Shown: positions 1 to 55,642 of the stretch, piece after piece
Layout of the letters: each line of letters opens with the position of its first letter
Numbering within the stretch: position 1 is the stretch's first letter
Assembly: GCA_009784725.1 (NCBI GenBank)
Contig: WQXS01000013.1
Location: forward strand, 1-55,642
From: Oscillospiraceae bacterium
Lineage (GTDB): Bacteria > Bacillota > Clostridia > Oscillospirales > Oscillospiraceae
Direction of reading: 5' to 3'
Length of the DNA: 55,642 nt
Position numbers and translations under genes: made by a program
The notes under the pieces: generated by a model
The model's database searches: none
What the model saw: the letters and a program-made list of their open reading frames with translations, nothing else
Told to the model about the DNA's origin: nothing

Positions 1-126
1 AGGTTGTCCATGCGGTTATCTAGGTTGTCCATGCGGTTATCTAGGTTGTCCATGCGGTTATCTAGGTTGTCCATGCGGTTATCTAGGTTGTCCATGCGGT
101 TATCTAGGTTGTCCATGCGGTTACTT
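1..126. repeat. 21-bp tandem repeat, six copies, extends past the left edge
   Basis: Five identical 21-base units and a sixth degenerate one (106-126) run head to tail. The unit length equals seven codons, so copy number can change without breaking the leftward frame and each unit adds one coiled-coil heptad. Identity at nucleotide level suggests recent slippage expansion. Confidence 0.9.
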
Positions 127-179
127 AAGTTTTCCTCAAGTTGTGATATTGCTTTTAGAATTTCAGTTGTATTATCCAT
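1..179 (-). CDS. 5' part of a heptad-repeat coiled-coil protein (runs off the left edge)
   Basis: The leftward reading frame opens with ATG at 179 behind a strong AGGAGG-type ribosome site (about 187-193) and stays open to the window edge. It begins MDNTTEILKAISQLEENLSN and then repeats the heptad RMDNLDN at least five times. The regular Met and Leu spacing with Asp, Asn and Arg between predicts a continuous coiled coil. The gene end and function lie outside the window. Similar short proteins with a helical start and a variable coiled-coil tail occur in Firmicutes, but I do not recognise this one. The opposite-strand frame over the same bases, rich in SMRLSRL, has no ribosome site and is judged a shadow. 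Confidence 0.7.
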   Translation of the reverse strand, partial: MDNTTEILKAISQLEENLSNRMDNLDNRMDNLDNRMDNLDNRMDNLDNRMDNLDNRMDN

Positions 180-336
180 GATATTTTCTCCTCCGGTTTA
201 GTATAGGTTGTTTTGAAATTAATGTCAATATTAATCTACTTGAATTTAATCTACTTGAATGTAAAGCGTCTTCGTTTGTTGTTTTACGTATTATATTATG
301 ATATTATATATCTATTATTTATGTTAGTGTGGAAAA

Positions 337-3300
337 GTGAATATGCGAAGAATTAAGCGTGTTGTTTGTGGTTTGTTGTTGCTTTTGATGATATTGGCGA
401 TGCCGGTGTCTGAGGTGACTGTTATGGCGGCGTCGGGTTCTAGCCCAAGTCTGCATATGAATGGCGGTGCGGGCTATATTTTTAATATGATATTTACTAC
501 AAGCGCAGGCAACCAGACGATTGTTTTACCGGGAAACGGCACTGTAGCGGCTGTCTACCCTAACGGAAGTTCGATTGCTATAAACGATCAACTGCTTTAT
601 GTTCTGGTTACTGATACAACCGGAGCTCCAATAGGGACTATTCTTCCCAATGCAATAGGCAGCAGAAGTCAGACTGCTGTACTTCAGGCAGACGGTTCGA
701 TGGGTGCAAACGGCGTTATGGTCGGAAATACAGGAACAATAAATTTCTGGTTTAACGGATTTTCCGGTACCACTCCGCAACCGAGCGCATCTTATATTAT
801 GGCTAATAAAGTATGGCAGAACGCTGACGGTTCACCATTTACAGGCACACCGCCTGATTTAAGCTTTGTGCTGAGCGGAACACCAACTGGCGGCATCCCC
901 GTCTCGGGTATACCAATGCTGCCCGGTGTCCCCGTCCTTGTCCAGGATGGTTCATATACGGTGGAAGAGCCGGGTATACCGGGATTTCAACTTGTGGATG
1001 TCACCTCAAACACCATGCAGACGGACCTACCCGGCAGAGCAGCATCAGCAACTACATCAAACGGCAATTACACAGTTACGTTTACAAATAGAAGTGCTGC
1101 TCACAGCGGAATAATGATTTTGACCGGGGTTAAAAACGGAGATGCCGCTTTTGATGCTGATGTGTTTTTATTTACCGTCACAGATAACAATACAAACCAA
1201 GTTGTATCAACGGGAACCAACGCAGCAAGTACCGGTCCTCCTTATACAGCACCTATTATATTTACACCAATTGTATACACAGAGGCCGATGTCGGAAAAA
1301 CATTTACGTATACAGTACAGGAGATTGCTTCTAATGACCCGAGATGGAGCATTGACACAAACGTATTTACTGTGACAGTCACTCCATATTTATCAGGAAG
1401 CGACATCATAGCAACACCTGTATACTCCCCCACTAATATAATTTTTAACAACACTACCATCCCAACGGGAGCAACCGGTGAATTTTTACCGGTTGCAATA
1501 AAAGAAGTTATCGGTAGTACCGTACTTTTTCAAAATCAATTCAGTTTTGCAATTCTTGATAAAGATGATAACAACCGGGTAGTATCTACCGGCACAAATT
1601 CCAACGGTACACCAAACCCCCTTACAAACAGCAGCACCGCATCCATTACCTTTTCGTCGATTATTTATTCCGATACTGATATCGGTACGACATTTAACTA
1701 TACCCTCGTTGAAACCACCCCTATGAGGAACGGGTGGAGACTACTTATACCCGCCAATCCTCCATCCTATGATTTCACTGTTAGCGTTACAGACGTAAGC
1801 GGAACAATTGTTGCAACACCGGATTATCCTGCCGGAGGTTACGTTTTCGAAAACCAATATATCTCAGGCGGAACGCTGTCACTTGCTGCGCATAAAACAA
1901 CAAGCGGCGGTAATCTTACGGCCGGGCAGTTTCAGTTTCAAGCTTTTGATGAGTTTGGTGTCTGGGCGGCATCGGGGACAAACGATGCCAACGGAAATGT
2001 TTCATTCGGTACAATCAGATATACCAACACTCCCGGGAGCATCGGGTTTCACATGTATACAATTGTGGAAACAACACCATCGGGCGGCGGCTGGACAACA
2101 AGTACAGTCTCTTATCCTGTCCTGGTCCGTGTATCCGACAATGGCAACGGTACAATGACTGTCACTCCGTTTAACTTGAATACCGACAATTTTATTTTCG
2201 TCAATACTTACAACTCTAGCGGTTCGCTTGTCTTAAACGCAACAAAGCGTGCAGTCGGAGGCACACTTGTTGACAATCAATTCCAATTTGCTGTAGTAAA
2301 CGAAAGCGGAGTCACGGTAGCAACAGGCACAAACACGGCAGCAGGAGCCATAACATTCACACCGATTAATTACACACTTAATGACGTCGGATTGCATCAT
2401 TACTCCGTATTTGAAACAAGCCTCGGCACCGGCGGGTGGACTCCAAGCTCGGTCGTTTATCACATTTCCGTTAATGTTGTTGACAACGGCAACGGCACAA
2501 TTACTGCTACACCGGCATACCCCCGCACAGGAATCGTTTTCATAAACACACGTGATTCATTAGGTTCAATAGCTCTTGCCGCAACAAAAACAGTAACCGG
2601 CGCTCCGCTTATCGCAGGACAGTTCAGCTTTGCGGTTTTAGACGAAAACGGCATTACCGTATCTACAGGCACAAATGATGCATCAGGTAATATACTCTTT
2701 TCCGCCATCCCCTACAGGCTTGTTGATACAGGTACACATAATTACACTGTAGTTGAAACAACTCCCGTTGCACCATTCTGGCAGACAGACAATACCGTGT
2801 TTAATATATCAGTGACCGTAACCGATGTAAGTGCAGAAAGGCTTCAGGTAACAGCAAACTATCCTCCGAGCGGAATCTTTTTCTCAAACACCTTTACGCC
2901 CCCCGACCGTATGCTGACGATTTCCAAAACTATCACCGGTTTCCAAGGGTTTAACGTTTTTGACCCGAACAGTATCTCTCCCATCACATTTCTTGTAGTA
3001 GGGGTAAACTCCGCAGGTACCGAAGTATACAGGCAGTCTGTGGCGTTCAACTCAACAAATTTCAAGTGGAGTCCTACATTAAAAAACTATACGGCAATAC
3101 TGCACAATTTACCCGTCGGGACTTATTTTGTATATGAAAGAGGCGGTTTTGCACCCGGATATACCAATAATCATAACCCGCCGCAATCGGCAAATGTAAC
3201 CAATACTGTACCTGCAGCTATCGCTTTTGCCAACATATATAAACGCACACCCGTTCCTCCCGAAATCCACCCGGCTGTTACGGTTAACAAAACATTTCAC

Positions 3301-3711
3301 GGATTAAGGGATATCGAAATACCGTCAGGTTTCAGGATTAACATTACCGGTCCCGGAGGATTCAGCCAATCCCTCAGCTTAAGTGATGCAATGTCAAGCA
3401 CAGGCGGTCTGTTTACCGGTCTTGCTCCCGGAACATATACCATCACCGAGCAAAACAGCACGGTTACCGGTTTTGTAAATTATGTAAGTGTCAACAATCA
3501 AAGACTAACACTCCCGTATACATTCCAAATCAGTGAGACATCCGCTCATATCGTGCTGACTATTGATAATAATTACGTTAAACCTGATAAAGCTCCCCAG
3601 ACGGGTGTCAGCCGCAATGTATTCCTGCCGGTATTGCTCCTTTTACTAAGTGCTGTTTGTATAACCGGAGCTGAAATATATCGCAGATATATAAAACGTC
3701 TGCAGCCATAA
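337..3711 (+). CDS. Cell-surface pilin-like protein with Spy0128-type repeats and sortase-like tail
   Basis: The 1,124-residue product starts with a signal peptide (charged start, Leu-rich core, cleavage likely after VMAA near residue 32). A unique N-terminal region (to about 250) is followed by five tandem repeats of about 115-120 residues between residues 253 and 853. Each opens with a beta-strand and Lys (ATK or similar), has a FQFAVxDE/STGTN core and a YTVVETTP strand, as in streptococcal pilin isopeptide domains (Spy0128/FctA). Two further beta-sandwich-like units follow. The tail has APQTG, a hydrophobic helix and a basic end (RRYIKRLQP), so wall anchoring by a sortase is likely although Leu of LPxTG is Ala. 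Isopeptide bonds are inferred. Start is GTG at 337; ATG at 343 is equally possible. No sortase gene is in the window. Confidence 0.85.
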   Translation: MNMRRIKRVVCGLLLLLMILAMPVSEVTVMAASGSSPSLHMNGGAGYIFNMIFTTSAGNQTIVLPGNGTVAAVYPNGSSIAINDQLLYVLVTDTTGAPIGTILPNAIGSRSQTAVLQADGSMGANGVMVGNTGTINFWFNGFSGTTPQPSASYIMANKVWQNADGSPFTGTPPDLSFVLSGTPTGGIPVSGIPMLPGVPVLVQDGSYTVEEPGIPGFQLVDVTSNTMQTDLPGRAASATTSNGNYTVTFTNRSAAHSGIMILTGVKNGDAAFDADVFLFTVTDNNTNQVVSTGTNAASTGPPYTAPIIFTPIVYTEADVGKTFTYTVQEIASNDPRWSIDTNVFTVTVTPYLSGSDIIATPVYSPTNIIFNNTTIPTGATGEFLPVAIKEVIGSTVLFQNQFSFAILDKDDNNRVVSTGTNSNGTPNPLTNSSTASITFSSIIYSDTDIGTTFNYTLVETTPMRNGWRLLIPANPPSYDFTVSVTDVSGTIVATPDYPAGGYVFENQYISGGTLSLAAHKTTSGGNLTAGQFQFQAFDEFGVWAASGTNDANGNVSFGTIRYTNTPGSIGFHMYTIVETTPSGGGWTTSTVSYPVLVRVSDNGNGTMTVTPFNLNTDNFIFVNTYNSSGSLVLNATKRAVGGTLVDNQFQFAVVNESGVTVATGTNTAAGAITFTPINYTLNDVGLHHYSVFETSLGTGGWTPSSVVYHISVNVVDNGNGTITATPAYPRTGIVFINTRDSLGSIALAATKTVTGAPLIAGQFSFAVLDENGITVSTGTNDASGNILFSAIPYRLVDTGTHNYTVVETTPVAPFWQTDNTVFNISVTVTDVSAERLQVTANYPPSGIFFSNTFTPPDRMLTISKTITGFQGFNVFDPNSISPITFLVVGVNSAGTEVYRQSVAFNSTNFKWSPTLKNYTAILHNLPVGTYFVYERGGFAPGYTNNHNPPQSANVTNTVPAAIAFANIYKRTPVPPEIHPAVTVNKTFHGLRDIEIPSGFRINITGPGGFSQSLSLSDAMSSTGGLFTGLAPGTYTITEQNSTVTGFVNYVSVNNQRLTLPYTFQISETSAHIVLTIDNNYVKPDKAPQTGVSRNVFLPVLLLLLSAVCITGAEIYRRYIKRLQP

Positions 3712-3732
3712 TATTTAACTTCACAACCGGTG

Positions 3733-3780
3733 GGGATGGGGTTTGCTTTTTACCTCATCCCTTTTTGCCCCATCCCTTTT
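3733..3780 (+). terminator. Rho-independent terminator after the surface protein gene
   Basis: GGGATGGGG at 3733-3741 can pair with CCTCATCCC at 3753-3761 (one G-U pair), followed by a T run, or perfectly with CCCCATCCC at 3768-3776 followed by TTTT. Two alternative hairpins share one left arm. Confidence 0.7.
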
Positions 3781-3855
3781 ACCGCATTTCTTTTATCTCA
3801 TTTTTTTATCTCGCTTGCACATCATTCATTTGCACCTCATTCATAGTTTGTTTAA

Positions 3856-3884
3856 TTGTTTTTTGCATACCTTTGTGATATAAT
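3856..3884 (+). promoter_or_regulatory. Sigma-A type promoter for secA
   Basis: TTGTTT at 3856-3861 and a perfect TATAAT at 3879-3884 are separated by 17 bases, about 50 bases before the secA start. The ribosome site GAAAGG lies just before ATG 3933. Confidence 0.7.
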
Positions 3885-3932
3885 TTTTAGTTGGTTGATG
3901 ACTATGAAATCACATTTTGAAAGGTTAATACA

Positions 3933-6719
3933 ATGATTGGTAAGGTTTTTTCCAAGGTTTTCGGGACACATAATGACAGGGAGCTTAAATCTCTTGCTCC
4001 CATTATTGATAAAATTGAAGCTCTTGAGGATGAATACCGCAGTCTTTCCGATGAAGCTTTAAAGGCTAAAACCATAGAGTTTAAAGAGCGTCTGCAGGAT
4101 GGTGAGACGCTTGATGATATTTTGCCCGAGGCATTTGCTGCTTCAAGGGAGGCATCCGACCGTGTGCTCGGGATGCGCCCCTTCCATGTTCAGCTTATAG
4201 GCGGGCTTGTTCTGCATCAGGGGCGGATTGCCGAAATGAAAACCGGTGAGGGTAAAACCCTTGTCGCAGTTATGCCTGCATATCTCAACGCACTAAGCGG
4301 CGAAGGCGTACATGTCGTTACCGTCAACGATTACCTTGCAAGGCGTGACAGTGAGTGGATGGGTAAGGTTCACCGTTTTATGGGTCTGACTGTCGGGCTT
4401 ATTGTCCACGGTCTGACAAACGACGAAAGACGCGCGGCATATGCATCCGATATTACATACGGCACAAACAACGAGCTTGGTTTTGATTATCTTCGTGACA
4501 ACATGGCACTTTACAAACGTGATATGGTTCAGCGTGACCATGTATTTGCAATCGTTGACGAGGTTGACTCAATATTAATCGACGAAGCCCGCACTCCGCT
4601 TATAATTTCCGGACAGGGTGCGGAGTCGACAGAGCTTTATACAAAAGTAAACGAGTTTGTGCTTAAGCTGAAAAAAGCTGTTTACGCCTCAATCGATGAA
4701 AAAGCTCAGGAGGACGAAGAGCTTGACGCCGATTATGTCATTGACGAAAAAGCAAAAACAGCAACCCTTTCGGCAAAAGGTATCAAAAAAGCAGAGTCAT
4801 ACTTTAATCTTGAAAACCTTGCAGACCTCGAAAACAGCACTCTTTCACATCATATCAATCAGGCTCTGAAGGCATACGGGACAATGCAGCGTGATGTCGA
4901 TTATGTCGTTAAAGACGGTGAGGTCATAATTGTCGACGAGTTTACGGGCCGTCTTATGATAGGAAGGCGTTATTCCGAAGGCCTGCACCAGGCAATCGAA
5001 GCAAAAGAACGTGTTGAAGTTGCAAGAGAGAGTAAAACCCTCGCAACAATCACATTTCAGAATTATTTCCGCCTGTACGGAAAATTATCGGGAATGACGG
5101 GTACGGCACTCACGGAAGCCGAAGAGTTCGGTGCAATCTACAAGCTTGATATTATCGAAATACCGACAAACCGCCCGCTTATCCGTATCGACAACCCCGA
5201 TGTTATCTATAAAAACGAAAACGGCAAGTACAGAGCGATTATTAATCAGATAGAAGAATGCAACAAAAAAGGTCAGCCGGTACTGGTCGGTACCGTTTCT
5301 ATCGAAATGAGTGAGCTGCTTGCTTCAATGCTCAAAAAGCGCGGTGTTCCGCATAATGTTTTAAACGCAAAGCATCATGAAAAGGAAGCCGAAATTGTCG
5401 CACAGGCAGGTAAGGTCGGTGCTGTAACCATTGCAACAAACATGGCAGGACGCGGAACCGATATCGTTCTCGGCGGTAATCCCGAATATCTTGCAAAGCA
5501 TGACATGAAAAAAGCCGGTTTGTCCGAGGAAATGATTAACGAAGCAACAGGTTTTGCCGAAACCGACGATGAGGAAATTGTAAACGCACGTAAAATGTTT
5601 GCGGAAAACCTCGATAAACACCGTAAGGTCACATCTGTCGAAGCCGATAAGGTCAGAGAAACAGGCGGATTATTTATACTCGGAACGGAAAGGCACGAGG
5701 CCCGCCGTATCGATAATCAGCTCAGAGGCCGTGCAGGCAGACAGGGCGACCCCGGTGAAACAAGATTTTATATATCGCTGACAGATGATATCATGCGGCT
5801 TTTCGGCTCGGAGCGAATAATGGGAATGATGGAGGCTCTCGGTCTTGAAGAGGATATGCCCATTGATAAAAAAATGCTGTCAAACGCAATCGAATCCGCC
5901 CAGCGCAGAGTCGAAAGCAGAAACTTCCAGTCAAGAAAAAGCGTCCTTGAATACGACGATGTCATGAATACCCAGCGTACAATCGTTTACAACCAAAGAA
6001 GAAAGGTTCTCGACGGCGAGGATATAACCGGAAATATCGAAACCATGATTTCCGAAACTATCGAAACCACAGTAAATGCAGGCTTCGGTGAGCTAAGTAT
6101 TATTAAAGAACGTGCAGACTTAAAAGATTTGCTCCTGCCGCTTGAAGTTTTATTCCTGCAAAAGGGTGAAGTAAAACTGCCGGCAGACGGGTTTGATAAA
6201 GAAACTCTTGAGGAGCTTTTAACGGAAAAAGCAACCGTTGTATACAAAGCAAGAGAAACCGGGTTCGGTTATGCACCGGGAAGTGATGTTCCGCTGATGC
6301 GTGAGCTTGAGCGTGTTATTATGCTCCGTGTTGTCGACGAATTCTGGATGGACCATATCGATGCAATGGAAAGCCTGCGTGACAGTGTGCGCCTTCGTGC
6401 ATACGCACAGACAAACCCGGTTGATGAATATAAACGAGAAGGCTTTGATATGTTCGAGGAAATGATCGGCGGTATTAAAGAGGAGGTTGTCAGGCGTATA
6501 TTCACTGTGCGCATCAGAAAGGATGAATCCCTTGAGCGCCGGGGTGTTGCACGAAACTTCCTTGCTTCTGCACAAAATGCCGGCGGTGATGCTTCGATCA
6601 AAAGGCAGCCTGTTAAAAAAGGTCAGAAAATCGGACGTAACGACCCATGCCCCTGCGGCAAAAAACGCCCGAACGGCCTTCCGATGAAATTTAAAGACTG
6701 CTGCGGCAGAAATGCATAA
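3933..6719 (+). CDS. secA: Preprotein translocase ATPase SecA
   Basis: SecA is the motor that drives unfolded preproteins through SecYEG at the inner face of the membrane. The 928-residue product has normal family length. Walker A (MKTGEGKT) is at about 102-109, the DEAD-type motif is seen as [15 protein letters not shown] near 209, and the nucleotide-binding-fold 2 motifs ([37 protein letters not shown]-like) follow. The extreme C-terminus has the zinc-binding SEC-C tail [11 protein letters not shown]. The gene has its own promoter and is followed by a short repeat and then pgeF. Confidence 0.98.
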
Positions 6720-6720
6720 A

Positions 6721-6750
6721 TAGGGCTTAGGGCTTAGAACTTAGGGCTTA
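6721..6750. repeat. Short direct repeats of TTAGGGC type after secA
   Basis: The 30 bases right after the secA stop consist of TAGGGCT, TAGGGCT, TAGAACT, TAGGGCT in a row. This is a 7-base tandem array with one degenerate unit. No hairpin or T run is present, so it is not a terminator by appearance. Confidence 0.6.
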
Positions 6751-6808
6751 AAGTAAATTTTATAACAGGAGTTTCTGCAGATAATATTTGCAGTCCGTTT
6801 TAAGGTAC

Positions 6809-7600
6809 ATGAGTTTTGATATAAATAAAAAAGACGGTGTTGTGTTTATGACATCACCCGATATAAGTACAACCCATGCTTTCACCACAAGACTCGGCGG
6901 TGTCAGCAGCAGTATATATAAGTCTTTGAATCTGGCTCAAAAAGCCGGTGATGACATGGAAAATGTCAGAGCTAACTATAAATGTCTTTGCGATGCTCTC
7001 GGGATTTCCACAGATGCTATAGTCTGCTCCACCCAGGTACACGGCACAGATGTCCGTATCGTAACAAAAGACGACTGCGGCAAATTGTTTCAGCCAAATC
7101 CGCATAAAACCGACGGACTTATTACCCAAACCCCCGGTGCTGCCGTTCTGGTCTTTACAGCCGACTGCGTTCCGATACTTCTCTACGACCCCGTCAAAAA
7201 AGCCGCAGGAGCCGTCCACGCAGGCTGGCGAGGCACCACCTCGGATATCGCCGGCATCACCGTTAATAAAATGGTCAGCACTTTCGGCTGTTCCCCTGCC
7301 GACATCATTGCCGCCATAGGCCCTTGCATTTCAAAATGCTGTTTTGAAACAGACAGTGACGTAGCCGATGCACTTACGGCAGCATTGGGTGAGAGTGCCG
7401 CTGGGTGCAGAGCGCAAAAAGGCAGCAAATACATGATTGATTTAAAAGAAACCAACCGTATCCTTTTATCAAGAGCAGGAGTTACAAAAATCTCCGTTTC
7501 CGGTGAATGCACATCATGTCTTTCGGATAAATACTGGTCACACAGAAAGACCCGCGGAGAGCGAGGCACACAGGCAGCTCTTATTCAAGTTGACAACTGA
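6809..7600 (+). CDS. pgeF: Peptidoglycan editing factor / multicopper-oxidase-fold protein (DUF152, YlmD/YfiH)
   Basis: About 263 residues with the whole DUF152 pattern: THAFTTRLGGVS near the start, the TQVHGTDV strand, DGLITQTPGAAVLVFTADC-type metal/active-site region, HAGWRGT, and IGPCISKCCFE. The family includes the E. coli YfiH/PgeF purine nucleosidase-like or editing enzyme that removes wrongly incorporated amino acids from peptidoglycan precursors, and laccase-fold purine nucleoside phosphorylases. The ATG at 6809 has AAGG close by; a TTG at 6788 would add seven residues, with AGGAG too far upstream. It lies 10 bases before the following lipoprotein gene, so the two are probably co-transcribed. 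Confidence 0.88.
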   Translation: MSFDINKKDGVVFMTSPDISTTHAFTTRLGGVSSSIYKSLNLAQKAGDDMENVRANYKCLCDALGISTDAIVCSTQVHGTDVRIVTKDDCGKLFQPNPHKTDGLITQTPGAAVLVFTADCVPILLYDPVKKAAGAVHAGWRGTTSDIAGITVNKMVSTFGCSPADIIAAIGPCISKCCFETDSDVADALTAALGESAAGCRAQKGSKYMIDLKETNRILLSRAGVTKISVSGECTSCLSDKYWSHRKTRGERGTQAALIQVDN

Positions 7601-7610
7601 GGAATATCTT

Positions 7611-9254
7611 ATGCGATACCGGTTTTTACGATTTTTCATATTAACATTACTTTTGCCTGCGGTTTTCCTTACGGGATGCTGGGTGCCTTACCGTACAAAT
7701 TTAATTTCCCAAATCACCCCCGAACCGGTTGCTGTAATCCCTCTTCCCGAGCCCGAAGACCCGGGTCCCATTGAAAACCCGAGACTCAGCCGTTTTACAC
7801 TGCGTTATGAAACAGGCTTTACAATGAATCCGGTTATCGCAATCAACCGTGATAACATAGCACTCACATCACTTTTATACGAAAGCCTTTTTATTCTTGA
7901 CGATGACCTTACAGCCGTACCGCTCCTATGCGAGGACTGGTTTTCCGAGGATAATGTCACTTTTTTCATCAACATTATGCCCGGTATCGAAATGCACGAC
8001 GGCACACAGCTTACAGCCGACGATGTCGCTTATTCAATAAGACAGGCAATGAACCATCAGCGAAGCAGGTTCAGAAATAAACTCAGAACCATCGAAAGCG
8101 TAACCTCCGATGGTGAGCTGACCGTCACAATTACGGTCGATTCCCCCAATGCACGCTTCACACGTCTGCTCGATATGCCTATTATTAAAAACGGCTCCAT
8201 GGATTTACGCATACCGCCCGGTACCGGCCCATATATCTTCCCTCATGACGAAGCAATGATGCTCAACCGATTTATCGGGTACAGGCATTTCAGCGAGCTT
8301 CCCTTGTCAATCATACATCTTGTCGAGTGCAGTGACAGTGATTTGACCCGGTTATTTGACAGCGGTGAGCTCAGCCTTATATGGGATGACCCCGGCGGAG
8401 CTTTTGACATAAGGCTTAACCGCTCGCACGAGCCCCGTCTTTACAACACAACCGCCATCCAGTATCTTGGTTTTAACACAAATTCATATGCCCTTAGAAA
8501 CCCTGATGTCAGGCGCGCAATCGGCTGTGCAATCGACCGGCAGTATATTGTCGATAATATTATGAATGTTCCCAGAACCGGCCAGTCTGTGCCTTCACCG
8601 GTAGCAATATCACCTGTTTTCGATATGTACGACCCCGCCTGGGAGCTGCGCGGAGACCTTCTTAGTGAAATGGGGTTTCTTCTGGAACGTGCGGGTCTTC
8701 AGGATTATTTCAGTGATTCATTTTTGGCAATGCCCGACGGTGCCGGCGGTTACAGAAGATTTTCGCTTAACTTCATCGTAAATATCGAAAACTCCCATAA
8801 GCTCGCAGCCGCAACACTAATCGCCGATAACTTGCGTCAGTTCGGATTTGATGTTAATATCCGTTTAATGCAATGGAGCGAATTTTTGTCCGCATTGGAT
8901 AAAGGCGAGTTTGACATGTACTACGGTGAGACCATGCTCGGTGCCGACTTCGATTTTTCCCCGCTTCTTCTCCCCGGTGAGCAAAACCTTAATTTCGGAA
9001 ACACGGGAAATACTGCATTTCGTCCCTACATTAACAGCTTTCTCGCTGCGGAAACCCAAGATGCGGTCAGCTTCAGCGGAGAGCAGTTAAACCTCCAGAT
9101 AACACAAAACGCACCCTTTGTCCCGATTTTATACAAACGATATGCAATCTATTCCCATATGGGTGTTATCACGGGAGCATCCCCAAGTCAATCCGGTGTT
9201 TTTAACAACTTCCACGAATGGACAATAGATTTAAACGCACAACTGGTCAATTAA
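7611..9254 (+). CDS. Solute-binding lipoprotein, ABC transporter family 5 (peptide-type)
   Basis: A 547-residue extracellular lipoprotein. The start is ATG 7611 behind TGAGGA; a longer in-frame reading from 7503 would overlap pgeF and lacks a signal. MRYRFLRFF then a hydrophobic core end in the lipobox LTGC (Cys near residue 24). Typical SBP_bac_5 motifs follow: LLYESLFILDDD, DGTQLTADDVAYSIRQAM, GTGPYIF, and NPDVRRAIGCAIDRQYI. Such proteins bind oligopeptides or similar ligands for an ABC importer, but no permease or ATPase lies beside it, so its partner is elsewhere or it acts as an orphan receptor. Placed between pgeF and cdd in a rightward string. Confidence 0.88.
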   Translation: MRYRFLRFFILTLLLPAVFLTGCWVPYRTNLISQITPEPVAVIPLPEPEDPGPIENPRLSRFTLRYETGFTMNPVIAINRDNIALTSLLYESLFILDDDLTAVPLLCEDWFSEDNVTFFINIMPGIEMHDGTQLTADDVAYSIRQAMNHQRSRFRNKLRTIESVTSDGELTVTITVDSPNARFTRLLDMPIIKNGSMDLRIPPGTGPYIFPHDEAMMLNRFIGYRHFSELPLSIIHLVECSDSDLTRLFDSGELSLIWDDPGGAFDIRLNRSHEPRLYNTTAIQYLGFNTNSYALRNPDVRRAIGCAIDRQYIVDNIMNVPRTGQSVPSPVAISPVFDMYDPAWELRGDLLSEMGFLLERAGLQDYFSDSFLAMPDGAGGYRRFSLNFIVNIENSHKLAAATLIADNLRQFGFDVNIRLMQWSEFLSALDKGEFDMYYGETMLGADFDFSPLLLPGEQNLNFGNTGNTAFRPYINSFLAAETQDAVSFSGEQLNLQITQNAPFVPILYKRYAIYSHMGVITGASPSQSGVFNNFHEWTIDLNAQLVN

Positions 9255-9312
9255 TAATTTTTGTAAGTATATTTTAAATTATCAACAAGCTGCTTAAAAG
9301 GAGGCAATATCA

Positions 9313-9705
9313 ATGACAGACAAAAGATTACTGGAATCAGCGGCAGACGCAATGGAAAATTCCTATTCACCGTATTCCCGCGATAAAAAAGGCGCAGCGG
9401 TTGAATGTGCCGACGGTACTGTTTTTACAGGCTGTGTCATCGAAAACATAGCACTCGGTTCAACAATATGCGCAGAAGCCGCAGCCGTAGCAGCAGCAGT
9501 TTCGGCAGGTCACCGTAACTTTAAACGCATTGCCATGATATCCGAGGGAAATTCCTACAGCCTTCCCTGCGGTAACTGCCGTCAGCTGCTCAGTGAGTTT
9601 TCTCCGCAGATTGAAGTACTCTGCGCCCGTGCATCCGACGGACGTTATGTCAGCTATTCGCTCACTTCTCTTTTCCCGATGCCCTTATCCTCCATCGAAG
9701 GGTAG
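9313..9705 (+). CDS. cdd: Cytidine deaminase (first copy)
   Basis: A 130-residue zinc deaminase that converts cytidine or deoxycytidine to the uridine forms. The catalytic signature is intact: CAEAAAV (Cys ligand, Glu proton shuttle) and PCGNCRQLL (two Cys ligands). A strong AAAGGAGG site precedes ATG 9313. Its product would feed the uridine phosphorylase encoded at 32 kb. It differs clearly from the second cytidine deaminase at 12387. Just at its stop, TCGAAGGGTAGCA and TCGACGGGTAGCA (9695-9720) form a 13-base direct repeat. Confidence 0.9.
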   Translation: MTDKRLLESAADAMENSYSPYSRDKKGAAVECADGTVFTGCVIENIALGSTICAEAAAVAAAVSAGHRNFKRIAMISEGNSYSLPCGNCRQLLSEFSPQIEVLCARASDGRYVSYSLTSLFPMPLSSIEG

Positions 9706-9789
9706 CATCGACGGGTAGCATCACGGGCAATATATCGGGCAGTTAATTTTATTAATAAAAAATATATGTAAAAATATATGTAATTTCTC

Positions 9790-9817
9790 TTTACTCTTTT
9801 TTGTTATTTGTTATAAT
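9790..9817 (+). promoter_or_regulatory. Likely promoter for the ireB gene
   Basis: A perfect TATAAT lies at 9812-9817 with a weak TTTACT 16 bases upstream. AT-rich direct repeats (AAAATATATGTA twice) precede it at about 9760-9785 and may serve as an UP-like element. Confidence 0.5.
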
Positions 9818-9868
9818 AGAACTTGATAATTGCAGATATAAATTCGTTTAATTCAGGGGGGCTTTTTT

Positions 9869-10111
9869 TTGGACGGTTACACAAGAAAATTTGATGTAGT
9901 CAGCGGTGAGAATAATACCAGGGAGATTCTCTCTTCGGTTTATGAATCACTTAGGCAAAAAGGCTATAACCCGGTTAACCAGATTGTAGGGTATATTCTT
10001 TCGGAAGACCCTACTTATATCACCAATTTTAATAACGCCCGCAGCCTGATTTGCCGTCTTGACAGAGACGAGCTGCTTCAGGAGCTCGTCACATCATACT
10101 TAAACAAATAA
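9869..10111 (+). CDS. ireB: IreB-family regulatory phosphoprotein (UPF0297)
   Basis: The 80-residue product matches the UPF0297/IreB family over its full length: [41 protein letters not shown], and [20 protein letters not shown]. In Enterococcus, IreB is phosphorylated by the serine/threonine kinase IreK and controls cell-wall stress and cephalosporin resistance. The start is TTG 9869 behind a G-rich site (AGGGGGGC). In most Firmicutes the next genes are ruvX and a UPF0473 gene; here a GGDEF-HDOD gene follows after only 17 bases, so the usual neighbourhood is broken. Confidence 0.93.
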
Positions 10112-10128
10112 CTTAAGGATTACCTGAC

Positions 10129-12327
10129 ATGGATTTTAAAAATATAATAGACAAGGCATATCAAGCGAGAGATAAAGCACTTATGAAGCTCAGCCGCAAA
10201 GCTGATTTCAGAAGTGTTTTAGGCGATATCAGCGGTATTCTGGACCCGCAGGATATGGAAATAATCGTCGTCCGCGGCAAAGGCTGTGAGATAGTTTTCA
10301 CAAACGCAAGAGCCGAGGAACGCCTTTATAATGAAGAAGGTACATCATTTACCTGCAAGGCCGTTTTTTCAAAGCATTTTCCCGGTCTTTGCGATAACTG
10401 CCCCTACGGCGGTAAAAGTAAACTTGATGATTCGGCACCTTTTGAACTCGACGATACATCGGGCCGCACATTCAATGTCAGGCGTAATACCATAAACTGG
10501 GCCGACGGCAAGCCTGCCACAATTTTCATGATGCGTGATATTACACCTGCCAAAGAAGCAAATGAGCGTCTTTACGCACTTGCGTATACAGATCAGCTTA
10601 CAGGTGTTCCGAACCGTCAGAAGCTCAAAGAGGATTTTACAATCATTGAGCAGAAAATCTCAAGTGAGCAGCCGATTTCCGGTGTTGTTGCATTATTCGA
10701 CCTCGACCACTTTAAAACCGTCAATGACACATACGGGCATAATACAGGCGATGTCGTTCTTCGCCGTCTGACAGAGCATCTGCAGACAAACAGTCATTTC
10801 ACCGACAAGCTGTACCGCCTCGGCGGCGATGAATTTGTTCTGCTCTTTACAAATCCGTCAGATGAATTCCCTGTGCATGAAAAAATGCAGGAACACTACA
10901 AAACTATTCTTTCAACCGCACTTCGTTCATATACTCTCCCGAATATTGACGTTAAGTGTACTTTAAGCATAGGTGTCTCCTTCTTCCCGAAGCACGGTTA
11001 TAACCTTTCCGACATTCTTCGAAAAGCCGACATCGCTCTTTATCAGGCAAAAGCAGGCGGGCGTAATCAGGTTGTTTTCTTTGAAGACCATTATGATACA
11101 GCACAAAAATTCAAGGATATGTATATCAACATTCAACCTGTCCTCATGGGAGTCGGCAAAACCTTCGGGTATGAGCTTGTCGACCGCAGCAATAGCGGCG
11201 AAAGCGAAGACGGCGTTGTTACTCTCAGTGAGTTTAACCGTACACTCGATGCACTCGGGCTCAATGATATCGAAAATAATCTTCATTATTTCATCCAGTA
11301 CTCAAACCAGCTTTTAAGCCCCGCAGTCTTAAACAACCTGCCGCGTGATAAATTTATCGTCCAGCTTAATCTTTCCGGAAACGCAAAAATAACAAGTGCG
11401 GAAATAGCCCTTGATCTGAAACTGTTCAAGGAGCTTCATAGCCACGGATATAAAATTGCCCTTACCGGTTTAAACAGTGCAAACCCCATTTCCGAGCTCA
11501 TGGGTATTGTCGATTATTGTAAATTTGCCCCTACGGATACGAACAGGACAAGGCAAAAAGTTCTTATCGCCAAAAATCAGCGCATCCGTTTTATCGCAAC
11601 TGATGTTGATTCAATGGATGATTTCCTTACCGCAAAAGAAACCGGTTTCCATATGTTCCAGGGTTACTACTTCAACCAGCCTGTCGAAGGGCGCAAAACC
11701 AAGGAACTCAGCCCCTTGAAATTCAACTATTTTCGCCTTATGAAGCTATCAAGCACCGAGGATTATATGGACTTCCGTGAAATCAGTGATATCATCGCAG
11801 CCGATGTAGCTCTGTCATATAAACTGCTTCGTATATTAAACTCGGCAGCGGTTGGTTTGAGAAATGTTTCTTCAATTTCAAGCGCAGTGGCATATATGGG
11901 TGAGGAAAGCTTAAAGAAATGGATTGCAGTGCTTGCGCTTCGCGGTATTGCCGAGGATAAACCCCTTGAGCTTGTCCGCATGTCGCTTATCCGTGCCAGA
12001 TTCGGCGAGCTTTTGGCTCCCGGCTTCCGCATAAAACGCAACCCGCAGCAGGTATTTATGGTCGGCATGCTCTCGCTTTTACATATCGCTCTTGAAATGT
12101 CAAAAGAGAAGCTTCTCGAGGATATCCCCGTCGCAGACGAAATCCGCGAATCACTTCTCTCACGTCATGGTGTCTATTCGGACCTGCTCCGTTTCTACGA
12201 AAACTACGAATACGCAAACTGGGAAGCAGTCTCACAATTCGTCGACGAAAACCACCTCGACGCCTCCTTCGTCAACGACGCTTACATCGCCGCAGTAAAA
12301 TGGTATAACGAACTTACAGCTAACTAA
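10129..12327 (+). CDS. PAS-GGDEF-degenerate EAL-HDOD signalling protein
   Basis: The 732-residue product has four parts. Residues about 30-145 look like a PAS sensor with a CDNCPYGG Cys pair. Residues about 150-310 form a GGDEF domain with the intact motif RLGGDEFVLLF, so diguanylate cyclase activity is possible; the RxxD inhibitory site reads HFTD, so product inhibition may be lost. Residues about 330-530 resemble an EAL domain by GYKIALTG and FQGYYFNQP, but the EAL signature itself is absent (YEL then VDRS), so phosphodiesterase activity is unlikely. The end is an HDOD domain (DVALSYKLLRILNSAAVG, VAYMGEESLKKWIAVLAL). The EAL-like plus HDOD pair is the YuxH/CdgJ type. It sits 17 bases after ireB, suggesting co-transcription. 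Confidence 0.85.
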   Translation: MDFKNIIDKAYQARDKALMKLSRKADFRSVLGDISGILDPQDMEIIVVRGKGCEIVFTNARAEERLYNEEGTSFTCKAVFSKHFPGLCDNCPYGGKSKLDDSAPFELDDTSGRTFNVRRNTINWADGKPATIFMMRDITPAKEANERLYALAYTDQLTGVPNRQKLKEDFTIIEQKISSEQPISGVVALFDLDHFKTVNDTYGHNTGDVVLRRLTEHLQTNSHFTDKLYRLGGDEFVLLFTNPSDEFPVHEKMQEHYKTILSTALRSYTLPNIDVKCTLSIGVSFFPKHGYNLSDILRKADIALYQAKAGGRNQVVFFEDHYDTAQKFKDMYINIQPVLMGVGKTFGYELVDRSNSGESEDGVVTLSEFNRTLDALGLNDIENNLHYFIQYSNQLLSPAVLNNLPRDKFIVQLNLSGNAKITSAEIALDLKLFKELHSHGYKIALTGLNSANPISELMGIVDYCKFAPTDTNRTRQKVLIAKNQRIRFIATDVDSMDDFLTAKETGFHMFQGYYFNQPVEGRKTKELSPLKFNYFRLMKLSSTEDYMDFREISDIIAADVALSYKLLRILNSAAVGLRNVSSISSAVAYMGEESLKKWIAVLALRGIAEDKPLELVRMSLIRARFGELLAPGFRIKRNPQQVFMVGMLSLLHIALEMSKEKLLEDIPVADEIRESLLSRHGVYSDLLRFYENYEYANWEAVSQFVDENHLDASFVNDAYIAAVKWYNELTAN

Positions 12328-12334
12328 AATTGTT

Positions 12335-12376
12335 GAACACAGGGGGACGGTTCTCGAACACAGGGGGACGGTTCTC
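12335..12376. repeat. Two tandem half-copies of the GGGGGACGGTTCTC repeat
   Basis: Two identical 21-base units (12335-12355 and 12356-12376) carry the core CAGGGGGACGGTTCTC and lie between convergent genes. The core equals one arm of the palindrome at 12817-12891. Confidence 0.85.
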
Positions 12377-12386
12377 TTGTGCTCAT

Positions 12387-12803
12387 TTAAAATTTTTCAT
12401 TAAAGGAATACGGCAGGAGATCTTCAATGCTGTATTCTTTTATTATGCCGTCATTTTCCTGTAGAATTACTTTTATTCTTGGGCACCATGAGTTTAAGTA
12501 TTGTCTGCAGGCACCGCATGGAGCGCAAAATATTAATTTGTCTTCGCCTTTTAAGCCGATTGGTCCGCCGACCACGGCGATTTTTTCATACTCCAAATAC
12601 CCTTCCGATACCGCTTTTACAAGTGCGCAGCGTTCGGCACAAATATTAGTTATCCCTATTCCGGACGGGTCTTCAATGTTACTGCCCCGAACCACTTGCC
12701 CGTCTTTAGTAAGAAGTGCTGCACCAACCTTAAACCCGGAAATAACTGCATATGCATTTTTCCTAGCAATTTTCGCCTGCTCAATAAGCTCTTCATTTGT
12801 CAT
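12387..12803 (-). CDS. cdd: Cytidine deaminase (second copy)
   Basis: A 138-residue zinc-dependent nucleoside deaminase. ICAERCALVKAVSEG holds the first Cys ligand and catalytic Glu; PCGACRQYL holds the other two Cys ligands. A near-perfect AGGAGGAAATTTT site precedes ATG 12803. It is the last gene of the leftward purine operon, behind xanthine dehydrogenase, but a long palindrome separates the two, so it may be uncoupled from it. Two cytidine deaminases within 3 kb, not obviously recent duplicates, suggest different substrates or expression. Confidence 0.92.
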   Translation of the reverse strand: MTNEELIEQAKIARKNAYAVISGFKVGAALLTKDGQVVRGSNIEDPSGIGITNICAERCALVKAVSEGYLEYEKIAVVGGPIGLKGEDKLIFCAPCGACRQYLNSWCPRIKVILQENDGIIKEYSIEDLLPYSFNEKF

Positions 12804-12816
12804 AAAATTTCCTCCT

Positions 12817-12891
12817 AAGACAGGGTAAGACAGGGGGACGGTTCTCTTGTCTTGCAGACAGGAGAACCGTCCCCCTGTCTTACCCTGTCTT
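12817..12891. repeat. Long palindrome with GGGGGACGGTTCTC arms between xdh and cdd
   Basis: Left arm 12817-12846 and right arm 12862-12891 are perfect 30-base inverted copies. The inside can pair further (TGTCT with AGACA around a 3-base loop), giving a 36-bp stem with one T-G step. It ends on the first base of the xdh stop codon and begins just before the cdd ribosome site, so it may act as a terminator, attenuator or RNA-stability hairpin. Confidence 0.9.
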
Positions 12892-15536
12892 TATTTCATC
12901 GGTAACCGTTGTCTGAGTATACCGTCTTTTCTGTATAATGCTCCCGCAACTGCAGGCGCGGTAGGAATTGTCGCAAGCTCCCCAACCCCTTTCGCCCCGT
13001 AAGCCGGTGCGGCACAGGGGGACAGGTCCCTTGTTTCAGTGGTGTTGAAACAAGGGACCTGTCCCCCTGCTTCGCTTCTCTCGATAATTATTGTTTCAAT
13101 TTCGGGAGCTTCTGTTGCTCTTATGAGTCCTAGAGTTCCGTACTTTGCTTTCGGATAGCCGTTTTCGAGTGGAAAGTCTTCTGTTAAGGCATAGCCGATG
13201 CCCATCAGGATTCCGCCTTCAATCTGACCCTCTGCAGATTTTGGATTTACAAGTGTTCCAAGGTCGTATGCGGCAGTTATTTTTTTAACTTTTCCGGCTT
13301 CATCAAGCTCGGCAACCTGCGCGGCATAACCATATGCAACATGGCTGACCGGGTTTGGTTTATCGCTGCCCATCGGGTCGGTTTGCGGATTATATTCCCC
13401 GTAAAATTCCCTGCCTTCGAGCTTGGTGAAGCAGGGGGACAGGTCCCTTGTTTCAATACTAATGAAACAAGGGACCTGTCCCCCTGCTTCACCAAGCTCT
13501 TTTTTTAGGAGTTTTGCGGCGACTATTGCTGCTTCGCCGGAGAAGACTGTTTGGCGGGAGGCGGTTGTTGTGCCGGAGTTTGGGGTGCGGTGTGTGTCGG
13601 GCGGTTCGATGACTATATATTCGGGTGGTATTTCGAGTGTTGTGCAAATCATCTGTGCCAGAACTGTTGCCATCCCCTGCCCTATGCATGCGGCACTTGA
13701 CCTGACATGGATTTTTCCGTTTTCGACCGATAATATACATCTCCCGGTATCAGGTACGCCTACTCCGAGACCCGAGTTCTTAAAACCGCATGCTATTCCT
13801 GTCAGCGGTGATGCATCGAATGCATCCTTTACGGCAAGCAGACATTCTTCTAAAGCGGTTGAATCATCGGCAATCTGACCGTTAGGCAGCTCCTGCCCGG
13901 GGCGTATAACGTTGCGGTTTCTAATTTCCCACTGTGATATCCCGGCCATTTCGGCAAGTAGATTTAAGTTGCTTTCCATAGCAAACGATGACTGGGGAAC
14001 TCCAAATCCGCGAAACGCTCCTGCGGGGGGATTGTTTGTGTAGACTGCAGTTCCTTTAATGTCAATATTTTGGAAATTATACGGTCCGCCCGCATGAGTG
14101 CAGGCACGCTGTAGAACAGGCCCGCCGAGACTTGCATATGCTCCCGTATCCGAAATGATATCGGCTTTTACAGCCGTGATTATTCCGTTTTCATCACAGG
14201 CTGTTGTAAAATCAATCTCCATTGCATGGCGTTTCGGATGGACTAAAATACTTTCCTGACGTGAAAGCTTGATTTTCACAGGTCTTTTAACAAGCCATGC
14301 AGCAAGTGCCGCATGATGCTGTACACTCATATCTTCTTTTCCGCCGAAGCCGCCGCCGACCAGCATTGAGCGTACTCTTATCTTCCCGGGTTCAATTCCC
14401 AAAAGACCGCTTATTTCTCTTTGCTCGTCATATACACTTTGCCCCCCGGTATAAAGCATCAACCCGTCATCTCCGTCAGGCATTGCTATTGCACATTCGG
14501 GTTCCATAAAAGCATGTTCGGTAAACGGAAGCGAATAATGGCGGGTAACAACATGCTTTGCTTCTTTTATCGCTTTGTCCGCATCCCCGCGCTTGAGCTT
14601 TTGTGAACTGAGAATATTTCCGTTTTCATGTATCAGCGGCGCATCCTCTGCAAGTGACATTTCGGGTGATGTCAAAGGCGATAACTCCTCATAAACGACC
14701 TCTATTAGAGATAATACCTCGTCGAGTGTTTCCTGCGTGTTTGTCACCGCAATTGCAACAGCGTCACCGACATACCGGGTTATAGCGCCGGCTGCAATAA
14801 GTGCATCCCAGTCTTTTATCAGATGACCGCATTTTATAACTCCCGGAACATCGGCGGCTGTAATTATTTTAATGCAATCACTGTGCGCCTCTGCTTCTTT
14901 AATATCTATTTCAAGAACCCGTGCTCTTGGATATTTTGTTCTGAGGGCTTTTGCATAAACAAGACCCGGGACGGTTTTATCGTCTGTGTACAAGCCTGTT
15001 CCGAGAGTTTTTTCATCGGCGTCAAGGCGGTAAAAATCCTCTCCCAAAACACCTTTGAAGCTGACCTCGGGTATAGGTTTGTTTTCCGTAAAAAACTCCG
15101 CTGCTATAAGAATTGCGTCTTCAATTTTTACATATCCCGTGCATCTGCAAATATTCCCGCGAATGGCTTTCTTAACGTCTGCTCGTGTCGGTTTACCGTT
15201 TACGTCAAGCAAGGCTTTTGCACTTATCACCATTCCCGGAATGCAAAAACCGCACTGTACAGCTCCTGCCGCTTTAAAGCAGAATGAATATACCTCTTTC
15301 TCACGAGGCATCAAACCGTCAACGGTTATTACGTTTTTGCCCTCAAGCTTTGAGACAGGCAAAAGACAAGCCCGCATTGCCTTGCCGTCAATAAGCACCA
15401 TACATGTCCCGCATGCACCCTCACTGCATCCTTCTTTAACAGAGGTCAGCCGCAGGTCCTCACGCAGGAATGTTATGAGTTTTTTGCCGGGATTTTCGCA
15501 TTCAATTTTTTGCTCATTTACAAAAAAAGAAACCAA
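12891..15536 (-). CDS. Fused xanthine dehydrogenase / molybdenum hydroxylase, selenium-dependent type
   Basis: The 881-residue product joins a small 2Fe-2S part (CSEGACGTCMVL..C and CGFCIPGM..CRCTGY, residues about 1-150) to a molybdopterin catalytic part (GGGFGGKEDM, GAFRGFGVPQSSFAMES, GQGMATVLAQM, and GAKGVGE with the catalytic Glu). No FAD subunit is attached. This is the layout of the selenium-dependent xanthine dehydrogenase family, whose members carry a labile selenium at the Mo centre rather than selenocysteine. Start is TTG 15536 behind GGAGG. Two palindromic elements inside the gene add residues about 680-706 and 823-841 in frame; both lie outside the motifs above. MocA-like, carbamate kinase and yge genes lie upstream in the same operon. 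Confidence 0.88.
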   Translation of the reverse strand: MVSFFVNEQKIECENPGKKLITFLREDLRLTSVKEGCSEGACGTCMVLIDGKAMRACLLPVSKLEGKNVITVDGLMPREKEVYSFCFKAAGAVQCGFCIPGMVISAKALLDVNGKPTRADVKKAIRGNICRCTGYVKIEDAILIAAEFFTENKPIPEVSFKGVLGEDFYRLDADEKTLGTGLYTDDKTVPGLVYAKALRTKYPRARVLEIDIKEAEAHSDCIKIITAADVPGVIKCGHLIKDWDALIAAGAITRYVGDAVAIAVTNTQETLDEVLSLIEVVYEELSPLTSPEMSLAEDAPLIHENGNILSSQKLKRGDADKAIKEAKHVVTRHYSLPFTEHAFMEPECAIAMPDGDDGLMLYTGGQSVYDEQREISGLLGIEPGKIRVRSMLVGGGFGGKEDMSVQHHAALAAWLVKRPVKIKLSRQESILVHPKRHAMEIDFTTACDENGIITAVKADIISDTGAYASLGGPVLQRACTHAGGPYNFQNIDIKGTAVYTNNPPAGAFRGFGVPQSSFAMESNLNLLAEMAGISQWEIRNRNVIRPGQELPNGQIADDSTALEECLLAVKDAFDASPLTGIACGFKNSGLGVGVPDTGRCILSVENGKIHVRSSAACIGQGMATVLAQMICTTLEIPPEYIVIEPPDTHRTPNSGTTTASRQTVFSGEAAIVAAKLLKKELGEAGGQVPCFISIETRDLSPCFTKLEGREFYGEYNPQTDPMGSDKPNPVSHVAYGYAAQVAELDEAGKVKKITAAYDLGTLVNPKSAEGQIEGGILMGIGYALTEDFPLENGYPKAKYGTLGLIRATEAPEIETIIIERSEAGGQVPCFNTTETRDLSPCAAPAYGAKGVGELATIPTAPAVAGALYRKDGILRQRLPMK
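13015..13069. repeat. Palindromic element A inside the xanthine dehydrogenase gene
   Basis: Perfect 24-base arms (13015-13038 and 13046-13069) flank a 7-base loop. The arm core is CAGGGGGACAGGTCCCTTG. It is read in frame as GGQVPCFNTTETRDLSPC just before the conserved AYGAKGVGE. Confidence 0.95.
13419..13499. repeat. Palindromic element B inside the xanthine dehydrogenase gene
   Basis: Perfect 37-base arms (13419-13455 and 13463-13499) flank a 7-base loop. The inner 24 bases of each arm are identical to element A; the outer 13 (GAGCTTGGTGAAG) are not in A. It is read in frame as GGQVPCFISIETRDLSPC. Confidence 0.95.
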
Positions 15537-15652
15537 TTAAGACCTCCATGATTATTGAATAATATTCTTCAGGTTATAATACCTTACACACAAGGCATAT
15601 GCTCCCTCAGAATGAGAGTTTCATGAATTATTATTTAATCCTCCATGAAAAA

Positions 15653-16219
15653 TTAATTATTTTCCAAATCCTCCGGGAAATCTATATCAATGAAATTACC
15701 GGAATTTTCAACTTCAACGCCAACGCAACGCTCCTTATTTGCCTCACGTATAACCCAACCACCGGTATCTCCCGATAAACCCGTCAGCGCAGTGCGGAAG
15801 CTTTGCGGAAATATTGTCGGTGAGCTTGGTTCTCCTCCGATAACCGGATAGATAATTTTATCGGGATTTTCTGCTGCTGCATTTATAAGCGGTGTTAGAT
15901 CATTTAGTGTCAGCTCCGGCTGGTCTGCCGGCATAAAGAGAAAATGTGTTCCGCTTGCTGCTTTTAAACCAAGCCTGATGCTTTCGCTTTGACCTTTTTC
16001 AGGTTGTAAGTTTATTACAGTTTTGACACCGGGCGGTAATGATATCTTTTCAAGTCTGTGGGTTGCAGTAACAGCAATACGCTCAAAAACCGGCAGAGAA
16101 TTCAACAAATCCAGCGAATGCTGAAGTAAAAATTTATCCTTATACATCAGCATCAGTTTATCTGTACCCATGCGCTCCGATAAACCTGCAGCAAGTATAA
16201 TTGCGCTTATCTTCAACAT
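15653..16219 (-). CDS. mocA: MocA-like molybdenum cofactor cytidylyltransferase
   Basis: The 188-residue protein has the nucleotidyltransferase start IILAAGLSERMGTDKLML and the MPADQPELT metal/sugar-like loop of the MocA/MobA group. MocA makes the cytosine dinucleotide form of Mo cofactor (MCD) used by xanthine-dehydrogenase-type enzymes, so its place directly before the Mo hydroxylase gene fits. It overlaps the carbamate kinase gene by 7 bases, indicating translational coupling. The 112 bases between it and xdh hold a short inverted repeat (TTTCATG with CATGAAA, about 15618-15650) and the xdh ribosome site. Confidence 0.85.
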   Translation of the reverse strand: MLKISAIILAAGLSERMGTDKLMLMYKDKFLLQHSLDLLNSLPVFERIAVTATHRLEKISLPPGVKTVINLQPEKGQSESIRLGLKAASGTHFLFMPADQPELTLNDLTPLINAAAENPDKIIYPVIGGEPSSPTIFPQSFRTALTGLSGDTGGWVIREANKERCVGVEVENSGNFIDIDFPEDLENN

Positions 16220-17142
16220 ATAACCGTGCCTGTTTTTCCTGCGAGGCCGTCTCTTGCTTTTTCAAGCATTGTTATTAGCGCTTTTCTGCCCGGGGCTGAT
16301 TTTACAAAAGCAAGTGCCGCTTCAACCTTCGGGAGCATTGAGCCGGGGGCAAAATGCCCTTCTTTAATAAACCTTTCGGCATCACTTACAGTCATTTCAG
16401 AAAGCTGTTTTTCATCCGGTTTTTTAAAGTTGACGGATACTTTCTCAACAGCCGTAAGAATTACAAGCATGTCCGCATCAAGCTCCTCGGCAAGCTTTGC
16501 GCTTGCGAAGTCCTTATCAACAACTGCCGATGTTCCTTTCAGATGTCTGCCCTCAACTTCTTTAACGGGAATTCCTCCGCCACCGACTGTTACGGGAATC
16601 TGACCTGCTTCAAGAAGAGCCCTGACTGTATCAGACTCAACAATACCGATAGGTTTTGGTGAAGCCACGACACGCCGCCATCCTCTGCCTGCATCCTCCT
16701 TCATATCATAACCGTTTTTGCTCATTTTTTCAGCTTCATCTTTGGTATAAAATGCTCCGATTGGTTTTGACGGGTCTATAAATGCAGGGTCGTTTGCATC
16801 TACAAGTGTCTGGGTGATTATCGTTGCAACGGGTTTATTTATATTACGGCTGAGCAGTTCTTCACGCAGAGCATTTTGGATATCATAACCTATATAACCC
16901 TGACTCATTGCAACACAAACAGACATCGGGATATAAAATATACTGTCGTCCACCTTTGCCGCTGTTTCCATCGCAAGGTTAATCATACCGACCTGAGGTC
17001 CGTTGCCGTGGGTGATAACCACTTCAAGCCCGTCCTCTATCAAATCGGCAATTGCATTTGCCGCCGATTTTACCGCAAGCATCTGCTCATGCAGGTTATC
17101 TCCCAGAGCATTTCCGCCAAGCGCCAAAACTATCCTTTTCAT
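16213..17142 (-). CDS. arcC: Carbamate kinase
   Basis: The 309-residue enzyme transfers phosphate from carbamoyl phosphate to ADP, giving ATP, CO2 and ammonia. Family motifs are clear: ALGGNALG at the start, ITHGNGPQVG, VVASPKPIGIVE, VTVGGGGIPV and GTSAVVDKDFASAKLA. Length is normal. A GTGAGGT ribosome site precedes ATG 17142. Next to ygeW, it most likely closes the purine pathway by substrate-level phosphorylation, as inferred for the E. coli yqeA/yge set, rather than serving arginine deimination: no arginine deiminase is present. Confidence 0.93.
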   Translation of the reverse strand: MKRIVLALGGNALGDNLHEQMLAVKSAANAIADLIEDGLEVVITHGNGPQVGMINLAMETAAKVDDSIFYIPMSVCVAMSQGYIGYDIQNALREELLSRNINKPVATIITQTLVDANDPAFIDPSKPIGAFYTKDEAEKMSKNGYDMKEDAGRGWRRVVASPKPIGIVESDTVRALLEAGQIPVTVGGGGIPVKEVEGRHLKGTSAVVDKDFASAKLAEELDADMLVILTAVEKVSVNFKKPDEKQLSEMTVSDAERFIKEGHFAPGSMLPKVEAALAFVKSAPGRKALITMLEKARDGLAGKTGTVIC

Positions 17143-17173
17143 TAAATTTACCTCACGATTCTCAGGTCATATA

Positions 17174-18370
17174 TTAAAGGCAGCGAGGAACTCCTCCGCC
17201 GTTTACGAGTTTTTTAAGCATTTCGTCCGGGTCCTTGCATTTTGATAAAAACATCATAGCAGCAATAATATAAGGCTTAAATCCGGCTTCTTTATAAAGC
17301 GGTTCACGGTAGCGGTCAAATACACTTGCAGCGACTTCGCCTTTTTTACAGCTTACACCGGTTATATCGGCAGGAAGGCAATGCATGTAGAGTGCTTTTC
17401 CGCCTTTTGTCATTTCCATCATTGTTTCCGAGCATGTCCAGTCCGTATGCTTTGCATTTTCCTTGAGCAGTTCTTTTTCGAGTGCCGCTATTCCTGCGTC
17501 GTCGCCTTTTTCGTAAAGAACGGTTCTTTTTTCCATTGCGGCATATGATGCCCAGCTTTTCGGATAAACTATGTCAGCATCATGAAAAGCATCCATCATT
17601 TCGTTAGTTTTGTAGAACTTACCGCCGCTTTTCTGTGCGTTTTCCTCCGCTACTTTCACGACATCATCCATTACCTCATAACCCTCGGGATGTGCAAGGC
17701 TGACTTCCATTCCGAAGCGTGTCATCAGACCTATAACACCTTGCGGAACCGATAAAGGTTTGCCGTATGAGGGAGAGTATGCCCATGTCATTGCGATTTT
17801 CTTGCCCCTGAGATTTTCAACTCCCCCGAAATGATGGATAATATGCAGCATATCTGCCATCGACTGTGTCGGGTGGTCTATATCGCATTGCAGATTAACA
17901 AGTGTCGGACGCTGCTCGAGAACACCTTCCTCAAAGCCCTGCTGAACAGCCTGTGCGACCTCGCGCATATATGTATTGCCTTTGCCGATGTACATATCAT
18001 CACGGATACCGATAATCTCCGACATAAATGACACCATATTTGCCGTTTCTCTGACTGTTTCTCCGTGTGCAATCTGGCTTTTTCCTTCGTCAAGGTCCTG
18101 TACGGTGAGTCCGAGCAGATTAGCAGCCGATGCATAGGAAAAACGTGTTCTTGTGGAATTATCGCGAAACAGGCTGACTGCAAGCCCGCTGTCAAAAATC
18201 CTTGCGGAGGTATTATTTTCCCTAAGATGGCGAAGCGCGTCGGCAACAGTAAATACCGCTTCGATTTCATCATCGGTTTTATCCCATGTCAGTAAAAAGT
18301 CATTTTGATACATTTCATCGATTTTAAGTTTTTTCAGCTTCTCCGAAAATTGTTTAATATTAAGACTCAT
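17174..18370 (-). CDS. ygeW: Knotted carbamoyltransferase YgeW
   Basis: The 398-residue protein has the carbamoyl-phosphate-binding site FRDNSTRTRFSYASA, the QRPTLVNLQCDIDHPTQSMAD loop, and HCLPADI near the end, all as in YgeW, a transcarbamylase with a trefoil knot whose natural substrate was long unknown. The usual ornithine-site HPxQ region reads HPTQS. It probably removes a carbamoyl group from a ureido intermediate by phosphorolysis, passing carbamoyl phosphate to the adjacent carbamate kinase. A GAGGGGAGA ribosome site precedes ATG 18370. It lies between arcC and ygeY. Confidence 0.92.
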   Translation of the reverse strand: MSLNIKQFSEKLKKLKIDEMYQNDFLLTWDKTDDEIEAVFTVADALRHLRENNTSARIFDSGLAVSLFRDNSTRTRFSYASAANLLGLTVQDLDEGKSQIAHGETVRETANMVSFMSEIIGIRDDMYIGKGNTYMREVAQAVQQGFEEGVLEQRPTLVNLQCDIDHPTQSMADMLHIIHHFGGVENLRGKKIAMTWAYSPSYGKPLSVPQGVIGLMTRFGMEVSLAHPEGYEVMDDVVKVAEENAQKSGGKFYKTNEMMDAFHDADIVYPKSWASYAAMEKRTVLYEKGDDAGIAALEKELLKENAKHTDWTCSETMMEMTKGGKALYMHCLPADITGVSCKKGEVAASVFDRYREPLYKEAGFKPYIIAAMMFLSKCKDPDEMLKKLVNGGGVPRCL

Positions 18371-18397
18371 TGTTTATTTCTCCCCTCAATTTATAGT

Positions 18398-19717
18398 TTA
18401 TGAGTATTTTTCTGTGTAAATAGTTGGTAAAACTGCAAATACTGCGGCTGCGGCTACCAGATCATGTTTCCATGTTTTTTCGTCCGGTGCATGTGCCTGG
18501 GCTTCCGCTCCCGGTCCGAAGCCTATGCAGGGAATGTTGTTGCGGCCCATTATTGTTACGCCGTTTGTGGAAAATGTCCATTTATCAATGAGCGGACGGC
18601 TCTGACGGGTTTTTATTGTTTCACTGTTTCCTATGCGCTTATCTCCGTATAAGCTGATGTAGCTTTCTTTCATTGCTTTAGTAACGGGATGGTCCTCCGG
18701 TATTACCCATGTCGGGAAATAACATTCAATCGGGTAAACAAGGCCTGTGTAGGCAGGGCTGTTATATTCATACATTGAAACTTCAGTGTCTTTTGCATAT
18801 TTTTTTACTGCGGGGAGCTGACGTATCTCTTCAAGACAGCTTTCCCAGGTTTCTCCGGCTGTCATGCGTCTGTCAAGTGATACCGAGCAGGAATCCGCAA
18901 CCGCACACCTGCTTGGCGAGGTATAAAATATCTCGCTGACAGTGATGGTGCCTCTTCCCAAAAAGCCCGCTTCTTTATACTCGGGATTGTACTTGGCATC
19001 CAGCATTTTAACGAGACCTTTGATTTCAATCGAATCATTTGCGTCATTTTCGTTAAGACTGCGGACGTTTTGCAGTATATCAGCCATTTTATATATTGCG
19101 TTATCGCCTCTTTCGGGTGCGCTTCCATGGCATGAAACACCTTTTACATCAACACGTATCTCCATGCGGCCCCGCTGTCCTCTGTAGATTCCCCCGTCCG
19201 TCGGTTCGTTAATTACTACAAACGCAGGTTTGATTCCGCTCTCTTTAATTATATACTGCCAGCAGAGTCCGTCACAGTCTTCCTCCTGCACGGTTGCGGT
19301 TACAAGGACTGTGTATTTGTCGTTTAGCAGCCCGAGGTCCTTCATTATCTTTGCACCGTAGATTGCGCTGACTATTCCGCCTTGCTGGTCCGAAACTCCT
19401 CTGCCGCCTATTTCCTCGTCGTTTTCATATCCGTCAAAGGGGTCGAAAGTCCAGTTGTCCGGGTTTCCTACACCTACATTATCTATGTGACCGTCAAAAG
19501 CAATAAGGGTTTTTCCCGAACCCATATATCCGAGCAGATTCCCCATTTTGTCGATTTCAACCTTGTTAAACTCAAGCTTTCGCATTTCCTCTGCGGCACG
19601 TTCAACCTTGCCTTTTTCATTACAGCTTTCGCCGGGGATTTTAACAAGGTCACGCAGCAGCTTCGTCATGTCCGCTTTATAAAACTCCGCTCTTTTTTTA
19701 ATAGAATTAAAATCCAT
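18398..19717 (-). CDS. ygeY: YgeY family selenium-metabolism-linked hydrolase (M20 type)
   Basis: The 439-residue protein is an M20/DapE-like metallohydrolase: FDGHIDNVG supplies the first metal ligands, [10 protein letters not shown] the bridging Asp, and VQEEDCDG the catalytic Glu pair; HAPDE near the C-terminus gives the last His. YgeY proteins co-occur with selenium-dependent molybdenum hydroxylases, and are inferred to cleave an amide or ureido intermediate made from opened purine rings. It is followed 27 bases later by ygeW and preceded by ygeX with a small inverted repeat between. Confidence 0.92.
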
Positions 19718-19739
19718 TTAACTTTCTCCTCTATTCATC

Positions 19740-19775
19740 GGGGACACACCTTTTGTGCGTTTAAGGAATGTCCCC
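19740..19775. repeat. Imperfect hairpin, GGGGACA...TGTCCCC, between ygeX and ygeY
   Basis: GGGGACACACCTT and AAGGAATGTCCCC can pair with a two-base internal mismatch around a 10-base loop. It sits before the ygeY ribosome site. The GGGGACA ends recall the other palindromes in this island, but the sequence is different. Confidence 0.6.
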
Positions 19776-19804
19776 TTATTTTTATCTTTGACTTTTTCCT
19801 CGTA

Positions 19805-21013
19805 TTAACTGTATTTGCCGTTCCATACAATATCTCTGTAATTTCCCGGATCGGTGTCGCCTTCTGTGCTGAACAGCAGAAATTTTGAATTCTTTGTAAT
19901 GTTTGCTTTTTCCCTGAGTTCCTTCAGGCTGTCGTTACTCAGCAGCTCCAGTAAAAACCCCATTGCGGATGCTCCCGATTCACCTGAGATAATTCTCTTG
20001 TCACCTTGGAGCGGAGCGCCGAGTACACGCATTGCGTTTGCTGCATGTCTGTCTTCTATTGTTACAAAATAATCACTGTTATTTTTCATTATATCCCATG
20101 ATATTTTACTCGGCTCGCCGCAGGCAAGACCCGCCATAATTGTTTTCATTTCTCCGCCGACATTTTCAGCAGACCCGTCACCTTTTTCTGCGGAGCGGTA
20201 ATAACAGTCTGCTGCTTTCGGTTCTACAACAAATGTTATCGGTTCATTACTTTTATCACTGCCGTAAAGGTTTGATACATATCCCTGTGCCGCTCCGGCA
20301 AATGCGCCTACGCCTGCCTGTATAAGCATGTGTGTCGGTTTTTCGTCAAGAGCCTTCAGCTGCTCGAAGGCTTCGAGAACCATAACGGCATATCCCTGCA
20401 TTATCCATCCCGGGATATCCTCATACCCTTCCCAGGCTGTATCCTGAACTATTTCACTGTTTGGTGTTTTTGCCGCAAGCTCTGTTACATACCGGATTGT
20501 ATCATCGTAGTTTAAGTCTGATATTGCCGCTTCTGCTCCTTCTTTTTTTATATGCTCGAGGCGCACTTCGGGGCAACCTTTATTCATATATATAACTGCT
20601 TTTTGCCCCAGCTCTCTTGCTGCCCATGCGACTGCCCGTCCGTGGTTTCCGTCTGTTGCCGCAAAAAATGTAAACTCACCAAGCTTTGCTGCGGCTTCCG
20701 GAAGTGTTTTATAGTTTAACTCCCAAACAGGGATGTTTAATCTTTCTGCAATATAGCTTGCAATCGCAAATGTGCATCCGAGTGCCTTAAAGGAATTTAA
20801 TCCGAATCTGTAAGACTCATCCTTGACATAGATACCGCCGGTATTAAGCTCTTTTGCCAGATTATCGAGAGAAACAAGCGGTGTTACATCATACTGCGGA
20901 AAACTCTTGTGAAAATCCCGGATTTTGCTGATTGTATCAATATCCATCAAAGACATACTCTTTGAGCAATCAGTTTTTGGTACTGTATTTTTTATCCATT
21001 TAATATTACTCAT
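19805..21013 (-). CDS. ygeX: 2,3-Diaminopropionate ammonia-lyase YgeX
   Basis: The 402-residue PLP enzyme splits 2,3-diaminopropionate into pyruvate and two ammonia. The Schiff-base Lys is in RFGLNSFKALG, the substrate-binding loop in ATDGNHGRAVAWAAR, and the phosphate-binding region near QAGVGAFAGAA. STEGDTDP is near the C-terminus. Length and motifs match YgeX. An AAGGAG site precedes ATG 21013. In the island it would be the last carbon step, delivering pyruvate and nitrogen from purine-derived diaminopropionate. Confidence 0.93.
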   Translation of the reverse strand: MSNIKWIKNTVPKTDCSKSMSLMDIDTISKIRDFHKSFPQYDVTPLVSLDNLAKELNTGGIYVKDESYRFGLNSFKALGCTFAIASYIAERLNIPVWELNYKTLPEAAAKLGEFTFFAATDGNHGRAVAWAARELGQKAVIYMNKGCPEVRLEHIKKEGAEAAISDLNYDDTIRYVTELAAKTPNSEIVQDTAWEGYEDIPGWIMQGYAVMVLEAFEQLKALDEKPTHMLIQAGVGAFAGAAQGYVSNLYGSDKSNEPITFVVEPKAADCYYRSAEKGDGSAENVGGEMKTIMAGLACGEPSKISWDIMKNNSDYFVTIEDRHAANAMRVLGAPLQGDKRIISGESGASAMGFLLELLSNDSLKELREKANITKNSKFLLFSTEGDTDPGNYRDIVWNGKYS

Positions 21014-21063
21014 TTTATAAGCTCCTTGAAGTCAGTATTGCTCTTGCGACTTGGAGTCATTAC

Positions 21064-22539
21064 TTACAGCCCCACAGCCTCATTAAACTCACTAATTAGC
21101 TCATCAATTTGCTCGGCTTGACCTTGAACAGACTCAAAGGTTTTCTCCTGGTGGTACCATTGGTCGTTTAACTCATTTACGCATCTGCCTTGTTGCTCTA
21201 CCCATGTGTAATATTTGAGATTATGTACTCTTTTGCGTTCTGTGTATGTCAGTTCAAGAAGATTATCTGTTTTAACCGCTTCCAGATGTTTTGCATAATC
21301 GACTGCTGCTTTCAGTGATGTGTATTCACCATGCGCTTGCGTCAGTTCCTCGAGCCTTGATATATACATTTCAACCGAATCTGTCAAAACAGTTGCAACA
21401 ACGTCATTTTCTGTCAGTTCATAATATTTGGCGAATTTAATTGCACAAAGCATGTTTGATATTCCGGAGATTCCCATATAAGCAAGATGGTCTGCATCCT
21501 CTTTGCTGACACCGAGTTCATCGGTGAGATATTTTTTCCCTTCCGGTTCATTAAATAAACGGAGCAATGCCATTGAATCATTGTCGTCAATCGCTATTGC
21601 CATGTCGGTATTTTTTACATTGTGAACCCATGGGATATGTTTGTCGCCTGTGCCTTCTATTCTGTGGTCGCCGAACCCGTTATTTAAAATTGTCGGGCAT
21701 TGCAGAGCCTCTCCCACTGCTATCTTCGATTTCGGATAGAGCTGTTTTAGGTGGTCGCCGGAAGCAAGCGAGCCTGCAGAGCCGGACATAAGGCAGATTC
21801 CCGCAAAATTCAGATTGCTCCCATACTTGGAGCTTATATTCAAAAATGCATCACTTACTGCATTTCCGGTGACTTCATAGTGCCACAGGTAATTTCCCAT
21901 TTCCTCAAATTGATTGAAAATTAAAACATCATCCCTTGTTGCCCGAAGCTCGTTTGTTTTATCGAATATTTCCTTTACGTTGCTTTCCGTTCCCGCTGTG
22001 GCAATTATTTCGCTTGCAATTGTTTCGAGCCACTCGAAGCGTTCTCTGCTCATACCCTCGGGAAGGATTGCAACAGAGTCACAGGCAAGCAGCTTTGAGT
22101 TAAATGCTCCTCCTCTGCAATAGTTCCCTGTCGACGGCCAGACTGCTTTTTGCTCAGCCGAGTTGAACTGACCCGTAACAAGCCTTGGCACAAGGCAGCC
22201 GAATGAGGCTCCGACTTTATGACAGCCTGTCGGGAAATATTTTCCGACCATACAGATGATTTTGGCATCTATTCCGGTAAGAGCTTTCGGCAACTCAATG
22301 AAATTAGGCTTCCCGAATAAACCGCCGTTCATAACTGGCTCATTATTCCATGTAATGCGGAAAAGATTGAGCGGATTTACATCCCATAATCCGATTGTCT
22401 TGAGCTTATCCTTTATTTTTTCGGGTATATTTTCTTCCGGATGACGCATCTGTTTAAAGGTTGGAAGAATAATATTGTTCTCTTTTGCTTTTTGGATATT
22501 TTTCGCCAGGCTTTCTTTATATATTGTTAAATCAATCAT
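21064..22539 (-). CDS. PLP-dependent enzyme of the tryptophan-synthase-beta superfamily, function unknown
   Basis: The 491-residue product has a fold type II PLP pattern: YFPTGCHKVGASFG carries the likely Schiff-base Lys, WPSTGNYCRGGAFNSKL the substrate loop, and LMSGSAGSLASGDHLK a glycine-rich phosphate cup. It is not a second ygeX: the motifs and length differ. It is the first gene of the leftward operon, behind AAAGGA, and shares the divergent promoter region with guanine deaminase. Related genes are often annotated only as PLP-dependent beta-subunit proteins. An amino-acid lyase or beta-replacement role on a diaminopropionate- or serine-like intermediate is inference only. Confidence 0.7.
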   Translation of the reverse strand: MIDLTIYKESLAKNIQKAKENNIILPTFKQMRHPEENIPEKIKDKLKTIGLWDVNPLNLFRITWNNEPVMNGGLFGKPNFIELPKALTGIDAKIICMVGKYFPTGCHKVGASFGCLVPRLVTGQFNSAEQKAVWPSTGNYCRGGAFNSKLLACDSVAILPEGMSRERFEWLETIASEIIATAGTESNVKEIFDKTNELRATRDDVLIFNQFEEMGNYLWHYEVTGNAVSDAFLNISSKYGSNLNFAGICLMSGSAGSLASGDHLKQLYPKSKIAVGEALQCPTILNNGFGDHRIEGTGDKHIPWVHNVKNTDMAIAIDDNDSMALLRLFNEPEGKKYLTDELGVSKEDADHLAYMGISGISNMLCAIKFAKYYELTENDVVATVLTDSVEMYISRLEELTQAHGEYTSLKAAVDYAKHLEAVKTDNLLELTYTERKRVHNLKYYTWVEQQGRCVNELNDQWYHQEKTFESVQGQAEQIDELISEFNEAVGL

Positions 22540-22649
22540 AAAATTTAAGTCCTTTCATCGTTTTCACGCTCAGACAAGAATAACATATTTGCTGTATTTT
22601 TTCAAAGTTTTTTAGTGCAAATTGTGCAAAATTGTTGTATAATTGACAG
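22540..22649. promoter_or_regulatory. Divergent promoter region of the two purine operons
   Basis: Rightward, a perfect TATAAT at 22638-22643 lies six bases before the guanine deaminase ATG and follows GTGCAAATTGTGCAAAATTG (two GTGCAAA copies), a possible activator or repressor site. Leftward, a TTGAAA and a weak -10-like TTATTC 16 bases on could drive the PLP gene. Both operons read out from these 110 bases. Confidence 0.55.
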
Positions 22650-23936
22650 ATGGGAATTGTTTTAAAAGGTAACGTTTGTTACAGTCAGACAATTAATAAA
22701 CTGAGGACCGTTGAAAACTGCTATCTTGTCTGCGAGGGGAAGTATCTTCTCGGGGTTTTTAAGACGCTTCCGATGCTGTATAAGGAATTTCCTTTGGCAG
22801 ATTATGGCGATTGCCTTATTATTCCCGGACTCTGTGACCTTCATGTTCATGCTCCGCAGTTTGCATTTCGAGGACTCGGTATGGATATGGAGCTTCTCGA
22901 CTGGCTGAACACATATACCTTCCCCGAAGAATCCAAATACATTGAAATAGATTACGCAAATAAAGCGTACGGCATTTTTACCGAAGCTCTCAAACGAAGT
23001 GCAACGACAAGGGCATGTATTTTTGCAACTCTCCACACACCTGCAACAATGCTGCTTATGGAAAAGCTTGAAAAAAGCGGCATTGTTTCAATGGTCGGAA
23101 AGGTCGGGATGGACAGAAACTGCCCGGATATTCTCAGGCAGGTCAGTGCAGAGGCGGCTTATTTATCAACAAAAGCATGGATTGAAGATTCTCTCGATAA
23201 GTTTGAAAGAACAACTCCGATTATCACACCCCGGTTTATACCGACATGCTCCGATGAGTTGATGCGGGGATTTAAGAAGCTTCAGGCTCAGTATTCCCTG
23301 CCCGTTCAATCTCATCTTTCAGAAAACATAGGTGAGGTGGAATGGGTTTCCGAGCTTTGCCCGTCATCTGCATCATATGCCGATGCGTATGAGCAGTTTG
23401 GATTATTCGGTTCAGAAGGTGCCCCGACAGTTATGGCTCATTGTGTCTATTGTAACGAAAAGGACGATGAGCTTTTACAAAAAAACGGTGTTTATGTAGC
23501 TCATTGTCCGCAATCGAATATAAATCTCGCTTCCGGTATCGCACCGGTAAGGCGATATTTGAAAAAAGGAATCAATACAGGTCTTGGCAGTGATGTTGCG
23601 GGCGGTTGCCATCTTTCAATCCTGCGTGCAATGAGTGATGCCGTCGGAGCATCTAAGCTATACTGGCGTCTGATTTCAGAGGAGTATGAGCCGCTTACGC
23701 TAAATGAAGCTTTTTATCTCGGCACAACAGGCGGCGGCAGCTTTTTCGGCAAGGTCGGAAAGTTTGAACCGGGTTATGAATTTGATGCTCTTGTTATTGA
23801 TGACAGCACAATTCCGACAACAAACCCGCTGACCTTGGAAGAGCGGCTTGCGAGGGTAATATACTGCTCAAATGATTCACATATTATTGCAAAATACGTC
23901 CGAGGGGAGAAACTAAATAATGAACCCGATAAGTAA
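22650..23936 (+). CDS. guaD: Guanine deaminase
   Basis: The 428-residue amidohydrolase converts guanine to xanthine and ammonia. Motifs: GLCDLHVHAPQFAFRG (two metal His), PRFIPTCSDELM, QSHLSENIGEVEW, MAHCVYCNEKD, and GLGSDVAGGCHLS with the last metal Asp. Length is typical. No Shine-Dalgarno lies before ATG 22650, and a TATAAT ends six bases upstream, so a leaderless message is likely. The end overlaps xdhA by 17 bases. It is the entry gene of the rightward operon and supplies xanthine to the dehydrogenases. Confidence 0.93.
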   Translation: MGIVLKGNVCYSQTINKLRTVENCYLVCEGKYLLGVFKTLPMLYKEFPLADYGDCLIIPGLCDLHVHAPQFAFRGLGMDMELLDWLNTYTFPEESKYIEIDYANKAYGIFTEALKRSATTRACIFATLHTPATMLLMEKLEKSGIVSMVGKVGMDRNCPDILRQVSAEAAYLSTKAWIEDSLDKFERTTPIITPRFIPTCSDELMRGFKKLQAQYSLPVQSHLSENIGEVEWVSELCPSSASYADAYEQFGLFGSEGAPTVMAHCVYCNEKDDELLQKNGVYVAHCPQSNINLASGIAPVRRYLKKGINTGLGSDVAGGCHLSILRAMSDAVGASKLYWRLISEEYEPLTLNEAFYLGTTGGGSFFGKVGKFEPGYEFDALVIDDSTIPTTNPLTLEERLARVIYCSNDSHIIAKYVRGEKLNNEPDK

Positions 23937-26049
23937 TTCCGTGACTAAAAGAGACCATTCAATAAAAATAAACGGCAGTGCTGTTTATGTTTGCGATTAT
24001 CCGACGGAAGGGATGTTATTCGGGCGGATTTTACGCTCGGGCATTGCAAAAGGTACGGTTAAAAACGTGAAGCTTCCCGAGCTGCCGCAAGGGTATTATT
24101 ATGTCGATAAAACAGATGTTCCGGGGTTTAATGAGGTACATATGATTCAGGATGATACACCTGTTTTTACCGACAATCCTCAGTTTATCGGCGACCCTGT
24201 CGGAATGCTTGTCGGTGTTGATGAGCTTTTGGTAAACGAGTTTCTTCTCAAAATCGAAGTGGAGTATGACGAAGAAACTCCCGTATTTGACGCACGTTTG
24301 TCGGAAGATGTCTTTTTTGCGTATGATATTGATAAGGGTGATACGGATTCAGCTTTTGCAAACGCTGACAGGATTATTGAATATTCATATGAAACAGGAT
24401 TGCAGGAGCATATTTATCTTGAGACAAACGGAATGATAGCGCAGTACAAAGACGGCAAAATGAATGTCCACGGCTCAATGCAGTGCCCGTATTATCTGCA
24501 CAGAGCTGTTGTACACGCTACAGGACTGAGGCATGAAGATATCAGTATACGTCAGGATGTGACCGGCGGCGGTTTCGGCGGCAAGGAGGACTTCCCTTCA
24601 ACTCTTGCCTGTCAGGTTGCGGTTGCTGCGCTTAAAGCAAACGGCAAACCTGTAAGGGTTGTATTCGAGCGTGAGGAGGATATAACCGCAACAAGCAAAC
24701 GCCACCCGTCATACTGCACATATAAGGCTGCTATCAAGGGCGGCAGAATCACAGGGATGATTGTCGATGTTCTGCTTGATGCCGGTGCTTATACAACAAT
24801 GTCAATGGTTGTTTTGCAACGTGCAACAAACGGTGCCTGCGGAGTTTACGATATCCCGAACATTAAAATTCACGGGCATGCACGCAAAACCAATACAATT
24901 CCAAACGGTGCATTTCGCGGTTTCGGAGGCCCTCAGGTATTTTTCGCAATTGAGATGCTGATGACTCATATTGCAAAAGAGCTTGACACAGAACCGGTCA
25001 AATTTAAAAAATCATATTTTGTAAATCAGGGTGATTCAACCTCAACCGACGGAGTGTATCACTTCCCTGTTCCGCTCCCTGTAATGCTCGATGATGTGCT
25101 GAGTGACAGCGGCTATTATGAAAAACTGGAGCTCTTTAAAAACCAAAACGGCAGATTCCGCCGCGGTATCGGTGTCTCCGCTGTTTTCCACGGTGCAGGT
25201 TTTACCGGGAACGGTGAGCGTGATGTGATAAAAGCAACTGTGAGGCTTTCTAAATCTGCCGACGGCAAGGTTGAAATCCTTACCGGCAATACGGATATGG
25301 GCCAAGGTTTGCTTACAACGCTCGTAAAAATCGTTGCGAAAGAACTTGATATACCACCCGATGATGTAATATTAACACTCCCCGATACAAGGAGAGTTCC
25401 CGATTCGGGTCCGACTGTTGCCTCACGCTCTGTAATGATTGTCGGCGAGCTTTTGCGCCGTGCTTGTTTAAGCTTAAAAAATGAATGGATTGACGGTGAG
25501 GAGCAAACTGTCGAGCAGCATTATAGGCACCCGGACTTTTTGATTCCGTTTGATGCCGAAGTCTTTAAGGGTGATGCTTATCCGACTTATTCATGGGCGG
25601 TTAATGCCGTCGAGGTTGAGATTGATACACTTACGGGGTATATATCAATACCCGGTGCATGGGGTTCATTCGATGTCGGAACACCGATTGATGAAAATAT
25701 CGTAATCGGCCAAATGGAAGGCGGATTCCTTCAAAGCCTCGGTTGGGGCATTATGGAAAACTGTGCTCCGCGAAACGGAAAAATCGGAAATAAGCTGCTT
25801 TGTGATTACATAGTACCAACCTCGCTTGATGTAACAGATATGAATGTCAGGTTATATGTTGAAGAGTATCCCGAAGGCCCGTTCGGAGCAAAGGGTGCAG
25901 GAGAAATGCCGCATGTCGGCGGAGCTCCCGCAATAATTGAAGCTGTGCAGAATGCACTTGGAATCAACATATACAGACTGCCCTTTATGGCAGAGGATGT
26001 AATGGATGTTTTGCGCAGTCAAAAGGCAGCAGAAAAGGAGGTGCGGTAA
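23920..26049 (+). CDS. xdhA: Xanthine dehydrogenase, molybdenum-binding subunit
   Basis: The 709-residue protein has the two-part Mo-hydroxylase layout: an N-terminal a/b hammerhead (DHSIKINGSAVYVCDYP) and the cofactor domain with GGGFGGKEDFPS, GAFRGFGGPQVFFAIE, GNTDMGQGLLTTL and GAKGAGEMPHVGG (catalytic Glu). It would oxidise purines at the Mo centre and pass electrons to the fused iron-sulfur/FAD partner encoded next. Its start lies inside guaD behind GGGGAGA. It is distinct from the fused enzyme at 12.9 kb, which carries its own 2Fe-2S part. No in-frame UGA was seen. Confidence 0.9.
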   Translation: MNPISNSVTKRDHSIKINGSAVYVCDYPTEGMLFGRILRSGIAKGTVKNVKLPELPQGYYYVDKTDVPGFNEVHMIQDDTPVFTDNPQFIGDPVGMLVGVDELLVNEFLLKIEVEYDEETPVFDARLSEDVFFAYDIDKGDTDSAFANADRIIEYSYETGLQEHIYLETNGMIAQYKDGKMNVHGSMQCPYYLHRAVVHATGLRHEDISIRQDVTGGGFGGKEDFPSTLACQVAVAALKANGKPVRVVFEREEDITATSKRHPSYCTYKAAIKGGRITGMIVDVLLDAGAYTTMSMVVLQRATNGACGVYDIPNIKIHGHARKTNTIPNGAFRGFGGPQVFFAIEMLMTHIAKELDTEPVKFKKSYFVNQGDSTSTDGVYHFPVPLPVMLDDVLSDSGYYEKLELFKNQNGRFRRGIGVSAVFHGAGFTGNGERDVIKATVRLSKSADGKVEILTGNTDMGQGLLTTLVKIVAKELDIPPDDVILTLPDTRRVPDSGPTVASRSVMIVGELLRRACLSLKNEWIDGEEQTVEQHYRHPDFLIPFDAEVFKGDAYPTYSWAVNAVEVEIDTLTGYISIPGAWGSFDVGTPIDENIVIGQMEGGFLQSLGWGIMENCAPRNGKIGNKLLCDYIVPTSLDVTDMNVRLYVEEYPEGPFGAKGAGEMPHVGGAPAIIEAVQNALGINIYRLPFMAEDVMDVLRSQKAAEKEVR

Positions 26050-27377
26050 TGCAATCTCTGATTAAGTTTATTCTAAATAACGAAAATATCATCTATAGTG
26101 AAAGCCCTTCGGTAAGGCTTCTCGATTGGCTTCGTGATAGTCAAAAACTTACAGGTACAAAATGCGGCTGTAAGGAGGGTGAATGCGGAGCATGTGCCGT
26201 TATAATTAACGGTAAACTTATTAACTCGTGTTTGGTCGCAATGGGAAGCTTATGCGGCGCTAATGTTCTTACTATCGAAGGATACAGCAGTACAGCAAGA
26301 TTTGCAGCTCTTGATATGGCTTATGCTTCGGTTTCCGCTGTTCAATGCGGTTTTTGCATACCGGGAATGATTATGGCATCCGAGTGCCTGCTTGCCGAAA
26401 AAAACTATCCGACAGAAAATGACATCCGTACTGCAATATCGGGTAATATTTGCCGCTGTACAGGATATAATGCTATTGTTAAAGCTATTGCAATTGCATC
26501 CGATGCTGTTGAATACACAGTTCCGCCAATAAGAAAAAGGTGGGATGAGGTTATGGATGTAAAAGAACTTGCTCCAACATCACTTTACGATGCACTGGAG
26601 CTGCGTAAAAACAAAGCTCTTATCCCCTACTCGGGCGGAACAGATATAATGGTTTCGGGTTTATGTTCACAAAACAGCTACTTTTTTATTAATAACGTTT
26701 CGGAAATGCGGCAGATCATATCCGATGATAAATACATCCGTTTTGGAGCAGCTTGCAGTTTCACCGAATCAATATCCAATCCTCTTACACCTGCAATACT
26801 AAAAGAAGCATGCAAGCAAATTGCTGCTCCGGCTATCCGAAATGCCGGTACACTTGGCGGTAATATCGCAAACGGTTCTGCAAAAGCCGATGCTGCTTTG
26901 ATTTTTATGGTGACCGATTCATTATTACGGCTTGTTTCTGCCAATAATGAACGTATTTTACCGGTTAAGGACTTTTATCTCGGCAAAGGTGCCACAGCAC
27001 TTGCCGATGATGAGTTGATTGTCGAAATATTGATGCCTAAACACGGACTCGATAATTATTACTACAAAAAAGTCGGAGCAAGAAACGCTCTTGCAATTTC
27101 CAGAACATCCTTTGCAGGTATTATGGATATTGAAAACGGTGTTATAAAAAACAACGCCACAGCCTTTGGTGCCGTAAAGGATATAATAATCCGCTTACCG
27201 GAAATAGACAAAAAACTCATCGGAAAAACCATCGAAGAAGCAAAAGCTGTTAAAGAAGTTTATCTCGAAGCATATGACGAAGCAATAATACCTCGCCCCG
27301 GCCGTGTAGGCGTCGAATACCGAAAAGACATATGCATGAACCTGCTTCGAGACTTTTTAGACTCAAACGGAATATAA
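26049..27377 (+). CDS. Fused xanthine dehydrogenase 2Fe-2S and FAD subunit
   Basis: The 442-residue product joins the XdhC-type 2Fe-2S domain (CGCKEGECGACAVIINGKL, CGFCIPGM, CRCTGY; residues 1-155) to an XdhB-type FAD domain (PYSGGTDIMV, RNAGTLGGNIANGSAKAD; residues about 175-435). E. coli makes these as separate XdhB and XdhC chains. The start codon overlaps the xdhA stop by one base (TAATG), so the two subunits are made together. Electrons would pass from Mo through iron-sulfur to FAD and on to NAD or a ferredoxin-like acceptor such as YgfK (inference). Confidence 0.9.
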   Translation: MQSLIKFILNNENIIYSESPSVRLLDWLRDSQKLTGTKCGCKEGECGACAVIINGKLINSCLVAMGSLCGANVLTIEGYSSTARFAALDMAYASVSAVQCGFCIPGMIMASECLLAEKNYPTENDIRTAISGNICRCTGYNAIVKAIAIASDAVEYTVPPIRKRWDEVMDVKELAPTSLYDALELRKNKALIPYSGGTDIMVSGLCSQNSYFFINNVSEMRQIISDDKYIRFGAACSFTESISNPLTPAILKEACKQIAAPAIRNAGTLGGNIANGSAKADAALIFMVTDSLLRLVSANNERILPVKDFYLGKGATALADDELIVEILMPKHGLDNYYYKKVGARNALAISRTSFAGIMDIENGVIKNNATAFGAVKDIIIRLPEIDKKLIGKTIEEAKAVKEVYLEAYDEAIIPRPGRVGVEYRKDICMNLLRDFLDSNGI

Positions 27378-27378
27378 C

Positions 27379-27443
27379 AAGACAGGGGAAGACAGGGGGA
27401 CGGTTCTCGTGTCTCCAAGACAGGGGGACGGTTCTCGTGTCTT
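27379..27443. repeat. Direct copies of the GGGGGACGGTTCTC repeat between xdh and ssnA
   Basis: A partial copy (27379-27388) is followed by two 26-27 base direct copies (27389-27414 and 27417-27443) with the core GACAGGGGGACGGTTCTC. Unlike 12817-12891 the copies are in the same direction. They lie inside the rightward operon. Confidence 0.9.
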
Positions 27444-27465
27444 GATGAAAGGGATGGTCATATTA

Positions 27466-28800
27466 ATGATAATAATTGGAAATGGCAGGCTTATTACAAG
27501 AGGTTCGCCGAATGAGCTAATTGAAAATGGAGCAGTTGCTGTTCAGGAGCGGTTAATTAAAGAGGTCGGAGATACTTCGGAACTTCGGGCAAAATATCCC
27601 GATGCAGAATTTATTGATGCCTGCGGCGGAGTTATAATGCCCGGCTTGATTAATGCTCATAATCATATCTACAGCGCATTTGCAAGAGGTATTTCCATAA
27701 AAGGATATGCTCCGAAGAATTTTCCCGAAATTCTTGACGGAATGTGGTGGACAATTGACCGTAATTTATTAATCGAAGATACAAAATGGAGCGCAATGGC
27801 GACCTATCTTGACTGCATCCGGAGCGGCTGCACAACAGTTCTTGATCATCATGCCAGCTACGGCGGTATAAGAGGCAGTTTATTTGCCATCGCCGAAGCC
27901 GCAAAGGAGCTTGGTGTACGGACGGGGCTTTGTTATGAGGTCTCTGACCGTGACGGTGAGGAAAAAACGCGTGAGGCTGTTGCAGAAAATGCCGATTTTA
28001 TCAAGTTTGCCAAAGCCGATGATACCGACATGGTCAAGGGTATGATGGGGATGCATGCATCATTTACGCTTTGCGACAGTACAATAGCTCTTTGCCGTGA
28101 AAACACACCGGAGGGTATCGGTTTTCATATTCATGTTGCCGAGGGTATGGAGGATGTTAATGATTCCCTGCTTAAATACGGCAAACCTGTCATAAACCGT
28201 TTATATGACCTTGGAATCCTTGGCAGACATACAATAACAGGGCATTGTATCCATGTTAATGATATTGAAATGGAAATTATCAGGCAGACCGAAACAATGG
28301 TGGTTCATAACCCCGAATCCAATATGGGAAACGCCGTCGGCATACCTCCCTGCATGGAAATGATAAAACGCGGGATTTTACTCGGGCTCGGCACAGACGG
28401 TTATACAAACGATATGTTCGAATCCGAAAAGGTTGCAAATATAATACACAAGCATGTTCTTTCCGACCCCGGCGCTGCGTGGAGCGAGGTTCCGCAAATG
28501 CTGTTTGAAAATAACTCAAAAATCTGCGCCCGTTTATTTAATACTAAAGTAGGCGTTCTTGAACCCGGCGCTGCTGCAGATATAGTAGTAAGCGACTATG
28601 TACCGCTGACACCTATGAATGCCGATAATTGCGACGGACATATTCTGTTCGGCATGAGCGGCCGCAGCATAATAACCACAATGATAAACGGCGTTGTAAA
28701 AATGAAAGACCGCAAGCTGCAAGGCATCGACGCTGATATGATTTTATCAAAATGCAGAGAACATGCCGGTGCAATGTGGCAAAGGATAAATTCAAGATAA
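27466..28800 (+). CDS. ssnA: Putative aminohydrolase SsnA
   Basis: The product (445 residues from ATG 27466) is an amidohydrolase of the SsnA family: GGVIMPGLINAHNHIYSAFARG (metal His pair), TTVLDHHASYGGIRGSL, GFHIHVAEGMEDV, GHCIHVN, and LGLGTDGYTNDMFE with the metal Asp. The frame is open upstream to 27409, but that part is the repeat element, so the start is set at 27466 where family alignment and GAAAGGG (12 bases away) agree; ATG 27454 is possible. SsnA is found with YgfK and selenium-dependent Mo hydroxylases and is thought to act on a purine-derived ring. Confidence 0.9.
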   Translation: MIIIGNGRLITRGSPNELIENGAVAVQERLIKEVGDTSELRAKYPDAEFIDACGGVIMPGLINAHNHIYSAFARGISIKGYAPKNFPEILDGMWWTIDRNLLIEDTKWSAMATYLDCIRSGCTTVLDHHASYGGIRGSLFAIAEAAKELGVRTGLCYEVSDRDGEEKTREAVAENADFIKFAKADDTDMVKGMMGMHASFTLCDSTIALCRENTPEGIGFHIHVAEGMEDVNDSLLKYGKPVINRLYDLGILGRHTITGHCIHVNDIEMEIIRQTETMVVHNPESNMGNAVGIPPCMEMIKRGILLGLGTDGYTNDMFESEKVANIIHKHVLSDPGAAWSEVPQMLFENNSKICARLFNTKVGVLEPGAAADIVVSDYVPLTPMNADNCDGHILFGMSGRSIITTMINGVVKMKDRKLQGIDADMILSKCREHAGAMWQRINSR

Positions 28801-28815
28801 TATTCTAATCGCACC

Positions 28816-28926
28816 ATAGGGTTGTTTTATTTATTGTCTACCGCTAAAGTAAACGTCCTGTTTACATTATCGGACGCTCCACCGTCCGTGGCTACGCTCT
28901 ACGCCAACAAATAAAAACAACCCTAT
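28816..28926. mobile_element. MITE-like element with 21-bp terminal inverted repeats
   Basis: ATAGGGTTGTTTTATTTATTG at the left end pairs with the right end (28905-28926) with one extra base and one mismatch. Inside are two more hairpins: GTAAAC with GTTTAC and CGGACG with CGTCCG. The 111 bases lie between ssnA and ygfK. No protein is encoded. A structured RNA is an alternative. Confidence 0.55.
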
Positions 28927-28959
28927 AGCGCTCAAAATAAATTTATACCGGAGGTTAGT

Positions 28960-31917
28960 ATGAGTGATAAAATGAGGCAGATTCCGTTTGGGCAGCTCAT
29001 AGATTGGGCTTTGTGTGAATATAAGTCCAAGGGGTCTGTTTTTGGGGTCAGAAAGTTTTATTCGGTCGAAAGTGATGAGAATTATAGTATTTTCGGTGAA
29101 TCACTTGAGCTGCCGTTTGGACCTGCTGCGGGACCGCATACACAGCTTGCACAGAATTTGATTGCAAGTTATGTTTCGGGTGCGAGGTTTTTTGAGCTTA
29201 AAACTGTTCAGGTTCTTGATGGTGAGGATTTGCCTGTTTCCAAACCTTGTATATCGGCAAAGGATGAATGCTATAATGTCGAGTGGTCTACCGAACTATA
29301 TGTACCGCAGGCTCTTGAAGAGTATATTAAAGGCTGGCTTGCTATTATAATTCTAAGCCGTGAGATTGGGCTCGGCAGTGACAAGGGTTTCGTTTTTAAC
29401 ATGAGTGTCGGATATGACCTTGATGGTATAAAAACTGATAAAATCAACAATTTTATCGAAGGTCTAAAAAACGCTGAGAATACAGAATGTTTTAAGTCAT
29501 GTATGCAATGGCTGTATGAAAACCTGCATAAATTTGAATTTGTTGATAAACTGCTGCTTGATAATATCGGACCGAAGATTTGCGACTCAATAACACTTTC
29601 GACATTGCACGGCTGCCCGCCCGCCGAGATTGAGCGAATTGCTTCATATCTCTTAACCGAAAAAAGACTGCATACTTTTATAAAATGCAATCCTACCCTG
29701 CTTGGGTATGAGTATGCACGTGAAACTATGGATAAGCTCGGATTTGATTATCTCGATTTTGATGACAGGCATTTTAAAGCAGACCTTCAGTTTGATGATG
29801 CAGTCCCGATGCTGCAGCGTTTGCAAAAGCTTGCAGACAGTTTATCGCTTGAATTCGGTGTAAAGCTTACAAATACATTCCCTGTCCGAATATCGGATAA
29901 TGAACTTCCCGGAGAAGAAATGTACATGTCGGGACGCTCATTATTCCCGTTATCAATTGAAGTTGCAAACAGATTGGCAAAAGCATTTGACGGAAAACTG
30001 CGCATCAGCTTCTCCGGTGGTGCTGATGTAAGGAATATAAGAGATGTGATTGAAGCAGGGATATGGCCTGTTACTCTTGCAACAACATTACTTAAACCGG
30101 GCGGATATCAAAGGCTCAGGCAAATAACCGAGGAGTTTTGTGATGTTAAAGCATCAGAGTTTGAGCAAATTAATTTATTAAAACTTCAGTCTCTTGTAAA
30201 TAAATCTTTTACCGAGCCGATGTATCATAAACCGGCGGGTATGTTACCCGAGCGGAAAATAAGCGAAAAGGTTCCGCTTACCGATTGCTTTATTGCCCCA
30301 TGCATGGAAGGCTGTCCGTTCGGGCAGGATGTCCCCGCTTATCTGAGGCTTGTAAATGAAGGTAAATACATTGAAGCTCTGAGAGTAATAACCGAAAGAA
30401 ACCCGCTGCCTTTTATTACAGGTACGATATGCTCGCACCGGTGCATGACAAAATGTACCCGCAGCTTTTACGATCATAGTGTCGGCATCCGTTCTGTAAA
30501 ACTCAAAGCCGCAATGAATGCATTTGATAAGTTTATGGGGGAGTTCAAATCTGCTCAGTCTTCACCGGATATTGCAAAAACAGACAAAAAAACCGCAATT
30601 ATTGGCGGAGGCCCTGCAGGGATTGCAGCTGCTTACTTTTTGGCAAGAGCGGGATGCGCCGTGACAATATTTGAAAAAAGAGATTCCCTCGGAGGAATCG
30701 TCCGCCATGTAATCCCGGAATTCCGTATTCATGATTCGGCAATCGATAATGATATTAAATTGATTGAGGCAATGGGTGTTGATATAAGACTTAATACCGA
30801 AGTATCATGTTTAACAAAGCTGCGCAATGACGGATATGAAAGCATAATAATTGCAACAGGTGCATGGACACCGGGAGTTGTTTCGCTAGAAAACGGCTCG
30901 GCATTTGATGCTCTTGAGTTTCTCGCTCATTTAAAGCATGATTCAAAACAGGAAAATAGTCTTATCACAAGCAAAACCTTCGGTAAAAATATCGCAGTCA
31001 TAGGCGGCGGCAATACTGCTATGGATACGGCAAGAGCCGCAAAAAGAATTGAAGGCGTTGAAAATGTTTCGATTGTATACCGCCGGACAAAACGCTATAT
31101 GCCTGCCGATGTCGAGGAGCTTATGCTTGCAAGTCATGAGGGTATTCACTTTTATGAACTGCTCGCACCAAAAAGCCATCAAAACGGCAACCTCACCTGC
31201 ACTCAAATGATTCTCGGCGAGCCCGATTCATCCGGCAGACGTTCACCCGTTGAAACGGATAAAACCACTGACATCCCTGCCGATACTGTCATAGCTGCTG
31301 TCGGTAATAAAGCCTGTAAGGAGCTTTGCGACATTGAAGCAAAGGATGTATTTGTTATCGGTGATGCTGCAAACGGCCCGTCAACGGTTGCCGAAGCAAT
31401 AAGAGATGCGATGAAATGCGCAGAAACCCTGACAGGTGCAGTCTTTGAGAAGTATAACGACATAAATTACAGTGCCGATACCGAAGCTGTTTATGCTAAG
31501 AAAGGAATTCTTTACTGTGACAGCTCCGAGGTTTGTCAGTCCGGGCGTTGCCTTGAATGCCGGACAATATGTGAAAACTGTGTTGATGTATGCCCGAACA
31601 GAGCGAACATCACCGTTATTGTTGATGACCGCCCGCAGATAGTCCATATTGATTTTATGTGTAATGAGTGCGGAAACTGTGAAGTCTTCTGCCCGTACGA
31701 GAGCGCACCATATCTGGATAAGCTGACACTGTTCATATCGGAAGAAGACTTTAAAGACAGTAAAAATAACGGTTTCATGCCCCTGCCCGACGGCTCCGTC
31801 CGTGTCAAACTTGACGGTAATATATCCGAACACAGATACGGCGAAAAGCTTCCCGTCGACATCTGGAAAATCATAAAAGAAGTAATAAACCTTATGCGCC
31901 AATGGGTCGGGTATTGA
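28960..31917 (+). CDS. ygfK: YgfK: putative selenate-reductase-like iron-sulfur flavoprotein
   Basis: The 985-residue protein has three parts. Residues 1 to about 400 resemble a dihydroorotate-dehydrogenase-like barrel (GPAAGPHTQLAQN, TLHGCPP). Residues about 405-830 match the GltD-type oxidoreductase: paired Cys sets (CMEGCPFGQ, CSHRCMTKC), an FAD motif GGGPAGIAAAYFLARAG and a NAD(P) motif GGGNTAMDTARAAKR. The C-terminus holds ferredoxin-like Cys runs (CRTICENCVDVCPN and CNECGNCEVFCP). YgfK family genes accompany selenium-dependent Mo hydroxylases and anaerobic urate breakdown; an electron-transfer or ring-reducing role is inferred. GGAGG precedes ATG 28960. Last gene of its operon. Confidence 0.92.
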   Translation: MSDKMRQIPFGQLIDWALCEYKSKGSVFGVRKFYSVESDENYSIFGESLELPFGPAAGPHTQLAQNLIASYVSGARFFELKTVQVLDGEDLPVSKPCISAKDECYNVEWSTELYVPQALEEYIKGWLAIIILSREIGLGSDKGFVFNMSVGYDLDGIKTDKINNFIEGLKNAENTECFKSCMQWLYENLHKFEFVDKLLLDNIGPKICDSITLSTLHGCPPAEIERIASYLLTEKRLHTFIKCNPTLLGYEYARETMDKLGFDYLDFDDRHFKADLQFDDAVPMLQRLQKLADSLSLEFGVKLTNTFPVRISDNELPGEEMYMSGRSLFPLSIEVANRLAKAFDGKLRISFSGGADVRNIRDVIEAGIWPVTLATTLLKPGGYQRLRQITEEFCDVKASEFEQINLLKLQSLVNKSFTEPMYHKPAGMLPERKISEKVPLTDCFIAPCMEGCPFGQDVPAYLRLVNEGKYIEALRVITERNPLPFITGTICSHRCMTKCTRSFYDHSVGIRSVKLKAAMNAFDKFMGEFKSAQSSPDIAKTDKKTAIIGGGPAGIAAAYFLARAGCAVTIFEKRDSLGGIVRHVIPEFRIHDSAIDNDIKLIEAMGVDIRLNTEVSCLTKLRNDGYESIIIATGAWTPGVVSLENGSAFDALEFLAHLKHDSKQENSLITSKTFGKNIAVIGGGNTAMDTARAAKRIEGVENVSIVYRRTKRYMPADVEELMLASHEGIHFYELLAPKSHQNGNLTCTQMILGEPDSSGRRSPVETDKTTDIPADTVIAAVGNKACKELCDIEAKDVFVIGDAANGPSTVAEAIRDAMKCAETLTGAVFEKYNDINYSADTEAVYAKKGILYCDSSEVCQSGRCLECRTICENCVDVCPNRANITVIVDDRPQIVHIDFMCNECGNCEVFCPYESAPYLDKLTLFISEEDFKDSKNNGFMPLPDGSVRVKLDGNISEHRYGEKLPVDIWKIIKEVINLMRQWVGY

Positions 31918-31974
31918 TTACAGTCCAAAAAGTGTGAACCCCCATTATGGGGGTTCACGCTTTTTGGACTGTAA
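31918..31974. terminator. Bidirectional terminator between ygfK and udp
   Basis: A nearly perfect 57-base palindrome begins right after the ygfK stop and ends four bases before the udp stop. GTGAACCCCCA pairs with TGGGGGTTCAC, flanked by AAAAA on one side and TTTTT on the other, so it can stop transcription from both operons. One G-U step is present. Confidence 0.92.
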
Positions 31975-31977
31975 TGC

Positions 31978-32724
31978 TTATTTATTCATCAATATCCTTA
32001 CAGCTTCAACAGCCGTTTTTATAGCAAGGGTTGTGTCGTGGCTTTGCGGGTTTGATAGGCCTTTTGCTTCTCTTTCCTGGTTCCATACGACGTTTAGAAC
32101 GCAACCGGCTTTAGCTCCAAGAGTTTGTGCGACGATATAAAGGGAGGCGCTTTCCATTTCGGAAGCAAGGCAGCCTGCTTTAATCCAGGCATTCCAGTTT
32201 CTGATAAGGTCTTCTCCTGCCGGCATTCTTCCCGGTGAGTGCTGACCGTAAAATGAATCTTTGCAATGTACAACACCTGCGTGCCACGATGCACCCAGGT
32301 GTTTTGCTCCTTCAATCAGAGCATTTGTTACAGAAATATCGGCAATAGCCGGGAACTCGATTGGTACGTATTCCTTACTTGTCCCCTCCTGACGGATTGC
32401 TCCGGTAGCAATTACAACATCACCGCCGATGACTTGCTCTGCCATTCCGCCGCAGGTTCCGACACGTATAAATGTTTTGACTCCGGTCATAAACAGCTCT
32501 TCAACCGCTATTGCAGTTGACGGACCGCCCATTCCTGTGGACATTACCATAACGGTTTTTCCGCTAAGCTCTCCGAGCCATGTTGTATACTCACGGTTTT
32601 GGTGATGGAACCTTGGATTATCCAAATAGTTTGCAATCGCTTCAACACGCCCCGGATCACCCGGTAAAATCGCATACTCTGCTCCATGAGTATCATCAAA
32701 CCCTATATGATATAAAGCTTCCAT
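31978..32724 (-). CDS. udp: Uridine phosphorylase
   Basis: The 248-residue nucleoside phosphorylase has ILPGDPGRVE (phosphate-binding), STGMGGPSTAIAVEEL, RVGTCGGM, and the EMESASLY ribose-binding motif. The FPAIADISV and HCKDSFYGQHSPGR segments are closer to uridine phosphorylase than to the DeoD purine enzyme, so uracil release from uridine is the best call; a broad specificity is possible. Last gene of the nucleoside-uptake operon, its start overlapping the permease stop (TAATG). Confidence 0.87.
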   Translation of the reverse strand: MEALYHIGFDDTHGAEYAILPGDPGRVEAIANYLDNPRFHHQNREYTTWLGELSGKTVMVMSTGMGGPSTAIAVEELFMTGVKTFIRVGTCGGMAEQVIGGDVVIATGAIRQEGTSKEYVPIEFPAIADISVTNALIEGAKHLGASWHAGVVHCKDSFYGQHSPGRMPAGEDLIRNWNAWIKAGCLASEMESASLYIVAQTLGAKAGCVLNVVWNQEREAKGLSNPQSHDTTLAIKTAVEAVRILMNK

Positions 32725-33710
32725 TATCTTTTCCCCTTGTCGTACGGTACACCGGCTGCCTGCGGTGCTTGTGATTTTCGTGATGTAAATGCGAGTACTA
32801 TCAGTGTAGCAACAAACGGAATTGATTTATATACAACACTTGGAATAGGTAGAGCTGCGAGGAAACTAATGCTGGAATATGCAACCGAGATTGTTTTCAT
32901 CATTCCGAAAAAGAAAGCGGCAAATAAAATCCGCATTGGTTTCCATTGACCGAAAATCAGAACAGCAAGTGCTAAAAACCCATATCCGGCAACAGTTGAA
33001 TCAAATGTAACTGCGGAAGGTACAACAAATACAAGCCCGCCTATTCCGGCAAGTGCGCCCGATATCATGACACCAATGTAACGCATCTTAAATACGTTTA
33101 TTCCAACCGAATCAGCTGCCTGCGGATGCTCACCGCAAGAACGAAGCCTTAACCCGAATGGAGTCTTATACAAAACGATCCATGACACAAGAAGTATTAA
33201 TAATCCTATATACGTCGTTATATATGCCCGTTGAAACAAAAGAGGTCCTATAATCGGTATATCACCAAGAAATGGTACCTTTTCAATAAAGAACCAATTA
33301 TAGAATGGTATTGTTTGAACCTGGCGGACAGTCCGCGCTGTATAAACGGCAAATGCGGGAGCAAACATATTAATTGCCGTACCGCTTATAACCTGACTTG
33401 CTTTCATATGAATTGAAGCATATGCATGAGGCAATGATATTATTACTCCGCTTACTGCCGCAAAAAGAAGTGCAATCAGAAGCAATAATTGCGGATTAAT
33501 TTGTGTAGCTGATGCACCGTTATTTGCCACATCCTGTACAAAGTATAAAAATAGAATACTTATAAATGCACCAACGATCATAATGCCCTCAAGTGCTATG
33601 TTTACAACACCGCTGCGTTCGGAAAACATACCGCCGAGCGCTACAATAAGCAGAGGTATTGAGAAGAACATCATCTGTTGAATGAGAAATGCAAATACAC
33701 CAAAATCCAT
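32724..33710 (-). CDS. nupQ: Nucleoside ABC transporter permease (NupQ-like)
   Basis: The 328-residue integral membrane protein has about eight hydrophobic segments and the BPD_transp_2 pattern (ERSGVVNIALEGIMIVGAF, LRSCGEHPQAADSVGINV, GALAGIGGLVF). It pairs with the longer permease encoded upstream to form the channel of a BMP-type importer. It overlaps both neighbours by one base. In B. subtilis the NupNOPQ system imports guanosine and other nucleosides; the adjacent udp and deoC genes support nucleosides here. Confidence 0.88.
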   Translation of the reverse strand: MDFGVFAFLIQQMMFFSIPLLIVALGGMFSERSGVVNIALEGIMIVGAFISILFLYFVQDVANNGASATQINPQLLLLIALLFAAVSGVIISLPHAYASIHMKASQVISGTAINMFAPAFAVYTARTVRQVQTIPFYNWFFIEKVPFLGDIPIIGPLLFQRAYITTYIGLLILLVSWIVLYKTPFGLRLRSCGEHPQAADSVGINVFKMRYIGVMISGALAGIGGLVFVVPSAVTFDSTVAGYGFLALAVLIFGQWKPMRILFAAFFFGMMKTISVAYSSISFLAALPIPSVVYKSIPFVATLIVLAFTSRKSQAPQAAGVPYDKGKR

Positions 33711-34936
33711 CAGATGTCACCCCCTTTTGAACCATTAAAGCTGCCGGATTCGGAATCATCTTCAAATGAAGCATCACCGGGGCTTTCACCATTATTTTCC
33801 TCAATAGTCCCGGCAATATCTGTATCTGCAGCTTTCTTTTCCCGAAGGAAGTACTGTATAAAACCTTTCAGTAAAAGTGCCAGTGCCGAGAAGTAAATTA
33901 TTACCGCAACAATTATATCTATTACCTCCGGAGCATAACCATGCTGTTGCAAGAGAAAGCCGCTTTGTGTCAGATATGCAACAAGTGAGCCGGAGAAAAT
34001 TATTCCTATCGGGTTGCTCAAACCAAGCAGTGCAATTGGTATACCGTGGAAACCTTCTACTGCAAGAACATCTACAACTGCGATTCCCCTGCCTGCTCCT
34101 GCAAGAGTAAGTAATGCTCCGCCAAGCCCTGCAAGCCCGCCGGCAATTGTCATAGATAATATAACTCCTCTGTTTTCATTAATTCCGGCATAACGTGCGG
34201 CATCCCTGTTGTAACCGCATGATTTTAGTTCATATCCGAATTTTGTCTTTTCGAGAACAATATACAATATAATACATATGGCTACAGCAATTACTATACC
34301 ACTCCCGACGCTTGAGTTTCTGACACTTCCATGTGCGGTTGCCGTTGAGAATACTTCATCGAGACCAAGACTTGGCAGATTAGCCGCAGTCGGTACTCTG
34401 GTTGTCATATTTCTAAATTGGTCATATATTCCTGTAACACCTATAAGATAATTTACAACATACATACCGATATAGTTCATCATGATACATGATATAACCT
34501 CATGAACATTGCGAAATGCTTTTAATATACCCGGTAACGAACCCCAGATTGCACCTGCAAGCATTCCTGATAAAAGAGCGGCAAAGCAACGCAATAAATC
34601 AGGCAGAAATGAAAGATGAATTGCAGCAAGAATCGACGCATACATACCAAAGGTAAACTGTCCCGATGCACCAATATTAAATAGTCCTGTTTTCATTGCA
34701 AAACCTACTGAAAGCCCTGTCATAATAATCGGTGTTGCATAATAAAGAACCATTCCGACATTAAACATATCGGAAAAACCACCCGTCATTACTGTTATAA
34801 AACCTGCAACGGCATTTGAAGGGTTTGAAATAAGTAAAATTATGAAACCGGCAAGCAGACCGACCAGGACTGCCATTACTGACGAGAGAGCGTTCATTCC
34901 GCCTGATGATGTTAGTATTCTACGGATTTTGCTCAT
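33710..34936 (-). CDS. nupP: Nucleoside ABC transporter permease (NupP-like) with acidic tail
   Basis: The 408-residue membrane protein has the BPD_transp_2 permease pattern (GLFNIGASGQFTFG, LKSCGYNRDAARYAGINENRG, AGGLAGLGGALLTL). About 35 residues after the last membrane segment form an unusual acidic, Ser/Gly-rich tail (DTDIAGTIEENNGES then DDSESGSFNGS), probably cytoplasmic and disordered. The start overlaps the ATPase stop by four bases (ATGA), the usual sign of coupled translation. Confidence 0.88.
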   Translation of the reverse strand: MSKIRRILTSSGGMNALSSVMAVLVGLLAGFIILLISNPSNAVAGFITVMTGGFSDMFNVGMVLYYATPIIMTGLSVGFAMKTGLFNIGASGQFTFGMYASILAAIHLSFLPDLLRCFAALLSGMLAGAIWGSLPGILKAFRNVHEVISCIMMNYIGMYVVNYLIGVTGIYDQFRNMTTRVPTAANLPSLGLDEVFSTATAHGSVRNSSVGSGIVIAVAICIILYIVLEKTKFGYELKSCGYNRDAARYAGINENRGVILSMTIAGGLAGLGGALLTLAGAGRGIAVVDVLAVEGFHGIPIALLGLSNPIGIIFSGSLVAYLTQSGFLLQQHGYAPEVIDIIVAVIIYFSALALLLKGFIQYFLREKKAADTDIAGTIEENNGESPGDASFEDDSESGSFNGSKGGDI

Positions 34937-36495
34937 ACCGCTTCCCGCCTTTCTTCTTGTTTTTCATATCCTTCGCCCCGTTTAGACCCGGACATGTATA
35001 GACCAAGCTCTTGAAAAGTGACATCACCGGGTTTTACGTTCGCTACTATTTCACCCTCGTACATAACGAGAATGCGGTCACTGACATTCATAACCTCATC
35101 AAGCTCAAGTGAAACAAGTAAAATACCCGCTCCGACGCTCCGTTCATGTATGAGTTGACTATGAATGTACTCAATCGCACCGACATCCAGACCTCTCGTT
35201 GGTTGAACTGCTACAAGCAGCTTTGGATTTCGGTCAATTTCTCTTGCAATTATAGCTTTTTGTTGATTACCGCCGGACATGCTTCGAGTCGGTGTTTTTC
35301 CACCCTGCCCGCTTCTTATATCAAACTTGCCGATTAATTCCTGTGCATATTGATATATCTCGTTAAAATTTAAAAACCCTCTTTTTTGAAACTGCGGTGT
35401 GTAATATGATTGTAAAACTAAATTATATGCAAGGTTATAATCGAGTATTAACCCGTGTTTGTGTCTGTCTTCCGGAATATGTGCCAGTCCGTCTTTGCTT
35501 CGGTTACGTATATGTGCCCGTATTATTTCCTTACCTTCCAGCTTAATTGAGCCTTCATTTGCCGGGTATAATCCGGTTAATGCATAAACGAGCTCGCTCT
35601 GCCCGTTGCCGTCTATTCCGGCTATGCATACTATTTCTCCTGCTTTTACTTCAAATGAAACATTATTTACGGCAGGTTTTCCCTGTGTTTTTCCTTTAAC
35701 GGTAAGTTCTTTTACATCTAAAACAGTTTCTCCGGTTTTCGCTTCGGGCTTTTCAATAATTAAACTGATTTTGCGCCCCACCATCATTTCGGAGAGTTCT
35801 TCCACATCTGTCGATGCAACATCAACTGTACCTACCAGGTTTCCCTTACGCAAAACGGTGCACCTGTCGGCAACCCGTTTTATTTCTTCAAGCTTATGTG
35901 TAATAAAGAGTATGGATTTACCTTCTGCTATCAATCCTTTCATAACATCCATCAGGTCGTCAATTTCCTGTGGTGTCAAGACAGCAGTCGGCTCGTCGAA
36001 AATTAAAATTTCGTTTTCACGGTATAGCATTTTTAGTATTTCTACACGCTGTTGCATCCCGACGGTGATATCTGAAATAAGAGCGTCCGGATTAATTGCA
36101 AGACCGTATTTTTCAGATAGCTCAACAACGCGTTTTCTTGCTTCTTCCGTATGCAAAAATCCGCGTCTGGTTGATTCTACCCCAAGTACTATATTTTCAA
36201 GTACGGTAAAATTATGAACTAACTTGAAGTGCTGATGCACCATTCCTATCTGTAAACGTGTCGCATCATTTGGACCTGTAATTTTAACAATCTCACCGTT
36301 TTTTAGGATAGTACCCTCATCCGGTCCGTACAAGCCGAACAGAATACTCATTAAGGTTGATTTGCCTGCTCCGTTTTCTCCTAATAATGCGTGTATTTCA
36401 CCTCGTTTCAATTCGATTGATACATTATTATTTGCAATTATCCCGGGAAATGATTTTGTGATCCCTCGCATTTCGATGATCGTTTCCATACTCAT
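34933..36495 (-). CDS. nupO: Nucleoside ABC transporter ATP-binding protein (NupO-like, two ABC domains)
   Basis: The 520-residue protein has two fused nucleotide-binding domains. The first has Walker A GENGAGKST (about residue 40), signature ITVGMQQRVEILK and Walker B LIFDEPTAVLT. The second has a degenerate Walker A (GIDGNGQSEL) but a good signature MSGGNQQKAIIARE. This is the RbsA/NupO layout, with one catalytic site weakened. It energises the two adjacent permeases. A hairpin in the 98-base gap before it separates it from the binding-protein gene. Confidence 0.92.
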   Translation of the reverse strand: MSMETIIEMRGITKSFPGIIANNNVSIELKRGEIHALLGENGAGKSTLMSILFGLYGPDEGTILKNGEIVKITGPNDATRLQIGMVHQHFKLVHNFTVLENIVLGVESTRRGFLHTEEARKRVVELSEKYGLAINPDALISDITVGMQQRVEILKMLYRENEILIFDEPTAVLTPQEIDDLMDVMKGLIAEGKSILFITHKLEEIKRVADRCTVLRKGNLVGTVDVASTDVEELSEMMVGRKISLIIEKPEAKTGETVLDVKELTVKGKTQGKPAVNNVSFEVKAGEIVCIAGIDGNGQSELVYALTGLYPANEGSIKLEGKEIIRAHIRNRSKDGLAHIPEDRHKHGLILDYNLAYNLVLQSYYTPQFQKRGFLNFNEIYQYAQELIGKFDIRSGQGGKTPTRSMSGGNQQKAIIAREIDRNPKLLVAVQPTRGLDVGAIEYIHSQLIHERSVGAGILLVSLELDEVMNVSDRILVMYEGEIVANVKPGDVTFQELGLYMSGSKRGEGYEKQEERREAV

Positions 36496-36512
36496 CCCTT
36501 TCGCCTTTATTT

Positions 36513-36547
36513 ATGGCGGGAGCCGAATTTAGCACGTCTCCCGCCAT
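36513..36547 (-). other. Intercistronic hairpin between the binding lipoprotein and ABC ATPase genes
   Basis: ATGGCGGGAG at 36513-36522 pairs perfectly with CTCCCGCCAT at 36538-36547 around a 15-base loop. No T run follows in the leftward direction, so it looks like an RNA-processing or 3'-protection hairpin, or a leaky terminator that makes more binding protein than transporter. Confidence 0.75.
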
Positions 36548-36593
36548 ATTGCTGTTATTTAAGTTTTGTTCGCAAGTTTATCTTAACTGTAAA

Positions 36594-37685
36594 TTAACCA
36601 AGATTGTTAACAACTACTTTTGTTGTCGGGATTGCATCCGGTGCGATTTCGATGTCGTCGTCGACTTTTACATCACCTGAGACAAGTCTTGCAAAAATTG
36701 CGTCATACTCGGCTTGTCCGAAGTCACCAAGCTTTGATGTGTCCATTGGCAGACCTACACCAAGATTTGCGGCATCATAAATTACGGTTTGACCGCCGGG
36801 GAATGAGCCGTTGAAGAAATCGGCAAGTTTATCATATACAGATTGGGTCAGACCCTTTGTTGCGCTTGTAATAACTGCTGTTGAAAGGTTTGATTGGTCA
36901 ACGTCAACACCTATTACAAATTTACCGGCTTGTTCGGCTGCCGGAAAAATGGAGTCGCTGATTGCTCCGCCCGCTGAGAAGATTACTTCTATACCTTCGT
37001 TATACCATGCAGATGCCATGGTATTGATTTCGGGAAGCGGCCAGAAAACACCTGTATAATAGTAGTTGAGTGTTATTGCACCGTCGGCTAAGCCCATTTC
37101 TTGTGCTGCGAGCTCTGCACCTTGGATATAACCATGACCGAATCTTACAACTGCGGGAACTGCCATACCACCCATGAATCCGAGATCTGTGTAGCCTGCT
37201 TTAACAACACCGTAACCTGCAAGGAAACCGGCTTGTTCTTCAGCATAAAGTACGCCGACTGTATTGTCAGCAGTTTTCCAGACGGGATTTTCCCAATCAC
37301 CGTTAAACGGGACAGCGTCAATCAGAATGAAACTGACATCCGGATATGTGTCTTGAGCTATAAACACAGAAGATTCAAAGAGGAATCCGGGTGTAACTAT
37401 AACTTTTGCTCCCATTGATACTGCAAGGTCGATTGCGTTGAGATATGTGTCATCGCCTTGATCCGCAGGTTGGATGTACTCGTATGATATTCCTTTTTCC
37501 TGTGCATACTTGACAACACCTTCCCATGAGCCTTGGTTAAATGATCTGTCATCTATTGTGCCAAGGTCGGTAATGAGAATGATTTCTTTAACATCCGGGT
37601 CCGAAGCCGGGGTTCCTGAACCGCCGCATGCGGCAATTGCGAAAAGCATTACCAGGGAAATTACGATTGCTAGAATTTTTTTCAT
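36594..37685 (-). CDS. BMP-family nucleoside-binding lipoprotein
   Basis: The 363-residue product starts at ATG 37685, where GGAGG lies seven bases upstream; a longer reading from 37697 would place that ribosome site inside the gene. MKKILAIVISLVMLFAIAAC is a lipoprotein signal with its lipid-bearing Cys. LITDLGTIDDRSFNQGSWEGV is the BMP/PnrA signature for nucleoside binding, and GVDVDQSN follows. It is the receptor for the permease and ATPase genes downstream. It follows deoC by 30 bases. Confidence 0.92.
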   Translation of the reverse strand: MKKILAIVISLVMLFAIAACGGSGTPASDPDVKEIILITDLGTIDDRSFNQGSWEGVVKYAQEKGISYEYIQPADQGDDTYLNAIDLAVSMGAKVIVTPGFLFESSVFIAQDTYPDVSFILIDAVPFNGDWENPVWKTADNTVGVLYAEEQAGFLAGYGVVKAGYTDLGFMGGMAVPAVVRFGHGYIQGAELAAQEMGLADGAITLNYYYTGVFWPLPEINTMASAWYNEGIEVIFSAGGAISDSIFPAAEQAGKFVIGVDVDQSNLSTAVITSATKGLTQSVYDKLADFFNGSFPGGQTVIYDAANLGVGLPMDTSKLGDFGQAEYDAIFARLVSGDVKVDDDIEIAPDAIPTTKVVVNNLG

Positions 37686-37715
37686 TTTGTCCTCCATAAT
37701 AAATAGTGTTTTTAT

Positions 37716-38378
37716 TTAATACTCTCCGGCTTTTTCGTCTTTGAGTATTTTTACTGCTGAGCTTGTTCCGAGGCGGCTGCAACCTTCTTCAAGAAACGCT
37801 ATCATATCTTCTTCGGTTCTGATACCGCCGGCTGCTTTCATTTTTACGTCGGGCCCGATATGCTTTTTAAAGAGTTTGATATCTTCGAGAGTTGCTCCTG
37901 CAGACCCTGTTCCGGTTGATGTTTTAATATAATCGGCTCCCGAATCGGTGATTATTTTACATAATTCGATTTTTTCATCATCTGTTAAATAGCATGTTTC
38001 AATAATTACTTTCAGGATTCTGCTGCCCGTTATTTGCTTGAGCACCTGGATTTCTGTGCTGATAGTATCAAAATCACCGTTTTTTACATCCGGGATATTG
38101 ATTACCATGTCAATTTCGTCTGCACCGTTATCGATGGCAGCCTGAACGGCGATTGCTTTTACCGCAAGCACATCGTACCCGAGCGGGAATCCTACAACAG
38201 TGCATATGGTTATGTCCGGATACGCAGAGCGCACCCTTTTTACATAACAAGGCGGTATGCAGACAGAAGCTGTATTATACTCAACTGCTTCTTTGCATAT
38301 TCTGTCAATATCATCCCATGATGCCGTTGCAGAAAGAAGGGTGTGATCAACATGTTTTAAGATAAAAGAATCGTCCAT
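37716..38378 (-). CDS. deoC: Deoxyribose-phosphate aldolase
   Basis: The 220-residue class I aldolase cleaves 2-deoxyribose 5-phosphate into acetaldehyde and glyceraldehyde 3-phosphate. Seen motifs: KHVDHTLLSA, CTVVGFPLGYD, DEIDMVINI, LKVIIETCYLT (Schiff-base Lys) and YIKTSTGTGSAGAT. The start is ATG 38378 with CGGAG seven bases upstream; earlier in-frame codons to 38429 lack a site. It heads the nucleoside operon and disposes of sugar released by phosphorylases. Confidence 0.93.
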   Translation of the reverse strand: MDDSFILKHVDHTLLSATASWDDIDRICKEAVEYNTASVCIPPCYVKRVRSAYPDITICTVVGFPLGYDVLAVKAIAVQAAIDNGADEIDMVINIPDVKNGDFDTISTEIQVLKQITGSRILKVIIETCYLTDDEKIELCKIITDSGADYIKTSTGTGSAGATLEDIKLFKKHIGPDVKMKAAGGIRTEEDMIAFLEEGCSRLGTSSAVKILKDEKAGEY

Positions 38379-38417
38379 TAACATACTCCGGGTAATTAAT
38401 AAATCTACATTATGTGT

Positions 38418-38446
38418 AGCATAACACAATAATAATCATTTAGCAA
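38418..38446 (-). promoter_or_regulatory. Promoter of the deoC-nup-udp operon with overlapping inverted repeat
   Basis: Reading leftward, TTGCTA and TATGCT are 17 bases apart. The -10 lies inside TGTGTTATGCTACACA, an inverted repeat that could be a repressor site (a DeoR-type regulator would be the obvious candidate, by inference). Confidence 0.55.
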
Positions 38447-38479
38447 CAATATATTGTGAATTTCAAAATAGTATAAATA

Positions 38480-38544
38480 GTTACAAAAAAGTAACAAAAA
38501 GTGTTACAAAAAGTGTTGACATAAGATTTTCAATGTGTTACAAT
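38480..38544 (+). promoter_or_regulatory. Strong promoter with GTTACAAAA repeats
   Basis: TTGACA (38516-38521) and TACAAT (38539-38544) are 17 bases apart. Upstream, GTTACAAAAAAGTAAC (38480-38495) is a short palindrome and GTTACAAA recurs three more times to 38556, on both sides of the -10, suggesting binding by a dedicated regulator. Confidence 0.7.
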
Positions 38545-38577
38545 TTGGTTACAATTATTTCAAGGAGTAACATTTTT

Positions 38578-38880
38578 ATGTCAACACCTGCTAAGAAAAA
38601 AGGCATACCTCTGGAATATAAAGGCCATCCCTTAAGAAGGAAGGACGATATTATATATTACGGAAGCATGAGCGACAGATACATTATTATGCTTCAGATT
38701 ACAGAGACCAAATCACAAGATGATTTAGAGCTTGCAACACGTGTTCAGGTTCAGCTCCAATATACGGACCCTGACTTAAAATCACGTGACAGAGTAGTTA
38801 AAAAGAGCGAGAAAACAAGTTTTTATGAAGCAATGGACGTTGCTGCGGTATGGCTTGAAAGAGCATTGGCAGCAGGTTAA
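38578..38880 (+). CDS. Small conserved hypothetical protein
   Basis: The 100-residue product starts at ATG 38578 with AAGGAG seven to eleven bases upstream; the frame is open further back but without a site and across the promoter. It begins MSTPAKKKGIPLEYKGHPL, then has an alternating beta-like core (YYGSMSDRYIIMLQITET, ATRVQVQLQYTD) and a final helix (FYEAMDVAAVWLERALAAG). There is no signal peptide, Cys pair or membrane segment. I do not recognise a named family; similar small cytosolic proteins occur in Clostridia. The strong repeat-flanked promoter suggests high, regulated expression. Confidence 0.75.
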   Translation: MSTPAKKKGIPLEYKGHPLRRKDDIIYYGSMSDRYIIMLQITETKSQDDLELATRVQVQLQYTDPDLKSRDRVVKKSEKTSFYEAMDVAAVWLERALAAG

Positions 38881-38938
38881 GGTTAAAGCATAGGCAAATT
38901 ACAAACTTACAGCAAAGAGGGAAAGGAATTAAGCAATA

Positions 38939-39880
38939 ATGAGGATCGTGAAGAAAACAGTTGTAACAATATTAATAATATCGGCAATTGCTACAATGCT
39001 TCCGACACTTTCGACAGCAAATGACACAATTGCGTGGGGTGCTGCAAATGTTAGCGGAAACAATGTCCGAATCCGTTCGGGTCCCGGGCTTACTCATTCT
39101 ACGATAACAAATGTAAACCTTGATGAAATTGTTGTAATTGTTGAACGTACAAACAGTGAATGGAATAAAGTAAGCTACCATGGAACCGAGGGCTTTATGA
39201 GTACTCAGTTTCTTGACAGAAGCCGCGAGGCAGCAAACTTTAACAAAAAAGGCACAGTCACAGGTGCTACCGTTAATATGCGGAAAGAACCGAATACAAC
39301 AAGTGATATTCTAAGTACACACAGCTCCGGTGTTGAAATGAGCATAGTCGGTATCAATAACGGTTGGTATAAGGTTAAGCATAGTGACCAGACAGGATAT
39401 ATCAGATCCGATTTAATGTCTCTCGTTTCCCAAAGCTCATCTTCAAATCCTGCTAAAGGTGAAGGCGGCTCATCCTCCGGTTCGAGCTCTGCCCCGGTAA
39501 ATCTCACACAGGGTCAAAAAATCGCAGAGTTTGCAAAAGGGTTTGTCGGTCACAGATATGTATGGGCAGGAATGTCTCCGGGCGGATTCGATTGTTCGGG
39601 ATTCACATCATATGTTATGAGACAGCACGGTGTACGCTTAACAAGAAATGCTTCAGGTCAATACAAAAATGACGGTGTCAAAGTTAATAAGTCCGACCTC
39701 GCACCTGCTGATCTTGTATTCTTCTCATCAAACGGCGGCAGAAGCGTTACACATGTCGGTCTGTACATAGGAAACAATAAATTCGTTCACGCATCAAGCA
39801 CACGCAAAGGTGTAATCATCAGCGATTTAACAAGCGCATATTACACAAGAGTATGGTACGGAGCAAAACGAGTAATTTAA
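38939..39880 (+). CDS. Secreted cell-wall hydrolase: two SH3 domains plus NlpC/P60
   Basis: The 313-residue product has a signal peptide (residues 1 to about 27), two bacterial SH3 domains (NNVRIRSGPG and ATVNMRKEPN starts), a Ser-rich linker near 175-190 and a C-terminal NlpC/P60 peptidase. The catalytic Cys is in GGFDCSGFTSYV, the His in THVGLYIGNN and the third polar residue in FVHAS. Such enzymes cut gamma-D-glutamyl-diaminopimelate bonds in wall peptides and act in cell separation or wall turnover outside the cell. Weak ribosome site GGAAAGGAA about 10 bases upstream. Confidence 0.92.
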   Translation: MRIVKKTVVTILIISAIATMLPTLSTANDTIAWGAANVSGNNVRIRSGPGLTHSTITNVNLDEIVVIVERTNSEWNKVSYHGTEGFMSTQFLDRSREAANFNKKGTVTGATVNMRKEPNTTSDILSTHSSGVEMSIVGINNGWYKVKHSDQTGYIRSDLMSLVSQSSSSNPAKGEGGSSSGSSSAPVNLTQGQKIAEFAKGFVGHRYVWAGMSPGGFDCSGFTSYVMRQHGVRLTRNASGQYKNDGVKVNKSDLAPADLVFFSSNGGRSVTHVGLYIGNNKFVHASSTRKGVIISDLTSAYYTRVWYGAKRVI

Positions 39881-39903
39881 TATGGACCTCCAAAATTTTA
39901 TCG

Positions 39904-39998
39904 CAAGAGCAAGGTTCTTCTGTTTTTAGTATCGAGGGAATTCCGGCAACCGACACGGAACTGACTGAGATACTAAAAACAGAAGAACCTTGCTCTTG
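39904..39998. repeat. 95-bp inverted-repeat element with 30-bp perfect arms
   Basis: Arms 39904-39933 and 39969-39998 are perfect inverted copies; the 35-base loop contains a further TTCCG/CGGAA pair. It fills the gap between convergent genes. There is no T run outside the arms, so it resembles a mobile palindrome more than a terminator, though it may stop transcription. Confidence 0.85.
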
Positions 39999-40003
39999 TA
40001 GTG

Positions 40004-40855
40004 TTACTTAAAATATTCCCTCAGCCAGGGGCCAACTTCGGGGTGCTTCAGGCCGAATTCTATTGTCGCTTCCATAAATCCTACAAGGTTGCCCGTATCG
40101 TAACGTTTTGCGTCGAAATCGACGGCGACCATGTCTGATTGCTTGCATAATGTGCAAAGCCCGTCAGTGAGCTGTATTTCTCCCCCGTGACCGGGTGGTG
40201 TGTTTTCAAGAATGTCAAATATATCCGGTGTCAGAACGTATCTTCCGAGAATTGCATAATTGGAAAATTTCTTTTCAGGCGGCGGCTTTTCAATTACATC
40301 GAATACTTTGAAGACTTTTTTTTCAAGTTCCTCTATTTTCAATGAACAGTATTTTTCAACGGCATCATCACTGACCCATTGTGCGCCGACTGCAGCTGCC
40401 TTGTATTTTTCCGCAGCGTCGATAAGCTGTTTTGTTACCGGTACATCACCTACCATGATATCGTCACCAAGTAAAACTGCAAAGGGTTCATTTCCTACAA
40501 AACTTTTTGCACACCAGACTGCATGGCCGAGGCCTTTTGTCTCTTTTTGTCTTTGAAAGAGAATGTTCGCAAGCCCTGCAGGTGCTCTTACACTATCATA
40601 AAATGATGTTTTATTTGATTTTAACAGACTCTCTTCAAGCTCCGGAGCAAAGTCAAAGTAATCTTCAATCGCATTTTTTCCCCGGTTTGTTAAAATGAGG
40701 ATATCCTCAATCCCGGAGTTTACAGCCTCCTCAACAATGTACTGGATTGCAGGTTTATCAAGTATCGGCAGCATTTCCTTCGGAATCGACTTTGTAGCCG
40801 GTAACATCCTTGTACCAAGACCGGCAGCGGGTATAACGGCTTTTTTAACTTTCAT
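40004..40855 (-). CDS. galU: UTP-glucose-1-phosphate uridylyltransferase
   Basis: The 283-residue enzyme makes UDP-glucose from UTP and glucose 1-phosphate. It has AVIPAAGLGTRMLPATKSIPKEMLPI (nucleotide binding), LTNRGKNAIEDYFD, AVLLGDD (metal Asp pair), the VIEKPPPE loop and PPGHGGEIQLTD. The start is ATG 40855 with AAAGGAA eight bases upstream; a longer frame to 40900 would enter queT. UDP-glucose would serve the polymer cluster further right and links to pgi nearby. Confidence 0.95.
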   Translation of the reverse strand: MKVKKAVIPAAGLGTRMLPATKSIPKEMLPILDKPAIQYIVEEAVNSGIEDILILTNRGKNAIEDYFDFAPELEESLLKSNKTSFYDSVRAPAGLANILFQRQKETKGLGHAVWCAKSFVGNEPFAVLLGDDIMVGDVPVTKQLIDAAEKYKAAAVGAQWVSDDAVEKYCSLKIEELEKKVFKVFDVIEKPPPEKKFSNYAILGRYVLTPDIFDILENTPPGHGGEIQLTDGLCTLCKQSDMVAVDFDAKRYDTGNLVGFMEATIEFGLKHPEVGPWLREYFK

Positions 40856-40868
40856 GTACTTATTCCTT

Positions 40869-41414
40869 TCACTTTCCGTATAAGTTACTGAGTTTGTCAA
40901 TTAGTTTCGTTTTCGGAAGATAAACCATCAAGGGTAAACCTATTGCATAAAGCACTACTGTTTGTCCAATACCAACCCAGAACATGCTTGCGATAAATAC
41001 CGGGAAAAACGTTTCGGCTTCACCCTCACTCATTAAAATATATCCAATCATTGCCCCTATTAAAACAGCATTAAAGAAAACAGGCGGGAAACATGCAAGT
41101 GCTTTTGTCGGAAGCCGCTCACGGCTTTTCATTTTTCCTATGTACATTGTTGAAAGTGCTGCGAGCAATGATGCAACCGGTCCGATTGTTATATCAAGCC
41201 ACAGGTAAGGGCTGAATAAGTTTGCGACAATACAGCCTGCAAAGAGACCCCAAACCGAAAATGGGAAGAAAAACGGTAAAATGCAAAGAACCTCGGAAAT
41301 TCTAAGTTGCACAGGACCGTAGGACAATGGCATTACAGCCAATGTCAGCCCTGCGTAAAGAGCTGCAATTACCCCTGCAAATGCAACCTTTCTGACACTA
41401 ATTTTCGTTATCAC
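40869..41414 (-). CDS. queT: QueT-family queuosine precursor transporter
   Basis: The protein (about 181 residues from GTG 41414) has five or six hydrophobic segments and the QueT pattern: VAFAGVIAALYAGLTL, SYGPVQLRISEVLCILPFF, ANLFSPYLWLDITIGPVASLLAAL. QueT is the substrate-specific part of an ECF importer for queuosine precursors such as preQ0/preQ1. GTG 41414 has AGGAG ten bases upstream, inside the end of queH; the frame is open to 41456. It overlaps queH by 17 bases, a strong functional link. No preQ1 riboswitch was recognised before the operon. Confidence 0.88.
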   Translation of the reverse strand: MITKISVRKVAFAGVIAALYAGLTLAVMPLSYGPVQLRISEVLCILPFFFPFSVWGLFAGCIVANLFSPYLWLDITIGPVASLLAALSTMYIGKMKSRERLPTKALACFPPVFFNAVLIGAMIGYILMSEGEAETFFPVFIASMFWVGIGQTVVLYAIGLPLMVYLPKTKLIDKLSNLYGK

Positions 41415-41952
41415 AACCGCAATACTCCTGTCTGTAAAGATTATACTTTTTTGCAAGCTCTATTGAGCGCAGGTAGCCGTCCTTTTTTTTGAAATCTGCC
41501 TGCATGAATTTTACATTAAACTCCGCTGCCGCTTTTTCGCCTGCATCGTTGAGAAGCGATGTATTTTTATGCGGGCTTACGGAAAGTGTTGTCGCAAAAA
41601 TATCATACTCCCCTGCTTTTGCTCTTTTTGCTGTTTCATTTAAACGAAGCCTGTAGCATAGTTTGCATCTTTCTCCGCCTTCGGGGCTTTTTCGTAAAGA
41701 CAACACCGCATCAGAAAAAACGGCGTTGTCGTATTCGGTGTCTAAAAGTGTTATGCTCTGTTCGAGTGCTGCTTTTTGCAGATATGCCTGCAGCTCGTCC
41801 TTGCGTTTGATATATTCATCCTTCGGTTCTATATTCGGATTATAGAATAAAAGCGAAATATCATAGGAAGGCATCAGGAACTCAATAACATAACTTGCAC
41901 ACGGTGCGCAGCAGCAATGTAACAAAAGACGTTCTTTGACATTATCAGGCAC
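41398..41952 (-). CDS. queH: Epoxyqueuosine reductase QueH
   Basis: The 184-residue protein has the QueH (DUF208) Cys pattern: LLHCCCAPCASYV at the start, CKLCYRLRLNETA in the middle, and YCGCD at the end. QueH holds a 4Fe-4S cluster and reduces epoxyqueuosine in tRNA to queuosine, the last step of the pathway; it is the non-homologous replacement for QueG. Its start abuts the upstream P-loop gene by one base and its end overlaps queT. Confidence 0.93.
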   Translation of the reverse strand: MPDNVKERLLLHCCCAPCASYVIEFLMPSYDISLLFYNPNIEPKDEYIKRKDELQAYLQKAALEQSITLLDTEYDNAVFSDAVLSLRKSPEGGERCKLCYRLRLNETAKRAKAGEYDIFATTLSVSPHKNTSLLNDAGEKAAAEFNVKFMQADFKKKDGYLRSIELAKKYNLYRQEYCGCDNEN

Positions 41953-42362
41953 TAAAAGTACCTCTTTATTCTGTCTGTTGCCTTATTTATATCGACACTT
42001 ATTGTTATTGTAAATTTTATATGCTCTTTTATTCCGAAATTCTCACACCATTCAAAGAAATCTTCCGCATCCTTGTCGACATCCCTGCCTATAATACGAA
42101 GAACATTGTCTATAAATATATGTGTTATGTCATAATTTGCCGAATATAACCCGCAAATGAAACCTTTTATATAGTCATAGCCGTTAAAACCATATTGCGA
42201 GGCATCGATAAGCCTGACCTTGTGCGGTATGTCATATGTTAATTTTGCTGTTCTCTCCAAAAAGACTATATCACCATGTTCATTATCAACGGCATCATTA
42301 ACCAGTTCAATTAACTGCTTGGTCTTTCCTGAGCCCTTAAGACCCATAATCAACCTAACCAT
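41952..42362 (-). CDS. Small P-loop protein of unknown function
   Basis: About 136 residues from ATG 42362 (the frame is open to 42392, but those codons lie in a tandem-repeat tract, and GGAG sits nine bases before 42362). MGLKGSGKTKQLIE is a Walker A near the start; THIFIDNVLRI may be a Walker B-like strand ending in Asp. The rest is mixed alpha/beta with no membrane segments. The family is seen in Clostridia near queH, sometimes labelled twitching motility PilT-like, but it is too short for PilT. Role unknown; nucleotide binding is likely. Confidence 0.7.
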   Translation of the reverse strand: MVRLIMGLKGSGKTKQLIELVNDAVDNEHGDIVFLERTAKLTYDIPHKVRLIDASQYGFNGYDYIKGFICGLYSANYDITHIFIDNVLRIIGRDVDKDAEDFFEWCENFGIKEHIKFTITISVDINKATDRIKRYF

Positions 42363-42375
42363 TTTAACCATCTCC

Positions 42376-42513
42376 ATTTCTGCACTCTGCATTATTATTT
42401 CTTAATAAACTATTTCTGAACTCTGCACTATCATTTCTTATTAAACTATTTCTGAACTCTGCACTATTATTTCTTACTTAATCTATTTCTGCATTCTGCA
42501 CTATCATTTCTTA
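42376..42513. repeat. 36-bp tandem repeat, four imperfect copies
   Basis: Units start at 42376, 42412, 42448 and 42485, each beginning ATTTCTGMACTCTGCAY (M = A or C) and ending in an AT-rich stretch. They fill the gap between pgi and the P-loop gene. Units are contiguous, so this is not a CRISPR array. Confidence 0.85.
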
Positions 42514-42514
42514 T

Positions 42515-43762
42515 TTATAAACCAAGTATTGCAAACAGGTTCTTTTTATATGCTTCTACGCCCGGCTGACCGAACGGGTTTACTCCGGAAATGAGTGACG
42601 ATATTGCGCAGGAACGCATGAAGAAGTATGCAAGTGCGCCGAAGGATGCAGCCGAAAGCTTTGGCAAACAGAGTTCAAGAACCGGTACTCCCCCGTCAAT
42701 ATGTGCTTTTTTGACCGCTATTGCTGCAGATTCATTTATTTTATTCATATCGAAGCCTGCAATTGCAGCTATTTTATCTTTATGTAAATCACCGCCCGGA
42801 ACCTTCGGATTCACTCTTGGCTCGTTAAATGATACAAAGGTCTCAAATAGTGTACGCTCACCCTCTTGTATCAATTGTCCGAGTGAATGCAAATCGGCTG
42901 AGTAGTCTGCATATGCCGGGAAGATACCGATACCCTCTTTGCCTTCGCTTTCACCGAAGAGCTGTTTCCACCATTCACCCGTGAAGCGGAAAGCCGGCTC
43001 AAAGCATGCAAGCATTTCTATTTTTTTGCCTTTACGGTATAAAACCTGACGGGCAGCTGCATAGTAACAGGCATCTTCTGTGCCGTTTTCAAACTCTGCC
43101 AAAGCTCCCGCCATCATTTCGTCAATGTCTATACCTGCTACGGCGCAGGGAACAAGACCCACAACAGTAAGGACGCTGTATCTGCCTCCGACCTCGGGCG
43201 GCATTTCCAGATATGCATAACCTTCGCTTTCCGCAAGCTTTATAAGCGGTGAGCCGATATCCGATGTAATATAAAGGCGGTCCTTTAAGCCCTCAGGGCC
43301 ATATTTTTCCTTAAGCATTGATTTAAAAAAGCGCAGAGAAATCGCTGTTTCAATGGTTGAACCGGATTTTGAAACAACATTAACCGAATAATCCCTGTCC
43401 CCGATAAGTTCGATTATTTGCTCCAGATACTCACCCGAAAGATTATTACCTGCAAAAAGAATATCAGGTGTCTTTTTAGGCAGAATGTTATAGTTTGGTG
43501 ATTTAATATATTCGATTGCCGCTCTTGCACCTAAATATGAGCCGCCAATGCCTAATACTATCAGCACTTCCGACTCATTTTGTATTTTTTTCGCCATGCT
43601 TTTGACATCATTTGCAAGTTTTTCATTGTACCCGGACGGCACTTTTGTCCAACCGTTTTCGAAAAGTGTTTTTAGTTCACTTAAGGGTTTGCTCGTGTCA
43701 ATCGCACGTACTTCGTTTTCCGTTAAAAAATTTAATGCTCCGTCAATATTTACTTTTACCAC
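42515..43762 (-). CDS. pgi: Glucose-6-phosphate isomerase
   Basis: The 415-residue glycolytic enzyme interconverts glucose 6-phosphate and fructose 6-phosphate. Phosphosugar motifs are clear: VLGIGGSYLGARAAIEYI, VVSKSGSTIETAISLRFF, PPEVGGRYSVLTVVGLVP, and the C-terminal NPFGQPGVEAYKKNLFAILG with the catalytic Lys. It is about 30 residues shorter than the B. subtilis enzyme, mainly near the N-terminus. A GGAGG site precedes ATG 43762. Confidence 0.95.
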   Translation of the reverse strand: MVKVNIDGALNFLTENEVRAIDTSKPLSELKTLFENGWTKVPSGYNEKLANDVKSMAKKIQNESEVLIVLGIGGSYLGARAAIEYIKSPNYNILPKKTPDILFAGNNLSGEYLEQIIELIGDRDYSVNVVSKSGSTIETAISLRFFKSMLKEKYGPEGLKDRLYITSDIGSPLIKLAESEGYAYLEMPPEVGGRYSVLTVVGLVPCAVAGIDIDEMMAGALAEFENGTEDACYYAAARQVLYRKGKKIEMLACFEPAFRFTGEWWKQLFGESEGKEGIGIFPAYADYSADLHSLGQLIQEGERTLFETFVSFNEPRVNPKVPGGDLHKDKIAAIAGFDMNKINESAAIAVKKAHIDGGVPVLELCLPKLSAASFGALAYFFMRSCAISSLISGVNPFGQPGVEAYKKNLFAILGL

Positions 43763-43793
43763 TTAAATTACCTCCATTTGTAACTTATAGATA

Positions 43794-43821
43794 TTGCATT
43801 ATTATTTTCTTTGTATATAAT
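43794..43821 (+). promoter_or_regulatory. Promoter of the hemerythrin gene
   Basis: TTGCAT (43794-43799) and TATAAT (43816-43821) are 16 bases apart, about 40 bases before the likely start. Confidence 0.7.
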
Positions 43822-43864
43822 AACACTAAATCGAATTTAGTACAATGGTAAGGAAGTGATATTT

Positions 43865-44278
43865 TTGGGTCAAAGCATATACGGAATCGCCTGGTCAAAG
43901 GAATACGAACTCGGAAACGATTTGGTTGATTCCCAGCATAAACGTTTATTTGAGCTTGTGGATACTATCGGAAAAGCCTGTGCTGACGGAACCGATGCGA
44001 AAATTCTCAATGAAACGCTGGATTTTCTGCTTAACTATACCGTACAGCATTTTCTCGATGAAGAAACCTTACAGCTTCAATGCGGATTTCCCGATTTTGA
44101 GCGTCATAAAAAACTCCATGACGAGTTTGAAGCAACCGTAATAGAAAAGGTTGCAGAATATAGAGCGAACGGCTCCACAAAAGAACTTAGTGATACTGTT
44201 ACAAAGGTTGTTGTCAGATGGCTTATCAATCATATTCTAAAAGAGGACAAAAGAATCTCTCAATATATTAAGAAATAG
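43865..44278 (+). CDS. Bacteriohemerythrin
   Basis: The product (137 residues from TTG 43865) is a non-haem di-iron oxygen-binding four-helix bundle. Iron ligands are visible: His in DSQHKRLFEL, HFLDEE, HKKLHDEF, and HILKEDKRI. AAGGAAG lies eight bases before TTG 43865; the alternative GTG 43856 would leave no gap to that site. In anaerobes these proteins bind or sense oxygen or protect against it. It stands alone, with its own promoter and terminator. Confidence 0.92.
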   Translation: MGQSIYGIAWSKEYELGNDLVDSQHKRLFELVDTIGKACADGTDAKILNETLDFLLNYTVQHFLDEETLQLQCGFPDFERHKKLHDEFEATVIEKVAEYRANGSTKELSDTVTKVVVRWLINHILKEDKRISQYIKK

Positions 44279-44290
44279 ATTTTATGAAAG

Positions 44291-44315
44291 GGCTGTTGTA
44301 AAATGTGCAACAGCC
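44291..44315 (+). terminator. Terminator-like hairpin after the hemerythrin gene
   Basis: GGCTGTTG at 44291-44298 pairs with CAACAGCC at 44308-44315. The following T run is short (TTGT), so strength is uncertain. Confidence 0.6.
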
Positions 44316-44316
44316 T

Positions 44317-44345
44317 TGTCATTGCGAGGCACGAAGCAATCCAGT
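44317..44345. repeat. Dispersed repeat of the CATTGCGAGG...GAAGCAAT type
   Basis: GTCATTGCGAGGCACGAAGC and the following AATCCAG match a short repeat motif common in unrelated bacterial genomes, able to fold by ATTGC/GCAAT pairing. One copy is seen here. Confidence 0.65.
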
Positions 44346-44365
44346 GTATTGTTGTTTTGATTTTT

Positions 44366-45646
44366 TTATTGTAATGACAACCATTCTTTTAAGTTCCAAA
44401 AGGCGTACAGCGGGAGTACGTCTTTTTTGTCTTTATCGGGTGATGTCAGCACTGATTTTTTTGGATTAAACTTCACGGCATACTGTAATAGTGAACGTGT
44501 GCGGCTGACTGTGCCTGCTTTTGCGACTATCGGGATTATGTCACTTCCGTCCCGGATAATAAACTCCACCTCTGCTCTGCCGGGGTTTTCTGCCGACCAG
44601 TAATATATATCATCTTCGTATATTCTTTTAAGCTCATTACATACGATATTTTCGACGATTGCTCCTTTTATATCCATGAAGTTTTTTGACGTATCTAAAA
44701 TTACCGAAGCGGGTATTTTTGCTGTTCTGCGCAGCAATCCCGTATCGCACATGTATAGCTTGAAATGATTCTGGTTTGCAAATGCATAAAGCGGAAAATC
44801 AGGTTTATCGATATGGCTGACCTTGTACACAAGCCCTGTGCGGATAAGGATATATAAAGCATCTTCCAAATCTTTAGAACGCCAGCTTTTTTTAACCCGG
44901 CTGAATATAAACTTTCTGTTTTCCTTTGATAGCTGAACAGGTATTGCCTCCCAGATTGCCCGGAGTTTTGGAAACATTGAGATTGGTGCGATTTTTGAGA
45001 AATCGTTTTCAATACCGCTGATAATCCTGCTTTGAAGCCTTTCGACTTCTTCAATGCTGCCCGATTCAATCCAGCATTTAACAACCTCCGGCATTCCGCC
45101 CGTAATTTGAAAATCGCGGAAATACTCCTCAAGCTGTGTGCCGAATGTTTTAAGTGAGTCATCTTTGAAAGAGTTTTCTTTTAAATGCAAAGCAAGCTTT
45201 TGGTTTTGTGCCATAATGAATTCATAAAAATTCATCGGAAATAATGTCAATGTATCTATTTTAGGAGAAACTGTTTCAAAAGTTGAACATGCAGCGATAA
45301 TGTGATAATCAGGTGCATCATTGGAAAAATGACCCAATGAATTAAATGCATTTTGACAGTAATTAATTTCATCGAATATTATAAGAGTTGATTTTGGTTT
45401 TATGTCATTGCCGAACAACAGGGAAATATCTTTAATTAACCGCTGCGGATTATGATTCATTTCGAAGAGCTCGGAAAGGCGGTTGTCTTCCTTAAAATCA
45501 TAATAAACAACATTTTCATAATGCTCTTCGCCAAATTCTTTTAAAAGAAACGTTTTTCCGCATTGAGGCACTCCCCTGACAAGCAGCGGTTTCCGTTGAA
45601 ATGCCGACTTCCATTCAACTAATTTATCTGTCAATAATCTTTGCAT
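44366..45646 (-). CDS. AAA ATPase with C-terminal DUF4143
   Basis: The 426-residue protein has Walker A RGVPQCGKTFLLKEF near residue 25, a Walker B-like strand TLIIFDEINYC near 90 and a sensor strand HIIAACST. The C-terminal part has the DUF4143 pattern (MCDTGLLRR, KGAIVENIVCNEL, YYWSAENPGRAEVEFIIRD), resembling a restriction-endonuclease-like fold. The family is widespread, often in multiple copies in accessory regions, and has no settled role; links to toxin-antitoxin or defence functions have been suggested. GGAGG precedes ATG 45646. Confidence 0.88.
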   Translation of the reverse strand: MQRLLTDKLVEWKSAFQRKPLLVRGVPQCGKTFLLKEFGEEHYENVVYYDFKEDNRLSELFEMNHNPQRLIKDISLLFGNDIKPKSTLIIFDEINYCQNAFNSLGHFSNDAPDYHIIAACSTFETVSPKIDTLTLFPMNFYEFIMAQNQKLALHLKENSFKDDSLKTFGTQLEEYFRDFQITGGMPEVVKCWIESGSIEEVERLQSRIISGIENDFSKIAPISMFPKLRAIWEAIPVQLSKENRKFIFSRVKKSWRSKDLEDALYILIRTGLVYKVSHIDKPDFPLYAFANQNHFKLYMCDTGLLRRTAKIPASVILDTSKNFMDIKGAIVENIVCNELKRIYEDDIYYWSAENPGRAEVEFIIRDGSDIIPIVAKAGTVSRTRSLLQYAVKFNPKKSVLTSPDKDKKDVLPLYAFWNLKEWLSLQ

Positions 45647-45666
45647 TTTACACCTCCGAGATGGAC

Positions 45667-45695
45667 ATAATAACAGAGCACAGGCTTCATGTCAA
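45667..45695 (-). promoter_or_regulatory. Promoter of the DUF4143 ATPase gene
   Basis: Reading leftward, a perfect TTGACA and a TATTAT are 17 bases apart. Just upstream of the -35 lies CAACACTATAATGTTG, an inverted repeat that could be a regulator site. Confidence 0.7.
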
Positions 45696-45822
45696 CAACA
45701 TTATAGTGTTGAATTAGCCACATGCTCTGCAATATTATACCATAACTGGAGCGGTAAACAACCTCTTTCAATTCTGACCGTTTCGGTTAATCGATTGGAT
45801 AATTGCACCATTTCTTTACTAC

Positions 45823-46083
45823 TCAGCCAAACTGATAATTTTTTTTGACCGGTTTTGTCACTTTCCAAACACATTTTAACCCCTGCGGAAAAATAACATA
45901 ATCTCCAGCACCAAAACTGACACTGCCGCCGTCATAATCAACCGTAACTTCCCCTTCGGTCAAAATACAAGCCTCACGCTCATCATAATACCAGTCAAAC
46001 TCAGAAACCCCGCACCCCCATGTGGGCTTTGTGCTGAACATCGCTTTTTCCTCATCAGACGGTTTTCTAACAATAACTTGCAT
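45823..46083 (-). CDS. Small cupin protein (DUF861-type)
   Basis: The product is 86 residues from ATG 46083, which has GGAG nine bases upstream; the frame is open to 46143 but that would overlap the HicB-type gene. WYYDEREACILTEGEVTVDY and FGAGDYVIFPQGLKCVWKV are the two halves of a cupin_3 barrel as in (S)-ureidoglycine aminohydrolase-like cupins. Function is unknown. A truncated copy of its second half lies at 48055-48187. Confidence 0.8.
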   Translation of the reverse strand: MQVIVRKPSDEEKAMFSTKPTWGCGVSEFDWYYDEREACILTEGEVTVDYDGGSVSFGAGDYVIFPQGLKCVWKVTKPVKKNYQFG

Positions 46084-46109
46084 AGTTCCATTCTCCAATC
46101 TTTTTTCAC

Positions 46110-46463
46110 TCACTTTGCATAACTGCTCAGTAAATATACGCAATACTGGTTCATTGATATCCCTTCTTGTTGTGATTTTTCTGCCAGATATTTGTGCAGC
46201 GACTTAGGCATGCGTAACTTAAATTGCCCGCTGTATTTTGCTATATTGCCCGGTAGAGGTATTTCAATATCATCCTCAATACATGCCTGAAACCAGCATT
46301 TCTTTGCGTCCTCAATCATTTCAAAACCTTTTTCAATAGTGTCTGCACATGTAATGCAACCGCGAAGCTCAGGGCAATGTAAAGCATACCCTCCTTCTTC
46401 TTCATCTTTGATTACTTCAATTTTATAATTTAAACCCATGTAATAATCAAGATCTTTGGTCAT
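46110..46463 (-). CDS. HicB-family protein (orphan antitoxin-like)
   Basis: The 117-residue protein has the HicB-like N-terminal fold (GGYALHCPELRGCITCADTIEKGFEMIEDAKKCW) and a C-terminal ribbon-helix-helix (QFKLRMPKSLHKYLAEKSQQEGISMNQY) for DNA binding. HicB normally neutralises the mRNA interferase HicA and represses the pair. No small HicA-like frame is visible on either side, so it is an orphan or a solitary regulator. AGGAGGAG precedes ATG 46463. Confidence 0.87.
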   Translation of the reverse strand: MTKDLDYYMGLNYKIEVIKDEEEGGYALHCPELRGCITCADTIEKGFEMIEDAKKCWFQACIEDDIEIPLPGNIAKYSGQFKLRMPKSLHKYLAEKSQQEGISMNQYCVYLLSSYAK

Positions 46464-46554
46464 TAGAACTCCTCCTCAATTAATGCATCCCTAGCAAGTA
46501 ATTTTTTAGAATTTTACCCGGACATTTCCAACATTATATTTATATGTATTTTGG

Positions 46555-46599
46555 TTGACTTTCTATTATAACTATTATATACTAACTGCACAGTTAGTA
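46555..46599 (+). promoter_or_regulatory. Promoter and overlapping operator of the DUF234 ATPase gene
   Basis: TTGACT (46555-46560) and TATACT (46578-46583) are 17 bases apart. The palindrome TACTAACTGCACAGTTAGTA (46580-46599) starts in the -10 and covers the expected start of transcription, so a bound dimer would block RNA polymerase. The nearby ribbon-helix-helix HicB-type protein is a candidate (inference). Confidence 0.75.
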
Positions 46600-46615
46600 A
46601 TTGGAGGGTTAGCAA

Positions 46616-48019
46616 ATGTTTGTTGGCAGAGAAGCAGAGTTGGATACCCTTGATAAGTGTTATAAAATGAATAATTTTCAATTTCCCGTTATTTATGGCC
46701 GTCGTCGTGTTGGTAAATCCACTTTGATCAAGGAATTTTGCAAAAACAAAAAGACTATATACTTTGTAGCCATACAATCCTCGGCAAAAGAAAACCTCGA
46801 TATTCTGTCAAACCAAATATTACTTACTCTTGCTCCTGAATCCCCGAAAAACCCTTTCATATCATTTAGGGCCGCAATTGATTATATTTTTGAATGTGCA
46901 AAAACCGAACGTATAGTTTTCGCAATAGATGAATATCCTTATTTAGCACAAAGTGATCCGTCAGTATCATCAATCCTGCAGGCAGCAATTGATAAACATC
47001 AAGCAGAAAGTATGTTGTTCTTAATATTATGCGGTTCAAGTATGTCCTTCATGGAAAATCAAGTGTTAGGATATGAAAGCCCGTTATATGGACGCAGGAC
47101 ATCTCAATTAAAACTCCTGCCTTTTAATTATCTTGAAAGTGCAGTTATGTTATCACAATATTTAAATGAGGAAAAAATTATTCTTCATAGTATAACAGGT
47201 GGTATCCCTGAATATTTAAGTAGAATTGACTGTTCATTGTCTGTTAAAGAAAATGTATGCAACCTTTTATTTAATCCGGGAGGTCGCCTTTTTGAAGAAC
47301 CATCAAATCTTTTAAAACAAGAGCTGAAAATCCCGGAAACATATAATGCAATTATTGCTGCTATTGCCGGCGGAAGCAATAAAATTAACACAATTTCGAC
47401 TAAGGTTGGTATTGAAACAAGTCAATGCAGTAAAATGTTGTCTTCTTTGATAAGCTTAGGTCTTGTAAGAAAAGAAATTCCTGTTACAGAAATTCACTCA
47501 AAAAAATCTATTTATATATTAAATGATTGGATGTTTATTTTCTGGTATCGTTTTGTTCAACCTGAACTGAGCAGGATAACAGCAGGTTTTGGGAATATTG
47601 TATGTGATGAAGTATTTTCACATGAACTCAACAGTCATGTTGGCCGTTCATTTGAAGAATGTGCAGTTCAATATATGTGGTACCTGTTAAAAGAAAACGC
47701 CTTGCCCGTATCATTTAAAAAAATTGGTAGATGGTGGGGTAATAACCCAAAGCTTAAGTGTGAAGAAGAAGTTGATATTATTGCATTTGCTGATAATGAA
47801 GCAATTTTTTGCGAGTGTAAATGGCGAAATCAAAAAACAGGTGAAGATACTCTTGATGATTTAATTCGCAAATCTAAACTCTTTCCTGAGTTTCAAGTAA
47901 TTCATTATATACTCTTTTCGAAATCAGGTTTTACAGAGAAGCTAATGGAGCGTTCAACATCGGATAAAAACATTTCATTAGTAAATATTGACGATATGTT
48001 TCTTGCTTTACATTCCTGA
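46616..48019 (+). CDS. Archaeal-type AAA ATPase with DUF234
   Basis: The 467-residue protein begins FVGREAELDTLDKCY and has Walker A YGRRRVGKSTLIKEF near residue 30, Walker B IVFAIDEYPYL near 103 and sensor LILCGSSMSF. A winged-helix-like part (TISTKVGIETSQCSKMLSSL) and the C-terminal DUF234 follow (HVGRSFEECAVQYM, WWGNNPKLKCEEEVDIIAFAD, EAIFCECKWR), which has the E/D-ECK pattern of a PD-(D/E)xK nuclease fold. Role unknown. It has its own promoter with an operator palindrome. It is of a different family from the DUF4143 ATPase 1 kb away. Confidence 0.88.
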   Translation: MFVGREAELDTLDKCYKMNNFQFPVIYGRRRVGKSTLIKEFCKNKKTIYFVAIQSSAKENLDILSNQILLTLAPESPKNPFISFRAAIDYIFECAKTERIVFAIDEYPYLAQSDPSVSSILQAAIDKHQAESMLFLILCGSSMSFMENQVLGYESPLYGRRTSQLKLLPFNYLESAVMLSQYLNEEKIILHSITGGIPEYLSRIDCSLSVKENVCNLLFNPGGRLFEEPSNLLKQELKIPETYNAIIAAIAGGSNKINTISTKVGIETSQCSKMLSSLISLGLVRKEIPVTEIHSKKSIYILNDWMFIFWYRFVQPELSRITAGFGNIVCDEVFSHELNSHVGRSFEECAVQYMWYLLKENALPVSFKKIGRWWGNNPKLKCEEEVDIIAFADNEAIFCECKWRNQKTGEDTLDDLIRKSKLFPEFQVIHYILFSKSGFTEKLMERSTSDKNISLVNIDDMFLALHS

Positions 48020-48054
48020 GTGGGAATAAAATTACGTCAACCGTTCACTTTAAT

Positions 48055-48187
48055 TCACCCAAAATGGTAATGCTTTTTGACCGGTTTGGTCACTTTCCAG
48101 ACGCATTTTAACCCTTGCAGAAAAACAACGTAGTCACCTGCTCCAAAACTGACACTGCCACAGTCGTAATCAACTGTAACTTCCCCT
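48055..48187 (-). pseudogene. Truncated second copy of the cupin gene
   Basis: Read leftward, this stretch encodes GEVTVDYDCGSVSFGAGDYV and continues to HYHFG then a stop. It matches the C-terminal 43 residues of the cupin at 45823 with only a few changes (for example Cys for Gly, Leu for Pro). The first half, start codon and ribosome site are missing. It directly precedes the Fic-Uma2 stop. Confidence 0.85.
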
Positions 48188-48202
48188 TTTTTTATTAATC
48201 CT

Positions 48203-49591
48203 TTACGCTTCAAACACTTTTGCCATATCTATATCACATCCATCTAAAACATGGACAGGGACTGTATCTTCATCTGTGTAAGGGTGGATTATATAGTTGT
48301 TCTCACTAAGAATATGAACTGCCAATGTTTTTGATTCGGGGTCAATTATCCAGTATTCAATTACACCCGCTTTTAAGTATGCTTCGAATTTTAAAGTTTT
48401 ATCATACTGTGAGGTCGATGGGGAAAGAATTTCGACAACCATATCGGGTGCGCCTTTGCATCCTGTCTTATCCAGTTTATCATGGTCACAAATTACTAAT
48501 AAATCAGGTTGTAAAACTGTATTATCGAACGTTTCAGCATTAAGACGCACAGCAAACGGCGAATAATAGACTTTACATGGTTTTCCAATAAGAAAACTTT
48601 TAATAAGAAAATGTAAATTACCACTAACTTCCTGATGATAACGGGTTGGTGTTGACATCAAATATGGAACACCATCAATAAGCTCCCACCGCTCATCACC
48701 TTCCCATGTAATATAATCAGTATAAGAATACCGTTTATCATAAACCGGCAAAGCCTCTTTCACCATAGAATCTGTGCTTATTTCATCGGTAAGAATTTCA
48801 AGATGTTTTTTAACTTGGGGGGTAACTTGCTTTAATTGTTGCTCTGCAATTACTTCACTAATTGCCGATAATGTAAACTCGATAAAACTTGCTGAATCAT
48901 TTGCTTTTCTGGCTTCTTCAATAGCTTGATAATACAACGGTCTCTTTTCGTATAAAACCGACTCCATCGGCAGCCATGCAAATATTTCATTCCATTTTGC
49001 AAGAACCAGTGTCTGCCACAATCGTCCGATTCTTCCGTTGCCATCCTCAAACGGATGTATTGTCTCTATTTCATAATGCAAAACCGCACTCTTCAGAACC
49101 GGGTGTAAATCTGACACCTCTGCCCAGGAAAACAATTCTTCAACCAGCTTTGGTACAAACTGCGGACGAGCACCTAAATGAATCGCTTTATCTCCGTCAA
49201 ACACACCAACATCACCTGCTCTAAATGTACCGGCTTCTTTAATGAGACAATCTGTTATAAGTCGGTGAGCAGTTAAAAAATCCTCAACTCGGTAAGGGTT
49301 TAGTGTCAGAATTTTATCATAAGCTTCATAAGCGTTTTTTACTTCTTTAATATCTACTTGTTTTCCGGCAACCAACTTACCCTCAACAACATCTGCCACC
49401 TCATCGAGCGACAGTTCATTTCCTTCAATGGCTAAGGATGAATAGATTGAACGTATGCGATTTTCTCTGTGCAGCTTAATATCACGTTTAAAGCCCGTAC
49501 CAAGTTCTAACCTTGTTACGGCTTCGATAATCTTCGCTAAATAATCAGCAGCTTTAATTGTTATTGTAAATGGCGGTGTATTTTTCATCAT
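48203..49591 (-). CDS. Fic domain protein fused to a Uma2-type nuclease domain
   Basis: About 462 residues from ATG 49591 (the frame is open from a TTG at 49612; no strong ribosome site decides). The N-terminal part is a complete Fic protein: the inhibitory helix motif SSLAIEGN near 50 and the AMP-transfer motif HPFEDGNGRIGR near 190. Where most such proteins end in a winged helix, residues about 300-460 match the Uma2 (DUF820) family of the PD-(D/E)xK nuclease fold: WELIDGVPYLM, HQEVSGNLHFLI, LQPDLLVICD, PDMVVEILSPST and GVIEYWIIDPE. Fic enzymes usually AMPylate proteins and are held in check by the SxxxEGN helix. Uma2 domains are abundant in cyanobacteria but rarely fused to Fic as far as I know. 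Confidence 0.87.
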   Translation of the reverse strand: MMKNTPPFTITIKAADYLAKIIEAVTRLELGTGFKRDIKLHRENRIRSIYSSLAIEGNELSLDEVADVVEGKLVAGKQVDIKEVKNAYEAYDKILTLNPYRVEDFLTAHRLITDCLIKEAGTFRAGDVGVFDGDKAIHLGARPQFVPKLVEELFSWAEVSDLHPVLKSAVLHYEIETIHPFEDGNGRIGRLWQTLVLAKWNEIFAWLPMESVLYEKRPLYYQAIEEARKANDSASFIEFTLSAISEVIAEQQLKQVTPQVKKHLEILTDEISTDSMVKEALPVYDKRYSYTDYITWEGDERWELIDGVPYLMSTPTRYHQEVSGNLHFLIKSFLIGKPCKVYYSPFAVRLNAETFDNTVLQPDLLVICDHDKLDKTGCKGAPDMVVEILSPSTSQYDKTLKFEAYLKAGVIEYWIIDPESKTLAVHILSENNYIIHPYTDEDTVPVHVLDGCDIDMAKVFEA

Positions 49592-49612
49592 AGCAGTTCC
49601 ATTTTGATTCAA

Positions 49613-49852
49613 CGTTTATATTATTACTGATAATATATCATATGAACTTACAGTTATCAAAAAAATAACAGATGTGTGTATTATTTAGTGGCATGTCGAT
49701 ATGTTAATCATCATAATAAAACTAACATAGCATAAACCCTTTCTACATATCAATAACCATTTAATTGTGAAAATTGTGAAAAAAGCGGGTGCAATAATAT
49801 ATAGACTCAGCAAAAAGCACATGTTATACTGCTTCTTAGGGAGAAATGTATT
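49613..49852. other. 240-base AT-rich gap between Fic-Uma2 and the polymer cluster
   Basis: The two genes diverge here. No credible reading frame, perfect -35/-10 pair or long inverted repeat was found; an AGGGAG ribosome site for the rightward gene ends it. Confidence 0.5.
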
Positions 49853-52396
49853 ATGCGAAAACATCAGCAAAAGCAGATACTTGAAGTGCTTGAGTCTCTT
49901 AGAGAGGTTCAAGCAGCCGAGCTGTATGCTGATTGCCAGGATGCCGCTATAAATATTGGTGAGTTTATCGAGTCTATCAAAGGTGAAGATACCGAGACGG
50001 TTAAGCTGCTTGAGGATTACTGCGAGCTTGTTTTTAAAGCAAGTATCGGTGAAGCAGGTATCAAAGCGCTTGAAAAACAACTGATACGCATAGAAAACAG
50101 CGTAAAAAACGAACTTAGACCCGACAAGATAGAAATGGTCTTCCTCAGCTACAAAGCAAGCATGAGCGACAGCATAGAATCAATCTACATGGCAGCAAAA
50201 GCCGACCCAACCTGCGACGCATACTGGATCCCCATCCCCTATTATGAAAAAAACCCCGACGAATCATTCGGAAAAATGCATTATGAAGGTTCGGAGTTTT
50301 ACAAGCCGAACATAGAATGCACAGATTGGCGAGAATATAATATTGCAGAACGCCGTCCGGATGTAATATTCACGTTTTCACCATATGATGCTTTTAATAA
50401 GCTAACAAGCATTCATCCCGATTACTACTGCGAACGCCTTCGCGAGCTAACCGACATGCTCGTCTACGTCCCCTATTTCGTAACAGGCGATGATGTCGGA
50501 GAAGACTATACCCTCTGCGACGGAGTATTATTCGCACACAAAGTAATTGTTCAATCAGAAGCAATCAGAAAAATTTATATCCACAACTATATCAAGTTCG
50601 AAGAAAGCGGCTACAGTAGCGAAGTATATGGAAAACCTCAAGAAAAAATTCTAGCCCTCGGCTCCCCAAAATTTGACGCAGTAATAAACGCAAAAAAAGA
50701 AGACTTCACCCTCCCCGAAAAATGGCTTAAACTAATCCAAAACCCCAACGGCACAACCAAAAAAATAATCCTCTTCTGCACCACCCTAACAACAGTAATG
50801 AATCACCCCGAGCAGTTTCTGATAAAACTACAGCATGTGCTTGATATATTTAGTAAAAGAGACGATATCGTTTTATGGTGGAGACCCCAGCCCCCCACCG
50901 AGAACACATACAACTCAATGTACCCCGAACTATCAAGCGAATATAAAAGTATTGTGAGTAATTACATAAACAACGCATTCGGAATCTTCGACAACACCCC
51001 CGAACTATACCGCGCCATAACATGGAGCGACGCCTACTACGGCGACCACAGCTCGGTAATTTATCTTTACCAGGTAACATGCAAACCTATTATGATAAGC
51101 AATATTAATCTACTCGATGCAGAAATACCATTTGAACCGACATGCATGTACGCAACAGCCGATAAATTCTGGTTCTCCGTCCGATATTTTAATGCACTCT
51201 TCTGCATGGATAAAAAAGATTGGAAGTTGGAACTAGTCGGCAGTGTTCCGGATGAAGAGGATTTTATAAATAAGTATAATACATCACTATACTATACTCC
51301 GGTAGAAAGAAATAACTCATTATACTTTCCGCCACGACTTGCAAATGAAATTGCTGTCATGTCACTTAAAAATAATACATTTTCAAAAGTAAAAACCCAA
51401 AAAAGTGATCCAGAACCAACCGACAGAATGTTCCTTGCTGCCATTTCTTATGAAAACTATATCTTTTTTACACCCCTATTATTTCCAGCTATTGTACGAC
51501 TGGATATAATTACAAGTGAAATTACTTACCACGATGATTGGTTGAGGTCGTTAAGCAAACTGTCACATGATGAAGCAGTTGGTTACTTTGGCCTTCCTTG
51601 TTTAATTGATAATTCCATATGGCTTGCTTATAGACAAAGTAATGTAATAATTGAATTTTGTATAATTACAAATAAGTCAATAGTTCACGAGGTAGGAAAT
51701 AAGAATTATCGGTACTCAAATGTATGCTTCGACGGAGAAGCTATATGGGCTTCACCTATTCGTAATACTAAAACACCGCTTATTAAGTGGAATCCTCGCA
51801 ACGGAGAATTAATAGAATTCCCCAAAATTCAAGCAAATGAAAATAACAAAGGTTTTACTGCACCCGTTTATTGCAACGGTTATGTTTGGTTATTGCCATA
51901 TAAATATGGTCCTGTATTTAAAATTGATACACATACCAACTGTTGCAGTGAATCAAATGAATTAAAGTTAAAACCTCCCTGTGACGAAACCATGCAAACT
52001 GCACTAAGAACCCCAATATCGCATTCGAAAAACGATTGTATTTACACATATGATTTCCTTTACTCATTATTTATTGAATACAACAATGAGACCGGAGAAC
52101 TCAGAGAAAAGAAAATTATTTATTCTGATGATATATCTGATATATTGCGAAATAAGTACGCCAACTTGTATATAAATAAACCTGATAAAATTAATATCAC
52201 CAATATTTCTTATTATTATGAGAATTTATATATGATACTCAATTACTATGTAGAATTTATTAATGGTAAACATGGTGATATACCTGCAGAAATACTAAAA
52301 CGCCGCATTGAAGCGACTAATGCACTATCGTTAAATACTGATGGAACAGCAGGGCAAGAGATTTATAAACTTACTAAAAAGCATGCAGTAAACTAA
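49853..52396 (+). CDS. Putative CDP-glycerol-type glycosyl/glycerophosphotransferase with propeller-like C-terminus
   Basis: The 847-residue protein has three parts. Residues 1 to about 95 are helical. Residues about 95-440 resemble the GT-B fold of CDP-glycerol glycerophosphotransferases (IEMVFLSYKASMSDSIESIY, PIPYYEKN, MHYEGSEF, ILALGSPKFDAVI, YYGDHSSVIYLYQ); such enzymes build teichoic-acid-like chains at the inner membrane face. Residues about 470-800 hold several 40-residue beta units with NxxWL or NYIFF strands (SIWLAYRQSN, AIWASPIRN, YVWLLPYKYGP), like a beta-propeller. The TagD-like gene next to it supports CDP-glycerol use. AGGGAG precedes ATG 49853. Codon use changes sharply within the gene near 51080. 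Confidence 0.6.
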   Translation: MRKHQQKQILEVLESLREVQAAELYADCQDAAINIGEFIESIKGEDTETVKLLEDYCELVFKASIGEAGIKALEKQLIRIENSVKNELRPDKIEMVFLSYKASMSDSIESIYMAAKADPTCDAYWIPIPYYEKNPDESFGKMHYEGSEFYKPNIECTDWREYNIAERRPDVIFTFSPYDAFNKLTSIHPDYYCERLRELTDMLVYVPYFVTGDDVGEDYTLCDGVLFAHKVIVQSEAIRKIYIHNYIKFEESGYSSEVYGKPQEKILALGSPKFDAVINAKKEDFTLPEKWLKLIQNPNGTTKKIILFCTTLTTVMNHPEQFLIKLQHVLDIFSKRDDIVLWWRPQPPTENTYNSMYPELSSEYKSIVSNYINNAFGIFDNTPELYRAITWSDAYYGDHSSVIYLYQVTCKPIMISNINLLDAEIPFEPTCMYATADKFWFSVRYFNALFCMDKKDWKLELVGSVPDEEDFINKYNTSLYYTPVERNNSLYFPPRLANEIAVMSLKNNTFSKVKTQKSDPEPTDRMFLAAISYENYIFFTPLLFPAIVRLDIITSEITYHDDWLRSLSKLSHDEAVGYFGLPCLIDNSIWLAYRQSNVIIEFCIITNKSIVHEVGNKNYRYSNVCFDGEAIWASPIRNTKTPLIKWNPRNGELIEFPKIQANENNKGFTAPVYCNGYVWLLPYKYGPVFKIDTHTNCCSESNELKLKPPCDETMQTALRTPISHSKNDCIYTYDFLYSLFIEYNNETGELREKKIIYSDDISDILRNKYANLYINKPDKINITNISYYYENLYMILNYYVEFINGKHGDIPAEILKRRIEATNALSLNTDGTAGQEIYKLTKKHAVN

Positions 52397-52452
52397 ATAA
52401 TAACAAATCGATAATTATTCAATAAAAATTAATATTTGGAGCAACAACAACA

Positions 52453-53565
52453 ATGAAAAAAATAATAACATATGGATCATTTGACCTTTTCCATGAAGGT
52501 CATTATAACCTCCTTAAGCGTGCAAAGGCACTTGGAGATAAACTTATTGTCGGAGTTACTACCGAACAGTTTGATATCTACAGAGGAAAAATGAATGTTG
52601 TCGATTCTCTTATGCGTAGACTTGATAACGTACGTAACTCAGGATTGGCAGATGAAATTATTGTTGAAGATCATGACGGGCAAAAAATCGAAGACATACA
52701 AAAACACGGTATAGACATTATTGTTTTCGGCTCGGACTGGACCGGCAAAGCCGATTACCTCAACGAGTATTGTCAGGTAGTGTACTTTGAACGCACACGT
52801 GATGTATCAAGTACCATATTAAGACATGAAAGACTTGGTATTGTCAGGCTCGGAATCGTTGGTACAGGACGTATTGCCGAAAGATTTATGCATGAATCTA
52901 CATTTGTAAGTGGTGTTGAAGTTATAAGTGTATATAATCCAAGATTTGAAAGTGCAAAAGCGTTTGGAGACCTACATTTATTAAAGCAAGATTCCGGTGA
53001 ATATGAAAAGTTCCTTGAAAATATTGATGCTGTTTATATCGCTTCACCTCATGAAACACACTATGACTACACACGCAGAACGTTAATTGTGGGAAAGCAC
53101 GTGTTATGTGAAAAACCCATGGTTTTAACAGAACTCGAAGCACGTGAGCTTTATACAATTGCATCTGATAATAAAGTCGTGCTTATGGAAGCTGTTAAGA
53201 CGGCATATGCTCCGGGGTTTGTTAACCTTTTAGCAATTGCAAGAGGAGGACGAATAGGCACAATTTACGATATAGAAGCAGCATTTACAAAACTTACTCC
53301 ATATAAAGCAAATACGAGAGAGTACGATCCGGTTGTCGGTGGTAGTTTTACAGAGCTTGCAAGCTATTCATTGCTCCCTATTGTAAAATTGCTTGGGCAT
53401 GAATATAAAGAACTGGAATTTGAGAGTTTTTATGCACCCAACGGTTGTGATATTTATACAAGAGCACATTTTAGGTATGATAATGCTATAGCCACAGCAA
53501 AAACCGGAATCGGTGTAAAAGTGAAGGAAGCCTGCTTATCTCAGGAACTCGTGGTTACATTTTAG
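52453..53565 (+). CDS. TagD-type cytidylyltransferase fused to Gfo/Idh/MocA oxidoreductase, frameshifted
   Basis: Residues 1 to about 130 are a glycerol-3-phosphate cytidylyltransferase: GSFDLFHEGHYNLLKRAK, IIVFGSDWTGK and ERTRDVSSTILR. Residues about 132-357 are a Gfo/Idh/MocA dehydrogenase: LGIVGTGRIAERF (NAD motif), VLCEKPMVLT (catalytic Lys) and GGSFTELASYSLLP. The frame ends at 53565 with an unrelated tail (ACLSQELVVTF), while the expected C-terminus continues in the next frame from 53532. One base, probably a G in GAAGGCC, appears lost near 53529. The product may be CDP-glycerol plus an oxidised sugar or polyol. WbqC-like and glycosyltransferase genes follow. Confidence 0.8.
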   Translation: MKKIITYGSFDLFHEGHYNLLKRAKALGDKLIVGVTTEQFDIYRGKMNVVDSLMRRLDNVRNSGLADEIIVEDHDGQKIEDIQKHGIDIIVFGSDWTGKADYLNEYCQVVYFERTRDVSSTILRHERLGIVRLGIVGTGRIAERFMHESTFVSGVEVISVYNPRFESAKAFGDLHLLKQDSGEYEKFLENIDAVYIASPHETHYDYTRRTLIVGKHVLCEKPMVLTELEARELYTIASDNKVVLMEAVKTAYAPGFVNLLAIARGGRIGTIYDIEAAFTKLTPYKANTREYDPVVGGSFTELASYSLLPIVKLLGHEYKELEFESFYAPNGCDIYTRAHFRYDNAIATAKTGIGVKVKEACLSQELVVTF

Positions 53566-53798
53566 TAAACTCTCCATGGTGGTTAATAAAGTCTTTTGAA
53601 GTCTGTTACGAAAATCCCGAGGACAATGAAAGTTTCTCTGCCTCTTTCCCAGGATATGGTCTGCGTTTTGAACTTGCGGACTTTATTCGAAATATATCAG
53701 ACCCAACCCATCAGAACTATAAATTTCCTCATGAAGATTCGATCTTTATGGCAACAATAATAGAGAAATTCTTGAAAGAAACCGGAAGAAACAGTTGA
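53532..53798 (+). pseudogene. Out-of-frame C-terminal part of the TagD-oxidoreductase gene
   Basis: This frame reads LLISGTRGYILVNSPWWLIK and goes on 68 more residues to a TGA at 53796-53798. GYILVNSPWW is the usual closing strand pattern of Gfo/Idh C-terminal domains. It has no start codon or ribosome site and overlaps the end of the previous frame, so it is the separated 3' end of one original gene of about 445 codons. Confidence 0.85.
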
Positions 53799-53840
53799 CC
53801 ACCTAATATTTATTTCACGACATGAAAATGGAGTTTCAAA

Positions 53841-54752
53841 ATGATAAAAGAAATGATTTCTGTTATAATACCTTGTTATAATTTAGATAAATATCTAAGC
53901 AAGTGTTTGGACAGTGTTCTTAAGCAGACATTTGATAACCTCGAAATCATTGCTGTTGACGATGGTTCCACAGATAACACACCTGATATTCTTTCACAAT
54001 ACGCTGCTTCGGATAATCGTGTTGTTGTTATTTCACAAAAAAATTCCGGAGCAGGAAATGCAACCAATGCAGGAATAACGTATGCAAAAGGTGATTATCT
54101 TGCATTTGTTGATAACGATGACTGGATAGAACCATCAATGTATGAAATGTTGCACACTGCTCTTACATCAAATGATGCTGATATGGCAGTATGCAATTTT
54201 AATCTTATATACGATGATCACATAAATTATTGTTATTCAAATATACGTGATGGAGTTGTAAATATATATGATAATGTCTATTCTTATTTTTGTAATTATT
54301 GTGCATGTCCAAAACCAAATAATTATATTTGGTCGAGATTATATAAAGCTAGTATTTTAAAGAATTCCGGAATACGATTTGAAGAGTTTAACTTAGGAGC
54401 TGACACACTTTTAAATTTTAAGCTTCTTCCCTTATTAAACCGTGTTTCTTTTATTAATGATGGATTATATAATTACGTTCAGCGAAGCGATTCCAGCGTA
54501 TACACTGCAGCAAAAATCAGCAATATTGCACAGGTTTATGCTGATAGTTTTGAAGCACTTGCCGAATATTACAGTATAAAAGGATTTAATGAATTTCTAA
54601 GTGTGCTACCCATTCACGCCTTTACAAGACTGCGTAGTACATTTTTTTATTCAAGGCTTGCAGGTATGGATGATGAAGCAATTTTAGAAAGCATAAAAAA
54701 GAGCTTTACCGGGCGAAAAATATCAGATTATCTCACAGGAGCAATTTCATGA
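53841..54752 (+). CDS. Family 2 glycosyltransferase
   Basis: The 303-residue GT-A enzyme has ISVIIPCYNLDKYLSKCLDSV, IIAVDDGSTDNT (nucleotide-sugar Asp pair), GAGNATNAGI and LAFVDNDDWIEPSMYE (metal-binding DxD-like DND). No membrane helix is evident, so it is probably cytoplasmic, transferring sugar to a lipid-linked or teichoic chain. Donor and acceptor are unknown. It overlaps the next gene by four bases (ATGA). Confidence 0.92.
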   Translation: MIKEMISVIIPCYNLDKYLSKCLDSVLKQTFDNLEIIAVDDGSTDNTPDILSQYAASDNRVVVISQKNSGAGNATNAGITYAKGDYLAFVDNDDWIEPSMYEMLHTALTSNDADMAVCNFNLIYDDHINYCYSNIRDGVVNIYDNVYSYFCNYCACPKPNNYIWSRLYKASILKNSGIRFEEFNLGADTLLNFKLLPLLNRVSFINDGLYNYVQRSDSSVYTAAKISNIAQVYADSFEALAEYYSIKGFNEFLSVLPIHAFTRLRSTFFYSRLAGMDDEAILESIKKSFTGRKISDYLTGAIS

Positions 54753-55441
54753 AGCTAGCAATTATGCAACCTTACTTTTTTCCGTATATCGGTTACTGGC
54801 AATTAATCAATGCTGTAGATAAATTTGTAATTTATGATGATGTTGCTTATATAAATCGTGGTTGGATTAATCGAAATAACTTTCTTATTAATGGCGAAAA
54901 AAAAATGTTCAGCATGGAACTAAAAGGTGCAAGTCAGAACAAGCTTATAAATGAAATAGAAATATTTGATAACTTTGTAAAATTTCAAAAACTTTTAAAA
55001 TTCAATTATTCTAAAGCTCCATATTACAAATCAATCAATGAAATCGTTATTGGAATAATTAAATTTGATACATCAAATCTTGCAGCATTTTTAGAAAATA
55101 GTATAAATATTATTTGTTCTTATTTAAAGATAAAAACAAACATAATAATATCATCTGCTATCGAAAAAAACAATGATTTTAAAGCGCAGAATAAAATATT
55201 ACACATATGCAAACTCATTGGTGCTTCTGATTATTATAATGCAATCGGTGGAATGGATTTATATAATAAATCTGAATTTTATGATAGTGGTATTAAGTTA
55301 AAATTTATAAAATCAAATATTAATATGTATAAGCAATTTAATAATGTATTTATTCCCGGTTTATCAATTATTGATATATTAATGTTCAATTCGGTTGATT
55401 CAGTGCAGGAGATGCTTGAGGATTACACCTTAATTCAATAA
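54749..55441 (+). CDS. WbqC-like family protein
   Basis: The 230-residue protein begins LAIMQPYFFPYIGYWQLINAVDKFVIYDDV and has RGWINRNNFLINGEKKMFS, both typical of the WbqC family found in O-antigen and capsule clusters. Some members are thought to act in amino-sugar or aminoacyl modification, but the reaction is not settled. It is AT-rich (many Asn, Lys, Ile), more than the core genes to the left. Translation is coupled to the glycosyltransferase before it. Confidence 0.88.
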   Translation: MKLAIMQPYFFPYIGYWQLINAVDKFVIYDDVAYINRGWINRNNFLINGEKKMFSMELKGASQNKLINEIEIFDNFVKFQKLLKFNYSKAPYYKSINEIVIGIIKFDTSNLAAFLENSINIICSYLKIKTNIIISSAIEKNNDFKAQNKILHICKLIGASDYYNAIGGMDLYNKSEFYDSGIKLKFIKSNINMYKQFNNVFIPGLSIIDILMFNSVDSVQEMLEDYTLIQ

Positions 55442-55642
55442 TCGACTCTATATTATCAGCCCTGTTGAAATTATCTTTAACAGTTTCAGGAGATTAGTTT
55501 GAAACAAATTAAATTTGAAGAACCGTGAAAATACACACAGCAAAGCAGACCGCTAAGAAGCAGTCAAAATTTTATCTACCAATTGAGTTTAAACAGATTG
55601 CGAAACAGTAAACCCACGTTTTTCCAGCATCTTTACAGCACG
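55442..55642. other. Right-edge region with a possible partial leftward gene end
   Basis: No complete gene is visible. On the minus strand, 55642-55589 reads RAVKMLEKRGFTVSQSV then TAA with no interruption, which may be the C-terminus of a gene lying beyond the edge. This is short and unproved. The rest (55442-55588) shows no gene, hairpin or repeat I can support. Confidence 0.35.

Follow-up and report, generated by a model that had tools for sequence, protein, structure and literature searches.

Palindromic in-frame insertions in a xanthine dehydrogenase gene of an Oscillospiraceae bacterium and the REPIN-like repeat population to which they appear to belong

Introduction

Passages of Di Nocera 2013 (PMC3733652) describe REPs that lie within genes, sometimes twice in a single gene, and two Xanthomonas species whose recB genes contain REPs at nearly the same position. 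The same passages describe TIRYT genes with GGGGWSAS repeats, and TIR dimers and clusters in some species. TIRtrons/TIRYTs probably correspond to TnpA-Y1 subclass 2.1 of Quentin 2018 (PMC6006769), near whose genes the relevant section of that paper reports no REP-like sequences. Background on TnpAREP is found in parts of PMC8266576. The section of a MITE review that deals with RPEs (PMC10969869) presents these as palindromes of ~150 bp that lie in frame in many unrelated genes. In the pertinent part of a population model of REPINs (PMC8049555), a copy inserted into a gene is taken as destroying that gene.

Here, two palindromes within one xanthine dehydrogenase (XDH) gene are compared with these systems. 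Papers containing any of six arm strings of the repeat did not deal with bacterial repeats, as judged by title and the start of the abstract, and no paper was found that combines REPIN, RAYT and Firmicutes.

Results

The window, meaning the whole stretch of DNA analyzed (55,642 nt), belongs to a 2.77-Mb genome (G000) of 99 contigs that is 98.4% complete. A second genome, G009, is from the same genus. The window contains the following features.

12891..15536, minus strand: XDH gene, Se-dependent xanthine dehydrogenase type, length 881 aa, TTG start codon, stop codon at 12891-12893
13015..13069, no strand assigned: element A, inverted arm pair of the GGTCCC subfamily, translated as AGGQVPCFNTTETRDLSPC at about residues 823-841
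13419..13499, no strand assigned: element B, core arms as in A at 13432-13486 plus an extended outer stem, translated as AGGQVPCFISIETRDLSPC at about residues 684-702
12817..12891, no strand assigned: element C, inverted pair of the GGTTCT subfamily, between XDH and the downstream deaminase-like gene
12340..12380, plus strand: tandem arm pair of the GGTTCT subfamily, intergenic
27393..27434, plus strand: tandem arm pair at the start of ORF 27409-28800

The sequence-only reading had described A and B as palindromes with 24-base arms and a 7-base loop, 350 bases apart, and that description is accurate. Element A consists of perfect 24-nt arms around a 7-nt loop (24+7+24 nt), and B, which starts 350 nt past the end of A, has arms of 37-40 nt around the 24-nt core common to both. 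The very stable mRNA hairpins then proposed are borne out by predicted RNA folding, which gave -48.8 kcal/mol (z -11.6) for A and -78.9 kcal/mol (z -16.8) for B; none of 200 shuffles was as stable as A, and none of 200 as stable as B. The outer stem of B (window 13419-13499) extends into the flanking coding sequence (GAGCTT/AAGCTC), as does that of the element at the first of the two XDH sites in G009.

The minus-strand ORF is uninterrupted through both elements and scores 1353 bits against the Se_dep_XDH model TIGR03311 (cut-off 830). As originally claimed, the frame is kept, the peptides are insertions, the Mo-site motifs are intact with GAKGVGE following A, and each peptide contributes two Cys by translation. 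As for the surface loops then suggested, flexible loops are probable, with predicted pLDDT below 50 at residues 692-696 and 821-842, and four other short segments are equally low. The A/B subfamily is rare in its own genome, where only one other exact 20-nt arm is among the arm matches listed; therefore A and B are probably related to each other by copying.

Element C and the tandem pair at 12340..12380 were missed by the earlier reading. The hairpin of element C starts on the XDH stop codon. The XDH C-terminus beside it is shorter than in several orthologues.

The XDH comparison set comprised 92 loci, with some rows the same sequence twice, and yielded 85 distinct translations. Element-like peptides occur in four of the 85 (G000, G009, G004 and G010) and are lacking in the other 81. 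The four carrier genomes all contain the repeat; homologues with the same peptide in genomes free of the repeat family, which would have spoken against insertion, were not found. The four carriers share the same two sites, site 1 ahead of LEGREF and site 2 ahead of AYGAKGVGE, occupied by differing subfamilies. In XDH of G009, site 1 is occupied by an inverted pair of the GGTTCATC type and site 2 by a shorter hairpin of the GGTAC type; the frame of the left arm is unlike that in G000 at both. In XDH of G010, site 1 has a single arm of the GGTTCCTC type, which is frequent in that genome, and site 2 has a partial arm. XDH of G004 also has a partial arm at site 2. The G010 and G004 genes, partial arms included, are open. 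At site 1, the G004 gene (L034) carries an unrelated repeat of the TCCTTCG..GCTCAGGATGAC type, for which 9 of the 19 genus genomes have matches.

No element was present at either site in XDH of G005, G006, G007, G008, G012 or G013, among which site 1 varies in length. Of these, G012 is an arm-bearing genome. Matches to the arm motif with one mismatch in five further XDH loci lie at unrelated places and were taken as chance. The G012 protein (L041) has a 24-residue insert elsewhere (SETQGEPQ..), and a 35-residue insert occupies one alignment position common to five spirochaete orthologues (L089, L099, L109, L111 and L131).

XDH trees took in 22 and 18 of the 92 rows. With the insertion columns removed, G004 and G010 were joined (100/100) and G000 was not joined with G009; many deep branches were poorly resolved. 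Constraining all four carriers to one clade gave p-AU 0.0137, a value valid for a group named beforehand, the carrier group having been named after the first tree was known; p-AU for G000 with G009 was 0.004. A one-clade origin is thus disfavored, and insertion at the two sites probably recurred.

The arm is not restricted to XDH. The A/B arm pattern, allowing up to 3 mismatches, matched 37 times in the 2.77 Mb of G000, and the pattern CAGGGGGACRGKTM gave 90 exact matches; reversed controls gave 0 in both cases. The sequence-only reading had proposed a genome search for the arm and for the frame of copies in genes. That search grouped the 90 arms into 60 clusters. Under a rule calling for no fewer than 40 aa to either side of the element and 220 in total, 21 of the clusters are read in frame, within 20 ORFs; being based on ORFs, the search detects in-frame cases only, and frame-breaking copies are invisible to it. 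In this respect the sequence-only reading was incomplete: XDH is one of 20 such ORFs. A looser rule gave 21 ORFs with 24 element places in G000, and all 20 non-XDH ORFs have a Pfam match. Carriers include RecG, PheT, P-type ATPase, phosphoglucomutase, MiaB-like, TGT, QueA, ApbE and amidase by Pfam. For TGT, QueA and hydantoinase, the three tried, the element peptide coincides for the most part with gaps in the homologue of solved structure.

G009 has 276 exact arm matches (reversed control 1). A sample of 102 of these arms, from 40 stretches taken in listed order plus the XDH locus, formed 71 clusters, of which 21 are in frame inside 16 ORFs. Pfam matches at E 1e-8 were found for 13 of the 15 non-XDH carriers, e.g. 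RecG, PheT, TsaD, PolC, MurT and a BREX ATPase; the last is a BREX BrxC/D-like gene with the arm in frame (L249, 3512-4906). Three of the 15 (RecG, PheT and amidase) have an orthologue among the G000 carriers, where 0.19 would be expected by length, a rough figure that assumes 87% coding sequence and uniform insertion. In PheT and amidase the element-like peptides of the two genomes align at one common site; the RecG sites differ. The clusters not classed as intragenic number 39 of 60 in G000 and 50 of 71 in the G009 sample. By exact arms, the G000 clusters are 35 single, 8 tandem, 14 inverted pairs and 3 mixed, and those of the G009 sample 47 single, 11 tandem, 11 inverted pairs and 2 mixed.

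A slightly different arm pattern was found in 10 of 119 genomes near that of the window, all from its genus; across the phylum, 41 of 398 genomes had it, the window's own included in both counts. Single arm matches in the phylum prove little because the reversed control also matches ~19 of the 398, and genomes with only one or two matches may owe them to chance.

A preference for one reading frame (QGDGS..EPSPC) was considered and is at most weak. Left-most arms were in phase 0 in 22 of 42 elements, where 19.2 are expected with open frames taken into account (p 0.16). By orientation, forward arms gave 19 of 31 (15.2 expected, p 0.045) and reverse arms 3 of 11 (4.0 expected, p 0.87). The apparent preference is not significant after correction and comes largely from which frames are open. 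Broken genes around elements were also sought. None of five same-strand ORF pairs scanned has the look of a single gene split in two; in four pairs the ORFs match families that are unrelated, and in the fifth, one ORF is without a match.

Many arms resemble REP hairpins, the loop, GGGGAC(A/G)G(G/T)T(C/A), being conserved and the stem variable. A stem of at least 6 bp is present in 42 of 117 arms in G000 and 70 of 128 in G009, compared with ~1% of random positions, and in 18 of 41 arms at transposase loci, where there are 17 distinct inner stems; the other 23 of those 41 have shorter stems. DNA folding of four arms (one off the repeat) gave z between -1.9 and 0.5, with none standing out strongly, and lends no support to the hairpin reading. 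A GTAG/GTGG guide 5' of the hairpin was not above background (3 of 90 G000 arms and 8 of 102 G009 arms, the rates at random positions being 3.6% and 4.5%). Most arms read GGGGACGG, unlike the published GGGGWSAS motif, which is present in 24 of 90 G000 arms and 6 of 102 G009 arms.

A search with a G009 protein as query found 32 transposase loci. The query is a Y1_Tnp member; its score with the NCBIfam RAYT model, 75 bits, is below the cut-off of 80. TIRtron/TIRYT proteins have a C-terminal HTH/DnaA-like domain, and the ~115-130 residues of the query beyond the Y1 domain gave no Pfam match at E up to 1. Arms lie near the transposase gene (up to 300 nt before or 400 nt after it) at 18 of the 32 loci, and on both sides in inverted orientation at 10, including those of G009 and G002; no arm is nearby at 14. 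If the small elements are transposase-less versions of these loci, the same polarity is expected, and all 25 simple inverted pairs of G000 and G009 have the polarity of the transposase-flanking arms. The RAYT gene was found in 32 of 40 arm-bearing genomes, including every one of the 13 in which four arms or more occur, not counting G000, versus 22 of 40 arm-free genomes chosen mostly from the same families. Pfam and a search with the G009 protein failed to find it in G000 itself, and it was not found in arm-bearing G004, G010 or G012; among 19 genomes, only G009 and G002 were positive.

Discussion

The results make it likely that A and B each arose by insertion of the same non-autonomous mobile repeat, composed of an inverted arm pair of the kind flanking RAYT/TIRYT-like (HuH-Y1) genes in relatives. 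The repeat is probably mobile. The elements are best read as non-autonomous, REPIN/TIR-dimer-like units that landed in tolerant loops and survived by keeping the frame. The transposase may recognize the arms as single-stranded hairpins and copy or move the pair, as proposed for REPINs. Such an enzyme would act in trans, and in the genome of the window it may now be lost or unassembled. Selection would remove most in-gene insertions, including frame-breaking copies, leaving those of fitting length, lacking a stop and situated in a tolerant surface loop.

An alternative is that the XDH insertions go back to an ancestor of the genus and that gene conversion has since replaced their sequence where they stand, the shared sites reflecting descent. 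Occupation of the same two loops in G000, G009 and G004/G010 would be explained, as would the match of the site 1 copies in G009 and G010 to subfamilies frequent in their own genomes, and the sisters G004 and G010 may share one event. However, losses would be needed in G005, G006, G007, G008, G013 and arm-bearing G012, and a single clade of carriers is disfavored, though for a group named after the first tree. The difference in left-arm frame between G000 and G009 at both sites also argues against conversion, as do the unrelated repeat at site 1 of G004 and the membership of the G000 copies in a subfamily rare there, with only one other exact arm. Conversion is therefore considered unlikely.

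It is conceivable, but decidedly unlikely, that TIRYT/subclass 2.1 enzymes, if the G009-type proteins belong to that class, drive a REPIN-like population in this phylum that repeatedly strikes the same loops through a real targeting preference, e.g. for exposed single-stranded or hairpin-forming sites, and not by selection alone. If true, the population would serve as a natural source of inserted loops for core enzymes.

The very stable predicted hairpins, the repeated use of the same loops, and the presence of elements in RecG, PheT and amidase of G000 as well as in their G009 orthologues could indicate that the elements are kept for a useful hairpin or peptide in XDH, for example in mRNA control or as a binding loop. 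However, similar sequences also lie in unrelated genes and between genes, the peptides are unlike between species, the loops are predicted at low confidence, and 81 of the 85 distinct XDH translations do without an element-like peptide. Such a function is very unlikely. An assembly artefact is more improbable still. The analysis drew on the assembly, and repeats in a fragmented genome of 99 contigs are a known risk, but many copies preserve frame through conserved genes, and G009 is a second genome with the same pattern in other subfamilies.

Bypassing elements occur in some mitochondria. That the hairpin-rich inserts are likewise skipped by the ribosome or removed from RNA is scarcely credible, as an intact frame free of stops, which the ORF-based search itself selects, is needless for skipping, and the five ORF pairs around other elements do not resemble gene halves.

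Insertion of a mobile repeat thus remains the preferred reading. Intragenic REPs, the RPEs of Rickettsia and GGGGWSAS TIRs are already known; new are the high in-gene share, the link to RAYT/TIRYT-like transposases and the recurrence at the same sites. Approximately one-third of the examined clusters are in frame in ORFs, essential-type genes included, indicating that entry into genes is tolerable at scale, in contrast to the REPIN model described above (PMC8049555), in which such a copy is gene-destroying. The results tie RPE-like, protein-coding palindromes to a kind of transposase, and provide a candidate, testable hairpin partner for TIRYT-like transposases. They suggest that selfish DNA is able to add short loops to working enzymes repeatedly, and XDH genes with different inserts in the same loop are natural replicates for tests of insertion tolerance.

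The population resembles TIRtrons/TIRYTs in its Y1 transposase with HIH and YxxxNP motifs and in its inverted repeats on both sides, here in relatives only. The published GGGGWSAS also fits the GGGGACAG arms, A and B among them. Unlike TIRtrons/TIRYTs, many arms form hairpins in which the stem varies and the loop is conserved, and there are up to 276 exact arms per genome (G009). Many of the arms are REP-like, whereas the consulted section of PMC6006769 reports none for subclass 2.1, in which the placement of G009-type proteins is putative. The elements share with REPs, REPINs and BIMEs short hairpins that are single, tandem or inverted, many copies, different subfamilies in different species and a RAYT partner; they differ from GTAG REPs in having no GTAG/GTGG tag above background and in that the conserved part is the loop. 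The sequence-only reading had likened them to RPEs of Rickettsia. They are indeed RPE-like, as described in the consulted section of PMC10969869, in being palindromes in frame across many unrelated genes, but they occur in another lineage in units shorter than ~150 bp, and are better read as REPIN/TIR dimers tied to RAYT/TIRYT-like transposases.
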